From positions 496,001 to 560,000 of the forward strand of contig CANGIY010000001.1 in NCBI GenBank assembly GCA_947454235.1: DNA of 64,000 nucleotides, in the 5' to 3' direction. Under the pieces are notes generated by a model, which was given only the letters and a program-made list of their open reading frames with translations, made no database searches and had not been told where the DNA came from. The position numbers and the translations under genes were made by a program. Origin of the DNA: Chitinophagaceae bacterium. GTDB taxonomy: Bacteria > Bacteroidota > Bacteroidia > Chitinophagales > Chitinophagaceae. Shown here piece by piece: positions 1 through 64,000 of the stretch. Every line of letters begins with the position of its first letter. Positions within the stretch are counted from its first letter, which is position 1.

Positions 1-86
1 TTTGTGAGGTCAGGGTATTGGGCGGTAATATCGGTCCCAATTTTCCTTAAAACTGGATGTCCGTAAGCAACTACAGGTAAAATCAT
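1..86 (-). CDS. def: Peptide deformylase, N-terminal fragment (runs off the window)
   Basis: Only the first 28 codons are present; the gene continues leftwards out of the window. The ATG is the complement of 84-86 and the reading begins MILPVVAYGHPVLRKIG, the typical start of Bacteroidota peptide deformylases. In this family the first glycine motif follows a little further on, outside the window. The enzyme removes the formyl group from the initiator methionine of new proteins. The catalytic Cys and HExxH motifs cannot be seen here. It lies 83 bp downstream of the methyltransferase on the same strand and may share its transcript. Confidence 0.8.
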   Translation of the reverse strand, partial: MILPVVAYGHPVLRKIGTDITAQYPDLT

Positions 87-169
87 GAAAACTCAAAATA
101 ATAATTGCGCGCAAGTTACATAAAAAAAGCAGCCTGTTAAAGTACGCCTAATGTTCTTGCGTTCCAGGC

Positions 170-781
170 CTATTTAGGTTGGTACACGCCAACAGTCCAG
201 GAAGTGCTGAATTTATTGAAAACCCGTGTCGTGTCAATGTGTTGAAGGCATTCATTGATTTCCTGCCACATCTCCATGTCCTGATCTCCGTTTTTGTCAA
301 CAATGCTGAAAATGAAAATGCCGCCCGGGTTGAGACGTTCGGAAAAACGTTTTAAAACCAGTTTCGGGTTATTGAGGTAGTATATGCTTTCGTTGAAAAC
401 AAATACATCGAAATGGCTGTCAGGTATGTATTCGTTGAGGTCACCTACTTCATAGCTAAAATGATTTCCTCCAATGGTTTTAGCTTTTTCAATCGCAACG
501 GCACTGAAGTCAACGCCCAGGTATTTTTTTAGTTGCAGAGTAGTACATTTTGACGCAAGAACCCCATTGCCACAACCTAAATCAGCAATCATTCCTTTTG
601 GGAAAAACTGCTGTATATACCCTGTTATTATGCTGTACCTGGCAAGTTCTTTCACGTCATAAAGCTCATCCCACTTGCCTGCACTGTACTGGTGGTCAAA
701 CTTAAAAGCGGGCGAAAATTTTCGCTTAAAGAAGTACTTTATGCTCCATAATAGTGAATTGGAACTTCTATTACCTGACAT
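170..781 (-). CDS. Class I SAM-dependent methyltransferase
   Basis: This 203-residue protein has a Rossmann-type methyltransferase core. Motif I is IADLGCGNG at about residues 65-73, the acidic residue ending strand 2 is D91 in LGVDFS, and EVGDLNEY (about 111-118) is the post-II segment. FDVFVFNESIYYL (124-136) fills the position of motif IV. The substrate cannot be told from sequence. Short SAM methyltransferases of this type act on small molecules, quinones, lipids or tRNA. It lies 12 bp downstream of the GlmU-like gene and upstream of def, so probably all three are co-transcribed. No signal peptide or membrane segment is seen, so it should be cytoplasmic. Confidence 0.85.
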   Translation of the reverse strand: MSGNRSSNSLLWSIKYFFKRKFSPAFKFDHQYSAGKWDELYDVKELARYSIITGYIQQFFPKGMIADLGCGNGVLASKCTTLQLKKYLGVDFSAVAIEKAKTIGGNHFSYEVGDLNEYIPDSHFDVFVFNESIYYLNNPKLVLKRFSERLNPGGIFIFSIVDKNGDQDMEMWQEINECLQHIDTTRVFNKFSTSWTVGVYQPK

Positions 782-793
782 AGTTCCTCGTTT

Positions 794-1990
794 TTAGTGA
801 CCAAACATAGCTCTTTGATGAGCGGTGATTTCAAACACATGCCTGAGCATACTTCTTTCAGCGTCAGAAATTTCTTTGTTTCTTCTAGCCATCATTCTGT
901 TGGCTGTGTCTATGGCTTTTTCAAACTGATAAGTCACCATTTCTGCACTACCACCCCAGGAGAATGAAGGGATGAATTTTTCAGGGAAATCGCCGCCGTA
1001 AATATTACAAGATACTCCTACAACAGTGCCGGTGTTGAACATGGTATTGATGCCGCATTTGCTGTGGTCGCCCATCATGAGTCCTACAAATGCCAGTCCG
1101 GTTTTCAACGATTTATTTGAATGTTCGTCCCATATCTTAACCTCGTCGTAGTTGTTCTTGAGGTTCGATGCATTGGTGTCGGCACCCAGATTGCACCATT
1201 CCCCAACAATGGCATTGCCCAGGTAGCCGTCGTGCCCCTTGTTGCTGTTGGCGAAGTAAACAACGTTACCATTTTCGCCACCAACTTTGCAGCCAGTGCC
1301 GATAGTTGTTGCGCCATAAATTTTTGCACCCATTTTTAATACTGAGTGGTCGCACATGGCAAAAGGACCTCTAATCAGGCAGCCTTCCATAATTTCTGCG
1401 TCAGTGCCAATGTACACCGGGCCTGTAGTTGCATTGATGATGGTGCCCGGAAGGATAGTTGCACTTTCTTCCATGAAGAACTGAGTGCCCGTAACCGTAA
1501 CACCGGCAGGGATGGGTGCACTTTTGCGATTATTCGTTAGCAAATTAAAGTCAGCTTTAATGGCTTTGTCGTTCATGTAGAAAATATCCCAAACGCGATT
1601 GAGCATCATGACCTCTTCGCCATATTCAATTTGATGGCTCTTTTTTGCAGTGTTTTCAAACTCGCTCAATGAGCCATTAAATATTCCCCGGTATGCAATT
1701 ACCACATCGTTTGCAACCAAAGTCTCTTCGCTTTTCAATTTTGTTATTGCTGCAACAAGGCGCTCTGTAGCAAAAACATTGGCATTGATGAAAGTGCATT
1801 CGCCTTCATCGGCAACTTGCTGTGCAACTTGCATAATATGTGGCGCTGTGAGCGACCCCGTCTTGCAATCCAAATGCTTTTCCCAGCGTTCTCGCATGGT
1901 GATAATACCACAGCGTATGTCGGCAATAGCACGTGTGTGTGTGAATGGTAAAAAGTGGTGACGATGATGGTCGAACAATATGTAACCCAT
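794..1990 (-). CDS. GlmU-family bifunctional sugar nucleotidyltransferase/acetyltransferase (Bacteroidota type)
   Basis: The 398-residue protein begins MGYILFDHHRHHFLPFTHTR, a start characteristic of the alternative GlmU family of Bacteroidota (putative UDP-GlcNAc diphosphorylase / GlcN-1-P acetyltransferase). The first half is a divergent nucleotidyltransferase domain without the textbook LxAGxGTRM loop. From about residue 185 to 330 there are hexapeptide repeats of a left-handed beta helix (for example VYIGTDAEIMEGCLIRG and KIYGATTIGTGCKVG), as in the acetyltransferase half of GlmU. It should supply UDP-GlcNAc for peptidoglycan and outer-membrane glycans. The function is inferred from family membership; the sugar specificity is not shown by the sequence. 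It heads the minus-strand run with the methyltransferase. Confidence 0.85.
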   Translation of the reverse strand: MGYILFDHHRHHFLPFTHTRAIADIRCGIITMRERWEKHLDCKTGSLTAPHIMQVAQQVADEGECTFINANVFATERLVAAITKLKSEETLVANDVVIAYRGIFNGSLSEFENTAKKSHQIEYGEEVMMLNRVWDIFYMNDKAIKADFNLLTNNRKSAPIPAGVTVTGTQFFMEESATILPGTIINATTGPVYIGTDAEIMEGCLIRGPFAMCDHSVLKMGAKIYGATTIGTGCKVGGENGNVVYFANSNKGHDGYLGNAIVGEWCNLGADTNASNLKNNYDEVKIWDEHSNKSLKTGLAFVGLMMGDHSKCGINTMFNTGTVVGVSCNIYGGDFPEKFIPSFSWGGSAEMVTYQFEKAIDTANRMMARRNKEISDAERSMLRHVFEITAHQRAMFGH

Positions 1991-2009
1991 AAATTGGAGC
2001 TTTGATGGT

Positions 2010-2017
2010 CAAAAATA
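2010..2017 (-). promoter_or_regulatory. Candidate -7 element of the GlmU-like gene
   Basis: On the minus strand the bases read TATTTTTG, matching the Bacteroidota -7 consensus TAnnTTTG, 19 bp before the GlmU ATG at 1990. It abuts the rpmE terminator. No clear -33 TTG is visible at the right distance, so this is a weak call. Confidence 0.35.
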
Positions 2018-2047
2018 AAAAATCCCACCATAGCGGTGGGATTTTTT
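2017..2047 (-). terminator. Intrinsic terminator after rpmE
   Basis: Thirteen-pair stem (2017-2029 with 2035-2047) around the loop at 2030-2034, with a GGTGGG/CCCACC core and A/T runs on both sides. It lies 30 bp beyond the L31 stop codon and separates that gene from the GlmU-like gene. Confidence 0.85.
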
Positions 2048-2077
2048 GTAACCGACATTGAAGCCGATCGAATATAA

Positions 2078-2329
2078 TTAAGCTTTTTTCTCGTAACGTT
2101 TTCTGAATTTCTCGATACGACCTGTTGTATCAACGAATACTGATTTACCAGTGTAGAAAGGGTGAGAAGTGTTAGAAATCTCCACTTTAATCAATGGATA
2201 CTCATTTCCGTCTTCCCATTTAATTGTTTCCCTGCTAGGAGCAGTTGAACGAGTCAAGAAAGTGGTTTCGTTTGAAGTATCTTTAAACACCACAAGTCTG
2301 TAACTTTTTGGATGAATGTCTTTTCTCAT
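2078..2329 (-). CDS. rpmE2: 50S ribosomal protein L31, type B
   Basis: This 83-residue protein ([17 protein letters not shown]...) matches type B L31. It has the conserved SxTHPFYTGK-like segment ([12 protein letters not shown]) and a basic C-terminus [13 protein letters not shown]. It has no cysteines, so it is the zinc-independent form. L31 sits at the subunit interface of the ribosome. The gene is monocistronic: a promoter element and leader lie upstream and a strong terminator follows. Confidence 0.95.
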
Positions 2330-2344
2330 TTTTATAGCTTTTAA

Positions 2345-2362
2345 GCATGGATTTGGCCATGC
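2345..2362 (-). promoter_or_regulatory. Leader hairpin upstream of rpmE2
   Basis: Perfect 6 bp stem GCATGG/CCATGC with a 6-base loop, in the short untranslated leader between the -7 element at 2381-2388 and the ATG at 2329. It may be a ribosomal-protein leader structure, but the stem is short and there is no comparative support here. Confidence 0.3.
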
Positions 2363-2380
2363 GGATTTTTAAAAGGACTG

Positions 2381-2388
2381 CAAAGGTA
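2381..2388 (-). promoter_or_regulatory. -7 promoter element of rpmE2
   Basis: Reads TACCTTTG on the minus strand, an exact TAnnTTTG match. Transcription would begin about 45 bases before the L31 start codon. Confidence 0.6.
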
Positions 2389-2444
2389 ATTGTTTTTCTG
2401 AATTCGAAAAATTTATTTTCGAGTGCAAGTGGCGGAAACAGGTG

Positions 2445-3128
2445 CTAAATTTCGTTTTTCCCAATTTTTTCAGGGTTATTTCTCAAAACTTCACTGATTT
2501 TGTGGGCACATCTGATATATGACATCTTAAACTCCTTCGATTTGTAGCTGTATGGGCGAAGGAATCTCCTCATGCCAAACAATGATGCAGATTCCATCTG
2601 GCAAACATAACCTCGTTGTTTCATGTTGCGGTCGTTGATTACCGCATAAAATCCGTCAGGCTGTTTAAAAAGGTCGTCTCGTGAACCGCCTTTAGCGTAG
2701 GTTTCACTATTCATTTGGAAAGATGGAACACCGAATGTAATGACATAATATTTCCCGTTATCGGTTGCAGAAGCACTCACCGGTTTACCAGATCCATCGG
2801 TCAGCGTGCCGTTAAAGTCGCCAATTGATATTTTATCCAGGTTGGTGTCGTTGAAATAGTAAACAGGGCAATTTTTAAAATTGTCGTTGAAGTCCCTGAT
2901 AGTGATTTTTTGAATAGAATCTCTATCGATATACAACTGTCGCAACAGTCTTTGGTTGTTTGATGCTTTTACTGCATTCTCTCTGTTACTTTCTTGCCTA
3001 AGCTGTACGATGATGAACTTGATAGGTGCATTTGGTTTTGAATTGTTTTGTCCGTAGGTAGCTGAGCCCGAAATACCGCACAGCGTGAAAAACAAAAGAA
3101 ATATGGGTAACAGTAATTTTTTGGTCAT
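2445..3128 (-). CDS. Secreted protein of unknown function
   Basis: I do not recognise this family. The frame is open up to 3269, but I place the start at the ATG complementing 3126-3128. This gives a clean Sec signal peptide (MTKKLLLPIFLLFFTLCGIS, then SATYG before QNN), whereas the upstream 47 codons are charged and unlike a leader. The mature part of about 200 residues is rich in Asn, Asp and Lys and has three scattered cysteines (in NCPVYY, GYVCQM and IRCAHK). No catalytic motif is apparent. It is divergent from purF and follows rpmE2 with no shared theme. Likely periplasmic or exported. Confidence 0.65.
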   Translation of the reverse strand: MTKKLLLPIFLLFFTLCGISGSATYGQNNSKPNAPIKFIIVQLRQESNRENAVKASNNQRLLRQLYIDRDSIQKITIRDFNDNFKNCPVYYFNDTNLDKISIGDFNGTLTDGSGKPVSASATDNGKYYVITFGVPSFQMNSETYAKGGSRDDLFKQPDGFYAVINDRNMKQRGYVCQMESASLFGMRRFLRPYSYKSKEFKMSYIRCAHKISEVLRNNPEKIGKNEI

Positions 3129-3258
3129 TTTGAAACACTTGCAAAAGTCAAAGTTAGGAAACTTAAATCGGAACTTATTGAGCGAGTCAACACGAGTATA
3201 TAAACGTTCTAATTCACACAAAATTGTATGATAGCTTTTTTGAATCATTTCGGTAGCA

Positions 3259-3286
3259 TTGTTATGCATTGAACTCGTTATCTTTG
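3259..3286 (+). promoter_or_regulatory. purF promoter
   Basis: TTG at 3259-3261, a 17 bp spacer and TATCTTTG at 3279-3286 fit the Bacteroidota -33/-7 consensus. The ATG is only 7 bp beyond the -7 element, so the mRNA would be leaderless or nearly so. Confidence 0.6.
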
Positions 3287-3293
3287 CATCCTC

Positions 3294-5141
3294 ATGTCAG
3301 ATGCAATCAAACATGAATGTGGACTTGCCTACATTCGCCTGCTTAAGCCTCTTTCTTATTATCATGTAACTTATGGGACTGCTGTGTATGGGCTGAACAA
3401 GCTGTACCTACTCATGGAAAAGCAACACAACCGTGGCCAAGACGGCGCGGGTATTGCTTCGGTAAAGTTGAACGTGGCAGCCGGAACCCAGAATATGTTC
3501 AGGACACGCGTCAGCGGTCAGCATGCAATCGGTAAGATTTTTCAGGAAATCAATAAGGAAGTGCAGGATTTGACCGAGATGTACCCTGAAATTCTCAAAC
3601 ACCCGGGCTTTTTGAAAGGGTTTATGAGGTTTGCCGGAGAAATCCTTTTGGGGCATCTGCGTTACGGTACGCAGGGTAAGAATAATGTTGAATTCTGCCA
3701 CCCGTTCATGAAGCACGATATCAACCCGAATAGAAATCTGGCTATGGCTGGTAATTTCAATTTGGTGAATACCGAAGAACTTTTTCGATTGTTGCATAAG
3801 TCGCCAACTACCACCTTGCGTGAAAGCGACTTGGGGGCAATGATTGAAACCATATATTATTTCTTGTGCGAAGAAGACGCTAAAGATCCAGCACACCTTG
3901 ACCTGGAGACCGTTTTAAGGAAGGCGACCAAATTGTTTGATGGTGGTTTTGTTTGCAGCGGACTAGTGGGTAACGGTGATAGCTTCGTTATGCGCGACAA
4001 AAACGGCATCAGACCTTGCTTCTATTATAAAAACGATGAAATTGTGGTTGCAGCATCGGAGAGAGCGGCCATAATGACCGCTTTTAATGTAACAGAAGAA
4101 GAAGTAAATGCATTGAAGCCGGGACATGCACTCATTACAAAGGCCGATGGCACATGCAGTGAAGTGCAAATACTGGAGCCGGGTGAACTCAAGGCTTGTA
4201 GCTTCGAGCGCATTTATTTCAGTCGCGGCAGCGACCCAAGTATTTATCGGGAGCGTATGCAGTTAGGTCGTAATCTTGCTGAGCCTGTATTGAAATCACT
4301 GGATTTTCATTTGCGCCAAACGATTGTTTCCTTCATTCCGAATACTGCTGAAACTGCGTTTTATGGTCTTATTAAGGGGCTGGAAGACTACCTGAAAGAG
4401 ACAGTTCTTAAAAAGATTCTCGATCGTCGTGAAACCATGACATCAGATGAATTGAAAGAGCTGCTTTCAAGGAGGGTGCGCATAGAAAAAATTGCCATCA
4501 AAGATGCCAAACTAAGGACATTCATTACCGAAGATGCATCGCGCAACGAAATGGTGCAGCACGTGTACGACATTACTTATGGTACGGTTGCGCGCGGTCA
4601 GGATACGCTGGTGGTTATTGATGACTCTATTGTGCGTGGTACAACGCTTAAAGAGAGCATCATTAAAATGCTTGATCGCCTTGGTCCTAAGAAAATCATT
4701 GTCGTGTCATCGGCACCTCAAATTCGTTACCCCGATTGTTATGGTATCGATATGAGTAAAATGGGCGATTTCATAGCCTTCCAGGCGGCTATTGAATTGT
4801 TGAAAGACCATGGTAAAGAATCATTGATTCAAGATGTTTACAACGCTTGTAAAGATGCTGAGCAAACAGCAAATATTGACAGCGAGAACTTCGTGAAACG
4901 CATCTATGATTCGTTTACTGATGTCGAGATCAGCAATAAGATAGCTCAACTGCTTAAGCATGAAGATGTGAAAGCTGAGGTTGAGATTATCTACCAGACA
5001 TTGGAAGGATTGTACAATGCCTGTCCTGACAATACCGGAGATTGGTACTTTACCGGTAACTACCCAACCAAGGGTGGTAACAGGGTTGCCAACCGCGCAT
5101 TCATCAATTACATAGAACAAAAGAAGGGCAGAGGGTATTAA
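3294..5141 (+). CDS. purF: Amidophosphoribosyltransferase (PurF-like, long Bacteroidota form)
   Basis: A 615-residue two-domain enzyme of the first step of purine synthesis: PRPP plus glutamine gives phosphoribosylamine. The N-terminal Ntn-type glutaminase domain has its presumed nucleophile at Cys9 (KHECGLAYIR), so an eight-residue propeptide must be removed, as in Bacillus-type PurF. QHNRGQDGAGI follows, another signature of the family. The C-terminal phosphoribosyltransferase domain carries the PRPP loop VVIDDSIVRGTT at about 440-451, and then SSAPQIRYPDCYGIDMS, which resembles the family's SSPPIxxPCYxGID. It is longer than the usual 470-510 residues because of inserts in the middle and at the end. 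Other Bacteroidota often carry two PurF-like genes, so this may not be the only one. It is monocistronic, with its own promoter. Confidence 0.88.
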   Translation: MSDAIKHECGLAYIRLLKPLSYYHVTYGTAVYGLNKLYLLMEKQHNRGQDGAGIASVKLNVAAGTQNMFRTRVSGQHAIGKIFQEINKEVQDLTEMYPEILKHPGFLKGFMRFAGEILLGHLRYGTQGKNNVEFCHPFMKHDINPNRNLAMAGNFNLVNTEELFRLLHKSPTTTLRESDLGAMIETIYYFLCEEDAKDPAHLDLETVLRKATKLFDGGFVCSGLVGNGDSFVMRDKNGIRPCFYYKNDEIVVAASERAAIMTAFNVTEEEVNALKPGHALITKADGTCSEVQILEPGELKACSFERIYFSRGSDPSIYRERMQLGRNLAEPVLKSLDFHLRQTIVSFIPNTAETAFYGLIKGLEDYLKETVLKKILDRRETMTSDELKELLSRRVRIEKIAIKDAKLRTFITEDASRNEMVQHVYDITYGTVARGQDTLVVIDDSIVRGTTLKESIIKMLDRLGPKKIIVVSSAPQIRYPDCYGIDMSKMGDFIAFQAAIELLKDHGKESLIQDVYNACKDAEQTANIDSENFVKRIYDSFTDVEISNKIAQLLKHEDVKAEVEIIYQTLEGLYNACPDNTGDWYFTGNYPTKGGNRVANRAFINYIEQKKGRGY

Positions 5142-5238
5142 TACCTAGTACTTTTATTTGTTTTTTTGCCCACTCATGTGCCCTTGTAATGTGTTTTTTC
5201 GCTCCAATTGCGGGTGTAAAAAGTGTGACTTGTAGTGC

Positions 5239-5248
5239 CCGATATCGG
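5239..5248. other. 10 bp palindrome in the purF-pruA gap
   Basis: CCGATATCGG is a perfect palindrome, extended by TAGT on the left (after a two-base bulge) and ACTA on the right. It lies about 110 bp before the pruA -7 element. It could be a transcription-factor site or a transcript hairpin. The rest of the 252 bp gap shows no gene. Confidence 0.25.
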
Positions 5249-5357
5249 ACTACTTCGCTGTGCGTGTCTTTTTCACTATGTTCCTTCAATTCTCAAGAAC
5301 GTAATTCACCGCGTATGCAGGGTGACATTTGTTACGTGTGTCTTATCTTCAAAATAG

Positions 5358-5365
5358 TATCTTTG
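5358..5365 (+). promoter_or_regulatory. -7 promoter element of pruA
   Basis: Exact TATCTTTG, 28 bp before the ATG of the P5C dehydrogenase gene. No -33 TTG is obvious at the usual distance. Confidence 0.5.
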
Positions 5366-5393
5366 TTCCGGCAACATTAAAAAGCCTTTTATA

Positions 5394-7028
5394 ATGAATA
5401 ACGCATATTTCGACTTTGCAGAACCGAAGAATGAGCCGGTTCTGAATTATGGTCCGGGAAGCAATGAAAGAAAAGAATTACAAAAAGCACTCGCAGCCCT
5501 CAAAGCTAAGAAGCGCGATATACCAATGATTATTGATGGTGAGGAAGTAAGGACAGAGAAAAAAAGAGAAATTCGTCCTCCGCACGAAAAATCGCATTTG
5601 TTGGGTTATTTTTATGAGGCTGATGACGAGCATGTACACATGGCTATTGATGCTGCACTCAATGCGCGTGAAAACTGGGCTGAAATGGCATGGGAGCACA
5701 GAGCTTCTATCTTCCTGAAAGCTGCTGACCTGCTTGCTACAAAGTACCGTTTCAAAATGAATGCGGCTACTATGCTTGGTCAAAGTAAGAACGCATACCA
5801 GGCTGAAATTGACAGTGCTTGCGAATTGATTGATTTCTTGCGTTTCAACGTGCACTTCCTGAGCCGAATCTATAAAGAACAACCCCTTTCTTCTCCGGGC
5901 ATCTATAACCGCATGGAGTACCGTCCGTTAGAAGGATTTATTCTTGCTGTTACTCCATTCAACTTTACTGCCATTGGTGGTAACCTGCCTACCGCTCCGG
6001 CTATGTGCGGTAACGTAGTTGTTTGGAAGCCTGCAAATACACAAATCTATTCGGCATCAGTATTCATGGATATTTTGCGTGAAGCCGGCTTGCCTGATGG
6101 TGTTATCAATATCGTTTATCCTCCGGGAGCTATGATTGGCGAAATCTGTTTTGCGCACCCTGACTTTGCTGGTGTTCACTTTACAGGTTCTACAGGCGTT
6201 TTCCAAACAATGTGGAAAGCGATTGGTAACAATATCAACAGGTATAAATCGTATCCTAAAATTGTTGGTGAAACAGGCGGAAAAGACTTCGTGTTTGCGC
6301 ACCCAACTGCAGATGCTGAAGCTGTGGCTACAGCATTGGCGCGTGGTGCATTTGAGTACCAGGGTCAGAAATGCTCGGCGGCTTCAAGGGCTTACTTGCC
6401 TAGCAATCTTGCTGATGTAATTAAAAAGAAACTGGTAGCTGATGTAAAAACCATGAAAATGGGTCCGGTTGATGACTTTACAAATTTCGTGAATGCGGTT
6501 ATCGATGAGCGTTCATTCGATAAAATTGTCACTTACATCGAAAACGTGAAAAACGGCAATGGCGACGCGAAAATACTTTGTGGTGGTAAGTACGACAAAT
6601 CGAAAGGTTATTTCATTGAGCCAACTGTGATAGAAACTACCGATGCTACTTACGTAACAATGTGCGAAGAGATTTTTGGCCCTGTATTGACCATCTATAC
6701 CTACGAAGCTGACATGTGGTATCAGATGCTGGATGTGGTTGATAATACCTCTCCTTATGCATTGACAGGTTCTATTTTTGCACAAGACAGGTATGTGATT
6801 GAAATGATGACGAACAAACTTGTGAATGCAGCAGGCAACTTCTACATCAACGATAAGCCAACAGGTGCTGTTGTAGGTCAGCAACCATTTGGTGGTGCGC
6901 GCGCTTCTGGTACCAACGATAAAGCAGGTTCTATCCTGAATCTCTACCGTTGGTTGAGCCCACGTACTATCAAGGAAACTTACAACCCTCCGGTTGACTA
7001 CAAGTATCCTTTCCATCAGGCTGATTAA
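5394..7028 (+). CDS. pruA: L-glutamate gamma-semialdehyde (1-pyrroline-5-carboxylate) dehydrogenase
   Basis: A 544-residue aldehyde dehydrogenase of the monofunctional P5C dehydrogenase type, which oxidises glutamate semialdehyde to glutamate with NAD in proline breakdown. The general-base glutamate is E293 in VGETGGKDF and the catalytic cysteine is C327 in GQKCSAASR, both in the exact family context. TPFNFTAIGGNLPTAP and KPANTQ are the expected cofactor-binding segments. The C-terminus PFGGARASGTNDKAGS is also diagnostic. Length fits the family (about 540). A strong terminator follows, so it is probably a single-gene transcript. No proline dehydrogenase (PutA/PRODH) gene is in the window. 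Confidence 0.96.
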   Translation: MNNAYFDFAEPKNEPVLNYGPGSNERKELQKALAALKAKKRDIPMIIDGEEVRTEKKREIRPPHEKSHLLGYFYEADDEHVHMAIDAALNARENWAEMAWEHRASIFLKAADLLATKYRFKMNAATMLGQSKNAYQAEIDSACELIDFLRFNVHFLSRIYKEQPLSSPGIYNRMEYRPLEGFILAVTPFNFTAIGGNLPTAPAMCGNVVVWKPANTQIYSASVFMDILREAGLPDGVINIVYPPGAMIGEICFAHPDFAGVHFTGSTGVFQTMWKAIGNNINRYKSYPKIVGETGGKDFVFAHPTADAEAVATALARGAFEYQGQKCSAASRAYLPSNLADVIKKKLVADVKTMKMGPVDDFTNFVNAVIDERSFDKIVTYIENVKNGNGDAKILCGGKYDKSKGYFIEPTVIETTDATYVTMCEEIFGPVLTIYTYEADMWYQMLDVVDNTSPYALTGSIFAQDRYVIEMMTNKLVNAAGNFYINDKPTGAVVGQQPFGGARASGTNDKAGSILNLYRWLSPRTIKETYNPPVDYKYPFHQAD

Positions 7029-7050
7029 TCGACTGATTACATAATTTTTA

Positions 7051-7077
7051 AAAAAGCCGGGGCAACCCGGCTTTTTT
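7051..7077 (+). terminator. Intrinsic terminator after pruA
   Basis: AAAAAGCCGGG (7051-7061), loop GCAA, CCCGGCTTTTTT. GC-rich 6 bp core with flanking A and T runs, 22 bp after the stop. Confidence 0.9.
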
Positions 7078-7131
7078 AGTTGTGGTCGAATTTTCCTTTT
7101 TCGCCACTCCTGTCAGTCAAAAATACCTCAT

Positions 7132-7182
7132 TTTGACAAAATGGCGCATTTATTTTATGGTATTTGACAAAATGGCGCATTT
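7132..7182 (+). promoter_or_regulatory. Two 20 bp direct repeats upstream of hsp20
   Basis: The 20-base word TTTGACAAAATGGCGCATTT occurs exactly at 7132-7151 and again at 7163-7182, a 31 bp period or about three helical turns. The second copy supplies TTTG (7163-7166), which 17 bp later is followed by TAGCGTTG, a one-mismatch -7 element at 7184-7191. The repeats are therefore placed like a regulator site on the hsp20 promoter, plausibly for stress control. The regulator is unknown. Confidence 0.6.
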
Positions 7183-7253
7183 TTAGCGTTGGTATATAGT
7201 TTGCTTCTTTACTAGCAAAACAACAAATTAAATAACCAAAAAAACTAAAAACT

Positions 7254-7688
7254 ATGTATCAAAAAAGAAATTTCGGCATTATGGCTCCAACATTCGGTGG
7301 TTTACTCGAAGACATGTTCCACAACCAATGGTCTAGGATCAACGAAGAAAATACAGCGTTATCAGTACCTGTAAACATCAGTGAAAACGAAAAAAGCTAC
7401 GAGCTGGAATTGGTGGCTCCGGGCATCAAAAAAGAAGAGTTCAAAATCAGTGTTGACAAGAACATTCTCACCATTGCTTACGAACACAAAGAAGAAAACA
7501 AAGAGGCGCAAGAGGGCAAATGGTTGAGGACTGAGTACAGGGTGAGGTCTTTCAAAAGAAGTTTCACATTGAACGAAAAAATTGACGCATCGGCAATTGG
7601 TGCCAAATACAACGATGGTATGTTGTTTGTGAGCCTGCCTAAAAAAGCCGAAAAAGAAGCTTCAACAAGAGAAATTTCCATCAACTAA
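7254..7688 (+). CDS. Hsp20/alpha-crystallin small heat-shock protein
   Basis: A 144-residue ATP-independent holdase chaperone. The N-terminus MYQKRNFGIMAPTFGGLLEDMF is the usual flexible arm, and the alpha-crystallin domain runs from about residue 36 to 135. It opens with PVNISENEKSYELELVAPGIKKEEF and closes with the signature YNDGMLFVSLPK. The C-terminal REISIN supplies the I-x-I anchor that docks onto neighbouring subunits. Cytoplasmic oligomer. It stands alone between terminators, behind the direct-repeat promoter region at 7132-7191, which suggests stress-induced expression. Confidence 0.95.
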   Translation: MYQKRNFGIMAPTFGGLLEDMFHNQWSRINEENTALSVPVNISENEKSYELELVAPGIKKEEFKISVDKNILTIAYEHKEENKEAQEGKWLRTEYRVRSFKRSFTLNEKIDASAIGAKYNDGMLFVSLPKKAEKEASTREISIN

Positions 7689-7713
7689 GAGGGGTATTAT
7701 AAAGTGGTGGTTT

Positions 7714-7746
7714 AAGCCTCGGGAACTTTTTCCCGGGGCTTTTTTC
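7714..7746 (+). terminator. Intrinsic terminator after hsp20
   Basis: Stem AGCCTCGGGA/TCCCGGGGCT with one G-T pair, followed by a run of six T. It lies about 25 bp after the stop codon. Confidence 0.88.
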
Positions 7747-7812
7747 ATGCCGTATCTCCAAGGTAATCCACAACTTATCGTTTTCTCATATTTGTGGTTT
7801 TTGCACTTGAAC

Positions 7813-7841
7813 TTGGAATGGGAAACTTTTACTTATCTTTG
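7813..7841 (+). promoter_or_regulatory. Promoter of the CorC/GldE-like gene
   Basis: TTG at 7813-7815, 18 bp, then TATCTTTG at 7834-7841. The predicted transcription start falls on or next to the ATG at 7848. This argues for that start codon and for a leaderless transcript. Confidence 0.65.
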
Positions 7842-7847
7842 TCCTAT

Positions 7848-9110
7848 ATGGATATTTCCCATTTATTGATATACATCTTCGGATGCATACTCCTTATCGG
7901 TTTTTTTGCCGGTACCGAGATTGCATTTATTTCAGCGAATAAGCTCAATATCGAGTTGCGCAAAAAGCAAGGTAGCTTCTCGGGTAAGATTGTTGCCCGC
8001 TTTATGGAAAACCCATCAGAGTTCATTGGTACTGCGTTGGTGGGGGTGAATGTGTTGTTGGTTATTTACGGTGTGCTTACCTCGCAGGCTACTCAAAAGC
8101 TGCTCGATTACTTTCATATCACCCTTTCAGAATACCCTAAACTGGCTATTGATACGCTTTTGGCAACGATTGTCATTCTGATATTCGCTGAGTTTTTACC
8201 TAAGGCGGTATTCAGGAGTAAGGCAGAAACGGTGCTGGCGCTGTTCAGTGTGCCTATGTGGCTCATGTACTACATCTTTTACCCGGTTGCAAAAATTTTC
8301 GTTTCTATCTCTGAATTTATTCTCAAATACTTGCTGAATGTGCGCATCAAGGAAAACAAACAAGTGTTCAACCGTATTGATCTTGAAGTGTTTGTAAAGC
8401 AAAGTTTGCACGGTCACGACAATGAAAATAGTGAGGTGAATACCGAGTTATTTGAAAATGCGCTTTACCTCGTGAATGTTAAAATCAGGAAGTGCATGGT
8501 TCCGCGTAATGAAGTAGAGGCAGTTGATATTACTTCGACGCTGGAGGAAGTGAGGAAGAAATTCATTGCAACCAAGCTGTCTAAAATAATCGTTTACGAC
8601 GATTCTATCGATAACATCAAGGGTTATATCCATCATCTTGATCTGAACCGTAAACCAGCCTCAATCAAGGAAATTTTGCACAGTATTTCCGCGGTTCCTG
8701 AGGCTATGAGTGCGGTTGATTTAATGAATCAGTTTACGCGCGAGCGCAAAAGTATTGCCTGGGTAGTTGATGAATTTGGTGGTACAGCGGGCATAGTTAC
8801 AATGGAAGATGTGCTCGAAGAAATTTTCGGCGACATCAATGACGAATATGATGTTGAAGAGTTTGTAGAGAAACAACTGGCGGAAAACGAATACATATTC
8901 TCAGGTCGTCTTGAATTGGATTATCTCAATGAGAAATATGATTTTGATTTTGCTACTGGTGAATCGGAAACACTTTCCGGGTACATCATTTCAGGTCACG
9001 AGCAGATCCCGAAAATCAACGAGCAGATTATTTTAGGTCAATACGAATTTGATATTTTATTGGTGACCGATACGCGTATCGAGACCGTGAAAATGAAAGT
9101 ACTTAAATAG
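7848..9110 (+). CDS. CNNM/CorC (hemolysin-family, GldE-like) membrane protein
   Basis: From the ATG at 7848 the protein has 420 residues. The frame is open 18 codons further up, but the promoter overlaps that part. Domains in order: a DUF21/CNNM membrane domain with about four hydrophobic segments (LLIYIFGCILLIGFFAGTEI, FIGTALVGVNVLLVIYGVLT, AIDTLLATIVILIFAEFLP and a long one after it). Then comes a CBS pair that includes WVVDEFGGTAGIVTMEDVLE, and a C-terminal CorC/HlyC domain. CNNM/CorC proteins are linked to divalent cation (Mg2+) transport. In gliding Bacteroidota a close relative is GldE, so GldE is an alternative name; no other gld gene is adjacent. It is followed after 8 bp by the 3-HAO gene, an apparent operon. 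Confidence 0.85.
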   Translation: MDISHLLIYIFGCILLIGFFAGTEIAFISANKLNIELRKKQGSFSGKIVARFMENPSEFIGTALVGVNVLLVIYGVLTSQATQKLLDYFHITLSEYPKLAIDTLLATIVILIFAEFLPKAVFRSKAETVLALFSVPMWLMYYIFYPVAKIFVSISEFILKYLLNVRIKENKQVFNRIDLEVFVKQSLHGHDNENSEVNTELFENALYLVNVKIRKCMVPRNEVEAVDITSTLEEVRKKFIATKLSKIIVYDDSIDNIKGYIHHLDLNRKPASIKEILHSISAVPEAMSAVDLMNQFTRERKSIAWVVDEFGGTAGIVTMEDVLEEIFGDINDEYDVEEFVEKQLAENEYIFSGRLELDYLNEKYDFDFATGESETLSGYIISGHEQIPKINEQIILGQYEFDILLVTDTRIETVKMKVLK

Positions 9111-9118
9111 ATAAAACT

Positions 9119-9643
9119 ATGCCAGTTCAGCGCCCTTTTAATTTGAAGCAGTGGATAAGCGATAACCGCCACCTGCTGAAACCCCCTGTAGGGAATAAGA
9201 ATGTGTACCACGATGCCGGCGATTTTATTGTGATGGTTGTTGGTGGCCCAAACAGCAGGAAAGATTTTCATTACAACGAAACCGAAGAGTTGTTTTATCA
9301 GTTGGAAGGTGATGTATCGGTAAAGATTCAGGAAGACGGCAAGATTGTTGAAATTCCTATTAAGGAAGGCGACATGTGGTTGCTGCCGGGTAAAACACCG
9401 CACTCGCCACAAAGAGGTCCCAATACTATTGGTTTAGTGATAGAGAAGAAACGCGCCAACGAAATGGATGGCTTTTTCTGGTTTTGCGAATCGTGCGGAG
9501 ATAAGTTGCATGAAGAATATGTAAACGTAGCTGATATTGTTTCGCAATTGCCGCCGCTGATGCAGGCTTTCTATGAAAATGTTGATAAACGTACCTGCAA
9601 GAAGTGCGGTGCAATAATGGAGCCGCCAAAGCCGGTGCAATAG
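9119..9643 (+). CDS. nbaC: 3-hydroxyanthranilate 3,4-dioxygenase
   Basis: A 174-residue cupin that opens the ring of 3-hydroxyanthranilate on the kynurenine route to quinolinate and NAD. The iron ligands H51, E57 and H95 fall at exactly the positions known for the bacterial enzyme, and R47 and R99, which bind the substrate carboxylate, are present. The C-terminal rubredoxin-like metal site has both pairs: C123-x2-C126 and C160-x2-C163. It is complete and should be active in the cytoplasm. It starts 8 bp after the CorC-like gene and ends before a bidirectional terminator. No other kynurenine-pathway gene lies in the window. Confidence 0.95.
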   Translation: MPVQRPFNLKQWISDNRHLLKPPVGNKNVYHDAGDFIVMVVGGPNSRKDFHYNETEELFYQLEGDVSVKIQEDGKIVEIPIKEGDMWLLPGKTPHSPQRGPNTIGLVIEKKRANEMDGFFWFCESCGDKLHEEYVNVADIVSQLPPLMQAFYENVDKRTCKKCGAIMEPPKPVQ

Positions 9644-9667
9644 TGATTGAAAAAATATTATAAACTG

Positions 9668-9717
9668 AAAAAGGCTCCGTTCTCGGAGCCTTTTTCTTTA
9701 CCTTATGAAAATAATAC
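9668..9717 (-). ncRNA. Small RNA cassette A (terminator shared with nbaC)
   Basis: Predicted minus-strand transcript of about 50 bases. The promoter is TTG at 9751-9753, a 19 bp spacer and TACATTTG at 9724-9731 (minus strand). The transcript would then run through a segment conserved with cassettes B and C (element at 9701-9731) and end in the stem GGCTCCG/CGGAGCC with loop AGAA and a T run. The same hairpin (9668-9695, plus-strand arms AAAAAGGCTCCG and CGGAGCCTTTTT) can also terminate nbaC from the other side. The stem differs completely from that of B and C, yet the upstream element is kept. There is no start codon in the conserved part. I did not recognise a known RNA family. Confidence 0.55.
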
Positions 9718-9910
9718 CCACCACAAATGTAGTGAAGCATTTTCGTTTAACAATATTTGTTTTGTAAATAAAGTGAGAAATCTATTACATGCCAAGGGCG
9801 CAGTCAATCATGGTGTTATCTACTTTAGAATGTCTACTATCGGTTGGTAAGCTGCATTTGGTGGTTGAGATTAACCAGGCAACAAAAGGAGATTAACTGG
9901 AAGTTTGGGC

Positions 9911-9969
9911 AAAAAAAAAGACCTCGATAAGAATATCGAAGCCTTATTTACACCTTATGAAAAATATAC
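9911..9969 (-). ncRNA. Small RNA cassette B
   Basis: Predicted minus-strand transcript of about 58 bases. The promoter is TTG at 10003-10005, a 19 bp spacer and TACTTTTG at 9976-9983. The element at 9953-9983 matches cassette A (a few differences) and C (two differences). The intrinsic terminator has stem CTTCGATA/TATCGAGG (plus-strand arms 9922-9929 and 9934-9941), then nine T on the minus strand (9919-9911). No protein start is found in it. The 62 bases at 9912-9973 are identical to 10199-10260 in cassette C. Confidence 0.6.
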
Positions 9970-10198
9970 CCACCACAAAAGTAGAGCGCAAATTTGTTTC
10001 TGCAAAACTTTTTTTGTTCTGGGTGGTTTAATTTTTTACACCATGGTATAGTTAAAATCTATAGTGTATAGTAAATGCTTGAAAATGATGTTTTTAGAAT
10101 TGTGTTGCTCCCTTGAAATAATTGCGACGATTTTGTTGGAAGCTGGGGAAAAGAATCAGTTGCGATCGAATAAGATGGAAGCGTGTTGCGAATTGGGC

Positions 10199-10256
10199 AA
10201 AAAAAAGACCTCGATAAGAATATCGAAGCCTTATTTACACCTTATGAAAAATATAC
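10199..10256 (-). ncRNA. Small RNA cassette C
   Basis: Predicted minus-strand transcript of about 57 bases. The promoter is TTG at 10292-10294, a 21 bp spacer and TACTTTTG at 10263-10270. It ends in the same stem as cassette B (plus-strand arms 10209-10216 and 10221-10228) followed by eight T. It is downstream of, and on the same strand as, the lipoprotein gene that ends at 10408, but it has its own promoter and no gene follows it on this strand. It should therefore be a free-standing RNA and not a leader. Confidence 0.6.
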
Positions 10257-10407
10257 CCACATCAAAAGTACAACATCACAATACCCGTTTCCAAATCATT
10301 TTTGTTAAATGAAAGTTATTGTATTCAAGGGTATTGATATTCAGTCTCATTTGGTTGGAAATTAGTTAAATGGTAGTTAAGCGGCGCGCTTTTGTTATAG
10401 TGAAAAA

Positions 10408-11298
10408 TTAAATCTTAGTCAGTTTAAACTGTTTCCAGGTCTTGGTTGTGAGGTACATATGTGCCCACGGGCTCTCGGGTTGGCGATTTCTTACAGAGCC
10501 ACCGCCTCCACCCATTCTCGAGTTTATTCCGGCGTTGCCCATTGAACTTCTACCTCCCATGTTGTTACCCATACTCTGATTTGCGTTATCGGTATTTTCC
10601 TTGGGTGCTTTCATGCCTTTCACCTCATAGCACACTGAAATAGCCTTGCCATATTCGGCATCGGTAAGTTGTGCTTTACCGAAAATGGCTTTAAATGGTA
10701 TTGCGGCTTCCCATACGTAGTCGTTGAACTTATCTATACTTGAGCGCACCTGAATTCCACACTCGTTATTTTGCCCAACCACAAAGCCGCCGTGGCATTG
10801 AGGGAAGCCTTCTAGCGATAATTGTGTAGCTTGTTCTTTTGCTGTTTTAATGTTTTTAGCCAAAGTGCGCGCACTGCCTCCTGGTGATTCTTTTGAGCCC
10901 TTTTCCAAAGAAGTTAGGTCCAGTTCACTATTAGTATTGGGAAGGGGGTAATTTATTGAAAAAGAGATGTTTTTGCCCCCACCGGTATCAATAGAGACGA
11001 TCATGCCCATTTTCAAAATTTTCATTTGGGTCATTTCGTCACCTGTTTCCATGGTAATGTACAAGTAACTCTCATTATTTGCCGTAGCATAACCAATTTT
11101 TGCCTTACTGTCGTAGTTAGGGTAGGGCGATGGCCAGTCGAGGTTAGAGCCGTCTATGGTGATAGGCGTGGCTTGCCAGGTGCCGGGCATTATGTTTTTG
11201 GCGTTCTTTTCTTTAATCGTTTTACAACCGGATGCTGTTAATAAAAGAAAAGTTGCTGATGCCGCCATCAACAACTGTTTCGATGAAAATATGTTCAT
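10408..11298 (-). CDS. Lipoprotein with a CBM9/DOMON-like domain and Gly/Met-rich segment
   Basis: A 296-residue lipoprotein of no named family. The N-terminal signal ends in the lipobox LTASGC, so it should be anchored in a membrane facing the periplasm or surface. Residues from about 38 (WQATPITIDGSNLDWPSPYP) to 225 resemble carbohydrate-binding family 9/DOMON-type beta sandwiches. These begin with IDGxxxDW, then a GYATANNESYLYITME strand pair, and close with WEAAIPFKAIF. From about 238 to 275 comes a low-complexity stretch rich in Gly, Met, Asn and Ser (SMGNNMGGRSSMGN, MGGGGGS), then a short conserved-looking tail. The ligand is unknown. It lies 32 bp downstream of the NHL/T9SS gene and is probably in its operon. 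Confidence 0.7.
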   Translation of the reverse strand: MNIFSSKQLLMAASATFLLLTASGCKTIKEKNAKNIMPGTWQATPITIDGSNLDWPSPYPNYDSKAKIGYATANNESYLYITMETGDEMTQMKILKMGMIVSIDTGGGKNISFSINYPLPNTNSELDLTSLEKGSKESPGGSARTLAKNIKTAKEQATQLSLEGFPQCHGGFVVGQNNECGIQVRSSIDKFNDYVWEAAIPFKAIFGKAQLTDAEYGKAISVCYEVKGMKAPKENTDNANQSMGNNMGGRSSMGNAGINSRMGGGGGSVRNRQPESPWAHMYLTTKTWKQFKLTKI

Positions 11299-11330
11299 TT
11301 TACAATTTGTAGTGCTAAAAAAGTTTGAAG

Positions 11331-12641
11331 TTATCGTTTTTCTACTGATTGAGTTGCGACCACGATATTTCCCGAATGCACTTGTATAAAGTATTGTCCG
11401 GTAGGGAAACTGGTTAAGTCAAGTGTTGTTTTTGGATTCGCTGCTTGTTCCAGAATAGTAATGCCGGTAGTGCTGACAATTTTAATGTTGTCTCCGGCCT
11501 TAAATGCGGGATATTCTATTGTTATTTTATCACTGGTAGGGTTGGGGTACGCAGCTAAAGTTGCCGCATTTTCAAGTATGTGCGTTTCAGTGGTTGAAGG
11601 TGTTATTTTTCTAATCAACGAGTTGCGCGTGTCGGCAACAGCTATATTATTGCTGTTTAAAATTGCTAGTCCGGTAGGTGAATTGATAGTCGCCCACAAA
11701 GCCGGACCGCCATCGCCACTGTAACCCGCTGTGCCAGTACCGGTAACCGTACTTATAATCCCAAACGTATCAACTTTCCGAATCTTATTATTGCCTTGTT
11801 CGCAAATGTAGATATTGCCAATATTGTCAACCTTAACGTCTGTTGGGCTGTTCAAGGTGGTCGCTGTTGCGGCTACTCCATCTACATTCGCACTTGCTGC
11901 AGGGTTGCCTGCTATAGTTGAGATAATGCCACGCGGAGTCACTTTTCTAATAACATTATTGAACTGGTCGGCGATATAAATGTTATTGTTTTGGTCGCTG
12001 CAAATTCCGGCAGGTACATTGAGTGGCGTTGATAACGCAATGCTATCAGTAGCTACATACCCGGTTGAGCCGTTGCCTGCAAATTTTCTTATACGCCCTG
12101 CAGTATCTACCTTGTAAATGTGCTGGTCGTCGGAAGCAATGTAAAGAACTCCATTCTGGTCAAAAGTCACAGCTATCGGTCTGCTGATATTGGCACTGGT
12201 TGCAGGAACGCTGTCAGTGGTAGCAGCGCCGCCCCCTGCTACATCAGTGATGCTCACTCCAGGAACAATTTTTCTCACTTTACGATAACCTGAAACAGCT
12301 ACATAAATGTTGCCTGAATTGACCGCTATGCCTCGAGGCATGAAAAGGTACGCGCTCGTTGGGGTTACACCATTTGTTGTGTCGGTACCTCCCCCGGCAA
12401 TTACATTGATAATGCCTGAAGTGTTGACTCTTCTTATTGTTGAATTGTTGATGTCGGAAATGTAAAGGTTACCTGCAAAGTCGTAAGCAATTGATACAGG
12501 CGCATTAAGTGCTGCCGCTGTAGCCGCTACGCCTTCTCCTGCCGAGCCTACAAGTCTGTTACCTGCGTACCGTGCAATGTGTTGTGCGTGTGCACTTCCA
12601 ACGCAAAGTGCAAGTAAAATAATGGCTAATGTTTTTTTCAT
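11331..12641 (-). CDS. NHL-repeat beta-propeller protein with T9SS sorting domain
   Basis: A 436-residue exported protein. It has a signal peptide (MKKTLAIILLALCVGSAHAQ), then about five to six NHL-type propeller blades. Each has a phrase like NIYISDINNSTIRRV or GVLYIASDDQHIYKV, followed by GIIsTIAGnG. The C-terminal segment from about 355 (AAYPNPTSDKITIEY ... GQYFIQVHSG) is a type A T9SS sorting domain, so the protein should leave through the type IX system and be attached to or released from the cell surface. NHL propellers usually bind proteins or nucleic acids. A related protein is at 61008-62870. Confidence 0.88.
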   Translation of the reverse strand: MKKTLAIILLALCVGSAHAQHIARYAGNRLVGSAGEGVAATAAALNAPVSIAYDFAGNLYISDINNSTIRRVNTSGIINVIAGGGTDTTNGVTPTSAYLFMPRGIAVNSGNIYVAVSGYRKVRKIVPGVSITDVAGGGAATTDSVPATSANISRPIAVTFDQNGVLYIASDDQHIYKVDTAGRIRKFAGNGSTGYVATDSIALSTPLNVPAGICSDQNNNIYIADQFNNVIRKVTPRGIISTIAGNPAASANVDGVAATATTLNSPTDVKVDNIGNIYICEQGNNKIRKVDTFGIISTVTGTGTAGYSGDGGPALWATINSPTGLAILNSNNIAVADTRNSLIRKITPSTTETHILENAATLAAYPNPTSDKITIEYPAFKAGDNIKIVSTTGITILEQAANPKTTLDLTSFPTGQYFIQVHSGNIVVATQSVEKR

Positions 12642-12780
12642 AACCCTGATATAACGCTGTAAAACTAATAAATACAGTGCTTTTTTGCGTGATGGTACTT
12701 AGTTCATTCTTGAAAGCCGGTTAGTCGGGGTGTTATAGATTTTACAAATGTTGTTTGGGTTAATTTAAATAAGGTTTGCC

Positions 12781-12810
12781 TGGAAACTTTTGTTTCAAAA
12801 AATGTTTCCA
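12781..12810. promoter_or_regulatory. Probable TetR operator over the efflux promoter
   Basis: Outer inverted repeat TGGAAAC (12781-12787) / GTTTCCA (12804-12810), with an inner one GAAAC-TTTT-GTTTC at 12783-12796. It spans the -33 box and abuts the -7 box of the tetR promoter. This is the position expected for autorepression by the TetR protein encoded just downstream. Confidence 0.6.
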
Positions 12811-12818
12811 TAGTTTTG
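12788..12818 (+). promoter_or_regulatory. Promoter of the tetR-efflux operon
   Basis: TTTTG at 12788-12792, an 18 bp spacer and TAGTTTTG at 12811-12818. The ATG at 12827 follows 8 bp later, which decides that start over the ATG at 12776 lying upstream of the promoter. Confidence 0.65.
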
Positions 12819-12826
12819 CGGTCGAA

Positions 12827-13450
12827 ATGGAAATTCTGGAAAAAATATTGAGCACATCTGCCGAGTTATTCGCGCAATACGGGTTCAAGACCATTACCAT
12901 GGATGATATCTCCAGGAGAGCAGGCATTTCTAAGAAAACACTCTACCAGCACTACTCCAACAAGGAAGAGGTGGTAAACGAATCAATAGCTTGGTATAAA
13001 AACCAAATGACGGCTCAATGTCATGGAATATTGGGAGGGGCTGCAAATGCGGTTGAAGCTATGGTGAAGATTATTGCGTTCTTTGATGCCAATCACAGGA
13101 ATATCAATCCGACTGCTATGATTGAACTCAATAAGTTTTATCCTGATGCATTTCGCACTTTCAGAAAGTTGATTGAAGAAGATGTTGAAATGATGAAGGC
13201 GAACATTGAGCAGGGAATTCAAGAAGGGTATTACCGACCTGAACTTGACGCAGACCTCATGGCACGATACCGAATGGAGACTTCGCTGTTGGTGTTTCAA
13301 CCGAATTTAATGGTGAACGATCGGGCTAAATTTATTCAGGTGCTCATGGATGTGAACGAACACTTCATGTATGGCCTGATGACAGTACGGGGCATTGAAC
13401 TTTACAAAGAATACAAAACTAAGTACATTAATACAAAAATTGCAATATGA
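12827..13450 (+). CDS. TetR/AcrR-family transcriptional regulator
   Basis: A 207-residue one-component repressor. The N-terminal helix-turn-helix is classical: ITMDDISRRAGISKKTLYQHY at about residues 25-45, preceded by ILSTSAELFAQYGFKT. The larger C-terminal part is the variable ligand-binding and dimer domain. Its stop overlaps the start of the TolC gene by four bases (ATGA), so it is the first gene of the efflux operon. It should bind the inverted repeat at 12781-12810, repressing its own operon until a drug or metabolite binds. The inducer is not predictable. Confidence 0.92.
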   Translation: MEILEKILSTSAELFAQYGFKTITMDDISRRAGISKKTLYQHYSNKEEVVNESIAWYKNQMTAQCHGILGGAANAVEAMVKIIAFFDANHRNINPTAMIELNKFYPDAFRTFRKLIEEDVEMMKANIEQGIQEGYYRPELDADLMARYRMETSLLVFQPNLMVNDRAKFIQVLMDVNEHFMYGLMTVRGIELYKEYKTKYINTKIAI

Positions 13451-14805
13451 GGCAATTCCGACTTTTAATATTATCAGTTTTATTACCAACAATCCAGTCT
13501 TCAGCACAGGAGGCATTGCACCTTAGTTTGGGTGATTGCCTTGATATGGCAGTCAAAACAAGTACAGATGCCCGAAATGCGAAATTGGATATCCAGATTC
13601 AGGAGGCGCAGAACAAGCAAACGATTGCTTTGGCATATCCGCATGTAAACGCCAAGGCTGATTTGAACTACTTCTACTTGCCTACTATGAGCTTTGCCGA
13701 TGCATCAACTTTTGATTTCACCGGATCGCTTCATTTACCTAAGGGACAATATGTAGCTTCGTTCCAGTTTATGCTGCCTTATGGTGCTGATGCATCAATC
13801 ACAACTAGTCAGGTGCTTTTTGATGGTGCGCTTACAATTGCCGTAAAAGCAAGAAATGCTGTACTGGATTTAGCTAAGCATAAGTCTGAAATGACGGAAG
13901 AGGCAGTGAGGTACAATGTTTCTAAAACGTACTACAGTGTTGCAATTGCCCAGAAGCAATTTAAGATAGTATCGGCGTCTCTGGCTACAATGCGCTCAAT
14001 GGAAAGAGAGCAAAAGCAATATTATGCTACAGGTTTTATTGAGAAGCTTGACTGGGAACGTATTGCAGTGATGGCAAACAATCTGGCGACAGATAGTATT
14101 AAGTTTGCTAACATGATGGCAGTTGCTGATATAGGTTTGAAATTTCTGATTGGCGTTGCCCCTACTACCGAAATTGTACTCACCGATACTGCTTTCGAAG
14201 ATAAAAGGCAAGAAGCACTTGACTTGGTGACCATGACCGGAAACTATGATGATTTGCCAATGATTAAAGTACTCAATTCAGCCATCACGCTCAATGAGTA
14301 TAATCTTAAAAGGTATAAAATGAGTGCCCTGCCGTCATTGGCTGCATTCTGGGCTTATGGCAATAACTATGGCAATTTCACCTTCGATAAATTGATGCAC
14401 CTGAACCGATTTGAAGCCAATTCAACAGTTGGTTTACAATTGAATATGCCAATCTTCAACGGTTTTCAACGCAAGTTTCAAATTAAAGAATCAAAGTTGA
14501 ATATCGACAAGGCGAAGAACTCATTAGAAGGATATAAAACGCTTGTTGATTTTCAGACACAACAGGCAAAATTCAACATCAGCAATGCAGTTTTACAATT
14601 CCAAAACCAGAAAAGAAATCTCGAACTTTCTAAAGAGGTATTGGACTTGTCTTCAAAGAAATACAAGGCAGGGGTAGGTAGTAGCATTGAGGTCACTCAG
14701 GCGCAGCAAGGTTTGTTACAATCGCAAAACAACTACTTCTCAGCACTAATGGACCTTATAAGTGCCGAAATTGAATTGAAAAAAGTAATGGGATTAATCA
14801 AGTAA
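13447..14805 (+). CDS. TolC-family outer-membrane efflux channel
   Basis: A 452-residue outer-membrane factor. A signal peptide (MRQFRLLILSVLLPTIQSSAQ) precedes two outer-membrane efflux (OEP) repeats. These are long amphipathic coiled-coil regions around residues 25-240 and 260-450, for example LSLGDCLDMAVKTSTDARNA at the start of the first repeat. GVGSSIEVTQAQQGLLQSQN near the end is typical of TolC family members. The trimer forms the outer-membrane exit duct for the adaptor and pump encoded next. The four-base overlap with tetR suggests translational coupling. Confidence 0.92.
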   Translation: MRQFRLLILSVLLPTIQSSAQEALHLSLGDCLDMAVKTSTDARNAKLDIQIQEAQNKQTIALAYPHVNAKADLNYFYLPTMSFADASTFDFTGSLHLPKGQYVASFQFMLPYGADASITTSQVLFDGALTIAVKARNAVLDLAKHKSEMTEEAVRYNVSKTYYSVAIAQKQFKIVSASLATMRSMEREQKQYYATGFIEKLDWERIAVMANNLATDSIKFANMMAVADIGLKFLIGVAPTTEIVLTDTAFEDKRQEALDLVTMTGNYDDLPMIKVLNSAITLNEYNLKRYKMSALPSLAAFWAYGNNYGNFTFDKLMHLNRFEANSTVGLQLNMPIFNGFQRKFQIKESKLNIDKAKNSLEGYKTLVDFQTQQAKFNISNAVLQFQNQKRNLELSKEVLDLSSKKYKAGVGSSIEVTQAQQGLLQSQNNYFSALMDLISAEIELKKVMGLIK

Positions 14806-14821
14806 AAAATATTTAGTGTAT

Positions 14822-15910
14822 ATGAAACGCTTAATCTATATGTCATTCGCAGTCGCAGTAGTTTTTACTTCTTGCGAAGGCAAAAAATCGCCTGCTGAAG
14901 AGTTGGCAAAGCTGAAGGCAGACAAAGCCAAAATTGAAGCCCGCATTTCAGAGCTTGAAAAGGGCAAAAAAGAAACGGGTAAAATAACACCTGTTTCGGT
15001 GGCGGCTGTAAAGCCTGAATTATTCAACGGTCTTATTGAAGTTCAGTCAGAAATCAAGGGTGAACAAAACATTCTTGTAACGGCACAGGCTCCCGGTAAA
15101 ATCACTGCCGTAAACGTTAGGGTAGGTCAGAGGGTATCAAAGGGGCAAGTGCTTGCACAATTGGATGCCAGCCCTATTGAACAACAAATAGAAGGGGTTC
15201 AAACGAATCTAAACCTTCTTAAGTCGTTGTACGAAAAGCAAAAACTGCTTTGGGACCAGAATATCGGTTCTGAAGTACAGTTATTGAGTGCTAAGACCAA
15301 CTACGAGTCTGCTCAAAAATCACTTGCAGCGTTAAGAGCTCAGCGCGAGATGTACAGGGTCGTTTCATCGATCAATGGTACAGTTGATAATGTGGGAATG
15401 AAGGTGGGTGAGATGAGCGCTCCGGGTATGTCTGGTATTCACATTGTCAACTACGACCAGTTAAAAGCTGAAGCGCAATTGGGTGAAAACTATCTGGGCA
15501 AAGTGAAAGAAGGCGACAAAGTGTTGATTGAATTGCCAACGATTCATGATTCTGTAAAGACTTCTTTGACCTACGTTGCACAATCTATCAATACGCTTTC
15601 AAGAACGTTTGGCGTTGAAGTGAAACTCAATTCTAGTTCAAAACTGCACCCTAATATGAGTTGCGTGATGAAAATCGCCAACTACACCAATGAAAAAGCA
15701 TTGGTGGTGCCTGTGGGTGTGATTCAGAAAATCAATGATGCCTCAATTGTTTATGTTGCTGATGGCGACGCCGCAAAAGCAGTGAAGGTAACCACAGGTC
15801 GTATTTCAAATGGCAGGGTTGAAGTGTTAACCGGGCTTAAAGAAGGCGATAAAGTGATTGTAGCGGGATACGAAGAAATTGAAAACGGAACAAAAATTTC
15901 CGTTCAATAA
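14822..15910 (+). CDS. RND efflux periplasmic adaptor (HlyD/AcrA-type) lipoprotein
   Basis: A 362-residue membrane-fusion protein. I start at the ATG 14822; a GTG two codons earlier is in frame but gives a poorer leader. The leader ends in the lipobox VVFTSC (Cys18), so it is lipid-anchored like AcrA. An N-terminal charged coiled-coil (ELAKLKADKAKIEARISELE) precedes the biotinyl-lipoyl half-motif APGKITAVNVRVGQRVSKGQ. Then come the alpha-hairpin (IEGVQTNLNLLKSLYEKQ), a second lipoyl half (INGTVDNVGMKVGEMSAPG), a beta barrel and the membrane-proximal domain (TGLKEGDKVIVAG). It bridges the pump and TolC in the periplasm. Confidence 0.93.
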   Translation: MKRLIYMSFAVAVVFTSCEGKKSPAEELAKLKADKAKIEARISELEKGKKETGKITPVSVAAVKPELFNGLIEVQSEIKGEQNILVTAQAPGKITAVNVRVGQRVSKGQVLAQLDASPIEQQIEGVQTNLNLLKSLYEKQKLLWDQNIGSEVQLLSAKTNYESAQKSLAALRAQREMYRVVSSINGTVDNVGMKVGEMSAPGMSGIHIVNYDQLKAEAQLGENYLGKVKEGDKVLIELPTIHDSVKTSLTYVAQSINTLSRTFGVEVKLNSSSKLHPNMSCVMKIANYTNEKALVVPVGVIQKINDASIVYVADGDAAKAVKVTTGRISNGRVEVLTGLKEGDKVIVAGYEEIENGTKISVQ

Positions 15911-15942
15911 GTCGAAACGTTCATTGCATAAAAAGCAAAACA

Positions 15943-18900
15943 ATGAAGGATAAATTTAAAGAGTTTAAACCGTCGAGTTGGGCAATTGACAACAAAACGG
16001 CAACATACATTATAACGATTATTGTTACTTTAATGGGGTTAATGGCCTACCTGAATTTGCCTAAAGAGCAATTTCCGGAAATCAAAATCCCACAGATAAT
16101 CGTACAAACCGTGTATCCGGGAACATCGCCCGAGAACATGGAGAATCTGGTGACCAAGCCTATTGAGAAGCAGGTTAAAAACCTCACGGGCGTTAAGAAG
16201 GTAACCAGCAATTCATTCCAGGACTATTCGATTGTAATCGTTGAGTTCAATACCAACGTGAAAATTGATAAGGCAAAGCAGGATGTGAAAGATGGAGTAG
16301 ATAAAGCAAAACAAGATTTGCCGAAGAATCTGCCGTTCCAGCCTGAGGTGAAAGATATTGACCTTTCTGAATTACCGATTATGTCGGTGAACATTTCAGG
16401 CGATTATGACTTGAAACGCCTGAGAAAGTATGCCGACAAAGTAAAAGACAACATTGAAGCGCTCAAGCAAATCAAGCAAGTGAATCGTGTTGGTGCACTT
16501 GATCGCGAAATTCAGATCAATGTTGACTTGTACAAAATGCAGGCTGCAGGGCTTACGTTCGATGACATTGAGCGTGCTGTAGGCTCTGAGAACTTGTCGT
16601 TGACGGCAGGTGAGGTGGCGATGAACCAGCAGAAAAGGGTATTAAGCATCAGGAATGAATTCAAAGCTGCTGACCAGATTGCAGGTTTGATTGTGAAAAA
16701 TCAGAATGGCGGAGCGGTAGTATTGAAAGATATTGCTCAGGTTGTAGATAGTTTCGCAGAACAAAAGAGCTATGCCCGCCTTGAAAATAAAAATGTTATT
16801 ACCTTAAACGTAATTAAAGCAAAGGGTGCTAACCTTATTCAGGCATCTGATAGTATCAACAGCCTTGTTACAACAATGCGCACACGGGGCGATTTGCCTA
16901 AAGACTTGAAAGTGGTAATTACCAACGATCAGTCTCAAACAACCCGTAACACATTACACGATCTTATTAATACAATCATTATCGGCTTCCTTTTGGTAAC
17001 GTTGATTTTGATGTTCTTTATGGGTGTGACCAATGCGCTGTTCGTAGCACTTTCGGTGCCTTTGAGTTGCGCGATTGCCTTCATGGTTATGCCGACGATT
17101 GGGTTTACGCTGAACATGATTGTATTGTTCTCGTTCCTGCTGGCACTGGGTATTGTGGTGGATGATGCGATTGTGGTTATTGAAAATACGCATAGGATTT
17201 TCGACAATGGAAAAATGGACATTAAAAAAGCCGCTAAATTTGCTACAGGCGAGGTGTTCTTACCTGTGCTTTCGGGTACAGCAACAACCCTTATGCCATT
17301 CATTCCGTTGGCATTCTGGAACAGTGTTGTAGGTAGTTTTATGTTCTTCCTGCCTATCACGCTTATCATTACGCTTGTGGCTTCGTTGCTGGTTGCATAC
17401 ATCATCAATCCGGTGTTCGCTGTTAGCTTCATGAAACCTGAAGACCACACTCACCCTGATTCGAAGAAAATTACGAAGGGCAACAAAATTGCTACTGTTG
17501 TTTTGGTGTCACTTGCGCTTATATTCTATATTACCCGCAATGTGGGCATGGGTAACTTCCTCATGTTCCTGGTAGGTTTTATTTATTTCGAGAAATTTGT
17601 TTTGGCTGGTGTCATTCACAAGTTCCAAAATAAAACATGGCCGGCATTCCAGGCCTGGTATACAAGGTTACTCACTAAATCATTGAACTACCCAATTACC
17701 ATTATTGTAATAACAGTATTGTTATTGCCTGTAAGCATTGCGTTGTACCAAATGAGGAAACCAAACTTTGTGTTCTTCCCTAATGCCGATCCGAACTTTG
17801 CTTATGTGTACCTGAATCTTCCTGTGGGAACCGACCAGGCATATACTAACGAAGTGCTTCATAAACTTGAGGCAAAGGTGAATAACGTATTGGGTAATGA
17901 CCCTGAACATGGAAAACTCAACCCGATTGTAAAATCAGTAATTGCAAACGTAACAGTTGATGCCGTTGACCCTAATGGTGGTGAAATTGGCGACTTCCCG
18001 AACAAAGGAAAAATCACTGTGGCATTTGTGGAATATGAAAAACGCCATGGAGTTTCGTCTGCAGAATACCTGAATAAAATTCGCGCTGCAGTGCATGAAT
18101 TCCCGGGCGCTGAGATTACCGTTGACAAAGAAGGCGGTGGACCGCCATTACCAAAACCTGTGGTTATTGAAATGACAGGTGAAAACCTAGATACGCTAGT
18201 AGCGTGTGCTGAAAATATGAAACGCTTTCTGGGTGCAAAGCAAATAGCGGGAGTGGAAGAGTTGAGAAGTGACTTTGATGCCCACAAACCTGAAATTGTA
18301 TTTGATGTTGACAGGGGCAGAATGAACAACCAAAGCGTATCGACTTATTCGGTGGCAATGAACTTGCGTACTGCGATTTTCGGTAAAGAGATTTCCCGTT
18401 TCCGTGATGCGAATGACGATTACCCTATTAACTTAAGGTTGATGCAATCGCAAAGGCAAGATATTGATGCGGTGAAAAATATGCCGGTTGTATTCCGTGA
18501 TATGGGTATGGGCGGTATGATAAGAACTATTCCGGTATCATCTTTTGCTGATATTCACTATGGCGAAACGTATGGCGGCATTAAGCGTAAAAATCAGAAA
18601 AGGATTATTTCGCTGTCTTCAAACGTTATCGCAGGCTTTGATGAAAATACGGTCGTAGCTGCGGTACAAGGTGAAATCAACAATTTCCATGCACCTGCCG
18701 GTATCAGTATCCGAATGGGTGGACAGCAAGAAGACCAGATGGAAACTATGGGCTTCCTGGGCAGTGCAATGGGTATTTCTGTGATGCTCATCTTCCTCAT
18801 TCTCATTCTACAGTTCAACTCATTGAGCCGCACACTGGTTATTATGAGTGAGATCATCATGAGTATCATTGGTGTAATGCTGGGGTATGCTGCTTTCGCA

Positions 18901-19335
18901 CCTACATTCTCAATGGTTATGAGTGGTATTGGTATCATCGCATTGGCAGGTATTGTAGTGCGGAATGGTATTCTTGTGGTTGAGTTTATGGACTTGATGC
19001 TTAAGGAAGGTATGGCGCCGCGTGAAGCGATTATTGAAGCAGGTAAAACGCGTATGACACCGGTGTTGTTGACTGCGACTGCTGCTATTCTTGGTCTGAT
19101 TCCTTTGGCCGTAGGTCTCAATATCGACTTCGGTACGTTGCTTTCTGAATTCAATCCGAATATTTTCTTTGGTGGCGATTCATGCGCATTCTGGTCTCCA
19201 TTGGCATGGACTATGATTTACGGTTTGGCATTCGCTACTTTATTGACATTGATTGTAGTACCAGCAATGTGTTTGGTTGCGCTGAATCTAAAAGCAAGGT
19301 TTTCAAAGTCGAAAGATGCTGAATTAGCTGAATAG
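15943..19335 (+). CDS. RND-family multidrug efflux transporter (AcrB-like)
   Basis: An 1130-residue inner-membrane proton-driven pump. The first membrane helix is followed by PKEQFPEIKIPQIIVQTVYPG, typical of the family. In helix 4 the proton-relay pair is seen in LGIVVDDAIVVIENTHR. PREAIIEAGKTRMTPVLLTA is the matching signature of the second half. Between the two halves (about residues 510-560) there are two extra hydrophobic stretches, ATVVLVSLALIFYIT and FLMFLVGFIYFEKFVLAGVI, so more than the usual 12 membrane segments are predicted. Last gene of the operon; a terminator follows. The substrate range is unknown. Confidence 0.94.
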   Translation: MKDKFKEFKPSSWAIDNKTATYIITIIVTLMGLMAYLNLPKEQFPEIKIPQIIVQTVYPGTSPENMENLVTKPIEKQVKNLTGVKKVTSNSFQDYSIVIVEFNTNVKIDKAKQDVKDGVDKAKQDLPKNLPFQPEVKDIDLSELPIMSVNISGDYDLKRLRKYADKVKDNIEALKQIKQVNRVGALDREIQINVDLYKMQAAGLTFDDIERAVGSENLSLTAGEVAMNQQKRVLSIRNEFKAADQIAGLIVKNQNGGAVVLKDIAQVVDSFAEQKSYARLENKNVITLNVIKAKGANLIQASDSINSLVTTMRTRGDLPKDLKVVITNDQSQTTRNTLHDLINTIIIGFLLVTLILMFFMGVTNALFVALSVPLSCAIAFMVMPTIGFTLNMIVLFSFLLALGIVVDDAIVVIENTHRIFDNGKMDIKKAAKFATGEVFLPVLSGTATTLMPFIPLAFWNSVVGSFMFFLPITLIITLVASLLVAYIINPVFAVSFMKPEDHTHPDSKKITKGNKIATVVLVSLALIFYITRNVGMGNFLMFLVGFIYFEKFVLAGVIHKFQNKTWPAFQAWYTRLLTKSLNYPITIIVITVLLLPVSIALYQMRKPNFVFFPNADPNFAYVYLNLPVGTDQAYTNEVLHKLEAKVNNVLGNDPEHGKLNPIVKSVIANVTVDAVDPNGGEIGDFPNKGKITVAFVEYEKRHGVSSAEYLNKIRAAVHEFPGAEITVDKEGGGPPLPKPVVIEMTGENLDTLVACAENMKRFLGAKQIAGVEELRSDFDAHKPEIVFDVDRGRMNNQSVSTYSVAMNLRTAIFGKEISRFRDANDDYPINLRLMQSQRQDIDAVKNMPVVFRDMGMGGMIRTIPVSSFADIHYGETYGGIKRKNQKRIISLSSNVIAGFDENTVVAAVQGEINNFHAPAGISIRMGGQQEDQMETMGFLGSAMGISVMLIFLILILQFNSLSRTLVIMSEIIMSIIGVMLGYAAFAPTFSMVMSGIGIIALAGIVVRNGILVVEFMDLMLKEGMAPREAIIEAGKTRMTPVLLTATAAILGLIPLAVGLNIDFGTLLSEFNPNIFFGGDSCAFWSPLAWTMIYGLAFATLLTLIVVPAMCLVALNLKARFSKSKDAELAE

Positions 19336-19354
19336 AGATTCAAGATTTTTTTTG

Positions 19355-19387
19355 AAAGGAGGGCTGCGGTTAATGCGCCCTCCTTTT
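19355..19387 (+). terminator. Intrinsic terminator of the efflux operon
   Basis: Ten-pair stem AAAGGAGGGC (19355-19364) / GCCCTCCTTT (19377-19386), 12-base loop, T run after. It begins 19 bp after the RND stop. Confidence 0.85.
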
Positions 19388-19431
19388 GCATGTAGAAAAT
19401 ACCGATGGTTTTATTTACCCTTTGTAAATGT

Positions 19432-19439
19432 TACCTTTG
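19432..19439 (+). promoter_or_regulatory. -7 promoter element of the GGGP synthase gene
   Basis: Exact TACCTTTG. It overlaps the upstream ATG at 19428, which therefore cannot be the translation start. Confidence 0.55.
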
Positions 19440-19490
19440 CACTCAGGTGCATTCCCGGTTGGGTGGGCAAGGATAAAATATCAGTTATTA

Positions 19491-20231
19491 GTGCGACAAG
19501 AATTAGTTTATCAGCAATTAAATCAGCTCAAGCAAGACAAGAAGACCGGTTTCGCCGTTCTTGCTGACCCTGATAAAATAGGACTGGGAGAAATACCTGA
19601 ACTTGCTCAATTATGTAATGAGGCATCAGTCGATTTTCTGTTCATAGGCGGTAGTTTATTAATGCACGACCAGGTAGCAGCTTGTATCGATGCATTTAAA
19701 AAGGAAAGTTCAATTCCGGTTGTTTTGTTTCCGGGCAGTCCATCGCAGGTGGTGCGTAATGCTGATGCTTTGTTGTACCTTTCATTGATATCTTCCCGCA
19801 ATCCCGATTTGTTAATTGGGCAGCATGTTACCTCAGCACCAATTGTAAAGGCGAGCGGGCTGGAAGTTATTTCAACGGGGTATATGCTGATTGATGGTGG
19901 AGTGCCTACTTCGGTTTCTTACATCAGCCATTCTATGCCAATACCGGCAAATAAGCCTGAAATAGCCCTGTGTACTGCTTGGGCAGGAGAGATGTTGGGT
20001 AATAAAGCTATTTACATGGATGCAGGTAGTGGTGCTAAAAATCCAATTCCTAAAGAAATTATTCAGCTAGTGAGTGCCAATTTGAGTATTCCTCTTTTTG
20101 TTGGCGGGGGTATTCAAACGCCTGAAAAAGTAAGGGAAAATAAGGAAGCAGGCGCTAACCTGATAGTGGTTGGAAATGCAATTGAAAAAGATAAGTCGCT
20201 AATTAAAGAATTGGCTGCAGCAACGAGATAG
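19491..20231 (+). CDS. Geranylgeranylglyceryl/heptaprenylglyceryl phosphate synthase
   Basis: About 246 residues from a GTG at 19491. The frame opens at 19428, but the promoter -7 box sits there and family members begin close to the FAVLADPDK motif. A TIM-barrel prenyltransferase that makes an ether bond between sn-glycerol-1-phosphate and a polyprenyl diphosphate. Visible signatures are FAVLADPDK near the N-terminus, DFLFIGGSLL, VLFPGSPSQV, STGYMLIDGG, YMDAGSGA and FVGGGIQTPEKV (phosphate binding). The enzyme is best known from archaeal lipid synthesis, but a Bacteroidota branch exists. The lipid product in these bacteria is not settled. Start choice is moderately sure. Confidence 0.9.
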   Translation: MRQELVYQQLNQLKQDKKTGFAVLADPDKIGLGEIPELAQLCNEASVDFLFIGGSLLMHDQVAACIDAFKKESSIPVVLFPGSPSQVVRNADALLYLSLISSRNPDLLIGQHVTSAPIVKASGLEVISTGYMLIDGGVPTSVSYISHSMPIPANKPEIALCTAWAGEMLGNKAIYMDAGSGAKNPIPKEIIQLVSANLSIPLFVGGGIQTPEKVRENKEAGANLIVVGNAIEKDKSLIKELAAATR

Positions 20232-20295
20232 AGGTGACTGCATCACGATTCTCGATTTAATTTCGTATTTTCACAATTACTAATTTAATTCTGTA

Positions 20296-20730
20296 ATGGG
20301 ACAGAGACTGGATGCCAAAAAAATGGTTGCGGACTTCTTCGAAGAAACAGCCATGTTGGGTATTTCCAGTGGTTTACCTGCTTATAGATTGTGTTGGGTC
20401 CTTAACAAGTATTTTGAAATTGACTTTGTTTGTGAACCTGAAATGACCAATACATTTTACCGAACTGAAAAAGAGGTGTTTTATTTTCCTGTTTTTCAAT
20501 ACGAATTACCCAATTCCACCAACCGGTACATTTTGTACAAGTTGAAATCTAATAAAGTTTCGTTGCTGCCTGAAATAAGTTCTTTTGACTACCTATGGCT
20601 TATTCAGACGGGATTTCCCGAGGAAGATGCAAAAACAATAGGGAATGGACTCAAGAAAATTCCTGAGGTGACGATTTCGCGTTACATAGAAATCGATGAC
20701 CTAACCAATTTGAAAAATCTACTTGTTTAG
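20296..20730 (+). CDS. IPExxxVDY-family protein
   Basis: A 144-residue protein of a small Bacteroidota-only family named for a conserved motif, here LLPEISSFDYLWLIQ at about residues 94-108. No function is known for the family. It is soluble, with aromatic-rich N-terminal half and no signal peptide. It follows the GGGP synthase by 64 bp on the same strand. Its stop overlaps the stop of the convergent beta-helix gene by three bases. Confidence 0.88.
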   Translation: MGQRLDAKKMVADFFEETAMLGISSGLPAYRLCWVLNKYFEIDFVCEPEMTNTFYRTEKEVFYFPVFQYELPNSTNRYILYKLKSNKVSLLPEISSFDYLWLIQTGFPEEDAKTIGNGLKKIPEVTISRYIEIDDLTNLKNLLV

Positions 20731-22193
20731 TTTGAATGCTGGTAGCAACCAATATCGTACCCTCCGCTTCCGCTAGGAACCCTGTTTGTGCCTTCTAAAT
20801 CTTTTGCCGGCAAATAGTTTGAAGTGCCTGTGCCAACTGCAGGTGAACTTACGGGAAGATGAAAATCTTCTTTTGATGCGTCCTTGAATAATGGATCAGT
20901 GTAAACGCAGGAATTAAATTTGGCAAAAGCTTCAACCTGAGTACCCTTCTTTACAACACAGTGATCAAATAAAAGGCGTGCATTTGTGCCGGCTGGTGAG
21001 CCCGAAGTGTCGCATACCATTTCACTGTCAAGGCTTCCCCAAATAATGCAGTTGCGCATTACCACGTCAACATTTGAGTATATGTATTCATTTAAGCTCA
21101 ACTGCAGCCAGTTTACAACACCCACTGTAGGATTATTTGTGTGGCTAAGCACATTACTTCCAAAATTAGCAAATGTGCATGAAGTAATAGAGTCTTTGCC
21201 GCCAAGAATGACTGCAAAAGCTTCACCACCGCACCCTTCAACAAGACAGTTTGTTGCGTTGATAGAACCTTGGAATCCGAGCAACCCATGCCCGATTGAG
21301 TTTTTTACAATAGAGTTGGTGATATTAAGTACACCGCCCGAGTCAACCTCAAGAGCTGCAGGCTGAATGCTGTACCCGTAATATGGAGTAGAACCTCCAC
21401 AGTTTTTAATAATTGCTTTGTTAATATTAGCCGTGCCGCCACCAATTACATAAATGCCTCCCCACTCACCAGGGTAGCCTACATACCCGAAATATGCTCT
21501 GTCGAGGCGGTCGCCCTGAAAAATAGTGCTATCGCTGGGTTGAGTAGCAGTTTGCCCGACATTCAAAGTGCCATACACAAAGAATCGCGCATCCTGATGC
21601 ATATAAACTTTGCATCTTGGAGGTATATTCAAAACAGCACCACTTCCTATAGCACAATGGTGTAGAACAACATAGGGTAGTATTGTATCCCAGTTGTTTT
21701 TTGAAGTTCCATTGTTGGCTGCTACAAGGCTGTCGCTTACTATGTAATGCGCATTTTGTCCGTAAGCGGTGAAGGGTATCGAAAAGTCTTGATTATTCAA
21801 CGTAGCAATGAGCCTGTCTGTAACTATAAACGGCGTTGTAACATTTGTAGGGTCTATGTTTACAGTAGCAAACACATAAATACTATCGTGCGGTGCAATG
21901 TGTAAATTGGTGATATTGTTTCCTTGATACCCATCGACATTTAAATGAAAGTAAGAACCACTTCCTTTTTCAAGGCGCACCGAGCTTACCACGATAGGGT
22001 CACTTTGCCTGTTGTAAATAACAAGTCCCGTTGTGAAACTACCCGCCGCAGTGAACACTGTATCGAAAGTCAGCGTGTCGGTTGAAAACGCAAGCGTACC
22101 CCCGGATGTAAGCAATTGTTGTTTCTTACACGAGAAAATACCCGTGGTAAAAAACATGATAACGACCAACTTTAAAAATATACGGGTGTTCAT
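20727..22193 (-). CDS. Right-handed beta-helix repeat lipoprotein
   Basis: A 488-residue lipoprotein. I start at the ATG complementing 22191-22193 because it gives the leader MNTRIFLKLVVIMFFTTGIFSC with a lipobox; 13 more codons are open upstream. The N-terminal 130 residues form beta strands, with LTFDTVFTAAGSFTTGLVIYN and ITNLHIAPHDSIYVFATVNI common to this Bacteroidota lipoprotein group. The rest is a parallel beta helix (GGIYVIGGGTANINKAIIKN, LEVDSGGVLNITNSIVKNS, DVVMRNCIIWGS), ending SSPAVGTGTSNYL and GGYDIGCYQH. Such helices often bind or cleave polysaccharide, but no catalytic residues are identified. Surface or periplasmic location is inferred. Confidence 0.82.
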   Translation of the reverse strand: MNTRIFLKLVVIMFFTTGIFSCKKQQLLTSGGTLAFSTDTLTFDTVFTAAGSFTTGLVIYNRQSDPIVVSSVRLEKGSGSYFHLNVDGYQGNNITNLHIAPHDSIYVFATVNIDPTNVTTPFIVTDRLIATLNNQDFSIPFTAYGQNAHYIVSDSLVAANNGTSKNNWDTILPYVVLHHCAIGSGAVLNIPPRCKVYMHQDARFFVYGTLNVGQTATQPSDSTIFQGDRLDRAYFGYVGYPGEWGGIYVIGGGTANINKAIIKNCGGSTPYYGYSIQPAALEVDSGGVLNITNSIVKNSIGHGLLGFQGSINATNCLVEGCGGEAFAVILGGKDSITSCTFANFGSNVLSHTNNPTVGVVNWLQLSLNEYIYSNVDVVMRNCIIWGSLDSEMVCDTSGSPAGTNARLLFDHCVVKKGTQVEAFAKFNSCVYTDPLFKDASKEDFHLPVSSPAVGTGTSNYLPAKDLEGTNRVPSGSGGYDIGCYQHSN

Positions 22194-22282
22194 TGTTGCG
22201 TAAAAATAGTGAATCGAAGATATAACGAACAAAAGTTGCCATTTATTTCTAACTGAAAAGCCGTTAGGTATTAAATTTCAGC

Positions 22283-22310
22283 TTGTCAACATCATTTTTA
22301 TCTAATTTTG
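22283..22310 (+). promoter_or_regulatory. Promoter of the SAM hydrolase gene
   Basis: TTG at 22283-22285, a 17 bp spacer and TAATTTTG at 22303-22310. The GTG start at 22315 lies 4 bp beyond it, so the mRNA is predicted to be leaderless. Confidence 0.55.
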
Positions 22311-22314
22311 TAGA

Positions 22315-23076
22315 GTGCCTGTTATTGCTTTAATATCTGATTTGGGTTATGAAGATGCCGCTGTTGCAGTGGCAAAGGGATTGTTTTTATGTAAACTCCC
22401 TGAGGCAGTAATCGTAGATATAACACACGAGGTCCGCCCTTTCAATACGGCACAGGCAGGGTATGTTCTTAAAAGCTGCTATGAGTCATTTCCTGAAGGC
22501 ACATTCTTTGTGGGGTTTGTAGATATTTTTTATCGCGAAGAGCCAACATTAATATTACTGGAGTATAATAGGCGTTACTTTTTGATGCCCGATAATGCTG
22601 TACTTCAATTATTCCTGAACGCCAAACAATGTGAAGCAAGTATTGTGAAAGTATTCAGCGGCGTGCACCGCTTGGTAGAGTGGGTTAATGCATGTATTGA
22701 CGTGATATCTGGAAATGGTGATAAAGAAACAACTACTATCCAATTTAAAGACACGATTCCAACTGTAACTTTAGACCAAAATAAAATAAAGTGCGACGTG
22801 CTGTATATTGACGCTTATGAAAATGTTGTACTGAATATTACAGAAGATGAATTCAATGAATACAAGTCCCTTGGTCGGTTCGGTTTAAATTTCATTCAAT
22901 ACGAAAGTATAACCGCAATAAGCAAGAATTATGCTGATGTAAGAAAGGGGGCGAAGTTGTGTCGGTTTAATGAACAGGGTTTTCTTGAGATTTCTGTGAA
23001 TAACGGACGCGCAGCTAGTTTGTTTGGTCTGAGGTATGGTAGTCCGCATAACAAAATTTATATAGAGTTTTCATGA
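22315..23076 (+). CDS. SAM hydroxide adenosyltransferase (DUF62) family protein
   Basis: A 253-residue protein starting at GTG. It resembles the DUF62 family, which hydrolyses S-adenosylmethionine to adenosine and methionine and is related to bacterial fluorinases and chlorinases. The N-terminal strand ALISDLGYEDAAVAVAKG replaces the usual TDFGxxDxYVGxxKG, and PEAVIVDITHEVRPFNTAQAGYVL is the strongest family match. The C-terminal domain has DVLYIDAYENVVLNITEDEF, matching the GxVxxIDxFGNxxTNI motif in divergent form. Because these motifs are relaxed, activity is uncertain. It overlaps the next gene by four bases. Confidence 0.82.
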   Translation: MPVIALISDLGYEDAAVAVAKGLFLCKLPEAVIVDITHEVRPFNTAQAGYVLKSCYESFPEGTFFVGFVDIFYREEPTLILLEYNRRYFLMPDNAVLQLFLNAKQCEASIVKVFSGVHRLVEWVNACIDVISGNGDKETTTIQFKDTIPTVTLDQNKIKCDVLYIDAYENVVLNITEDEFNEYKSLGRFGLNFIQYESITAISKNYADVRKGAKLCRFNEQGFLEISVNNGRAASLFGLRYGSPHNKIYIEFS

Positions 23077-23366
23077 TTGTACGATTGGTAAAAATGACGT
23101 TTCAACCTGAAAAGGTGGTTGACTTTGTGGCATTGTTTGAAGAGCGCAAACATCTAATAAAGGGCTTTGAAGGGTGCATGCACCTGGAGTTATGGCAAGA
23201 CACCGTGCAGCCCAATGTGTTTTTCACCTATAGTCATTGGGAAAATGAACAATTCCTCGATCATTACAGATATTCAGCCTTTTTTAAAGACACCTGGGGA
23301 AAAACAAAAGTCCTATTTGCCGACCAGCCAGAAGCCTGGAGTGTGAATAGGAAATCAGTAGGGTAG
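23073..23366 (+). CDS. Antibiotic-biosynthesis-monooxygenase-fold protein
   Basis: A 97-residue dimeric alpha-beta barrel (ABM) protein. It starts MIVRLVKMTFQPEKVVDFVALFEE, has CMHLELWQDTVQPNVFFTYSHWENEQFLDHYR in place of the family's LxxxxExWxs centre, and ends in a short tail. Members include quinol monooxygenases and haem-degrading proteins, but many have no known role. No haem ligand can be assigned. Translation is probably coupled to the SAM hydrolase through the ATGA overlap. Confidence 0.8.
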   Translation: MIVRLVKMTFQPEKVVDFVALFEERKHLIKGFEGCMHLELWQDTVQPNVFFTYSHWENEQFLDHYRYSAFFKDTWGKTKVLFADQPEAWSVNRKSVG

Positions 23367-23882
23367 GTCACTTAGGGCATTAATTTGAATATCCTTTCAT
23401 CGAAATTTTGGAAGACAAGGCCTTGATTCAGAAATACTGGGTTGCAAAGACGCAGAGATATTTTGATTTATTGAATTAAAATTCAGTAATATGATATCCT
23501 GTGGTTATTTTTAGTCAAATACTAGGCTATTTTCCAACACTCAGTTTTTGAGCCCTATTTTAAATCAGGAAAGGATTTTGGCATTTTTGATTAAATACAA
23601 AACCTAAAGCTGTGAGTAGTAAAATTCTATGTTATTTTCAAACTTGCAAGTCGTTCTGGTATAATTAATCACAGGTTTATAACATCGGGTAATAATCATC
23701 GAAGGGTAAAAAAAATAGTCGGAACTATTGTTGTGTTTCTAATATTATGCCTTATCTTCACCGTATTTTTTAAAATGCCCTCATTTTGCGCAAAAGTGAG
23801 GCGTTTAGAAATTGAATTATTGTAAACAAGATTTGGTAACCATACCAGCATATAAAGCAAACTAAATAAAACGAGGATTTTT
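23367..23882 (+). promoter_or_regulatory. 516 bp upstream region of the giant repeat gene
   Basis: A+T-rich and without a credible gene. It contains the near-perfect palindrome CCTCATTTTGC|GCAAAAGTGAGG (23779-23801, one unpaired G), about 80 bp before the giant gene. I could not find a clean TTG-N19-TAnnTTTG promoter. The leader just before the ATG is A-rich, as is common for Bacteroidota genes that lack a Shine-Dalgarno site. Confidence 0.35.
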
Positions 23883-26800
23883 ATGAAGAAAATGCTTACA
23901 CTAAGACCAATGAACCTATTCGGAACTAGTGCGTTCCTATTAACCCTGTTACTCCTGTTATCAAGCAAAAACTCATCAGCTCAAGTGTCTTTTACACATG
24001 GGTCGGTTGATTCTGTTACCAACCTGTGTTATACAGGTAGCTCAGATCCGGTGGATTTGAACAATGGTACAGGTCACTCGGTGAACTTGTTACAGGTAAA
24101 TGAACCGACAGCTTCACTGACGCTGACTTGGACTTTGATCTCAGGTCCATCTCATGGTAGTGTGACTGGTTTGCCGTACGTTACGACGTCAAGTGCTGGT
24201 ATTAATACTCCTCCATCTGGCATCGTTTACGATCGTGCTACGCTCTTTTCAGGTTCTGACTCGTTTTTAGTTGCTGTATCTGATGGTTCAACTTCTGATA
24301 CTATTAAAATTATTGCGAATACTTATCCTCTTCCTTCTATCCCAGGTGCAATTACCGGTCCTACAAGCGAATGCCTTTCTACAGGAACTGCTACTTATAG
24401 TAATAGTACTTCGGGTGGTAGTTGGTTTTCACCGAGTACAGCAATTAGTTTGAACAGCACAACAGGTGTTGCAACTTTATTATCTACTGGTACAGCTACA
24501 ATCTTCTACACTGTTGTTAACACTTACAACTGCCGTCAAACAGTTACACTTGAAGACACAGTGCTTACTGTTCCTACGGTTCCTGGCATTACAGGTGCAA
24601 CTTCAGTTTGTGCTGGTTCTAGTACTACATTATCTAATACTACTTCAGGTGGTGTTTGGGTGAGCAGAAACAATGCAATAGCTACAGTTAACTCATCGAC
24701 AGGGATTGTTACAGGTAATAGTGCTGGTTCTACTATTATAGTATATACTGTAACCAACATTTGCGGTACTGCTGCTGATTCAGTGACAATGACTGTAAGC
24801 GGTTCGTACCTCGCAGGTATTCATGGACCCGACAGCGTTTGCGTTGGTTCTACTACAAACTTAACTGACTCTACAACAGGTGGTACCTGGAGTAGTTCAA
24901 ATACTGCTTTAGCTACGGTTAATGCCGCTGGTGTTGTTCGTGGTGTTTCTACTGGTTCAGTGACTATTTTCTACACAGTTACTGACGCTTGCGGAACAAG
25001 AAGCAAAACGTATACAGTACGCGTACAAGGAACGGCAGTTGCTGCCATTAGTGGTCGTGATACTGTTTGTACAGGTGGTACAATTACTTTGGCTGATGCC
25101 ACTGCTGGTGGTACTTGGTCTTCAAGTAACATAACGCTTGCAACTATCGACCCTGCAACGGGTGTTGTAACAGGCGGTAGCTCTACTGGTAGTCTTACTA
25201 TATCTTACTCAGTTGTAAACTCGTGCGGAACGAATGTGGTTACGAAAACACTTGTAGTGTCAGCAGGTACCACTCCTTCTCCGATAACAGGTACTACATC
25301 AGTTTGTACCGGTTCAACAACTTCATTAGCCGACGCTTCTACGTCATCTGGTCTTCCTTACACTTGGTTCAGTGTAAACACATCGAAGGCTAGTGTTGAT
25401 GGTGCTGGTAACGTGACCGTTGTTACAACAACTGCTGATACTGTTACTATCGGATTTTCTTTAACAAGTTCTTGCGGTGTGAACACGGCTACTGTTGTTC
25501 TTAATATATTAACAGTACCAACAACTCCTGCCGCTATCTCTGTTACCTCTCCAATTTGTACAGGTTCATCAGCAACAGCTACCGATGCAACAACTGGTGG
25601 TACTTGGAGCAGTTCTAATACAAGTGTTTTCATTGCTACCGGTTCAGGTACTACTGGTACCGTAACTGGTGTTAGTGCCGGTGCTGCAGTTCTGTCGTAC
25701 ACAGTTTCTAACTTCTGCGGTACTTCAAGTGCAACAACTGCTGTTACAATTCTTGCGCCTCCTGCAACTCCTGCCGCTATTAGTGGAACAACTGTTGTTT
25801 GTGCAGGTTCTTCAACTGCATTAACTGATGCAACAACAGGTGGTAGCTGGAGTTCGTCTAACGGTTCTATAGCTACAGTAAACTCTTCTGGTGTTGTTAC
25901 TGGCGTTGCTGCTGGTTCTTGCAATATCTCTTATACCGTTACAAACTCTTGCGGGTCTTCATCAACAGTTGCTTCTTATACTGTAAACGATGTTCCTGCA
26001 GTTTCTTCAATTACTCCTAGTTCTACAGCAATTTGTACAGGTTCTAGTGTGACTTTAACTGCAAGCCCAGGTACAGGTACTTGGTCAAGTTCTAATACTT
26101 CAGTTGCTTCGGTAGTTGGTGGTGTTGTAACCGGTGCAGCAACTGGTACTGCTACAATCTCTTATGCCGTTACCAATGGTTGCGGTACTACAACTAGAAC
26201 TGCTTCAGTAACTGTTTCAACTACTCCTCCTTCACCTGCTGCAATCGTTGGTGCTGATACAGTTTGTTTGAGTAGCACAATTACACTTACTGATGCTACA
26301 TCAGGTGGTACATGGAGCTCTTCAAACGGTTCTGTTGCTACAGTTAACTCTTCGGGTGTTGTTACAGGTGTTGCTGCTGGTGCTGCAACAATTACCTATT
26401 CTGTAACTTCAAGTTGCGGAACTGCAATTGCGGTACATAATATTACAACTGCAACTGCTCCTTCAACTCCGGCAGTTATTTCTGGTACTTCACCATTGTG
26501 CGTTGGTTCTACAACTACATTTACTGATGCAACTACAGGCGGTGCTTGGACTTCAAGCAACAGTGCTGTAGCAACTGTTGATGCTTCAACTGGTGTTGTA
26601 ACTGGAGTTGCAACGGGTGTTGCTAATATTACTTACACTGTTTCAAATGTTTGCGGTAGCGCAAATAGGAATCGTTCAATAACAATCAATACTGTGCCTG
26701 CACCACCTGCTGCAATTGCTGCATTGGCTTCGGTTTGCGTAAGTAGCACATTTACCGCTACAGATGCAACTGCTGGTGGCTCTTGGAGCGTAACAAACTC

Positions 26801-29800
26801 AAACGCAACTATTAGCGGTACAGGTTTGGTTACAGGCGTTGCAGTAGGTACTGATACTATCGTTTATACAGTTACTAATGCTTGCGGAAGTACTTCTGTA
26901 ACAAGAGCGTTTAACATCACTACTACTCCTACAGTTGCAGCAATTTCCGGAGCTACTACAGTTTGTCGTGGTTCTACTACAACTTATACTGATGCTACAT
27001 CAGGTGGTACTTGGAGTTCAAGCAACAGCGCAATTGCTGCTGTTACTGCTGCAGGTGTTGTATCGGGCGTTGCTACTGGTACTGCGACAATTACTTATAC
27101 AGTAAATAACTCTTGCGGTTCAAGTTTTGTTACTCAAAGCATTACTGTTACTACTATCCCTACAGCTCCTGCTGCCATTTCTGGTTCAACAACAGTTTGT
27201 TTAAGTTCTACTACTACATATTCTGATGCTACTTCTGGTGGTACCTGGAGCAGCGTTTCGCCTTCAGTTGCTACAATCGATGCGAGTGGTAATATCACTC
27301 CGGTAACAACAGGTTCATCAGTTATTTCATACACTGTATCAAATGCTTGCGGTATCAATGCAGCAACTAAAACTATTACAGTAATCACTACTCCTACAGT
27401 TTCAGGTATCACTGGTGCAAGTTCAATGTGTATCAGCAGTACGACTACAATGTCTGATGCGACTGGTGGTGGTACGTGGTCATCAAGCGATGCGTCAGTT
27501 GCGACTATTACTTCTACAGGAGTTGTTACAAGTACTTCGACTGCAGGTTCAGTTGTAATTTCTTACGCTGTAACTAACTCATGTGGTACTACTTATTCTA
27601 CTAGGTCATTGACTGTTACTACAGGTCCAACAGCTCCGGCAGCCATCAGTGGTCCGTCTACAGTTTGCGTTGGATCTACCGTTACTTTGACTGACGCTAC
27701 CTCAGGTGGTTCATGGACTTCGGTATTCCCTACGGCTTCTGTGAGTTCTTCTGGTGTAGTAACTGGTAACTCAGTTGGTACAGCAGTAATTTCTTACACA
27801 GTTACCAATAGCTGTGGTACAAATTCAATCACTGATACCCTTAACGTAATTACAGTTCCTTCGATTCCTTCACCAATCACTGGCGCAGATACTGTGTGTC
27901 TTGGCGGTACTATTACTTTAACTGGTGGTGTTTCTGGTGGTACTTGGGCAAGTAGCTCTGCAACTACTGCTACAGTTGATGGTGCAGGTGTTGTTACAGG
28001 TGCGAATGTTGGTACTGTTCTAATTTCTTACACAGTAAATAATGTGTGTGGTGCTTCATCTCCGGCAACTAAATCTATCCGTGTTATTACGGTTCCTACT
28101 GTTCCGGCAATTGGTGGTTCAACTACTGTTTGTATGGGTTCAACTACTGTATTGACTGATGCAACTCCTGGAGGTGTTTGGTCAAGTGGAAGCCCGGCAG
28201 TTGCTACTATCGATGCATCGACTGGTGTTGCAGGTGGTGTGGCTGTAGGTGTTACAAACATTACTTATACACTTACTAATATGTGTGGTTCTTCTCAGTT
28301 TGTAAGGAGCCTCACAGTTAATACAGTGCCTAATATGCCGGGTCCTATTCGCGGCGCAACGCAAATGTGTCTTGGTGGTAGTACTACTACTTTGGCTGAT
28401 GATACATTGGGCGGTGTATGGAGCAGTTCTAATACTTCAGTTGCTATGATTAGTGCGTCTGGTGTTGTTTCTGCAGTTTCATTAGGTACAACAACAATTT
28501 CTTATACAGTTACAAATGCGTGTGGTTCTACTTCTTATACCATGCCATTCAGCGTAATAACATTACCTACAGTTGCTCCTATTACTGGTGTAACTCAACA
28601 ATGTATTGGTGCTACTTCAACATTGTCTAGTGCAACTCCGGGTGGCTCTTGGTATTCTTCTAACACAGCTATTGCAAATATCTCTAGCTCTGGTGTAGTT
28701 ACAGGTAACACTGCCGGTTCTGTTACAATTCTTTACACAGTTACAAATATGTGTGGTAGTACAACAGTATTTACTTACGATACTGTAAGTACTACATCTG
28801 TTGCATCAGTTACAGGTCCTTCCGACGTTTGTACTGGTTCTACAATTTCACTTGTATGTTCAACAACTGGTGGCTCTTGGAGTTCAAGCAACTTTACTGT
28901 AGCAACTGTAAGTTCTACGGGTACAGTTACAGGTGTTGATACCGGCTTTGCTACTATCACTTATAGTGTTGTGAATGCTTGCGGTACTAACATCTCTACA
29001 AAAACTGTAAGAGTAAGTTCTAACTACGTTGCATCAATTACTGGTTCAAATAATGTTTGCGTTGCTGCTAATGCAACACTTTCAGATTCTACCTTCGGCG
29101 GTACTTGGTTGTCATCTGATCCTACAGTATTGACAATTAACTCTTCAACTGGAGTTATGACTGGTGTAACTGCCGGTTCTGCAATTATACAATACAGCGT
29201 TACTAACGCTTGCGGCGGTCCTTTCAGTCAATTCCTCACTGTAACAGTTAATCCTTTAGCTGATCCGGGTGTAATTACTGGTACATCTACTACAGTTTGT
29301 GAAGGTTCTTCAATTGTTCTGGCTGATACAGCAACTGGTGGTTCTTGGAGCAGCAGTGACAATACTTTGGCTACAGTTACTACAGGTGGCGTAGTTACTG
29401 GTGTTGCTGCTGGTTCAGTGGTAATTTCTTATACAAAAGCGAATATCTGCGGACCTCGTTCAGCGACATATTCAGTAACAGTTAGCCCATTGCCTGTTAC
29501 AGGTGCAATTGTTGGTGCCCCTTCAGTTTGTGAAGGTTCTACAACAACTTTGACAAACCCAACTGCAGTTCCTGCTGGTGCATGGTCAACTGGTGGTGCA
29601 GGTTTTGCAACAATTTCATCGACAGGTGTAGTTACTGGTGTAACTGCGGGTACTGAAACAATATCTTATACTGTTACAAATAGCTGTGGAGTAGCTACAA
29701 TTACTACTTCGATGGTTGTAAATCCACTTCCAGCGGTAGGAACTATTTCTGGTCCTACAAGTGTTTGTGAAGCTTCTACTATTACATTAACTAACTCTGG

Positions 29801-32800
29801 AGCGGCATTTGCAGGTACTTGGGCAAGTGGTAACACTTCAATAGCAACTGTTAATAGTTCGACAGGTGATGTTACTGGTGTTGCAGGCGGTTCAGTTACT
29901 ATTTCTTATGTTGTTACTTCTGATTCAGGTTGTGTTGCATCATCAACTTATGGTGTAACAGTTAATCCTCTTCCACGTACTTCGTCAATTGGTGGTACTC
30001 CGGTCGTTTGTGAACACTCAACTACAACATTGACTAACACTGTTTCAGGTGGTACTTGGATATCAGGTAACCCATTCATTGCGACTGTTGATGCTTCTGG
30101 TACTGTTTACGGTGTTGCATTCGGTACAGTTACTATTACTTACGAATTCACAAACATCTGCGGAACATCGGATTCTACTATTTCTGTTACAGTTAATCCT
30201 GTACCTGATGCAGGTGTAATTTCTGGTTCTACTTCAGTTTGTCAAAGTTCAGTTACAACATTAGTTTCTACGGTTTCTGGTGGTACTTGGAGCAGCAGCG
30301 ATGCAACAGTAGCATCGGTTGACCCATCAACAGGTGATGTTTATGGTGTTGCCGTTGGTACCGTAACTATTACATATTCTTACACTAACTCTTGCGGTAC
30401 TTCTGATTCTACAATCGGAATGGAAGTGCTACCGTTACCTTATGCTGGTGTAATCACTGGTTCAACTTTCGAAATTTGCTCTGGTTCAACGACTACTGTT
30501 GGTTCTTCTGTTGCAGGCGGTTGGTGGTTCTCTAGCGACCCAACTGTTGCTACAATTGATATGTTTACTGGTGATGTAACAGGTGTTGATCCGGGTGGTC
30601 TTTGCTTGTTGATTTATTCATACACTAACAGTTGCGGTACAGATGTTGCTAGCGTATTCTTCACGGTCGATCAGACTCCTTTCGTTATCGGAATTTCTGG
30701 TCCTGATACAGTTTGTGTTGGTAGTACAATCTACCTGAATGATACTACTTTAGGTGCTATGACAAGCTCATGGAGTTCAAGTGATCCTTCTGTTGCTACC
30801 GTTGATGCAGTTACTGGTGCGGTTACTGGTGTTGCCGGTGGTACAGCGAATATTACTTATACACTTACTTCTGCTACTTGTGGTTCGGCTGATACTTTCA
30901 AAACAATCACAGTTATCCCAACTCCGTTTGCTGGTACAATCTCTGGCGCATCTTCTGTTTGCGTTGCATCTAGCACTACAATGACTTCTACAGGTACAGG
31001 CGGAGTTTGGAGCACGAGCGATACTTCAATTGCTACAATTGATTCTGTTACAGGTTCTGTTACAGGTATCACAGCTGGTTTCGTAAATATCACTTATACA
31101 GTTACAAACTATTGCGGTTCTGATATTGCAACACAATTGATGACTGTTAATCCATTGCCTCGCGCTTCTTCTATCTATACAATACCAGCAGGTTTAGACA
31201 GCCTTTGCGTTGGTTCTACTTTGCAATTGTATGATAGCGTTGCGGGTGGTTCTTGGTCAAGTGGAACTCCACTTCTTGCTTATGTTGACGGTTCAGGTTT
31301 GGTAACTGCTTATGTTGCCGGTACTGCAGTTATTTCTTACTCAGTAACGAACGTTTGTGGTACTGCTGATTCTACATTTGGAATTAACATATTGCCTTTA
31401 CCGGTTGCTGGTACTGTTTCCGGTGCTACTAATATTTGTGAAGGTTCAACATCAGCTTATTCAAGTACAGCTACAGGCGGTGTTTGGAGTAGCTCTGATG
31501 TTACTATAGCTACTATTGATGGCGCTACTGGTATTGCAGGTGGTGTATCTACTGGTACAGCTGTTCTTTCTTATTCGGTAACAAATAGTTGTGGTACTGC
31601 GATTGACACAATGGAAATCACGATCGACCCACTTCCAGTTGCCGGTACTATTTCTGGTAGTGACAATATCTGTTCTGGCGCGACAACAACTTATACAAAC
31701 GCTGGTGGTACTGCTGGTGGTACTTGGGTTTCTACTAACACTTCGGTGTTGACTATCGACCCAACAACTGGCGATGCAACTGGCGGTGTAGCTGGTTCTG
31801 CAACTGTTTACTACATTGCTACTACAGTTTGTGGTTCTGATACTGCTTCATTTACAGTTACAGTAAACCCATTGCCTAGTGCTGGTTTCGTAAGCGGTCC
31901 TGATACAGTTTGTTTCGGTGGTAACATTACGCTTACTACTTCTTCTACAATGACAGCGTTTGGTGCATGGGTTTCTGCTGATGCTTCGATTGCTTCAGTA
32001 GGTGCTGCAACTGGTGTTGTTGTCGGTAACTACCCAGGTACTACCGATATCATGTATATCGTAACTACAACTTATTGCGGAGCTGATACTGCGCATCATA
32101 CAGTTTATGTAGATTCTCTCCCTCGCCCTGGTATCATCACTGGTGTTTCTTCAATTTGTGTTGGAGTATCAGAAATCTTTACTGAGTCAGTTCCTGGCGG
32201 TGTATGGAGTATGTATTCTACTGGCGCGGTTGCTACAGTTTCTTCTACTGGTGTGGTAACTGGTGTTGCTTCTGGTGTTGATACAGTATATTATTCAGTT
32301 ACAAACCATTGCGGTACTTCTCGCGCTGCGTTCCCAATCGTTGTTAATCCTTTGCCGTTGGCTGGTGTTATCACTGGTACTACAACGCTTTGTGAAGGTG
32401 CAACTTCTACTCTAACTGATACTGCTTCAGGCGGTACAGGTGCTTGGTCTACTTCAGATGCGGGTATTGCTTATACTACAGGTACTGGCTCTTCAGTTAC
32501 ATTGCATGCTGTTGCTCCTGGTACTGATACAATTTTCTATACTGTTACAAGTTCGTTAGGTTGTTCTTCTTCATTCGCTTACGCGATTGTTACTGTAAAC
32601 ACATTGCCGCATATCGGTGCAATATTTGGTCCATCAGTCGTTTGTGAAGCAAGCACAATCACACTTTCAGATACATTAGCTACACCTCCGGGCGTTTGGT
32701 CATCTTCAGCATTGGGTACTGCTACAGTTGTAGCTAGTACAGGTGTTGTAACAGGTGTTGCTGCTGGTGCTGTTACTATCAGTTATATTGTTTCAACTGC

Positions 32801-35800
32801 TACGTGTGGTTCTGACACAGCAACGTATGCTGTAACAGTTCGTCCTTTACCAATCCCTGGTACAATTTCTGGTACTAGTCCGATTTGCGAAGGCACTACA
32901 ACCGGTTTGACTACCACAGGTGATGCCGGAGGTACTTGGTCAATTGCTCCTGCTGGTTATGCTACAATTAGTGCTACAACAGGTGTTGTAACAGGTGTTG
33001 CTGCTGGTACAGCCATTGCCACATATTCTGTTACAAATAGTTGCGGAACTCTTGAATCATACTTTACTGTTGTTGTTAATGCAGCTCCTAGAGCAGGTAC
33101 AATTACTGGTCGTGACTCAGTTTGTGTGTTGTCAACTAGGTTGTTGTTAGATGCAACAGGTATGTCTGGTGGTACTTGGTTCTCTTCAGCTCCAACTATT
33201 GCTACTGTTACAGGTGGTTTGGTTACAGGTGCTGCTGGTGGTACTACTACTATTAATTACGCTGTATCTACTGCATCTTGCGGTTCTGATACTGCTCACT
33301 TTACAATGCACGTTGTTCCATTGGCTGATACTGGTTTCGGAATCTTTGGTTTGAGCCATATTTGCGAACATTCATATGATACAATGACTATTTCTGCAAC
33401 TGGTGGTTCTTGGACTTCTTCTAACACTGCTGTTGCTGCAGTCAGTGCAGCAGGTGTAGTGAGAGGTGTTTCCGCTGGTTCTGCAATTATCTCTTACACA
33501 GCTACTTCTGCATTTTGTGGTTCACTTTCTGCTACGTTCCGTGTAACAATTGATCCTTTGCCAGTTGTAGGTACTATTTCAGGTCCTCACTCAGTATGTA
33601 TAGGTGATGCTGTTACCCTGACAGAATCTGCAGGTGTACATACTACATTTACTTGGACCGATGGTGGTTCTGGTGTTGATTCAGTAGGCGTTGCTACCGG
33701 TGTTGTTACTGGTCTTGGTGCGGGTACTGATTTAATTACTTTCACAGCAACTACTGTCTGCGGTTCTGCTTCTGCGACTTATGCAATGACTGTTAATCCA
33801 CTTCCTGATGCAGGTATCATCACTGGTCCTACAACAGTTTGTGTTGGCGATCACATGTCATTGACTGAATCAGTTACAGGCGGTACTTGGTCTTCAGGTA
33901 CTACTTCAATTGCTACAGTTAACACAACTACCGGTGAAGTATACGGTGTAAGTGCTGGTACAGTTCATATCTCATACACTGTTCCAAGTTTGTTCGGTTG
34001 TGCTGATGGTGTTACCTGGTATGAAGTTACAGTTAACCCACTCCCTGATGCTGGTGTAATTACAGGAACATTGTCTGTTTGTATTGGTGCTACTACTGCA
34101 CTTACAGATGTAGGTGGTACACCGGGTGGCTCTTGGACAGCTGCAACTAGTACAATCTTAACAGTTGATACAGTAGGTGTTGTAACTGGTGTTTCGGGTG
34201 GTACTGAAATAGTTACTTATACTGCTCATACTGCTACTTGTGGTGATGCATTCACAACAGCTTCGGTTACTGTAATTCCTAACCCTTACGCTGGTGCAAT
34301 TATCTCTTCAGTAACTGAGTTCTGTCAAGGAACTACAATAACTGTTGGTGCTACTGAAACTGGTGGTTCATGGTCAGTTTCTAGTGGCTTGTCAATCACA
34401 GGTGCCGGTACTTCTGCTACTGTAACAGGCGTTGCTGGTGGTGTTCATACTATTTCATATACTATGACAAATGCCTGTGGTTCAGATGTTGCTACATTAG
34501 ATGTAAACGTTGATTCTTTACCTACTGTTGCAGTAATAACTGGTACAACTTCGGTTTGTACTGGTTCTGGTGTAACAACTCTGGTTGATGCTACTACTGG
34601 CGGTGTTTGGTCATCAAGCGATCCAACTATTGCTTCGGTTGACGCTTCTACTGGTTATGTTACCCCTGGAGTTGCTGGAGTTGCTACTATTTACTATTCA
34701 GTAACGAACCACTGCGGTACTACAACAAGAACTGTGACATTTACTGTTAACCAAACTCCAAATGCAGGTACTATTAGTGGTGCTACTTCGTTGTGCCCTA
34801 GTTTGTATTCTACTTATACAATTTCAGGTGCAGTAGGAACAGGTACTTGGAGCCATGTTAATTTTGTAATCGATACATTGAATCCACTTGGTGAGATTTA
34901 TACTTATTCTCCAGGTTTAGACACTATCAGGTACATTGTAACTTCTGCTACTTGCGGTTCAGATACTGCGTTCTATCCAATTGTTATTAACCCAATGCCG
35001 GATGCTGGTGTAATTACTCCTGCTCGCGACACTGTTTGTCAATCTTCTTACGTTGTATTGAACGAGACAGTAACAGGCGGTGTATGGTCTAGCTCTAGCA
35101 CAGCAAACGCTACAGTTAACTCTATTGGTCAGGTATTTGGTGTAAGTGCTGGTAACGTTATTATTACTTACTCAGTAACTAACGCTTGCGGTACTAACTA
35201 CGCATTTGCAAACATCAGAGTTAACAATCTTCCTTATGCTGGTATTATCAGTGGTGCATCTACTCTTTGCGTTGGAACTCCATTGTCATACACAGATACT
35301 GCTTCTTCTGGTACATGGGGATTAACTAACACTACTGTTGCGGTTATTTCAGCTACAGGTACTGTTACAGGCATCTCTGGTCTTACTGGTCCAGTAGTTG
35401 ATACAGTACTTTACACAGTTACAAACTCTTGCGGTACTGATGTTGCAATGAAAGTAATCACAATTAACCCTGTACCTTATGGTGGTCACATCCTTTGCGC
35501 AAGAAACCCAGCTTGGGTATGTGTTGGTGATAGCATCATGGTGAGCAACCCAACAGGTGTTCATCCTGCTACTTGGATTAGTTCTGACGGTACTTATGCT
35601 TCCGTTCGTGATGCTGGTGGTGACAGTGCATTTGTTTTGGGACTTGCTGCAGGTTCAGTTAAAATTATTTACCATAATTTCAACTTCTGTGGTGATGCTT
35701 ATGATACATTGAATGTTGACGTTCGTCCACTTGGTAATTGCTGGCCTTTAGAAGTTGGTACTGTTAAAGCATCTAACGATGAAATTACATTGTATCCTAA

Positions 35801-36002
35801 CCCTGCTGTTTCTATCCTTCACATCGAAGCTGCACAAAAAATAAATGTGACTGTGCTTTCTGCTGACGGTAAAATGGTATACAAGCAAGACAGAGTTTCT
35901 GATATTGATGTAAATGATTTCGCTAACGGTGTTTACATGGTAATGATTTACGATCAGGATGGTGCGTTGCTTAAAGCAGCTAAGTTCATTAAAGCTAACT
36001 AG
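23883..36002 (+). CDS. Giant secreted Ig-like (BIG2-type) repeat protein with T9SS sorting domain
   Basis: A 4039-residue exported protein in one uninterrupted frame of 12.1 kb. A signal peptide of about 34 residues (ending KNSSAQ) is followed by a unique N-terminal region (35-150) with WTLISGPSHGSV, resembling cadherin-like/tandem-95 surface domains. About 48 Ig-like repeats of about 79 residues then run from 152 to about 3950. Each has the pattern G-x-x-x-VC-x-GS, then GGTWSSSN, ATV, GVVTGV-AGT, ITYTVTNSCGT. The two cysteines per repeat (VC and CG) could form an intradomain disulphide. From 3959 comes a type A T9SS sorting domain (LYPNPAVSILHIE ... GVYMVMIYDQDG). Likely role: a long stalk or adhesin at the cell surface. 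The ligand is unknown. A terminator follows, and it appears monocistronic. Confidence 0.93.
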   Translation: MKKMLTLRPMNLFGTSAFLLTLLLLLSSKNSSAQVSFTHGSVDSVTNLCYTGSSDPVDLNNGTGHSVNLLQVNEPTASLTLTWTLISGPSHGSVTGLPYVTTSSAGINTPPSGIVYDRATLFSGSDSFLVAVSDGSTSDTIKIIANTYPLPSIPGAITGPTSECLSTGTATYSNSTSGGSWFSPSTAISLNSTTGVATLLSTGTATIFYTVVNTYNCRQTVTLEDTVLTVPTVPGITGATSVCAGSSTTLSNTTSGGVWVSRNNAIATVNSSTGIVTGNSAGSTIIVYTVTNICGTAADSVTMTVSGSYLAGIHGPDSVCVGSTTNLTDSTTGGTWSSSNTALATVNAAGVVRGVSTGSVTIFYTVTDACGTRSKTYTVRVQGTAVAAISGRDTVCTGGTITLADATAGGTWSSSNITLATIDPATGVVTGGSSTGSLTISYSVVNSCGTNVVTKTLVVSAGTTPSPITGTTSVCTGSTTSLADASTSSGLPYTWFSVNTSKASVDGAGNVTVVTTTADTVTIGFSLTSSCGVNTATVVLNILTVPTTPAAISVTSPICTGSSATATDATTGGTWSSSNTSVFIATGSGTTGTVTGVSAGAAVLSYTVSNFCGTSSATTAVTILAPPATPAAISGTTVVCAGSSTALTDATTGGSWSSSNGSIATVNSSGVVTGVAAGSCNISYTVTNSCGSSSTVASYTVNDVPAVSSITPSSTAICTGSSVTLTASPGTGTWSSSNTSVASVVGGVVTGAATGTATISYAVTNGCGTTTRTASVTVSTTPPSPAAIVGADTVCLSSTITLTDATSGGTWSSSNGSVATVNSSGVVTGVAAGAATITYSVTSSCGTAIAVHNITTATAPSTPAVISGTSPLCVGSTTTFTDATTGGAWTSSNSAVATVDASTGVVTGVATGVANITYTVSNVCGSANRNRSITINTVPAPPAAIAALASVCVSSTFTATDATAGGSWSVTNSNATISGTGLVTGVAVGTDTIVYTVTNACGSTSVTRAFNITTTPTVAAISGATTVCRGSTTTYTDATSGGTWSSSNSAIAAVTAAGVVSGVATGTATITYTVNNSCGSSFVTQSITVTTIPTAPAAISGSTTVCLSSTTTYSDATSGGTWSSVSPSVATIDASGNITPVTTGSSVISYTVSNACGINAATKTITVITTPTVSGITGASSMCISSTTTMSDATGGGTWSSSDASVATITSTGVVTSTSTAGSVVISYAVTNSCGTTYSTRSLTVTTGPTAPAAISGPSTVCVGSTVTLTDATSGGSWTSVFPTASVSSSGVVTGNSVGTAVISYTVTNSCGTNSITDTLNVITVPSIPSPITGADTVCLGGTITLTGGVSGGTWASSSATTATVDGAGVVTGANVGTVLISYTVNNVCGASSPATKSIRVITVPTVPAIGGSTTVCMGSTTVLTDATPGGVWSSGSPAVATIDASTGVAGGVAVGVTNITYTLTNMCGSSQFVRSLTVNTVPNMPGPIRGATQMCLGGSTTTLADDTLGGVWSSSNTSVAMISASGVVSAVSLGTTTISYTVTNACGSTSYTMPFSVITLPTVAPITGVTQQCIGATSTLSSATPGGSWYSSNTAIANISSSGVVTGNTAGSVTILYTVTNMCGSTTVFTYDTVSTTSVASVTGPSDVCTGSTISLVCSTTGGSWSSSNFTVATVSSTGTVTGVDTGFATITYSVVNACGTNISTKTVRVSSNYVASITGSNNVCVAANATLSDSTFGGTWLSSDPTVLTINSSTGVMTGVTAGSAIIQYSVTNACGGPFSQFLTVTVNPLADPGVITGTSTTVCEGSSIVLADTATGGSWSSSDNTLATVTTGGVVTGVAAGSVVISYTKANICGPRSATYSVTVSPLPVTGAIVGAPSVCEGSTTTLTNPTAVPAGAWSTGGAGFATISSTGVVTGVTAGTETISYTVTNSCGVATITTSMVVNPLPAVGTISGPTSVCEASTITLTNSGAAFAGTWASGNTSIATVNSSTGDVTGVAGGSVTISYVVTSDSGCVASSTYGVTVNPLPRTSSIGGTPVVCEHSTTTLTNTVSGGTWISGNPFIATVDASGTVYGVAFGTVTITYEFTNICGTSDSTISVTVNPVPDAGVISGSTSVCQSSVTTLVSTVSGGTWSSSDATVASVDPSTGDVYGVAVGTVTITYSYTNSCGTSDSTIGMEVLPLPYAGVITGSTFEICSGSTTTVGSSVAGGWWFSSDPTVATIDMFTGDVTGVDPGGLCLLIYSYTNSCGTDVASVFFTVDQTPFVIGISGPDTVCVGSTIYLNDTTLGAMTSSWSSSDPSVATVDAVTGAVTGVAGGTANITYTLTSATCGSADTFKTITVIPTPFAGTISGASSVCVASSTTMTSTGTGGVWSTSDTSIATIDSVTGSVTGITAGFVNITYTVTNYCGSDIATQLMTVNPLPRASSIYTIPAGLDSLCVGSTLQLYDSVAGGSWSSGTPLLAYVDGSGLVTAYVAGTAVISYSVTNVCGTADSTFGINILPLPVAGTVSGATNICEGSTSAYSSTATGGVWSSSDVTIATIDGATGIAGGVSTGTAVLSYSVTNSCGTAIDTMEITIDPLPVAGTISGSDNICSGATTTYTNAGGTAGGTWVSTNTSVLTIDPTTGDATGGVAGSATVYYIATTVCGSDTASFTVTVNPLPSAGFVSGPDTVCFGGNITLTTSSTMTAFGAWVSADASIASVGAATGVVVGNYPGTTDIMYIVTTTYCGADTAHHTVYVDSLPRPGIITGVSSICVGVSEIFTESVPGGVWSMYSTGAVATVSSTGVVTGVASGVDTVYYSVTNHCGTSRAAFPIVVNPLPLAGVITGTTTLCEGATSTLTDTASGGTGAWSTSDAGIAYTTGTGSSVTLHAVAPGTDTIFYTVTSSLGCSSSFAYAIVTVNTLPHIGAIFGPSVVCEASTITLSDTLATPPGVWSSSALGTATVVASTGVVTGVAAGAVTISYIVSTATCGSDTATYAVTVRPLPIPGTISGTSPICEGTTTGLTTTGDAGGTWSIAPAGYATISATTGVVTGVAAGTAIATYSVTNSCGTLESYFTVVVNAAPRAGTITGRDSVCVLSTRLLLDATGMSGGTWFSSAPTIATVTGGLVTGAAGGTTTINYAVSTASCGSDTAHFTMHVVPLADTGFGIFGLSHICEHSYDTMTISATGGSWTSSNTAVAAVSAAGVVRGVSAGSAIISYTATSAFCGSLSATFRVTIDPLPVVGTISGPHSVCIGDAVTLTESAGVHTTFTWTDGGSGVDSVGVATGVVTGLGAGTDLITFTATTVCGSASATYAMTVNPLPDAGIITGPTTVCVGDHMSLTESVTGGTWSSGTTSIATVNTTTGEVYGVSAGTVHISYTVPSLFGCADGVTWYEVTVNPLPDAGVITGTLSVCIGATTALTDVGGTPGGSWTAATSTILTVDTVGVVTGVSGGTEIVTYTAHTATCGDAFTTASVTVIPNPYAGAIISSVTEFCQGTTITVGATETGGSWSVSSGLSITGAGTSATVTGVAGGVHTISYTMTNACGSDVATLDVNVDSLPTVAVITGTTSVCTGSGVTTLVDATTGGVWSSSDPTIASVDASTGYVTPGVAGVATIYYSVTNHCGTTTRTVTFTVNQTPNAGTISGATSLCPSLYSTYTISGAVGTGTWSHVNFVIDTLNPLGEIYTYSPGLDTIRYIVTSATCGSDTAFYPIVINPMPDAGVITPARDTVCQSSYVVLNETVTGGVWSSSSTANATVNSIGQVFGVSAGNVIITYSVTNACGTNYAFANIRVNNLPYAGIISGASTLCVGTPLSYTDTASSGTWGLTNTTVAVISATGTVTGISGLTGPVVDTVLYTVTNSCGTDVAMKVITINPVPYGGHILCARNPAWVCVGDSIMVSNPTGVHPATWISSDGTYASVRDAGGDSAFVLGLAAGSVKIIYHNFNFCGDAYDTLNVDVRPLGNCWPLEVGTVKASNDEITLYPNPAVSILHIEAAQKINVTVLSADGKMVYKQDRVSDIDVNDFANGVYMVMIYDQDGALLKAAKFIKAN
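24340..35740 (+). repeat. Tandem array of about 48 Ig-like repeat units (about 238 bp each)
   Basis: Counted by eye from the VC-x-GS and NSCGT landmarks. Units before about 29250 (1-21) are joined by linkers such as TVPTVPGITG or TTPSPITG. From unit 22 on the linker is mostly NPLPDAGVITG-like and the cysteine is often followed by E (VCEGS). Neighbouring units are strongly alike but not identical at DNA level. Confidence 0.85.
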
Positions 36003-36030
36003 TAGTTAGGTACTAGTTTAAATACAATGT

Positions 36031-36056
36031 AAAATGGCGCCACAAGGCGCCATTTT
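36031..36056 (+). terminator. Intrinsic terminator of the giant gene
   Basis: Perfect 11 bp stem AAAATGGCGCC (36031-36041), loop ACAA, GGCGCCATTTT (36046-36056), 28 bp after the stop. The stretch from here to 36270 holds nothing further that I can identify. Confidence 0.88.
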
Positions 36057-36270
36057 GCATTTATACATATTCTACACGTACTGTTCTTTTCTTTAGTCTC
36101 GTCTTTACTCTAACGGATAGTTGTTGTAATACTTTTTGTTTCAACCAACACCTTCACCAGTTTTATCACATTTTTCAGTAATAACCCGAAATTGGTTCGT
36201 CATTTAGATAAGGTAGAATTGGCGCTTTTATGTGTCGTGGGCTTTGACTATTGAGAAGTAATAGAGTACA

Positions 36271-36304
36271 AAAAAGCCGCTCAGAAATGAATCAGAGCGG
36301 CTTT
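36271..36304 (-). terminator. Intrinsic terminator after pnp
   Basis: Stem GCCGCTC (36276-36282) / GAGCGGC (36295-36301) with a T run on the minus strand, 20 bp beyond the pnp stop codon. Confidence 0.85.
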
Positions 36305-36324
36305 AATCAGTTATTGTACAAAGA

Positions 36325-38772
36325 CTATAACATCATATCAGTATCGTCACCACTTTTTTCATTAGTAGCTGTCGATTCATTGATGTTGTTTGGTTTTTGT
36401 TGTTGGTCTCTGTTTTGATTACGGCTGTTGTTGTTACCGTGGTTGCGATTTTGTCTGTCTCCACCTTGGTTGTCGTTCCTAGGGCCGCGATCGTTATTGC
36501 GAGGGCGGTCGTTATTATCCCTGCGTGGACGATCGTCGTTTCGCCTTGGTCTGTCACCTTCAGGGCGGTCTGAACGTTCAGAACGTTCTCTTTTTTCAGG
36601 TTCAACATAACCTTCAGGTTTTGGCATTAATACCTTACGGCTCAAGCGCAATTTACCTGTTTTAGGGTCAGTGCCTATTAATTGTACTTTTACTTTATCG
36701 CCGTCAGAAAGAACTCCTTCAAGTGAATCAAGGCGTTTCCAACTTACTTCAGATATATGTAACAAACCTTGTTTGCCAGGTAAGAATTCAACAAATGCGC
36801 CGAATGGAACAATGCTCTTAACTGTACCTTCAAAAACATCGCCCACTTCAGGAACTGCAACAATTGCTTTAATCATCGCTTTAGCCCTATCGATACTTTC
36901 TTTGTTAGAAGAGAATATTTTGATGTGACCTTGTTCGTTAACTTCTTCGATATTGATTTTTGTACCAGTTTCACGTTGCATTTCCTGAATGATCTTACCA
37001 CCTGGGCCAATTACTGCACCAATGAACTCACGGTCAATAACCAATTGTTCGATGCGAGGAGCCTGAGGTTTAAGATCATCGCGGTGTGCCGGGATGCAAT
37101 CATACATTGCATCGAGGATGTGCATTCTGCCACGTTTAGCTTGTTCAAGTGCCTGAAGCATAATTTCCATGCTGAGACCGTCACATTTGATATCCATTTG
37201 GATACCACAAATACCATCTCGTGTACCGGTTACTTTGAAGTCCATGTCACCTAGGTGATCTTCATCTCCAAGAATATCGGTAAGTACTGCAAAACGATTG
37301 TTGTCGCCAGAGATAAGACCCATTGCAACACCACTAACGTGTTTAGGAAAAGGAACACCGGCATCCATTAAAGCAAGAGAACCGGCACAAACAGTAGCCA
37401 TTGAAGACGAACCATTTGATTCAAGAATATCAGACACTACACGTACTGTGTAAGGATATTCAGCAGGCATCATTTGCTTTAGGCTCCTCATTGCGAGGTT
37501 ACCGTGACCAACTTCACGACGACTTTGACCACGCATCATTTTAACCTCTCCGGTTGAGAATGGAGGAAAGTTATAGTGAAGCATGAATTTCATGTAATCA
37601 GAGGTAGCTGCAGTTTCCATGAGTAATTCATCATCAACTGTACCAAGAGTAACTGTAGTCAATGATTGTGTTTCACCACGTGTAAATAGTGCAGAACCGT
37701 GAGGTGAAGGAAGTGGATCAACTTCGATAGTCAACGGACGAACTTGTTCAGTTGTCCTGCCATCAAGCCTTGTACCTTCATCAAGAATCATGTTCCTGAT
37801 GATTTTCTTTTCAACATCGTGGAAGTATGAGCCAATCAAAGCAACGTCTTCCGCCGGTATTAAATATTCAGGATGACTTTCGTCAAATTTACCTGTTTCA
37901 GCATTAGGTGTGCCCTTAATTGATGCAACAAATTCCTCTTTGATTTTAGAAAATGCTTCACCTCTTTCGTGTTTGCCTAACGCGCTTTTAGCTACTGCCA
38001 AAATTTGAGCGCCGGCTGCTGCTTCTATGCGTGCAAAAAACTCAGGATTTTGGTATGGTTTTTTATATTCCCTTTTTGCACTCGCATTGATGAGTGCCCT
38101 TAATTCAGCTTGTAGTTTGATTTGTTCTTTGATTGCAGCATGTGCAGTTTCAATAGCAACAATCAGGCTTTGTTCATCACACTCTTTAGCTTCACCTTCA
38201 ACCATCATAATGTTGGTTTCAGTTGCAGCTACAATAATGTTTACGTCTGCTTCTTTAATTTCAGCAGGGGTAGGATTCACTTTATATTCCCCGCCTATGC
38301 GAGCAATACGAACTTCAGAAATAATTTCTGAAATTGGAATATCAGATACTGCAAGGGCAGCAGAAGCTGCTAAACATGCCAGTGAATCAGGAGCTACACT
38401 TTCATCAGATGAAATCAATGAAACAAGCACTTGTACATCACAGAAATAATCTTCAGGGAAAAGTGGCCTTAGTGCGCGGTCGATAAGACGAGAAATTAGG
38501 ATTTCATAATCGCTTAACCTAGCTTCACGTTTGAAAAAGCTTCCAGGTATACGACCAGCAGAAGCAAATTTTTCTTGATAGTCAACTGTTAATGGAAAAA
38601 ACGATTGACCTGGTTTTGGTTCAGTATTGGCTACGGCAGTAGCAAGTATCATGCAATTACCCATTCTTACAACCACGGCTCCATCGGCCTGGCGCGCAAG
38701 GCGACCAGTTTCAATAGAGATTTCGCGACCGTCAGCTAATTTGTAAGAAACTGTTACGGGTTTTGGAATCAT
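36325..38772 (-). CDS. pnp: Polynucleotide phosphorylase with a charged C-terminal extension
   Basis: An 815-residue 3'-5' exoribonuclease that degrades RNA with phosphate and can also add tails. Domains in order: first RNase PH-like domain (VSYKLADGREISIETGRLARQADGA), an all-helical linker, second RNase PH domain (LDGRTTEQVRPLTIEV; GDEDHLGDMDFKVTGT is the active-site region), KH domain (REFIGAVIGPGGKIIQEMQ) and S1 domain (GDVFEGTVKSIVPFGAFVEF). After the S1 domain comes a tail of about 90 residues, rich in Arg, Asp, Asn and Gly (RSERSDRPEGDRPRRNDDR), where many PNPases stop. The tail is probably disordered and may bind RNA or partners. The gene follows rpsO, the classical rpsO-pnp order. Confidence 0.96.
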   Translation of the reverse strand: MIPKPVTVSYKLADGREISIETGRLARQADGAVVVRMGNCMILATAVANTEPKPGQSFFPLTVDYQEKFASAGRIPGSFFKREARLSDYEILISRLIDRALRPLFPEDYFCDVQVLVSLISSDESVAPDSLACLAASAALAVSDIPISEIISEVRIARIGGEYKVNPTPAEIKEADVNIIVAATETNIMMVEGEAKECDEQSLIVAIETAHAAIKEQIKLQAELRALINASAKREYKKPYQNPEFFARIEAAAGAQILAVAKSALGKHERGEAFSKIKEEFVASIKGTPNAETGKFDESHPEYLIPAEDVALIGSYFHDVEKKIIRNMILDEGTRLDGRTTEQVRPLTIEVDPLPSPHGSALFTRGETQSLTTVTLGTVDDELLMETAATSDYMKFMLHYNFPPFSTGEVKMMRGQSRREVGHGNLAMRSLKQMMPAEYPYTVRVVSDILESNGSSSMATVCAGSLALMDAGVPFPKHVSGVAMGLISGDNNRFAVLTDILGDEDHLGDMDFKVTGTRDGICGIQMDIKCDGLSMEIMLQALEQAKRGRMHILDAMYDCIPAHRDDLKPQAPRIEQLVIDREFIGAVIGPGGKIIQEMQRETGTKINIEEVNEQGHIKIFSSNKESIDRAKAMIKAIVAVPEVGDVFEGTVKSIVPFGAFVEFLPGKQGLLHISEVSWKRLDSLEGVLSDGDKVKVQLIGTDPKTGKLRLSRKVLMPKPEGYVEPEKRERSERSDRPEGDRPRRNDDRPRRDNNDRPRNNDRGPRNDNQGGDRQNRNHGNNNSRNQNRDQQQKPNNINESTATNEKSGDDTDMML

Positions 38773-38796
38773 AAAATTTATGTTTAACGGGTACTA

Positions 38797-38829
38797 AAAA
38801 AAATAATTCCCAACCGTTGAGTTGGGAAT
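38797..38829 (-). terminator. Intrinsic terminator between rpsO and pnp
   Basis: Stem ATTCCCAAC / GTTGGGAAT (38806-38814 and 38821-38829) followed by a minus-strand T run. It may reduce or control readthrough from rpsO into pnp. Confidence 0.8.
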
Positions 38830-38848
38830 AACGATTAAAAAAAATTGC

Positions 38849-39121
38849 TTATTTACGGAGACCGAGTTTCTCAATCAGCGAACGATAAGCACCGAGATTT
38901 TTATGGCTCAGATATTGCAATAAACGTTTACGCTGACCTACTAAAATCATCAAGCCTCTGTTTGAAGAAAAGTCTTTTTTGTTGGTTCTAAGGTGACCTG
39001 AAATGTGGTTGATGCGCTCAGTTAGAGCAGCAATTTGAGCTTCGATAGATCCTGTATTCTTTTCAGATCCACCGTAAGTTTTAAAAATGTTCGCTTTTTT
39101 TTCCGCGGTTAAATGAGACAT
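38849..39121 (-). CDS. rpsO: 30S ribosomal protein S15
   Basis: The 90-residue protein carries all S15 hallmarks: GSIEAQIAALTERINHISGHLRTNKKDFSSNRGLMILVGQRKRLLQYL. S15 binds 16S rRNA early in small-subunit assembly. It directly precedes pnp, as in many bacteria. Two -7 elements lie upstream (39159-39166 and 39241-39248). Confidence 0.97.
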   Translation of the reverse strand: MSHLTAEKKANIFKTYGGSEKNTGSIEAQIAALTERINHISGHLRTNKKDFSSNRGLMILVGQRKRLLQYLSHKNLGAYRSLIEKLGLRK

Positions 39122-39158
39122 CTGTATCTAATTTTTGTTTTCAACACTTAAGAGCCCG

Positions 39159-39190
39159 CAAAGATAGTATTTAATTTCAAAAAAAGCCAA
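39159..39190 (-). promoter_or_regulatory. rpsO promoter
   Basis: On the minus strand, TTG (39188-39190), 21 bp, then TATCTTTG (39159-39166), 38 bp before the S15 ATG. A second exact -7 match, TACCTTTG, lies at 39241-39248 and may be a further upstream promoter. Confidence 0.5.
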
Positions 39191-39375
39191 TTTGATATTG
39201 AATAGTGCTCTAAAAAAATAATTATCCTTTTCGGGGTTTGCAAAGGTAAGACTTAGATACTTCAATCGGGAATTAAAATTCTACTTTAATATCCGGCAAC
39301 CCATCACCTGCTTTTGTAGCTTCAATTAATTTATATACTTTTGGTGGTTACAAAGAAAATTATTCGTTAATGGTT

Positions 39376-40491
39376 ATGAAGAAGTTTTTTCTACCCTTTC
39401 TGGCTCTTGTTGGTGCAACTACCTTATTTCAGGGGTGCATTAAATCGTCAACGAGTATTGACGAGTCACAAGTGATTCAGACACCCTATTCGCTTTTCTT
39501 TACTGATAATTCAGGTGCTATGTTCGTTTCAAACGATGGCATTAGATATAAAACAGTAGTAGCTTCTGATGGTTACCCTGATCATGCGTTGATTACTGAT
39601 GGTGCTAATATCGTTCGCATCAAGAAGAACATAATGACCAGCACTAACAACGGAGCTACATTTAACTTCTCTTACGGTCCGCCGGATTTGGCTGCAGAAG
39701 GTTTCGTTGATGCACTTGGTAATTCAAAAACTTTGAATCAGTCAATGATTATCAACATTCCTAAATGGGGGCATACCTATGTTGCTTCCCGTGAAATAAC
39801 AACTGGGCAGAATTATTTTGGAATGGCCGGTTCTGTGGCTGGTAGTATTTATCTGTCTTGGGGTCCCCAAAACTTCTACGATACAATTGAAGTGATAGAC
39901 GCATCCAGGCCAGTTTGGGTAACATCGTTCACTTCGACAAAAAGTGATACACTTTTTGCTTTTTCGGCAATAACCCAAACTACTATGTATAGGTCGGGGC
40001 CTGCGAACACCTGGGCTAAAACCTACGCAACAACTCCAATTCCGTTAGATTCTACAAAGGCTTGGTATTCTTTGGGGCATATTGGTAACAGGATAATTGT
40101 AATTGATAATAAAGGTACAGCCGTTGCTAATGGTGGTAGCCCTGCTTATTATTCTGATGACCGTGGTAATAGCTGGATTGCTTATTCAGGTTTGCCATCA
40201 GGAACTCCTCTTAATTGTATTTCAACACCTTTTGAGCAAATTTGCTTAGTAGGTACCGAGGGTAAGGGGCTTTACACGTTAAATATGAATACAAATACAT
40301 TCCAACGCATTGGAAATGGTTTGCCTGCTGATTGCGTTGTGCGCAATATTGCTTTCAAAGAAAATATTTACAAAAACGGAAATAAGAAGCAATATGTTTA
40401 TGTAGCTACTAATTCAGGTATCTACCAAAGCACTGACTTAGGTTTCAATTTCGTTAAAACAATTCCGGGTAACTACACAACAATCTACTAG
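39376..40491 (+). CDS. BNR/YCF48-like beta-propeller lipoprotein
   Basis: About 371 residues from the second of two close ATGs (39370 and 39376), which gives a clean leader MKKFFLPFLALVGATTLFQGC with a lipobox at its end. The mature protein is built of beta strands with Asp-box-like motifs, TSTNNGATFNF, YSDDRGNSWIAYSG and STDLGFNFVKT. These are typical of sialidase/YCF48-type propellers. The catalytic residues of sialidases are not recognised, so a binding or structural role is more likely. It is monocistronic: a terminator follows at 40533. Confidence 0.78.
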   Translation: MKKFFLPFLALVGATTLFQGCIKSSTSIDESQVIQTPYSLFFTDNSGAMFVSNDGIRYKTVVASDGYPDHALITDGANIVRIKKNIMTSTNNGATFNFSYGPPDLAAEGFVDALGNSKTLNQSMIINIPKWGHTYVASREITTGQNYFGMAGSVAGSIYLSWGPQNFYDTIEVIDASRPVWVTSFTSTKSDTLFAFSAITQTTMYRSGPANTWAKTYATTPIPLDSTKAWYSLGHIGNRIIVIDNKGTAVANGGSPAYYSDDRGNSWIAYSGLPSGTPLNCISTPFEQICLVGTEGKGLYTLNMNTNTFQRIGNGLPADCVVRNIAFKENIYKNGNKKQYVYVATNSGIYQSTDLGFNFVKTIPGNYTTIY

Positions 40492-40532
40492 TCGATTGTT
40501 CCAGAGCGTTTAACCTAAAGGTATCATATAAG

Positions 40533-40562
40533 AAAGGGGGCAAATTCAGTTTTGCTCCCTTT
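40533..40562. terminator. Terminator between two convergent genes
   Basis: Twelve-pair stem AAAGGGGGCAAA / TTTGCTCCCTTT with one G-T pair. It sits between the propeller lipoprotein and trpS, which converge, and could serve both. Confidence 0.75.
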
Positions 40563-40584
40563 CGTTTTGTAATAGCCTTATCAA

Positions 40585-41583
40585 TTAGTAGTAGTTGATG
40601 CCAATCAGTTTCCTTGCGCCTTCAATGGTTTTTGATGCGCTTTCGCGTGCTTTTTCAGCACCCATTTTTAATATCTTACGCAGGTATTCTTCGTTTTGTT
40701 GCAGTTCAGCAGCACGGTCTCTGATAGGTGCTACAAACTTAACCATGTCTTCAGCTAGTTGCTTTTTGAAGTCGCCATACCTAACATTGCAATTGGCATA
40801 GGTTTCTCTGAAGTGTGAAGTAGTTTCAGGTGCTGAAACCATTTGCATGAGTACAAATAGGTTTTTGATATAGTCGGGCATTTCTGCATTAGGCTCGGTA
40901 GGCCCTGAATCCGTTTTAGCCTTCATGATTTTCTTTTTGATCAAATCGTCGGCATCGCTCAAGTAAATGGTGGCGTTCACGTTTTCGCTTTTGCTCATTT
41001 TGCCTTCTCCATCTAAACTCATGATTTTAACGGTATCAGAAGAAAACCTGTAAACATGTGGTTCAGGGAAGAAATCGCCATAACGACCATTGAAACGTAC
41101 AGCGAAGTTGCGCGCCATTTCAAGGTGTTGTTCCTGGTCTTTACCTACCGGTACTTTTACGGCTTTATGGATGAGGATATCAGCAGCCATCAGCACAGGG
41201 TAGGTAAGTAAGCCTGCATTTACATTGTCGGGGTTTAGACGAACCTTTTCTTTGAATGTAGGTACTTTCTCCAGTTCACCCTTGTATGCTAACATATTAA
41301 GCATCAGGTACAATTCAGGTATTTCCGGCACATCGCTCTGCGCATACAAAGCCACTTTTTCAGGGTCCAAGCCACTGGCAATATTTTCAGCCAAAACCCT
41401 GAATACATTACCTTTTAAATCTTTAGGGTCGGGATGGGTAGTGAGTGAATGATAATCAGCTACGAAAAAATAACAGTTATAGTTCTCCTGCATTTTTATG
41501 TAATTCTGAATAGCACCAAAGTAGTTCCCCAGATGCAGGTATCCGGTTGACCTAATGCCACTTACAACAATTTCTTTGCTCAT
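40585..41583 (-). CDS. trpS: Tryptophanyl-tRNA synthetase
   Basis: A 332-residue class I aminoacyl-tRNA synthetase that charges tRNA-Trp. The HIGH-type motif is GYLHLGNYFGAIQ near the N-terminus and the KMSKS loop is DGEGKMSKSENVN. VPVGKDQEQHLEMARNFAVRFN is another strongly conserved block. Length is normal for the family. It has a -7 element directly upstream and shows no operon partner. Confidence 0.97.
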   Translation of the reverse strand: MSKEIVVSGIRSTGYLHLGNYFGAIQNYIKMQENYNCYFFVADYHSLTTHPDPKDLKGNVFRVLAENIASGLDPEKVALYAQSDVPEIPELYLMLNMLAYKGELEKVPTFKEKVRLNPDNVNAGLLTYPVLMAADILIHKAVKVPVGKDQEQHLEMARNFAVRFNGRYGDFFPEPHVYRFSSDTVKIMSLDGEGKMSKSENVNATIYLSDADDLIKKKIMKAKTDSGPTEPNAEMPDYIKNLFVLMQMVSAPETTSHFRETYANCNVRYGDFKKQLAEDMVKFVAPIRDRAAELQQNEEYLRKILKMGAEKARESASKTIEGARKLIGINYY

Positions 41584-41590
41584 AACATTG

Positions 41591-41598
41591 CAAAGATA
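41591..41598 (-). promoter_or_regulatory. -7 promoter element of trpS
   Basis: Exact TATCTTTG on the minus strand, 7 bp before the ATG, so the transcript is almost leaderless. Confidence 0.5.
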
Positions 41599-41795
41599 GT
41601 GGAGCGCAATTGTATTTTTTGATTCAGATTATAGATGCGTTTTTATTGAATAGATACAGTTGGTTGTTTTTTAAGTTCAGGCTGCCAGGCAAATTCAGAA
41701 TTTACCTCAAATTCAATTGACTTTTTTTTGAACTGGCATTTGTCTGTAGTGTTTATTTGATATTGTTGAGATTCCAAAATAACGAGATGAAATCT

Positions 41796-41803
41796 TACTT
41801 TTG
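41796..41803 (+). promoter_or_regulatory. -7 promoter element of the acyltransferase gene
   Basis: Exact TACTTTTG, 58 bp before the ATG. No -33 box was found. Confidence 0.4.
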
Positions 41804-41861
41804 AAACGTACTTCATTCAGTATACCTTGTTCACGTTTACACACTTATTGAAGAAGAATAT

Positions 41862-42956
41862 ATGAAATACGTCAAGGGGTTTGACACTCTTCGTTCATTT
41901 GCTGTTTTTTTTGTTTTCGTCCAACATTTGGGTGTTTGGTACAAGTCAGAATCTTTTGGAGGGAATTTGGTGCATAATGTGCTTATTCCTGATGGGGGAT
42001 TTGGTGTACACTTGTTTTTCGTGTTAAGTGGCTTTTTAATTACGAAAATCCTTTTAAATGATATTCAGCAACAGCCGGAACGAAGACTTGCGATTGTCAA
42101 GAATTTTTTCATCAAAAGAACCCTCCGGATTTTCCCAGTTTACTTTGCGCTAATTTTCCTGCTTTACCTTCTCAATGTGGGTGGTGCCCGGCAAGACATT
42201 TGGTATTGCATTACCTATACTTATAATTTTAAGGTGTTCTTCGAACATAGTTGGCCCCCATTGGTGCATTTATGGTCGTTGGGAGTTGAAGAGCAGTTTT
42301 ACTTGCTGTGGCCCTGGGTAATAGTGTTCACGCCCAAGCGGTATTTGAAATACGCACTAGTGTCATTCATAGCCATAGGATGGGTGTCATTGGTGCAAAG
42401 CAGTTTGGCGGGCGATTTTGCTCCGGTTTTGGTGCACCAGAACATTGATTTGTTCGGTGTGGGTGCCATTTATGCGTATGTAACAAATCAAGGTGCACTT
42501 AAGCAGAAGTTTGATAAATACCTCAGGTACTTTGCTTTCGCCGGTGCTATTGCCTATTTTTATTTCAGGTATCAGTTAAACTTCAATAATATCAACACGT
42601 TTCCGTTGTTTCGCCGTTTAGCTGATGAGTTTGTTACTCTGGGTTTGATAGCCTACGTGTACAATGCAAATAGTAGTCTATTTACAAAGCATGTTATAGA
42701 GAATAAGTGGCTTATGCGTTTGGGGAGAGTGAGCTACGGATTTTATTTGTTCCACATGCCTTACGGGTTGATCTTCTACAAGCCCATCAACGACTTTATT
42801 TCTCAGATCACCGCCACAGCGCCTTCGGTTCAGGCTGTTCTTTTCTTGCCCTCCGTTAACTACTGGATTCATTTTTTCATGGTGGTAACATGGGCGTCTC
42901 TTTCATTCAATTATTTAGAACAACCAATACTTAGGTTGAAAGAGCGATGGGTATAA
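41862..42956 (+). CDS. Membrane acyltransferase (OafA/YrhL, acyltransferase 3 family)
   Basis: A 364-residue integral-membrane protein of about ten helices. It starts with FDTLRSFAVFFVFVQHLGVWY, in which the HxG-type histidine of helix 1 is part of the family signature. GGFGVHLFFVLSGFLITKILL is the second diagnostic block and HLWSLGVEEQFYLLWPW the third. It ends in LEQPILRLKERW. These enzymes transfer acetyl or similar groups to surface polysaccharide or O-antigen sugars. The substrate here is unknown. It is alone and a terminator follows. Confidence 0.93.
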   Translation: MKYVKGFDTLRSFAVFFVFVQHLGVWYKSESFGGNLVHNVLIPDGGFGVHLFFVLSGFLITKILLNDIQQQPERRLAIVKNFFIKRTLRIFPVYFALIFLLYLLNVGGARQDIWYCITYTYNFKVFFEHSWPPLVHLWSLGVEEQFYLLWPWVIVFTPKRYLKYALVSFIAIGWVSLVQSSLAGDFAPVLVHQNIDLFGVGAIYAYVTNQGALKQKFDKYLRYFAFAGAIAYFYFRYQLNFNNINTFPLFRRLADEFVTLGLIAYVYNANSSLFTKHVIENKWLMRLGRVSYGFYLFHMPYGLIFYKPINDFISQITATAPSVQAVLFLPSVNYWIHFFMVVTWASLSFNYLEQPILRLKERWV

Positions 42957-42959
42957 CAA

Positions 42960-42987
42960 AACAGGCTTGACATCCGCCAAGCCTGTT
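42960..42987. terminator. Terminator between acyltransferase and E1 genes
   Basis: Stem AACAGGCTTG / CAAGCCTGTT (42960-42969 and 42978-42987) between two convergent genes. It starts 4 bp after the acyltransferase stop and is close to the E1 stop at 43014. Confidence 0.7.
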
Positions 42988-43013
42988 ATAAACCTATATC
43001 GGTTCGTTAGTGA

Positions 43014-45410
43014 TTATTCATTCATCATTTGCTCAATTGCTTCTGCAATATCTTCTGCATTAGGTTTTGAGAAATAGTCGCCATCAGTTGCATAGGCTGG
43101 TCTGTGCGCCTGACCTGTTATTGTTCTTGGTGCAACATCAAGCCAACGGTAACCACCTTGTATTTCCATTACTTGCTGGAACATGTAAGCACTTGCACCA
43201 CCAGGTACGTCTTCGTCAATGAATACGATTCTGTTGGTTTTTTCAAGTGATTTTACAATCATATGGTTAATGTCGAATGGTAATAAAGTACGCACATCAA
43301 CCACCTCGCAACTGATACCTGATGGGTCAAGATAGTTTACAATTGCTTCTTCGATTACCCTGAGTGTAGAGCCATATGAAACGATGGTTACATCAGTTCC
43401 TTCTCTGATAATTTCAGGAACACCCAGTGGAATCGTAAATTCAGTGAGGTTGGTAGGTACTGATTCTTTCAATCGATAACCATTCAGGCACTCGATAACA
43501 ATGGCTGGTTCATCGCTTTTTAAAAGCGTATTGTACATACCGGCAGCTTGTGTCATACTTCTTGGTACGCACAAATACATACCTCTAATGGCATTTATAA
43601 TAACACCCATTGGCGAACCGCTGTGCCAAATGCCTTCTAGTCTGTGACCCCTAGTGCGAACAATAAGGGGGCATTTTTGACCGCCGCGAGTACGGTATTG
43701 CATGGTTGCAACATCGTCACTCAGTGGTTGCAGGCCATAAAGAAGGTAATCAAGATATTGTATTTCAGCTATTGGACGAAGACCCCTCATAGCCATTCCC
43801 AAGCCCTGACCAATGATAGTCGCTTCGCGGATACCGGTATCGAAAATTCTTTGAATGCCGTGTTTTTCCTGAAGCCCTGCAAAGCCTTGGTTTACGTCAC
43901 CAATTTTGCCTAGGTCTTCACCAAACGCAACAACCGCAGGGTTATTGGTAAATGTAAGGTCAAAGTACTTATTTAATATCTCATAGCCGTTAAGCTGTGC
44001 ATTTGCCTCATCAAATATTGCCGGAATCTCTTTCACTTTCATTGCACTGTATTCGCTTTGAGAATAGAGGTGTGAAGAGAATTTTTCCTTGTTGTCTTTT
44101 TTAATGTTTTCAAAGAAAACTACCAGTTCGTCGTAAGCGCCACCAGTTGCGTTGGCAAGGCTTATTACGCGCCTTACTGTCTGCATGATGTCTTTTCTGA
44201 TAGGTTCTTTAATAGCGTTTAGTTTTTGAACCAAAGTGGTTATTTCCTGCGCATTGGCTGATGTTTCGTATGTCAAACGAGTGCAGATTTCTGTAGCCTC
44301 AGCAATCTGAGCCCTGATAGGAGCAACGAAATTATCCCAAGCACGTTGCTTTGATTCACGAGCAATTGTTTTTGCATTTTCCTCTATTTCATTCAGTTCA
44401 GCGTCGGTAGCAATTTCATTAGAAATAAGGAATTCGCGCATTTTTACAATGCAGTCCATTTCCTTTTCCCACTCCAGGCGCTCCTTACTTTTATAACGCT
44501 CGTGAGAGCCTGAAGTTGAGTGCCCCTGTGGTTGGGTTACTTCCTGTACATGGAAGATTGCCGGAATATGAGTTTCTCTGATTCTGTCTATCCCTTTTTG
44601 GAATGTATCGACGAGTGCAGCATAATCCCAACCTTTTACTGTATAGATATTTACACCGCCGTCAGCTTCGTTCCATTGCATTCCGGCAAGTGCTTTCGAA
44701 ATTGAATTTTTAGTTGTCTGAAATTCACGAGGAACAGAAATGCCGTAGCCGTCATCCCAAACAAAAACAGCCAAAGGTACTTTTAGAACACCCGCAGCAT
44801 TCACAGTTTCCCAGAAATGCCCTTCAGAAGTTGAAGCATCGCCAATGGTACAGAAAACAACTTCATTGCCTTTATTGGTGAATTTTTCAAATCCTTTATG
44901 TGTTTCGGTGACATTACGGTACACTTTTGAAGCATTCGCCAAACCAAGTGCGCGCACCATTTGTCCGGCAGTAGGTGAAATGTCAGAGCTGCTTTGTGGT
45001 CCTTCCATCAGGTTTTTCCAGTTGCCGTTCTCGTCAAGCCAACGGGTGCCGTAGTGCCCGTTCATCATACGACCTCCGGTTGCAGGTTCATTGTCTAGAT
45101 TAGGGTCAGCATAAAGCTGCGAAAAGAATTTTTGTATGTCGCTCATACCTGTTGCGAACATCAAAGTCTGGTCGCGATAATAGCCTGAACGAACGTCGCC
45201 CGGTTTAAAGCACTTCGCAGCTGCAATTTGTGCCAGTTCCTTACCATCACCAAATATCCCAAACTTAGCTTTTCCGGTGAGTACCTCACGGCGACCTATC
45301 AGGCTAGCCTCGCGGCTGGCAACTGCCATGTGGAAATCATCGAGCGCTATTTGTTTGAATTCTTCAAATGAAATTCTGGAAGTATTTAACTCGGAAGCGG
45401 ATAATGTCAT
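43014..45410 (-). CDS. 2-oxoacid dehydrogenase E1, fused alpha and beta subunits
   Basis: A 798-residue fusion from the ATG at 45410; a GTG three codons earlier is also in frame. The N-terminal half is an E1 alpha subunit that binds thiamine diphosphate, with GDASTSEGHFWETVNAAG and then WDDGYGIS. The C-terminal half is E1 beta (FTNNPAVVAFGEDLGKIGDVNQGFAG, TGIREATIIGQGLGMAMRGLRPIAEIQYLDY). It forms the decarboxylating step of a branched-chain 2-oxoacid or pyruvate-type complex. The E2 and E3 genes are not in the window. Fused E1 genes of this kind are common in Bacteroidota. The specific substrate cannot be told from sequence. Confidence 0.92.
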   Translation of the reverse strand: MTLSASELNTSRISFEEFKQIALDDFHMAVASREASLIGRREVLTGKAKFGIFGDGKELAQIAAAKCFKPGDVRSGYYRDQTLMFATGMSDIQKFFSQLYADPNLDNEPATGGRMMNGHYGTRWLDENGNWKNLMEGPQSSSDISPTAGQMVRALGLANASKVYRNVTETHKGFEKFTNKGNEVVFCTIGDASTSEGHFWETVNAAGVLKVPLAVFVWDDGYGISVPREFQTTKNSISKALAGMQWNEADGGVNIYTVKGWDYAALVDTFQKGIDRIRETHIPAIFHVQEVTQPQGHSTSGSHERYKSKERLEWEKEMDCIVKMREFLISNEIATDAELNEIEENAKTIARESKQRAWDNFVAPIRAQIAEATEICTRLTYETSANAQEITTLVQKLNAIKEPIRKDIMQTVRRVISLANATGGAYDELVVFFENIKKDNKEKFSSHLYSQSEYSAMKVKEIPAIFDEANAQLNGYEILNKYFDLTFTNNPAVVAFGEDLGKIGDVNQGFAGLQEKHGIQRIFDTGIREATIIGQGLGMAMRGLRPIAEIQYLDYLLYGLQPLSDDVATMQYRTRGGQKCPLIVRTRGHRLEGIWHSGSPMGVIINAIRGMYLCVPRSMTQAAGMYNTLLKSDEPAIVIECLNGYRLKESVPTNLTEFTIPLGVPEIIREGTDVTIVSYGSTLRVIEEAIVNYLDPSGISCEVVDVRTLLPFDINHMIVKSLEKTNRIVFIDEDVPGGASAYMFQQVMEIQGGYRWLDVAPRTITGQAHRPAYATDGDYFSKPNAEDIAEAIEQMMNE

Positions 45411-45435
45411 TTTAATCACAATTTCTGGTACTTAG

Positions 45436-45443
45436 CAAAGATA
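45436..45443 (-). promoter_or_regulatory. -7 promoter element of the E1 gene
   Basis: Exact TATCTTTG on the minus strand, 25 bp upstream of the ATG at 45410. Confidence 0.5.
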
Positions 45444-45558
45444 GTAGTAAAACATCCAATTCTGAAAAGTTGAATCAGTCAGATTTGTGCAAATATTTGA
45501 ACACCAAGTGTTGTTTTAAAATCTAAAAGTGATTAGGGACAGTGTCAATTAAAATTTT

Positions 45559-45566
45559 TAGATTTG
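45559..45566 (+). promoter_or_regulatory. -7 promoter element of the CHASE3 kinase gene
   Basis: Exact TAGATTTG, 16 bp before the ATG at 45583. Confidence 0.45.
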
Positions 45567-45582
45567 ATGCAGTATATCGCCC

Positions 45583-46971
45583 ATGAAAAGAAGGCTCCTT
45601 TATATAAGCATTGCGTTTAGTTTCTCGTTTTTAGTAATGGGTGGGCTTTCTATTTTTTCTATGAAACGGATGCAGAAGTACATTACCTATTCAAATATGA
45701 TGGATCACTCCAATTTCGTTTTGGAAGACATCTATTTGGTGGAGAAAAATTTACTTGACATCGATAGAAAGGAAAGAGGCTACATGTTGACCGAAGACTC
45801 AATTTATTTAGCTCCAATGCGTCGCGCGATTGATACTATCCCATTAGTATTGCATCACCTGAAGGGGCTTACTTCTGATAATCCGTCTATGGCATCTCAA
45901 ATTGATTCTTTTGAGCGATCTTTTGTGCATAGACTTGATTTATTGCGCACTAATATTGAATATGTTGATACTAGTAAGGGAACCAATCTTTCGAATTTTT
46001 ATTTTGATAGCCGACAAATGATGGCTGTTTCCCATAAGTTTTTGAAAAACATGCTGAATTCTGAATCTGTGCTCAGGAAGGAGCGGCTAGTGGAAGAAAA
46101 AAGCTATGAAGATTTGACGCGTAAGTCGGTAATGTGGCTGCTTGTACTTTTTTGTGTGATGACCTTTATGTTGTTGATAATCCTTATTAAAGAAATTCTA
46201 AAAAGGGTTCAATATCAGGAGGAACTTCATTCTAAAGTCATAGACCTGGAACGTTCGCATGAAGAGCTGCAGGAAATAGCGCTTGTGGCATCGCACGATC
46301 TTGCAGAGCCATTGCGGAAAATTCAAATGTTCGGTGACTTTTTGTTACATCGGTCTGACAAAAACTCAGAAGAGGCTGCCCATCTCACCCGCATAGTTAA
46401 CTCAGCCGGGCAAATGCAAGAACTTGTGCAAGATATTAATAGTCTCACCAGTCTTTCGGATATCAACGAGCCGAAAAAGAAATTCAATGCCAATAAATTG
46501 TGGCAATACATATTATTTAATAGTGAAAAAGAAATCACCGAAAAAGGCGGTGATGTAAAGTCTGATGCTTTGCCGGTATTGTTTGGGTATGAGAATCAGG
46601 TAGAGATTCTATTCAAAGAAATCCTAAATAATGCTGTTAAATTCTCGAAAGGAAACAAGTCGTTGCTGCTACGTGTTGAAGTGTCAAAGATAAAGGGAAG
46701 TGAATTGAATGAAATTAATGAAAGGGTAGGTCTTAAGTCATTCTATAAAATAACGTTCTCGGACAATGGTGTTGGCTTTGATGCAAAGAATGGAGAGAAA
46801 TTGTTCAAAATTTTCAGGCAGTTTGATATTGAAGGCTCCCCGAATCCGGGTAAAGGAGTAGGGTTGGCAATTTGCAGAAGAATAATGGCAAACCACAATG
46901 GCTACATCACAGCAACAGGGAAAATAGATGAAGGGGCTGTATTTTCAGTTTATTTTCCGGTGGGTGAATAG
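45583..46971 (+). CDS. Membrane sensor histidine kinase with CHASE3-like sensor domain
   Basis: A 462-residue two-component kinase. A first membrane helix (LLYISIAFSFSFLVMGGLSIF) precedes an extracytoplasmic all-helical domain with LVEKNLLDIDRKERGYMLTED, a CHASE3-type pattern. The second helix is at about 184-204 (SVMWLLVLFCVMTFMLLIIL). A coiled coil leads to the HisKA domain with the phospho-accepting H238 in ASHDLAEPLRKI. HATPase boxes follow: N box ILNNAVKFSKG, G1 FSDNGVGFD and G2 GKGVGLAICRR. The stimulus is unknown. It lies 72 bp upstream of the LytTR regulator, a plausible signalling partner, although that regulator is also paired with the next kinase. Confidence 0.92.
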   Translation: MKRRLLYISIAFSFSFLVMGGLSIFSMKRMQKYITYSNMMDHSNFVLEDIYLVEKNLLDIDRKERGYMLTEDSIYLAPMRRAIDTIPLVLHHLKGLTSDNPSMASQIDSFERSFVHRLDLLRTNIEYVDTSKGTNLSNFYFDSRQMMAVSHKFLKNMLNSESVLRKERLVEEKSYEDLTRKSVMWLLVLFCVMTFMLLIILIKEILKRVQYQEELHSKVIDLERSHEELQEIALVASHDLAEPLRKIQMFGDFLLHRSDKNSEEAAHLTRIVNSAGQMQELVQDINSLTSLSDINEPKKKFNANKLWQYILFNSEKEITEKGGDVKSDALPVLFGYENQVEILFKEILNNAVKFSKGNKSLLLRVEVSKIKGSELNEINERVGLKSFYKITFSDNGVGFDAKNGEKLFKIFRQFDIEGSPNPGKGVGLAICRRIMANHNGYITATGKIDEGAVFSVYFPVGE

Positions 46972-47043
46972 TTGGGGCTAAAGGCTATTGTTTTCTTAAA
47001 AATTATTTCGTAAATTGACCTCAACAAAAAATTCAAACAGTTT

Positions 47044-47853
47044 ATGGCTTCACCCGATGCTCCGCTTAATGTATTGCTTGTTGACGATGAAATTGAAGCG
47101 TGCAGAAACCTAAAAACGATTTTACTTGAATATATTGATCCGGATATCAATATCGTTGGCATTGCCCATAACACAGCCGAAGCCGAACAGCAACTTGAAA
47201 AGCATAATCCCGACGCGGTTTTTTTAGACATTGAAATGCCTAATGAAAATGCATTTCAATTCCTTGAACGGGTATCTCCAATTCATTTTGAAGTGATATT
47301 TGTTACTGCGTACGATGAATATGCTATTAAAGCCTTTAAGCTTAATGCAGTTGACTACATTCTAAAGCCAATCAGTATCTCTGAGCTTTCAGGTGCTGTG
47401 GCAAAACTGAAAGACCGATTGAAGTTTAAAGCTTTGATGCACACACAAAACAGTGGCAATGACTTCTCTGAAATTTCAAAACAAATAAATTCCAAATCAA
47501 AACTCAACCGTATTACACTAAAAGGAAATAACACTTTTGACATAGTTGACTTCAAAGATGTAGTATATGTCGAGGCTTTAGGAAAATACTCAAAAGTGTT
47601 TTTTGTGAAGAATACAGGGCTTGCAGAAGTAGTGACCAGTTTCGCAATTTCAGATTACGAAGAAATGTTGCCTACTGATAGCTTTTACAGGATCCATAAA
47701 TCATATCTCATCAACTGCGATCATATTAAACAGATTCAAAAAGACGAAGCTTCTTCCATCAAGGTGTACGATAAAATTGTACTACCTATCAGTCGCCGAA
47801 GGTTTACGAGCTTAATGGAGTTTTTGCAGACCAAATCAGGCTCTTATGAGTAA
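47044..47853 (+). CDS. LytTR-family response regulator
   Basis: A 269-residue regulator. The receiver domain has the acidic pair LLVDDE near residue 13, the phosphorylated D62 in VFLDIEMPNENA, and the conserved lysine in YILKPISISE. From about 150 to 262 there is a LytTR DNA-binding domain (VVYVEALGKYSKVFFV ... FYRIHKSYLINCDHI). It overlaps the next gene by 8 bases, so the two are a translationally coupled pair. Target genes are unknown. Confidence 0.94.
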   Translation: MASPDAPLNVLLVDDEIEACRNLKTILLEYIDPDINIVGIAHNTAEAEQQLEKHNPDAVFLDIEMPNENAFQFLERVSPIHFEVIFVTAYDEYAIKAFKLNAVDYILKPISISELSGAVAKLKDRLKFKALMHTQNSGNDFSEISKQINSKSKLNRITLKGNNTFDIVDFKDVVYVEALGKYSKVFFVKNTGLAEVVTSFAISDYEEMLPTDSFYRIHKSYLINCDHIKQIQKDEASSIKVYDKIVLPISRRRFTSLMEFLQTKSGSYE

Positions 47854-50806
47854 AAAAGCACGTGCTTTATTTACAATTTTACTTACAATTTTCTGCCTTA
47901 CAGGTTGGGCGCAAGATTACCCGATGCTCCATTTCACTCAGGATGATGGACTGCCGGGAAATACAATATATAACGTTTACCGCGACTCCAAAGGCTTTAT
48001 CTGGATTTCATCTAATATCGGGATTTGCAGGTACAACGGTATTAAATTCCAAATTTTCACGACGGCGGAAGGAATACCGGATAATGAGATTTTCTTTTTC
48101 AGAGAAGATAATTTTGGACGCCTGTGGTTAGCCACCTTTAATGGTGAATTGTGTTTTTACAAGGATGGTCTTTTTCATAACGCAAAAAACACATCGTTTT
48201 TGAATCTGCCATTTAAAACAACCCAAATCAAAAACATCAATATCGAAAGTGACAGTAGTGTTACTTTGATTTTCGATAATCAGGAGCGGTTCGTAAATAT
48301 TTATAAAAATCAAACCAGTGTAGTTCAGTTTCCGAAGGATGGAGATATATCTCTTTTTACATTTTTAAAGAAAAACAGCAAGGGTAACTATGAGTTTTTG
48401 CATCGGGATAGTTTGTTTGAATACTCTGCCAATCAAAGACTTGAAAAAGCGACGAGGATAAATCCGCAGGACGGCTCAAGTGATACAATTGAGCACGTAT
48501 GGACTTTTATCATCGATCAAAATCAGAAGTTTGTTGTAAATGGCAGGCGGATTTTTGATTTGCAAATGAAACTAGTGGGTGCAGCTTCAGGGTCTCAATT
48601 TGCGAAATCAACCTCGGGGCTTTATTTTGATTTTGACGGCAGAATGATGCGTACCAGCGATTCTGGTTTATATATAGATGGTGGTGCTCGTATTTTGTTC
48701 AACCAAAAAACTACTTCAATCACTCAAGATTCTATCAGTAATTATTGGGTAGGTACGTACAAAGACGGTGTTTATGTGTTGAGCAATAAGTTTGCACACT
48801 CAGCGGTATTCCACAACTCATATAAGGGTGAAATTTGGTATTCCTATGCCGATGCAGGCAGGTTGTTTTTTACAAATTCCGACAATAATTTTTATGAGTT
48901 ATACAAGTCAAACCTGAATTTGATTTACGACTATAAAAAGTACGATAGAAAGGAGTTCAACAGCAGCCAGAGCCATGGGTTCCTGGTGATAAAAGATAAA
49001 AAAGCACCAACATATACCTACTTCAATTATTATCTCGGTAGTTTGTGTCGCATTGACAATTTGGGCGTTGACCCAGTTATTAATGTTTCAAAAGAGATAC
49101 TTTCAAAGAACGATGTTGTTAAGTCCATTATTGATTTGGATGATCAAATTTTTATTCGCACCATCAGAAGTATTTATGCGGTAAACATTCCATCATTTTT
49201 ACAAAGTGCCAACTTCACCGAAAAAGGTACGAAGGAGGCCACCAATTCCGACAGGATATTCGCGTTCGCCAAATCAGAAGATGGGCATATCTGGTTTTCG
49301 ATCAGGAATGGTGTTTATAAGTTGGAAAGTGATAAAGAGGTGTTGCAAAAGCAGTTTAAAGACATCACCTTTAAAAAGTTCGAGTTTTTTAATCATTTCC
49401 TAATTGGGCACACCGATGTGGGCAACCGACTTTTAGTATGCAGTGAAATTGAGGGTAAGATTAAAATTGATACTGTTCCTCAGCAAGACTGTATCTGGGA
49501 TAAGTTTTACGTGCTCGACTCTTCGCACCTTCTTATTACCACCAATAGTGAGCACCGGATTTTTTCCGTTCAAAATACTGGCGGTATGCGCACTTATGAA
49601 ATTTCTGCTGTAGAAAGTCCATTTGTGCCGCAAAGGGTAGAGTCAGTTTCAAGCGATGGAGATAACGTTTATTTCCTGGTGAATGGCAACGTTTCACAGT
49701 TCAGAATCTCAGACTTGCTGGAACGCCCGAAAGCACCGAAACTGTTTTTCAAAACGCTGGGTATCGGTAAAATGCTGTACCAGCTGAGCAATGGCGGCTA
49801 CCTCAAAATTCCATATCAGGGGTCAAAGAACATCGCTATTACTTTTTCTACTATTTCATTCACCGGTAAGAATGTGTTCTATGAATATTCGTTTTCAGGT
49901 GATGATAAAGAGGTGTGGCAAAAGATAACGGGAGAAGAAATTGACCTCGCTGACCAACACTACGGAAGCTTTAAAATCAAAGTAAGGGCTCGTAGTCTTT
50001 CAGGTAATTATTGTGATCCTATTGTATTTACATTAGAGATTGCCCGACCTTACTGGGCGCAATGGTGGTTTATTGCTTTGTATCTGGCGTTTATAGCTTC
50101 GGTTATTATTGTAGTTGTGCGTTACCGAATTCAATGGGTAGTACAGAAGAACAAAAAGGAGAACGATGACAAAATCAGGTTCCTGAAATCGGAGTATAAG
50201 GCTATGAATGCCCTTATGAATCCGCATTTTATTTTCAATACTTTGAACAATGTACAAGGCTTAGTGAACAGGAATGATAAGCTTGCCGCCAATGAGTATT
50301 TGCGCATTTTCGCAGATCTGGTTCGCCAGAATATGCACAACGTTTCTAAGGAAATGATTTCGTTGCAAAAGGAGATTGACCTTGTTGAAAACTACCTTGC
50401 CCTGGAAAAACTAAGATTTAAGGAATTCCTGAATTATGAAGTGAACGTAGAAGATGATGTAGACACTGCCATCATCATGGTGCCGCCGTTGTTGATTCAG
50501 CCATTGGTTGAAAATTCCATTAAGCACGGCATTATGCACAAGCAATCTACCGATAGTTGTATTCAGTTAAATGTATATGAAAAGGGTGAAGATTTATTCA
50601 TAGAAGTCAAGGACAATGGTGTGGGTTTGCAAGCAAGTAAGAAAAAAGCTAACCCGGGGCATGAATCGTTTGGGCTTCAGAATATCAAGAACAGAATTGA
50701 GCAACTGAGCATAATAATGGGTAAAAGAATTGATTTTACCATGGAAGAAGTGCAGGAAGAAGACGGTCAGTGGACAAAAGTGTCAATTATTATATACGCT
50801 TCGTAA
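47846..50806 (+). CDS. Beta-propeller sensor kinase of the LytS type (two-component propeller, Y_Y_Y, His_kinase)
   Basis: A 986-residue sensor. A Sec signal (ending TGWAQ) is followed by a long periplasmic part made of two-component-regulator propeller repeats (DGLPGNTIYNVYRDSKGFIWISSNIGICRYNG is the first). Then comes a Y_Y_Y immunoglobulin-like domain near 650-730 (YEYSFSGDDKEVWQKI). One membrane helix (WWFIALYLAFIASVIIVVV) leads to a cytoplasmic His_kinase domain with MNPHFIFNTLNN, H794 being the likely phosphorylation site. The HATPase at the end has the G1 motif VKDNGVG. The architecture matches polysaccharide-sensing kinases, but no susCD genes are nearby, so the signal is open. It pairs with the LytTR regulator. 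Confidence 0.92.
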   Translation: MSKKARALFTILLTIFCLTGWAQDYPMLHFTQDDGLPGNTIYNVYRDSKGFIWISSNIGICRYNGIKFQIFTTAEGIPDNEIFFFREDNFGRLWLATFNGELCFYKDGLFHNAKNTSFLNLPFKTTQIKNINIESDSSVTLIFDNQERFVNIYKNQTSVVQFPKDGDISLFTFLKKNSKGNYEFLHRDSLFEYSANQRLEKATRINPQDGSSDTIEHVWTFIIDQNQKFVVNGRRIFDLQMKLVGAASGSQFAKSTSGLYFDFDGRMMRTSDSGLYIDGGARILFNQKTTSITQDSISNYWVGTYKDGVYVLSNKFAHSAVFHNSYKGEIWYSYADAGRLFFTNSDNNFYELYKSNLNLIYDYKKYDRKEFNSSQSHGFLVIKDKKAPTYTYFNYYLGSLCRIDNLGVDPVINVSKEILSKNDVVKSIIDLDDQIFIRTIRSIYAVNIPSFLQSANFTEKGTKEATNSDRIFAFAKSEDGHIWFSIRNGVYKLESDKEVLQKQFKDITFKKFEFFNHFLIGHTDVGNRLLVCSEIEGKIKIDTVPQQDCIWDKFYVLDSSHLLITTNSEHRIFSVQNTGGMRTYEISAVESPFVPQRVESVSSDGDNVYFLVNGNVSQFRISDLLERPKAPKLFFKTLGIGKMLYQLSNGGYLKIPYQGSKNIAITFSTISFTGKNVFYEYSFSGDDKEVWQKITGEEIDLADQHYGSFKIKVRARSLSGNYCDPIVFTLEIARPYWAQWWFIALYLAFIASVIIVVVRYRIQWVVQKNKKENDDKIRFLKSEYKAMNALMNPHFIFNTLNNVQGLVNRNDKLAANEYLRIFADLVRQNMHNVSKEMISLQKEIDLVENYLALEKLRFKEFLNYEVNVEDDVDTAIIMVPPLLIQPLVENSIKHGIMHKQSTDSCIQLNVYEKGEDLFIEVKDNGVGLQASKKKANPGHESFGLQNIKNRIEQLSIIMGKRIDFTMEEVQEEDGQWTKVSIIIYAS

Positions 50807-50837
50807 TACACAATAGCGTTTATAGACCGATAACTAC

Positions 50838-50845
50838 TAATTTTG
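50838..50845 (+). promoter_or_regulatory. -7 promoter element of the ALDH7 gene
   Basis: Exact TAATTTTG, 19 bp before the ATG. Confidence 0.45.
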
Positions 50846-50864
50846 CCGCAGAAATTTTTTACGT

Positions 50865-52397
50865 ATGAAAATGGATAAGGTACTCGAAAAACTCGGGATC
50901 GAAAAAAATAATGAAGGCACCTCTACCGGTTCTAAATGGATTAAGGGTGAGGGCGCAAAAATTGAATCATATTCACCGGTTGACGGTAAAAAAATAGCTT
51001 CTGTTTATGCCACTACTAAAGAAGGATATGAAGCTGCGGTTACTCAGGCACAAAGCGCATTTAACGAATGGAGAATGTGGCCGGCACCCAAAAGAGGAGA
51101 GGTTGTTCGCCAGTTTGGTGAAGCTTTGAGAAAATACAAAGAACCCCTGGGTCGTCTTGTTTCATTTGAAATGGGCAAAAGCCTTCAGGAAGGTTTAGGT
51201 GAAGTACAGGAAATGATTGATATCTGTGATTTTGCAGTGGGCTTGTCAAGGCAATTGTATGGTTTAACAATGCACAGCGAACGTCCAAGACACAGAATGT
51301 ACGAGCAATGGCATCCATTGGGCATCGTAGGTATTATTAGTGCATTTAACTTCCCGGTGGCTGTATGGTCATGGAATACAGCACTCGCATGGATTTGCGG
51401 TGATGTTTGTATCTGGAAGCCATCAGAGAAAGCACCACTTTCGGGTATTGCATGTCAAAATATTATTGCCGATGTATTTAAGGCTAACAATGTGCCGGAA
51501 GGCGTTTCTTGCCTTATCAATGGTAATGGTGAAGTAGGTGAATGGATGACTAACGATGCCCGCGTTCCGTTGGTGTCTGCTACTGGTTCTACTCGTATGG
51601 GCAAGGCTGTTGGCGCGGCAGTTGCTAACCGTCTCGGTCGTTCTTTGCTTGAGTTGGGTGGTAATAACGCTATCATCATTTCTCAACACGCTGATTTGGA
51701 TATTGCATTAAGGGCTGCATTGTTCGGCGCGGTTGGTACTGCAGGTCAAAGATGTACAACAACACGCAGGCTTATAATTAACGAAAATGTGTATGATGCA
51801 TTTAAGAAAAAGTTGGTTGCGGCATACAAACAATTGGTCATTGGCAATCCGCTGGAGGAAACAAGTCATGTTGGTCCATTGATTGATAAAGACGCCGTTG
51901 AAGCATATTCAAAAGCTATTGCGGCCGCCAAAAAAGCAGGCGGTAAAGAAATAGTAAAAGGTGGTGTTTTAAGTGGTGAAGGTTACGAAAGTGGTTGCTA
52001 CGTAAAACCATGCGTCATTGAAGCTGATAATTCATGGGAAATCGTTCAACATGAAACATTCGCGCCTATTCTTTACGTCATGAAATATTCAACACTTGAA
52101 GAAGCAATTGCAATGCAAAATGCTGTACCTCAAGGCTTGTCATCGTCGATTATGACGTTGAATATGCGTGAGTCTGAAACATTCTTGGCACATTGTGGTA
52201 GCGATTGCGGTATTGCAAACGTGAATATTGGTACCAGTGGTGCTGAAATTGGTGGTGCTTTTGGTGGTGAAAAAGAAACAGGTGGTGGCCGCGAGAGCGG
52301 TAGCGATGCATGGAAAGCATACATGCGCCGTCAAACCAATACTATCAACTGGAGCGATCAGCTTCCGCTTGCACAAGGCATTAAATTCTCTGTTTAG
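50865..52397 (+). CDS. amaB: ALDH7-type aldehyde dehydrogenase (L-aminoadipate-semialdehyde dehydrogenase)
   Basis: A 510-residue NAD-dependent dehydrogenase. It belongs to the ALDH7/antiquitin branch, which oxidises alpha-aminoadipic semialdehyde in lysine catabolism. The catalytic C297 lies in GTAGQRCTTTRRL and the base E263 in LLELGGNNAI, both in family-specific contexts. GIISAFNFPVAVWSWN is the cofactor-binding segment. A second in-frame ATG two codons in (50871) is an alternative start. No lysine-degradation partners are in the window. It is followed by a perfect 14 bp terminator stem. Confidence 0.9.
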   Translation: MKMDKVLEKLGIEKNNEGTSTGSKWIKGEGAKIESYSPVDGKKIASVYATTKEGYEAAVTQAQSAFNEWRMWPAPKRGEVVRQFGEALRKYKEPLGRLVSFEMGKSLQEGLGEVQEMIDICDFAVGLSRQLYGLTMHSERPRHRMYEQWHPLGIVGIISAFNFPVAVWSWNTALAWICGDVCIWKPSEKAPLSGIACQNIIADVFKANNVPEGVSCLINGNGEVGEWMTNDARVPLVSATGSTRMGKAVGAAVANRLGRSLLELGGNNAIIISQHADLDIALRAALFGAVGTAGQRCTTTRRLIINENVYDAFKKKLVAAYKQLVIGNPLEETSHVGPLIDKDAVEAYSKAIAAAKKAGGKEIVKGGVLSGEGYESGCYVKPCVIEADNSWEIVQHETFAPILYVMKYSTLEEAIAMQNAVPQGLSSSIMTLNMRESETFLAHCGSDCGIANVNIGTSGAEIGGAFGGEKETGGGRESGSDAWKAYMRRQTNTINWSDQLPLAQGIKFSV

Positions 52398-52421
52398 TTG
52401 TAATAGGGTATTAGATATAAA

Positions 52422-52457
52422 AATAAGGAGCGCAATTTTGATGTTGCGCTCCTTATT
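52422..52457. terminator. Convergent terminator between ALDH7 and the TPR gene
   Basis: Perfect 14 bp stem AATAAGGAGCGCAA (52422-52435) / TTGCGCTCCTTATT (52444-52457), which touches the stop of the minus-strand TPR gene. It can serve both transcripts. Confidence 0.85.
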
Positions 52458-53281
52458 TATTTGCAGTACTCTTTGATGTATTGTTCGGCCATCGGGAGCC
52501 TCATGGTTTTGGCAATTGCCAAATCGTGGCAGGCATCATTGTCCTTTATTTTATGTTTGAACATAGCTCTGTAAATGTAACCTTGACCCCACATCGGATC
52601 TGATTTAAGGGCTCTTGATATATCTTTAATAGCCAGCGAGTCTTTGTTGGCAACATCGTACGCAACACTTCTGTTGGCATACCCGGCAATAGCGTTGGAG
52701 TCTAATTTAATTTGTTGAGTGAAATCGGCAATCGCTCCATCAACATCGTTTAATTTCATTTTTGCAGTACCGCGCATTTCATAAAGCATAACGTAAGTAG
52801 GCTTTATGTTGATAGCTGCATCGAGGTCGGCTTTAGCATCTACATAGTTGTTGGTTCCCAATTTTGCCCTCGATCTGGAAAGCAGTGCCATGAAAAAGTC
52901 TGGTTTAAAATGAATGGCTTTATCAATGTCTTTTTGGAATTCGGGTTTCAGTCCAATTGCTTGTTCAACATTGGCACGACCAAAGTAGCCCAAAGCAAAA
53001 GTAGAGTCGGCCTCAAGAAGTGCCTTGTAATATTCCAGCGACTTACCTAGTTCTCCCTGAAGCTCAAAAACGGTAGCGAGCGCATATAATGCTCTCGTGT
53101 TATTCTTATTGCTTTCAATAGCTTTTTCGTATTCCTTTTGAGCATTTGCAAAGTCGCTTTTATAAATAAAGTCGTTTCCTTTTTGAAAGTGTTCATCTGA
53201 TGAGTCTTTCTTGCCGCCTGAACACGAAGAAAGTACTGAAATGACTCCTGCTACCAATGCGTAATATGCGAATCGTTTCAT
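52457..53281 (-). CDS. TPR-repeat lipoprotein
   Basis: A 274-residue lipoprotein with leader MKRFAYYALVAGVISVLSSC (lipobox LSSC). The mature part is a chain of about six tetratricopeptide repeats, such as HFQKGNDFIYKSDFANAQKEYEKAIE, ALYALATVFELQGELGKSLEYYKAL and GYANRSVAYDVANKDSLAIKDISRAL. TPR solenoids bind other proteins. The partner is not indicated by the neighbours. Confidence 0.9.
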   Translation of the reverse strand: MKRFAYYALVAGVISVLSSCSGGKKDSSDEHFQKGNDFIYKSDFANAQKEYEKAIESNKNNTRALYALATVFELQGELGKSLEYYKALLEADSTFALGYFGRANVEQAIGLKPEFQKDIDKAIHFKPDFFMALLSRSRAKLGTNNYVDAKADLDAAINIKPTYVMLYEMRGTAKMKLNDVDGAIADFTQQIKLDSNAIAGYANRSVAYDVANKDSLAIKDISRALKSDPMWGQGYIYRAMFKHKIKDNDACHDLAIAKTMRLPMAEQYIKEYCK

Positions 53282-53379
53282 GGTTGCTATATTTGCTGTG
53301 TTTTGTTTTCTGTAAATATAAATGAAAGTTTTCAGCCCTTTCTAAAACAGCAGATGGAAAATGTAACAATACCACAAAC

Positions 53380-54147
53380 ATGAAGTACAGGCTTTTACAG
53401 GCAGTTAATATTTTGGCATTATCGGCGCTGGCTTTTTTGAAAGTCAATGATAGTTCTATTTCATGGTGGTATTTCGTCGCAGTACTTTTTGTGTATAGCC
53501 TGGTGCTTTTTGGTGGCTGTGCACTTATTCAATGGCAATTTTTTATGCCTGTAGTGTGTAAGGTGCCAACGGAAGGGAAAGTGGTTTACCTGACATTTGA
53601 CGATGGTCCTCATCCTGAATTAACGCCCTTGATTTTAGAGGTGCTCAGGAATCACAATATCAAGGCCGCTTTCTTTTGTATTGGTAAGAATTTGTCGGGC
53701 AATGAGGCGCTGGTTGCTGAAATGAACCAGCATGGCCACGTAATTGCTAATCATAGTTTTGAACACAATTTTTGGTTTGATATGCTGCCCGCTGAAAAAA
53801 TGTTGCAACAAATGCAGCAAACAGATTCGGTAGTAGAAGCAATCACAGGGCAAAAAAACAAATTGTTTCGCCCTCCTTACGGAGTAATGAATCCCAACCT
53901 TACGAAGGCCATCAAACAAGGTGGTTACACTCCGGTTGGGTGGTCTATCAGATCAATGGATACGGTTGCTCAATCAAAGGACCAATTGATTCAGAAGGTT
54001 GTCTGGAACCTTAAGCCGGGAGCCATTATTTTGCTGCACGACACTATATCGCTCACTGCCGAATCATTAGACGAAATGATTCAGAAGATTAAGGAAAAGG
54101 GTTATAGTTTCGGCGATTGCTCGCAAAATCTATTCACCCAGGTATAG
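53380..54147 (+). CDS. Polysaccharide deacetylase (NodB homology domain)
   Basis: A 255-residue protein with one or two N-terminal membrane helices (ILALSALAFL; WYFVAVLFVYSLVLFGGCAL), so the catalytic part is anchored. The metal triad is D76 (TFDDGPHPE), H125 and H129 (NHSFEHN). FRPPYGVMNP is motif 3 and ILLHDT is the motif 5 histidine. This domain removes acetyl groups from chitin-like or peptidoglycan sugars. The substrate is unknown. It converges on the topoisomerase gene with a 3 bp gap. Confidence 0.93.
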   Translation: MKYRLLQAVNILALSALAFLKVNDSSISWWYFVAVLFVYSLVLFGGCALIQWQFFMPVVCKVPTEGKVVYLTFDDGPHPELTPLILEVLRNHNIKAAFFCIGKNLSGNEALVAEMNQHGHVIANHSFEHNFWFDMLPAEKMLQQMQQTDSVVEAITGQKNKLFRPPYGVMNPNLTKAIKQGGYTPVGWSIRSMDTVAQSKDQLIQKVVWNLKPGAIILLHDTISLTAESLDEMIQKIKEKGYSFGDCSQNLFTQV

Positions 54148-54150
54148 CTC

Positions 54151-56055
54151 TTAAGCCTTCGCACCTACTTCAACACCTAATTCGTCAGCTAAGTCTTTTT
54201 CAACCCTAAGGTTTTCAATGATGAACTTTTGGCGGTCGGGGGTGTTTTTACCCATGTAGTATTCCAGTAATTTTTGGATGTGTGTCTCCTGGCTCAGCAA
54301 CACAGGGTCCTTCCGCATGTCTTCACCAATGAACCTGCCAAACTCTTCAGGGCTGATTTCGCCCAAACCTTTGAATCGTGTGATTTCGGCTTTAGCGCCT
54401 ATTTCTGCAATCGCCGCCTTGCGTTCTTCGTCGTTGTAGCAGTAAATCGTTTTCTGCTTGTTGCGCACTCTAAACAAAGGAGTTTGAAGAATGTACACAT
54501 GGTTGCCTCTTACAAGGTCGGGGAAGAATTGCAGGAAGAAAGTCATGATCAATAACCTAATGTGCATCCCATCAACATCAGCATCGGTAGATATTACAAT
54601 GTTGTTATAGCGAAGCCCGTCCATGCCTTCTTCAATATTGAGGGCGTGTTGTAGCAGGTTGAATTCTTCATTTTCATACACCACTTTTTTAGTGAGTCCA
54701 TAGCAGTTCAGCGGCTTACCGCGCAAGCTGAAAACCGCCTGAGATTCTACATTCCTGCTTTTGGTAATAGATCCACTCGCCGAATCACCTTCTGTGATAA
54801 ATATGGTGCTATCTTGCTGTTTAATCTGAAACTCAACTTTGTTTTTAGCCGGCGGCTCGTCGTTCAGGTGAATGCGGCAATCGCGTAATTTCTTATTGTG
54901 CAAGTTGGCTTTTTTCGCTCGCTCATTCGCCAGTTTCCTAATGCCGGAAAGTTCTTTACGCTCACGTTCGCTTTGCTCTATTCGCTTTTTCAGGGCTTCA
55001 GCAATCGCAGGGTTTTTATGAAGGAAGTTGTTCAGTTCTTTATTCATGAAGTCTGAAACAAAAACCTTCATTGTTGGTCCGCCCTCAAAAATATTCAGGG
55101 ACCCAAGTTTGGTTTTCGTTTGCGATTCAAATACCGGCTCCTGCACTTTTACAGCAATTGCTGCGCTTATGCTTTGGCGCACGTCGCCTGCGTCGTAGTC
55201 TTTTTTATAAAAATCCCTGATTGCTTTTACGAATGCTTCCCTGAAAGCTGCCTGGTGCGTGCCGCCCTGTGTAGTATGTTGGCCATTGACGAATGAATAA
55301 ATGTCTTCGCCATAGTCGCCTGTATGTGTTATTGCTAATTCAATGTCTTCACCTTTGAGGTGAATAATAGGGTAGCGTAAATCATCGGGGTTTGTCTTGC
55401 GTGAAAGCAGGTCCAGCAACCCCGATTTTGAGACATAGTTTCTGCCGTTGAAGTTAATTTGGAGTCCGGCATTCAGGAAACAATAGTTCCATATCTGATT
55501 TTCGAGGTATTCGTGTACAAAGTGGTAATTCCTGAACACACTATCATCAGGTCTAAAAACCACCTGAGTGCCATTGCCCTGTGTTGTATCTGTTTCAGGG
55601 TATTCGGTCACCAGCATGCCTTTTTCGAAGTAAGCTGTTTTGCAACGCCCTTCTCTAAATGCTGTAACGGTAAATGCTTTACTGAGCGCATTCACAGCCT
55701 TGGTACCCACACCGTTCAATCCAACCGATTTTTGGAACACCTTGCTGTCGTACTTGGCACCGGTATTAATTTTACTTACAACATCGACTACCTTGCCCAA
55801 AGGAATGCCCCTGCCGAAGTCACGGACTGATACTTCGCCATTGCCTATTTTTATTTCGATTCTTTTACCGAAACCCATAGCGAATTCGTCGATACAGTTA
55901 TCCACCACTTCTTTTACAAGCACGTAAATACCGTCATCGACACTTGAGCCATCTCCAAGTTTTCCGATGTACATACCGGGGCGAAGGCGTATGTGTTCAC
56001 GCCAGTCAAGCGACCGTATACTATCTTCGTTATATTCAGGCAACAATTCAGCCAC
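54151..56055 (-). CDS. parE: Type IIA DNA topoisomerase B subunit (ParE-like)
   Basis: A 634-residue ATPase/Toprim subunit. It starts at GTG (complement of 56053-56055) with [31 protein letters not shown]. The GHKL ATPase has [24 protein letters not shown] and [18 protein letters not shown] transducer domain follows, then the Toprim motifs [11 protein letters not shown] and [11 protein letters not shown]. The C-terminus [19 protein letters not shown] is typical of topoisomerase IV. It decatenates chromosomes together with ParC, which is not in this window. ParE is preferred over GyrB from the length and the GLGEISPEE context. Confidence 0.9.
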
Positions 56056-56106
56056 AGTGGTTAATATTTAATGGGGGATGAGTAAAAGTTGTGTGTGTTG
56101 TGGTCG

Positions 56107-56652
56107 TTATTCTTTTCCGCCGGCACCTTTAAACTGGTGAATGGTTTCTTTGAATAAAACATTGAATGTTGTGAGTGAGCCATAAACACCTGTTATGTAC
56201 TGCTGAAGTTCTACCTTATCGGCATCGTCAAGCACTTTATGGGCATTTATTTTTTGTTCCATTACTCTTAGCTTATCACGAACCATTACAATTTTATGGA
56301 AGAAAGTTTCGATAGGCACTTCTTTTATCGCCATTGTAGGGTCTCCCGGTTTAAGCACCATCATGCCTCGTTTCCATTTTAATCCTATTGGCACCATCTG
56401 CGTATCATGTAAGCGCTGGTCAAGGATATTATGCAAAGCCTGTTCGATATCAGCAATTGAAATTGGTCCGGTGTTTTCTGATGCACTTACCTCATCAATC
56501 ACTTTAAGCCCTGCAAAATCTTTAGCGATGCTCTTAGTGTCTTGCTGGCTTTTAAACCATATAATGTAGAACTCTGATGCTGTATCGACAACAACTCCTC
56601 GGCCAAAATGGAGGTGATCAACGCGAGAACCGATACCCAATGATGTGCTCAT
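56107..56652 (-). CDS. Conserved hypothetical protein with a PcrA/UvrD-like Tudor N-terminus
   Basis: A 181-residue soluble protein I cannot name. The start, GIGSRVDHLHFGRGVVVDTASEFYIIWF, resembles the small Tudor-like domain found at the C-terminus of PcrA/UvrD helicases (GxxVxHxxFGxGxV). The remaining 130 residues are helical, with EQALHNILDQRLHD and a possible coiled coil (IVMVRDKLRVMEQKINAHKVLDDADKVELQQYI). It lies 51 bp upstream of parE on the same strand, so the two may be co-transcribed, hinting at a DNA-related role. That is inference only. Confidence 0.7.
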   Translation of the reverse strand: MSTSLGIGSRVDHLHFGRGVVVDTASEFYIIWFKSQQDTKSIAKDFAGLKVIDEVSASENTGPISIADIEQALHNILDQRLHDTQMVPIGLKWKRGMMVLKPGDPTMAIKEVPIETFFHKIVMVRDKLRVMEQKINAHKVLDDADKVELQQYITGVYGSLTTFNVLFKETIHQFKGAGGKE

Positions 56653-56787
56653 AAAATAATTCGAATTTTAGAAATTGCTCAAAAGAGAAACGATGTGCAA
56701 AATACGAATAAAAGAGACTTGGTTTTGAGGGCTAAGTATATGGTTCATTGCAATATCCACACACAATTGAGGCAATTGTTATTTCAA

Positions 56788-58704
56788 TTACCGCACAAGT
56801 GTTACATCACCTTTTCTATAGGTGTCATTTCCGTGTATGTCTTTGAAACTCAATTGCCAGAAGTAAGTGCCAATTTCCATGGGTTTGCCTTTATAAGTGC
56901 CATCCCATCCTTCGAGTAATTCGTGTGTAGTGAATACGAGTTCACCATAACGATCGTATATGTTGAAGAAATTGATTGATTTATACCCTGCTGAAATAGG
57001 TTTGAAAAAGTCGTTTCTGCCATCGTTGTTGGGCGAGAATGCAGTTGGTACCAATAACTCTTCCTGGTTCACTACCCAAACACGTACCGTGTCCTTGCCC
57101 TTGCAACCAAACCTGCTTTCTACATCAACGATATAATAAAACCGTCCTGTATCGGGGAAGTAGCCCGTGGGGTTATAGATATTCGGATTGTCGAGATAGG
57201 TAGCAGGTGACCACATAAATATATTTCCTCCGGTGGCATTCAAAGTCACTGATTCTCCTTTTACTATAAGTGTGTCTCTGCCGGCATAGGGTTGGAAGTC
57301 TTCAATAATTACTCTTTTAAGCGTGGTATCGTTACAGTTCCTGATGTTCTTGGTTGTCAGTATCACATTATAAGTTCCACCTCTGGCGTAAGCGTGTTTT
57401 GTGTTAGGTACATTGTCTGTAGTTCCGTCTCCAAACGACCAGTTCCAGTCAGTGATTGGTCTTATTGTTGATGCAGTTTGGTCGAAGAAGTGTACGGTAT
57501 CGCCCGGGCAAAGTGTGCCGCTATCCCTGAAATAGGTTTTCAAATAGGGGAACACCTTTACATATCGTTTAATGCTATCGGGGCAGGTAGAACCTGGGTT
57601 TACTACCAGAGTTACCGTATATATCCCGGTATCAGAAAACGTATAATCGGGCGATGCGATATTTGATGTGTCATCAGCTCTTGTGGTGTCTCCAAAATTC
57701 CAATGGTACGAAAAGCCACCTTTCGAGCAATTATCAAAATGCACATTGAAGCCACGGCATTCAACGATATAAGTGTTTACATCAGTAGAATATTGAGGCA
57801 TACAAGCCACCACTTTTTTAGAACAATCGGTAATGAGGTACTGGAATTCGCGCCTGACAATATTAATAAGAACACCATTGCGCCATTCTTTCACACAAAC
57901 TGTAACAAGAAAACGACCTTTGATTGAGGGTGTCCCTGTAAGTATCCCCGTGATTGGGTCAATTTGAAGCAGGGGTGATGAAGGTATTGGGTGGATGGCT
58001 GAAAATGTAGGTGTCAGGTACGTTACTTTTTGGTAGGGTGGGGCAGTGGGAGTATCGGGTTTAGAATCGGTTTGTGATGCACCAATATATGAGGTATCAA
58101 AACTATAACTCAATGAATCTCCGTCGGGGTCAGTAGCTGAATTGTCGTAGTATAAAGGGATTCTGGCGCAAATGATTTGTGCAGGAAAGTCTTTGAAAAC
58201 AGCACTACTATTACGTAAAGCGACAGTTTGAGGAGGAATGGTACAGAAATATGTAGCTCCCGTTTCGTCAGGCCTTAAAATATTTTGAATTTGAGCATTT
58301 CGGCAACAACGCTGGTAGGCTAAAGTATAGGGTTTATCTGACAGCGGTAGGGTATAAGTAAAGTGAAATGATTTCTTTCTAAGGCATACAACCGGAATAT
58401 TTGAAACGCATTTGTTTTGGAAGTTGACAGGAATGCTCTCTTCTGTTCCGGTCGCAGAGTCGACTCTAAGCAATGTATCTCCCAGAAATAAGCCTACTTT
58501 TCCGGGATTGTCTAATTGAATGGCGCCGACGCTACCGTTTTGGCAATCTTCGTAAATTGTAACAATGAACTCATACGTATTGGCATTGCCGAAACTGGAG
58601 AGATACTTATAGGTTACTTCTCCGCCCACAATATGCGATGCGTGCGTTGTAACTGTACAAAACAGTGCAAACAATAAAACAAATATGGTTCTTCGTTGTA
58701 GCAT
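56788..58704 (-). CDS. PKD-repeat surface protein with gliding-motility/T9SS type B C-terminal domain
   Basis: A 638-residue exported protein. A signal peptide (MLQRRTIFVLLFALFCTVTTHA) leads into a long N-terminal region beginning SHIVGGEVTYKYL, a conserved start of such Bacteroidota proteins. PKD domains are seen at about 320-390 (YHWNFGDTTRADD) and 400-475 (WNWSFGDGTTDNVPN). The last 85 residues form the gliding-motility-associated, T9SS type B sorting domain (VPTAFSPNNDGRNDFFKP, FNIYDRYGELVFTT, GWDGTYKGKPMEIGTYFWQL). It is expected at the cell surface. Its start codon is 3 bp after the stop of the hydrolase, so it is third in an operon. Confidence 0.9.
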   Translation of the reverse strand: MLQRRTIFVLLFALFCTVTTHASHIVGGEVTYKYLSSFGNANTYEFIVTIYEDCQNGSVGAIQLDNPGKVGLFLGDTLLRVDSATGTEESIPVNFQNKCVSNIPVVCLRKKSFHFTYTLPLSDKPYTLAYQRCCRNAQIQNILRPDETGATYFCTIPPQTVALRNSSAVFKDFPAQIICARIPLYYDNSATDPDGDSLSYSFDTSYIGASQTDSKPDTPTAPPYQKVTYLTPTFSAIHPIPSSPLLQIDPITGILTGTPSIKGRFLVTVCVKEWRNGVLINIVRREFQYLITDCSKKVVACMPQYSTDVNTYIVECRGFNVHFDNCSKGGFSYHWNFGDTTRADDTSNIASPDYTFSDTGIYTVTLVVNPGSTCPDSIKRYVKVFPYLKTYFRDSGTLCPGDTVHFFDQTASTIRPITDWNWSFGDGTTDNVPNTKHAYARGGTYNVILTTKNIRNCNDTTLKRVIIEDFQPYAGRDTLIVKGESVTLNATGGNIFMWSPATYLDNPNIYNPTGYFPDTGRFYYIVDVESRFGCKGKDTVRVWVVNQEELLVPTAFSPNNDGRNDFFKPISAGYKSINFFNIYDRYGELVFTTHELLEGWDGTYKGKPMEIGTYFWQLSFKDIHGNDTYRKGDVTLVR

Positions 58705-58707
58705 TGT

Positions 58708-59481
58708 TTATTGGTAGATAGCTCTTAAAAAGTGTTCAAGGTCTTTCGTTAATAAACGTGGTGCTTCGTACATAGACATGTGTCCACAACCATCGTATAT
58801 ATGGACGTAATTTATGGGCGAAACATAGGTCAAAGGAACAATTTTTTTTACGCTTATCAGCTTATCCTCAGCACCCAATACCCACTGAAGCGGGAAATTG
58901 AATTTTTTCAGTGTCTCAGTGAAGTCCTCACGTTGAATCATGGCTTCGTAAAAGTTAACCAGCCCTTCTTCTGTGAGTTCGTTTGCTTTCGTTTGTTGTG
59001 CTTCAATTGTGTTCGGGTTGGCTTCAATAAAACTGTCAGCAAACAGACCCGGTATCACTTGGTTGAGGAAGTGGCGTTTGCCGCCCTGCTTAATTATTTC
59101 AATGGCTTTTCGACGGTTATTTTTTTTCTCCTCGTCATCAGCCCAAACCGTTGAATGCACCAGAGAAAGTCCGGCAATCATTTCGGGGTATAGCTTGCAA
59201 AACGCAAGCGCAACATAGCCTCCCATCGAATGCCCTGCCAATACTATCTTCGATATTTTTAGTTCGTCTAAAACCGACTTGAGCGACTGCGCCATTTCTT
59301 CCAGTGTACATGGCTGCTCCAATGCACTTTTGCCGCTACCCGGTAAATCGGGTACTATACACGTGAAATTTTTACTCAGCGCAGGTATTATATTGTCCCA
59401 TGTTGCACCACTTTCAGGGAATCCGTGAATCAACATCACTGGTTGTCCTGTGCCGTATGTGCGATAATGTATGCTATTCAA
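58708..59481 (-). CDS. Alpha/beta hydrolase
   Basis: A 257-residue hydrolase. It probably starts at TTG (complement of 59479-59481), since no ATG is in a fitting position. The fold is clear from MLIHGFPESGATWDN (oxyanion region), the nucleophile elbow S85 in AGHSMGGYVAL, an acid in LGAEDKLI and the histidine in CGHMSMYEAP. Its substrate is unknown. Such enzymes act on esters, lactones and acyl groups. It is second in the operon, between an Lnb-family protein and a surface protein, so a lipid- or envelope-related role is possible but unproven. Confidence 0.88.
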   Translation of the reverse strand: MNSIHYRTYGTGQPVMLIHGFPESGATWDNIIPALSKNFTCIVPDLPGSGKSALEQPCTLEEMAQSLKSVLDELKISKIVLAGHSMGGYVALAFCKLYPEMIAGLSLVHSTVWADDEEKKNNRRKAIEIIKQGGKRHFLNQVIPGLFADSFIEANPNTIEAQQTKANELTEEGLVNFYEAMIQREDFTETLKKFNFPLQWVLGAEDKLISVKKIVPLTYVSPINYVHIYDGCGHMSMYEAPRLLTKDLEHFLRAIYQ

Positions 59482-59492
59482 ATTCGTTGTTT

Positions 59493-60656
59493 TTATGATT
59501 TGGCGGTTTCTAGTTGTCCTTCTCTGTAAATTTTACCAAAAACAAATATCAAAGAAACCAGCAATGGCGTAAACTCCAGTAAAGGTATTTGTTGCAGTTT
59601 GAAAATATGCAATATAAATACCGCCACTATACCTATAATTGCAATCTTTGAATAGGCTGCCCTTCCTTTAGGACGTGCAAAAACAAGCAATAGGTTGGTT
59701 GGGAGTGCCCATAATATATTGAAATTGTCTCTGCAACCGCCATGACTTGTAGCAAACCACATCGTCAAAATCAGGCACCCCAGTAAACCCGTTACCAGCA
59801 AAAGCATTTTCGACATGATTTTTCCAAGCAGGTTTAGTTTTGGTACAGTAATGCCTAAAATAGTCAATGTCATCACTAATACCATTACCATAAAAACAAT
59901 ATTCAGGCTGGTTGCAGGTGGTGCCGCCGCAGGCAAAAGTTCAACAGAAGGCTTTGCCACCTTTGCTCCGTTGAACATAGCACCATCTAAACCTTTTAAA
60001 AGGTAGTCGGGCAAAAACATAATGTCTTTGTCGGTCATTACTTTATCAATTCTGCTGCCCAGCAAAATATTGATACCAAAGCGCTCCCAAGGGGTGTACA
60101 CAAGGTATTCATTAATTACATCGCGAAATGTATAATGTGCAACAGGCGGTAGTGCTTTACCGTAGGTGAATGCCCCACCCAATATATGAGGCAGCAAATC
60201 GCGCAGGCGGGTAGAGCAATTGTCGTAGAAAAAGTCGTATTTGTAATACTTGTTCTGGCTCAATGCGTTCCATTCTAAAAACGCTACAATTTCTCGTTTC
60301 AGGCTGTCGTTTACCACTATTTCCTGTTCATAAACACCCCGCCTTGCATGTACGTATTCCATCATGAATTCCCTAAATTCACTGGCGTCAACACAATACC
60401 GCACATCGCCTTTCATAAATTTCAGCTCGAAATTCTTTTGGAAACCATCGAACATTCCGTAGTTAAAAACAACGTCGTTTTTGCTCGTAGAATCATAAAT
60501 TCTTACTGCGGTATGTCCAAATGCCTCATACACCTCGTTGTAGCCGGGGCTGCATGTGAGCAAACTTACGCGCAGGCGGGGCTCGGCACTGTTCACTTCG
60601 CCATATACGTGTGGGGCAAAAAAGAATAGTAGTAAAGGTAGAAGACGCTTTAGCAT
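59493..60656 (-). CDS. Lnb/DUF4105-family membrane protein
   Basis: A 387-residue protein from the ATG complementing 60654-60656 (five residues shorter than the longest frame, giving a better leader: MLKRLLPLLLFFFAPHVYG). The periplasmic DUF4105 domain, now associated with the Bacteroidota lipoprotein N-acyltransferase Lnb, has the conserved H48 (EAFGHTAVRI) and C147 (YDNCSTRLRD), the probable catalytic pair. From about 253 on there are several membrane helices, e.g. SLNIVFMVMVLVMTLTILGI and FNILWALPTNLLLVFARP. It may add or transfer an acyl group on lipoproteins in the inner membrane. It leads the operon with the hydrolase and the PKD protein (11 and 3 bp gaps). Confidence 0.85.
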   Translation of the reverse strand: MLKRLLPLLLFFFAPHVYGEVNSAEPRLRVSLLTCSPGYNEVYEAFGHTAVRIYDSTSKNDVVFNYGMFDGFQKNFELKFMKGDVRYCVDASEFREFMMEYVHARRGVYEQEIVVNDSLKREIVAFLEWNALSQNKYYKYDFFYDNCSTRLRDLLPHILGGAFTYGKALPPVAHYTFRDVINEYLVYTPWERFGINILLGSRIDKVMTDKDIMFLPDYLLKGLDGAMFNGAKVAKPSVELLPAAAPPATSLNIVFMVMVLVMTLTILGITVPKLNLLGKIMSKMLLLVTGLLGCLILTMWFATSHGGCRDNFNILWALPTNLLLVFARPKGRAAYSKIAIIGIVAVFILHIFKLQQIPLLEFTPLLVSLIFVFGKIYREGQLETAKS

Positions 60657-60793
60657 GTCACAAAATAACAAAATAAGTAATTAAGCTGATGTTATTATTG
60701 ATTGGTGCCACATTGACACCGCACCACTTGCAAAAAAAGTTAATCGTTGAATTTTCTATGCACGGGCAACCGCAGGTATCTTGCCACCGCGCC

Positions 60794-60861
60794 ACCTTAG
60801 AAGATCCTAAGGTTAAAAATCAATACACCACCACGCGTAGGGGCGGAATATCTCCTGCCCT
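60794..60861 (+). repeat. Left copy of the 40 bp repeat plus a hairpin
   Basis: The 351 bp gap between the Lnb gene and the NHL gene contains a 7 bp stem ACCTTAG/CTAAGGT (60794-60813) and, at 60822-60861, a 40 bp sequence that matches 63111-63150 at 35 of 40 positions. It includes CGCGTAGGGGCGGAA. Otherwise no gene is seen there. Confidence 0.65.
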
Positions 60862-60981
60862 AAACCACACTCATTAAAATACACATGGACGACTATCTTG
60901 AAAATTCTGTAATTATGAGAATCCTGATTCAGACAACAAACTTTTTTTGCCAAAAAGCTCCCATCACCAATAAAAAATGAA

Positions 60982-60989
60982 TAAATTTG
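60982..60989 (+). promoter_or_regulatory. -7 promoter element of the NHL/T9SS gene
   Basis: Exact TAAATTTG, 18 bp before the ATG at 61008. Confidence 0.45.
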
Positions 60990-61007
60990 TTTCGTTATTT
61001 GTTGTCT

Positions 61008-62870
61008 ATGAAGTACCTGTTAGTTATATTATTTTTCCTTTTCAGCACAAAAATTTATTCGCAAAGCGTGACTATTACTACATTTGCCGGAAACGGATTA
61101 CTCGGAAACAGTGGCGATGGTGGTCCTGCAACAGGAGCAAAATTCTCATGGGGGTGTCCGTCCATGGAAGATGGGAATGGCAATATGTACATTTCAACAG
61201 GGGTATATAGTTATAGGGTGAGAATAGTATCATCCAGCGGAATAATCGACAAATTTGCTGGCAACAGTACTACTGGCTTTTCTGGAGATGGGGGACCTGC
61301 AACCACTGCTCAATTTAAAGAACCTTGTTATATTGCAATAGACGACTCGGAAAATGTTTATGTCGCAGATGCTTTAAACTATAGAATACGTAAAATTGAC
61401 CACAACACTGGAATTATTGCAACTATTGTAGGGAATGGGAGAGTGGGAATTGACACCGACGGGATGTCTGCCACTGCAACAGGTATAAATATTGTGACTT
61501 GCATTGCATTTGATAAATATAATAATTTACTATTCAATGCTGGGGCTCTTTACATAAAAAAAGTAGACCATATTACTGGTTTAGTTTCTACCATCGCAGG
61601 TACCGGGACTGCTGTTATGACGAGCGGAGACGGAGGTCCCGCAACTGCTGCAACAGGAAATTTTTATTATTTTTATGTGTGCAAAAATGGAGATATAATT
61701 TCCAGTGATAGAACTTCTTCGATAAGAAGAATTTCGCATTCTACAGGTATCATTACTACAATTGCCGGAACGCGAGATACCATTACTACTTATGCAGATA
61801 ATATACCAGCAACTAATGCACATATTTATCCAAGTAATCTTTGGGAAGATAGTTCCGGAAATATTTACTTCAGTGATGCAGTTCATGATAGAATTAGGTA
61901 TATTGATACAATTGGAATTATTCATTCAATAGCGGGGACCGGGATAAGTGGCACGAGCGGCGAAGGAGTAGCTGCTGATTCCGCTAACCTTGGAGGACCT
62001 TGGATTATTTCGATGAACCCGTGCGGGGACTTATATTTTCAAGAAATTGACAATCATCGAATAAGAAAGTTAAATCTAGGTAGAGGTACTCTAGCATCAG
62101 TTCAGGTTAATATAGGCGATACGGTAATACACCTATGTAACCGGCGGGTTGTGTCGTTGAATGCTGTGGGCAGGTATGCGGGCAGGTACCCGCATTTTAG
62201 CTGGACTGTTAACAGCATCCCCGCCGGCACTGATACCCCTTACTTTAGTTACACCCCCGCAAACGGTGATGTAGTGACGTGTACCATGGTTAGTAGTCTA
62301 AATTGCCTTTCTGATGCTACTGCTTCAAGTAACTCTGTACATATTTTTGTAGATACACTTAGCCCGCCTAATGTTACTATAACCGGCATTGCAGGTGCAG
62401 CAATAGGCGATACAGTGCATCTAAATGCAACTATTACAGGTGCAGGTAGCAGCTATATCCTTAAATGGTACAACAGCGATAGCTTGTTTGCTACCACCAC
62501 CACACCAACCGTACAATACGTAAAAACACGCGCTATTGATAGTATAACAGTAGTACTTACCAGTAACGCCCGCGGCTGCTACGATAGTACAGGTAGCCCC
62601 ATAAAAACCATTGTGCGCTACAACACAAGTGCACCTGTGGTAGTAAAAAGCAATGAAATATGGCTGCAACCCAACCCTGCCCAAACAGAAATACAAATAC
62701 TTGCGGGTAACGATTGGGAACAACTTGTTGTTACTGATGTTTCAGGGCGGGTCATGTACCGTGAGGTCAATCAACAGCACCGCAGTACCCAACTTAATAT
62801 AGCATCGTGGCCTAAAGGCTTGTATTTCGTACATACGGGCACTGTAGCAGGTAAGTTTTTAAAAGACTAG
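61008..62870 (+). CDS. NHL-repeat protein with Ig-like region and T9SS sorting domain
   Basis: About 620 residues from the ATG at 61008, which follows the -7 element and gives a leader of the form MKYLLVILFFLFSTKIYSQ. The start at 60987 is inside the promoter. Residues 20-370 are NHL propeller blades (ITTFAGNGLLGNSGDGGPAT, ENVYVADALNYRIRKI, NIYFSDAVHDRIRYI). From about 380 there is an Ig-like region with FSWTVNSIPAGTDTPYFSYTPANGDVVTC and a second copy around VTITGIAGAAIGDTVHLNAT. The last 70 residues (LQPNPAQTEIQILAG ... GLYFVHTG) are a type A T9SS sorting domain. It is a surface or secreted protein and a paralogue of the gene at 11331-12641. Repeat elements flank it on both sides. Confidence 0.88.
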   Translation: MKYLLVILFFLFSTKIYSQSVTITTFAGNGLLGNSGDGGPATGAKFSWGCPSMEDGNGNMYISTGVYSYRVRIVSSSGIIDKFAGNSTTGFSGDGGPATTAQFKEPCYIAIDDSENVYVADALNYRIRKIDHNTGIIATIVGNGRVGIDTDGMSATATGINIVTCIAFDKYNNLLFNAGALYIKKVDHITGLVSTIAGTGTAVMTSGDGGPATAATGNFYYFYVCKNGDIISSDRTSSIRRISHSTGIITTIAGTRDTITTYADNIPATNAHIYPSNLWEDSSGNIYFSDAVHDRIRYIDTIGIIHSIAGTGISGTSGEGVAADSANLGGPWIISMNPCGDLYFQEIDNHRIRKLNLGRGTLASVQVNIGDTVIHLCNRRVVSLNAVGRYAGRYPHFSWTVNSIPAGTDTPYFSYTPANGDVVTCTMVSSLNCLSDATASSNSVHIFVDTLSPPNVTITGIAGAAIGDTVHLNATITGAGSSYILKWYNSDSLFATTTTPTVQYVKTRAIDSITVVLTSNARGCYDSTGSPIKTIVRYNTSAPVVVKSNEIWLQPNPAQTEIQILAGNDWEQLVVTDVSGRVMYREVNQQHRSTQLNIASWPKGLYFVHTGTVAGKFLKD

Positions 62871-62880
62871 AAAAAAATGT

Positions 62881-63274
62881 TGCTAAGCGTAGCAGGTGAC
62901 AAAAAATCTGATGGGTCACTATATACTGGTCGAGGGGTCTCGCCTCGTCCTCATACTGTGCAAGAGTCTCGCTTGCAGATGCTAACAGCAGTTAAGCGTA
63001 GAGTCTTCTACGCTTTGGTGGGTGCAGGTATCCGACCTGCCGTTGCGCTGCAGCAAGACAAATTCTTGCCTCCGTGCAACTGTAGAAAATTCTACAGTTA
63101 TCAATCTGAAAATACACCACCCCGCGTAGGGGCGGAAAACCTTCCGCCCTGTGTATCTCGACCATCTCAATTAGACGCTACATTCGGTTGTAAACCGATG
63201 AAACTGCCCAACGCAGGTTGCAGCACGCTAGGCTCACGCCCCAAACCTGCGTTAGTAGGGTGGTTGAAATATTA
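62881..63274 (+). repeat. Mosaic of short palindromes (hairpin cassettes)
   Basis: About nine perfect or near-perfect inverted repeats follow one another. Examples: TGCTA-AGCG-TAGCA (62881-62894), CGAGG/CCTCG (62931-62947), GCAAG/CTTGC (62960-62976), AAGCGTAGA/TCTACGCTT (62994-63015), GCAGGT/ACCTGC (63024-63040), AACTGTAGAA/TTCTACAGTT (63078-63099), GGGCGGAA/TTCCGCCC (63130-63149), CGGTT/AACCG (63185-63197) and AACGCAGGTT/AACCTGCGTT (63210-63253). A larger pair TGGTCGAG/CTCGACCA (62927-62934, 63157-63164) encloses the first seven. This explains the first part of the 636 bp gap, which holds no convincing gene. Confidence 0.7.
63111..63150 (+). repeat. Right copy of the 40 bp repeat
   Basis: Matches 60822-60861 at 35 of 40 positions. 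In both copies the GGGGCGGAA part can pair with the following CCGCCC or CTGCCC to make a hairpin, better in this copy. The two copies lie on either side of the NHL gene, in the same orientation. Confidence 0.65.
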
Positions 63275-63435
63275 ACCTCATCCCCGGCCCTTCTCCATGA
63301 ATGGAGAAGGGTGTATTGATGCCGTTGGCATCAATAATATTAAGCAATTACAACGCTGGTCGAACCGCAACGACAATGATGCCGCAGGCATCTTTGCTCC
63401 TTTCTCCGCTGGCGGAGAAGGGTTGGGGAAGAGGT
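63275..63435. repeat. MITE-like 161 bp inverted-repeat element
   Basis: The 22 bp ends are inverted copies: left arm ACCTCATCCCCGG then CCCTTCTCC (63275-63296), right arm at 63414-63435, 19 of 22 matched. Inside lie further palindromes: CCCTTCTCCAT/ATGGAGAAGGG (63288-63311), TATTGATGCC/GGCATCAATA (63314-63336), GATGCC/GGCATC (63378-63392) and an 11-pair stem at 63399-63422. No coding capacity. The arms resemble dispersed intergenic elements seen in several bacterial phyla. Confidence 0.65.
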
Positions 63436-63460
63436 GGACAAATGACAACTTGCCCAAATA

Positions 63461-63488
63461 AAAAAAGCGGGCAATGACGCCCGCTTTT
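63461..63488 (-). terminator. Intrinsic terminator of the partial T9SS gene
   Basis: Stem GCGGGC/GCCCGC (63467-63472, 63479-63484) with A and T runs outside. It lies 19 bp beyond the stop at 63507 on the minus strand. Confidence 0.88.
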
Positions 63489-63506
63489 CAATATTTTTGT
63501 TTGTTA

Positions 63507-64000
63507 CTATCGCATGAGCGTAACATTACCGTGCTTTTTGAGTGCCTTGCCTGATTCGCAATAACCGGCTGCTTCCCAAATATAAACACCAGTTGGGCAA
63601 GGAGTACCATTGAAAGTACCATCCCACTGTTTAGTAATATCAGTAGTTTCAAATACCATTGAACCCCACCTGTCAAATACCCTGAAGTATGTCAACTGTC
63701 CGATTTGCTTGTTCATTGGGCCAAACCTGTTGGTCATTGAATTAGAGCTGTTCGGGTTGAAAGCATTTGGTACATTGAAGTCGCCGCAATTTACACGCAC
63801 CACTACCGTGTCACTCGCACTACACGTTTTTCCTGATGCGCCATCAGTATGTGAAACTAACAATACATAAGACTGATCGCCTGATAATGTGGCATCAACA
63901 AATGGGCTTGTAAATTGGTTTAAGTTAATAGTAGGAGACCATGTATAATTGTAGTCGTGTGGAATATCGCTCATTGTTGTGTTAGGACCACCCAAGGTAG
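63507..64000 (-). CDS. Gliding-motility/T9SS type B C-terminal domain protein (partial, runs off the window)
   Basis: Only the C-terminal 164 residues are in the window; the frame is open to base 64000 and continues beyond it. The visible part begins in a repeat-like region (PHDYNYTWSPTINLNQFTSP). It then shows SASDTVVVRVNCGDFNVPNAFNPNSSNS, followed by FRVFDRWGSMVFETTD and WDGTFNGTPCPTGVYIWEA. This is the type B T9SS/gliding-motility C-terminal signature, ending KKHGNVTLMR. The full protein is probably a large adhesin or surface protein. No start codon is claimed. Confidence 0.9.
   Translation of the reverse strand, partial: TLGGPNTTMSDIPHDYNYTWSPTINLNQFTSPFVDATLSGDQSYVLLVSHTDGASGKTCSASDTVVVRVNCGDFNVPNAFNPNSSNSMTNRFGPMNKQIGQLTYFRVFDRWGSMVFETTDITKQWDGTFNGTPCPTGVYIWEAAGYCESGKALKKHGNVTLMR

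Follow-up and report, generated by a model that had tools for sequence, protein, structure and literature searches.

A multicopy family of predicted small RNAs with a near-invariant 5' seed in Chitinophagaceae

In this study, we analyzed a 64-kb stretch of bacterial DNA (hereafter the window) from a genome that we infer to belong to the genus of Flavipsychrobacter, Chitinophagaceae. On the minus strand at 9667-10294 lie three units with the same order of parts: a TTG, a gap of 19-21 bp, TAnnTTTG, 4 nt, a segment starting GGGUAU and an intrinsic terminator. The array is placed between a 3-hydroxyanthranilate dioxygenase gene (PF06052), into whose 3' end it points, and a gene without a Pfam match. 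Close to it, at 11331-12641 on the minus strand, is a gene whose NHL-repeat product carries a type IX secretion C-terminal tail (PF18962). Elsewhere in the window, one reading frame extends over about 12.1 kb (23883-36002, plus strand) from a signal peptide-like start, MKKMLTLRPMNLFGTSAFLLTLLLLLSSKNSSAQ, and its product is presumably a very large exported protein. No tRNA or tmRNA was found in the 64 kb. The features of the three units are as follows; the bit scores refer to covariance model R1, in whose construction copies A, B and C were themselves used as rows.

9667..9719, minus strand: copy A, predicted small RNA of about 53 nt with seed GGGUAUUAUUUUCAUAAGGU and stem GGCUCCG/CGGAGCC, unlike the other copies (R1 60.2 bits, E 4.9e-12)
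9724..9731, minus strand: copy A, promoter -7 element TACATTTG
9751..9753, minus strand: copy A, promoter -33 TTG
9911..9971, minus strand: copy B, predicted small RNA of about 61 nt with seed GGGUAUAUUUUUCAUAAGGUGUAA and terminator (R1 70.8 bits, E 1.6e-14)
9957..9964, minus strand: copy B, UUUUUCAU core, complementary to AUGAAAAA
9976..9983, minus strand: copy B, promoter -7 element TACTTTTG
10003..10005, minus strand: copy B, promoter -33 TTG
10199..10258, minus strand: copy C, predicted small RNA of about 60 nt, the same as B from nt 1 into the U tract (R1 69.2 bits, E 3.8e-14)
10263..10270, minus strand: copy C, promoter -7 element TACTTTTG
10292..10294, minus strand: copy C, promoter -33 TTG

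A first-pass annotation had described these units as a probable family of paralogous small RNAs, and its description of the sequence proved accurate. The repeated 31-base element is present at 9701-9731, 9953-9983 and 10240-10270; the distance from TTG to TAnnTTTG, given there as 19-21 bp, is 19, 19 and 21 bases; and B and C are identical over exactly 62 bases (9912-9973 and 10199-10260), with a mismatch at the next base on both sides. The sequence TTTTCATAAGG is confined to the three units, its three occurrences in the 64-kb window comparing with 0.05 expected and with three or more in none of 100 shuffles. TAnnTTTG is a promoter motif. The 4 nt that separate it from GGG are variable, and the near-invariant transcribed half starts at GGG (9719 in A, 9971 in B and 10258 in C), the conserved 5' RNA segment being GGGUAUAUUUUUCAUAAGGUGUAA in both B and C. 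A fourth, lone copy was found elsewhere in the same genome (G000:C1:203909), 302 kb from the window array, with 52 nt of B unchanged. The terminator that the annotation had placed after each copy was recovered as a clear hairpin in all of them, with z-scores of -5.2 to -5.7 for the predicted whole-RNA folds of the three window copies and the fourth copy. It had also noted that copy A keeps the element with an entirely different stem, which was confirmed. A weak seed hairpin is possible in B, C and the fourth copy, and the minimum free energy fold of copy A has an open 5' end.

The alignment comprised 34 copies from 11 genomes, and column statistics were calculated on 33 of them, the 34th being cut by a contig end. 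First, the 5' part of the transcript was strongly conserved: columns +1 to +6, +9 to +12 and +17 reached 2.0 bits, and the whole of +1 to +18 had at least 1.7 bits. Upstream, full conservation was limited to columns of the -7 element, and most columns outside the promoter elements were below 0.8 bits. The exact arrangement TAnnTTTG-N4-GGG was present in 19 of the 33 copies and TAnnTTT in 4 more, with neither in the remaining 10; a TTG was found anywhere within the 16-nt upstream window in 30 of 33, which is a weak test in AT-rich DNA. Second, the 14-bp terminator stem showed changes on both sides at 10 of its 14 pairs, a number reached over the whole structure by none of 500 shuffles and compared with at most 6 when partners were slid, even if related sequences can exceed shuffles without structure. 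The stem was very different in window copy A and in locus L111. On the other hand, a possible 5' helix of seven pairs suggested by RNA folding had no pair changed on both sides, and its 3' arm is partly missing in L076 and L111, which nevertheless retain the 5' strand. Thus, it is the 5' sequence, not the helix, that is conserved. These results bear out the earlier proposal that a 5' segment of 20-25 nt is under selection and the terminator is freely chosen, since nt 1-18 are near-invariant and the stem covaries or is replaced. Finally, no reading frame was shared over the 34 copies (longest open reading frames of 0-47 amino acids in sense and 0-55 in antisense), which speaks against a small protein gene. 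We conclude that the units form a small RNA family in which selection acts on the 5' seed.

The family is not restricted to this locus. By blastn, all 10 other genomes of the genus contain the unit, with best E values between 4.0e-18 and 7.9e-13, and none of 48 genomes outside it has a match at E<=1e-3. Tandem arrays contain two to six copies, six being in tandem on one contig of G003; the total is four in the genome of the window (G000) and five in G009, where they are dispersed as separate loci. Model R1, built from the 34 copies, was then run on 294 genomes drawn from the family Chitinophagaceae. At E<=1e-6 it detected, besides five genus members in this draw, 10 genomes of six other genera, so that conservation extends well beyond the locus. 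A lack of conservation elsewhere and a conserved protein across the element are two outcomes that the annotation had named as speaking against its proposal, and neither was observed. Read by eye, the best locus in each of the 10 genomes retains UUUUCAUAAGGUGUAA, and 9 of the 10 have an exact TAnnTTTG upstream, a motif absent from R1. At E<=0.05, matches were found in 191 of the 294 genomes. However, among 13 weaker loci (L178-L190), the seed was seen, as TTTTCATAAGGTGTAA, in L180 (E 1.5e-5), and the other matches seem to be driven by the terminator; therefore, only matches at E<=1e-6 were counted. When 395 genomes drawn across the phylum were scanned, seven had matches at E<=1e-4. Two of these, one being the genome of the window itself, belong to Chitinophagaceae; among the other five, UUUUUCAU stands at the 5' end in L334 alone, the remaining matches being terminator-like by eye, and no clear family member was found outside Chitinophagaceae in this sample. 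L334 (about position 1500, minus strand, genome G398, of another family of the class) is in itself a candidate small RNA, GGGUAUGUUUUUCAUAGGUAGAUGUAGGGUC..., with its own terminator and UUUUUCAU near the 5' end. In the window, a further R1 match at 52406-52465 on the plus strand (GGGTATTAGATATAAAAATAAGGAGCGC...GCGCTCCTTATTTATTTG, 26.3 bits) is without UUUUUCAU and is probably an ordinary terminator.

Comparison with Rfam 15 gave no match at gathering score in the 64-kb window. For FopS (RF04319), copy A scored 24.3 bits against a gathering score of 56, B and C had no FopS match among the matches listed, and none of the 150 candidates scored out of 561 first-look candidates in the genome of the window was above the cut-off. 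For GibS (RF04182), copy A scored 15.1 bits against 115, and the best score of the model, 35.3 bits, was in a relative of another genus. Membership in either family was thus rejected, and because the Rfam thresholds of both were not reached, we classed the window family as a new family of the FopS/GibS kind, its nearest known relatives in kind being these two. According to the FopS paper, the 14 paralogues of FopS are about 65-70 nt long, have canonical promoters and pair through a 5' seed at susC start codons; they are antagonized by the RRM protein RbpB, for which binding to the 5' part of FopS is reported (PMC11697453). GibS is described as acting at start codons through an extended 5' seed (PMC7366714). 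Bacteroidota are reported to be without classical RNA chaperones and Shine-Dalgarno sequences (PMC11697453, PMC7366714, and PMC9723704 on Flavobacterium psychrophilum). In the present genus, all 11 genomes encode one RRM_1 protein (RbpB-like) each.

The window family shares with FopS a set of multicopy paralogues (4 copies in G000 and 6 in tandem in G003), a canonical promoter of the sigma-ABfr type, a short RNA consisting of a 5' seed and a terminator, an RRM protein gene in the genome, and UUUUUCAU near the 5' end. It differs in that UUUUUCAU is followed by AAGGUGUAA and not by GGUAUUAGAUUUAAGG, in its largely tandem organization and occurrence in Chitinophagaceae, and in that its targets are candidates only. 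Of the FopS R1' seed GUGUUUUUCAUGGUAUUAGAUUUAAGG, only UUUUUCAU is common, with CAU at the corresponding position; a GGUAUUA is also present in copy A, but in a different register, which is the one used in the cmscan alignment. With GibS, whose extended seed is reported to act at start codons, the family shares the 5' GUGUUUUUCAUA, and differs from its 142-position model with two seeds (called R1 and R2 in the papers). The UUUUUCAU core lies near the 5' end of the window family as it does in the Rfam consensus of GibS, which begins GUGUUUUUCAUAGUAUUAGAU, and of FopS, which begins GUGUUUUUCAUGGUAUUAGAU. Because TTTTTCAT starts at 8.6e-5 of window positions, we estimate at about 0.001 the probability of meeting it by chance among the dozen 5'-most positions of a small RNA that had been noticed independently. 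No Chitinophagaceae small RNA family of such a kind was among the matches listed in a literature search of open, published papers, and a search with the letters of the seed returned one unrelated human paper. The small RNA family is real and, in the literature searched and in Rfam, apparently undescribed.

A second family was met through the FopS model. Its two best matches in the genome of the window, out of 8, were weak, with 25.5 bits (E 0.2) and 24.1 bits (E 0.4) compared with up to about 18 for terminator-only matches, and correspond to a tandem pair at G000:C5:44340-44510 (L078:8340-8510). This family 2 has the seed UUUU(U)CAU[G/A]GUGAUAGGGUUUAUA, a 5' end UUUUCAU[G/A]GUGAUAGGGUUUAUAGGGG and a terminator that covaries (alignment A2, model R2). 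The complement of its seed has an exact match in 9 of the 11 genus genomes, with close pairs in 7 of 11, and R2 had matches at E<=1e-10 in 17 further genera of Chitinophagaceae, as counted from the model matches. In common with the window family are a 5' UUUUCAU[G/A]GUGAUAG seed, a terminator, tandem pairs, the genus and, before some copies, a canonical promoter; in contrast, family 2 has other flanks, is wider in Chitinophagaceae and is closer to FopS in sequence, to which it aligns via UUUUCAU[G/A]GU..UAG below the Rfam threshold. In the window, R2 found no seed match to the first family and only a terminator-like one on the plus strand (9666-9706, E 0.045). Family 2 supports a wider class with a common core; since it was found through FopS, it is not an independent case. 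In the pairs L135, L137, L139, L150 and L152, the AUGG-type copies are preceded by a recurring ATAAAGAAG-like stretch and are without TAnnTTTG, which is present before some AUAG-type copies, and this suggests two promoter types. Two promoter types, GibS versus FopS, are also reported in the FopS paper (PMC11697453).

The complement of UUUUUCAU is AUGAAAAA, a start codon followed by a Lys codon, and candidate sites at start codons were examined with a crude script classifier for exported-type genes. In the genome of the window, the complement of the downstream side of the seed (19-mer, at most 3 mismatches) occurred at 8 sites, which were the 4 small RNA genes and 4 others. One of these four others, at G000:C15:82737, is the start of a lipoprotein gene and offers 15 contiguous pairs with the seed. 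In the 11 genomes, the 15-mer CTTATGAAAAATATA with at most 1 mismatch gave 67 sites, 33 in small RNA copies and 34 elsewhere; the reversed control, a pattern without ATGAAAAA, gave 8. Exported-type gene starts accounted for 14 of the 29 such non-sRNA sites examined (the other 5 are in G004 (2), G005 (2) and G010 (1)). Further candidates included signal-peptide proteins, some of which, in relatives, are NHL-like by eye; the gene at 11331-12641 near the window array likewise encodes an NHL-repeat protein. Among sites with exact ATGAAAAA, 13 of 23 seed-complement sites opened exported-type genes as compared with 20 of 87 control sites, taken from 464 kb of G000 (Fisher p 0.003; 11 of 20 with three orthologue pairs counted once, p 0.006), a comparison biased by a single control genome set against many target genomes, by an Ile codon 4 that favors exported proteins and by the crude classifier.

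On the upstream side, the complement with at most 3 mismatches had 361 sites, about 30 small RNA copies included, versus 294 for the reversed pattern, and no clear excess was observed; 20 sites were chosen among the matches listed, mainly with an intact ATG, and 7 of the 18 viewed opened long exported-type genes by eye. At 351 gene starts of G000, called crudely, 3 duplexes of -18 kcal/mol or stronger were obtained with the real seed, one of them in a stretch selected because it contained a match, versus 0.97 +/- 1.0 for flank-shuffled seeds, which keep UUUUUCAU; the corresponding numbers were 5 versus 4.2 +/- 2.5 at -16 kcal/mol and 0 versus 0.2 at -20 kcal/mol. The preference for exported-type starts was not larger with the real seed (mean -9.4 versus -8.9 kcal/mol) than with shuffled flanks (-9.3 versus -8.2). 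DUF5723 (PF18990) was rejected as a genus-wide target: with script-chosen starts, pairing was strong in 3 of 11 genomes only (-22.8 or -22.9 in G004, G005 and G010), and -18.3 or weaker for 27 other homologues.

The units are probably independent genes for trans-acting small RNAs that repress through a 5' seed at start codons, with several copies setting the dosage. Each would be a separate gene for an RNA of about 53-61 nt, on which RNA polymerase with the Bacteroidota primary sigma factor would initiate at or near GGG and the Rho-independent terminator would end the transcript. GGGUAUAUUUUUCAUAAGGUGUAA would serve as an extended seed in which UUUUUCAU pairs with AUGAAAAA, common in mRNAs of exported proteins; the flanks would pair with the 5' UTR and early codons, so that ribosome entry would be blocked on mRNAs without Shine-Dalgarno sequences, possibly with help from the RRM protein, and multiple copies would provide a higher dose. 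Because the target tests are split for and against, this mechanism is the best reading rather than a demonstrated one.

It is rather improbable that the small RNAs are real but use their conserved 5' segment to bind a protein, such as an RRM protein or RNA polymerase, or to sponge other small RNAs or mRNAs, with no repression at start codons. The conservation of +1 to +18 is beyond what pairing with a few targets seems to need, the only candidate followed genus-wide is unconserved and the flanks show no clear target enrichment; the reported binding of RbpB to the 5' part of FopS (PMC11697453), together with the RRM protein in every genus genome, also fits this view. However, two small RNAs reported to act at start codons likewise have UUUUUCAU near the 5' end, and the candidate sites favor exported-gene starts, with the biased control noted above.

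A role as transcription attenuators or leaders of neighboring genes appears highly improbable. Among the 10 relatives, eight (G003 to G010) do have a copy or array upstream of the same co-directional gene, which we take to encode a CCA tRNA nucleotidyltransferase; in G001 and G002, the contig ends at this neighborhood. However, the window units face plus-strand genes and, as first noted, no minus-strand gene follows; different neighbors, or none in the available sequence, are found beside the fourth copy and beside four of the five copies in G009; and every unit has its own promoter and terminator. Since the flanking genes differ between G000 and its relatives, a gene leader is unlikely, and this reading is largely refuted. 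That the units are a repeated DNA element, mobile or bound by a protein, that mimics a transcription unit is scarcely credible despite their repetition and partial dispersal (five separate loci in G009), given that conservation lies in the promoter elements and the transcript, not in the promoter spacer or the stretches between units, that the changes in the terminator stem are compensatory, and that a search of 50,697 phage and 72,556 plasmid records with copy B and its promoter gave no match. The exact seed pattern of either small RNA family was also absent from viral contigs, and spread via phage or plasmid was rejected on these searches.

The multicopy, start-codon-targeting small RNAs of Bacteroidota in the cited papers come from gut Bacteroides (PMC11697453, PMC7366714). 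A similarly built family in environmental Chitinophagaceae, together with a second family nearer to FopS, would suggest a mode of control general to the phylum, and the UUUUUCAU core together with its flanks would be a simple, testable code. It is a tentative idea, which we hold with less than even confidence, that Bacteroidota share an address code for small RNAs, in which a 5' UUUUUCAU reads the AUGAAAAA starts typical of exported proteins and flanks specific to each family choose the 5' UTR; GibS, FopS, the window family and family 2 might then be branches of one phylum-wide class, expanded as multicopy or tandem arrays that control surface display.
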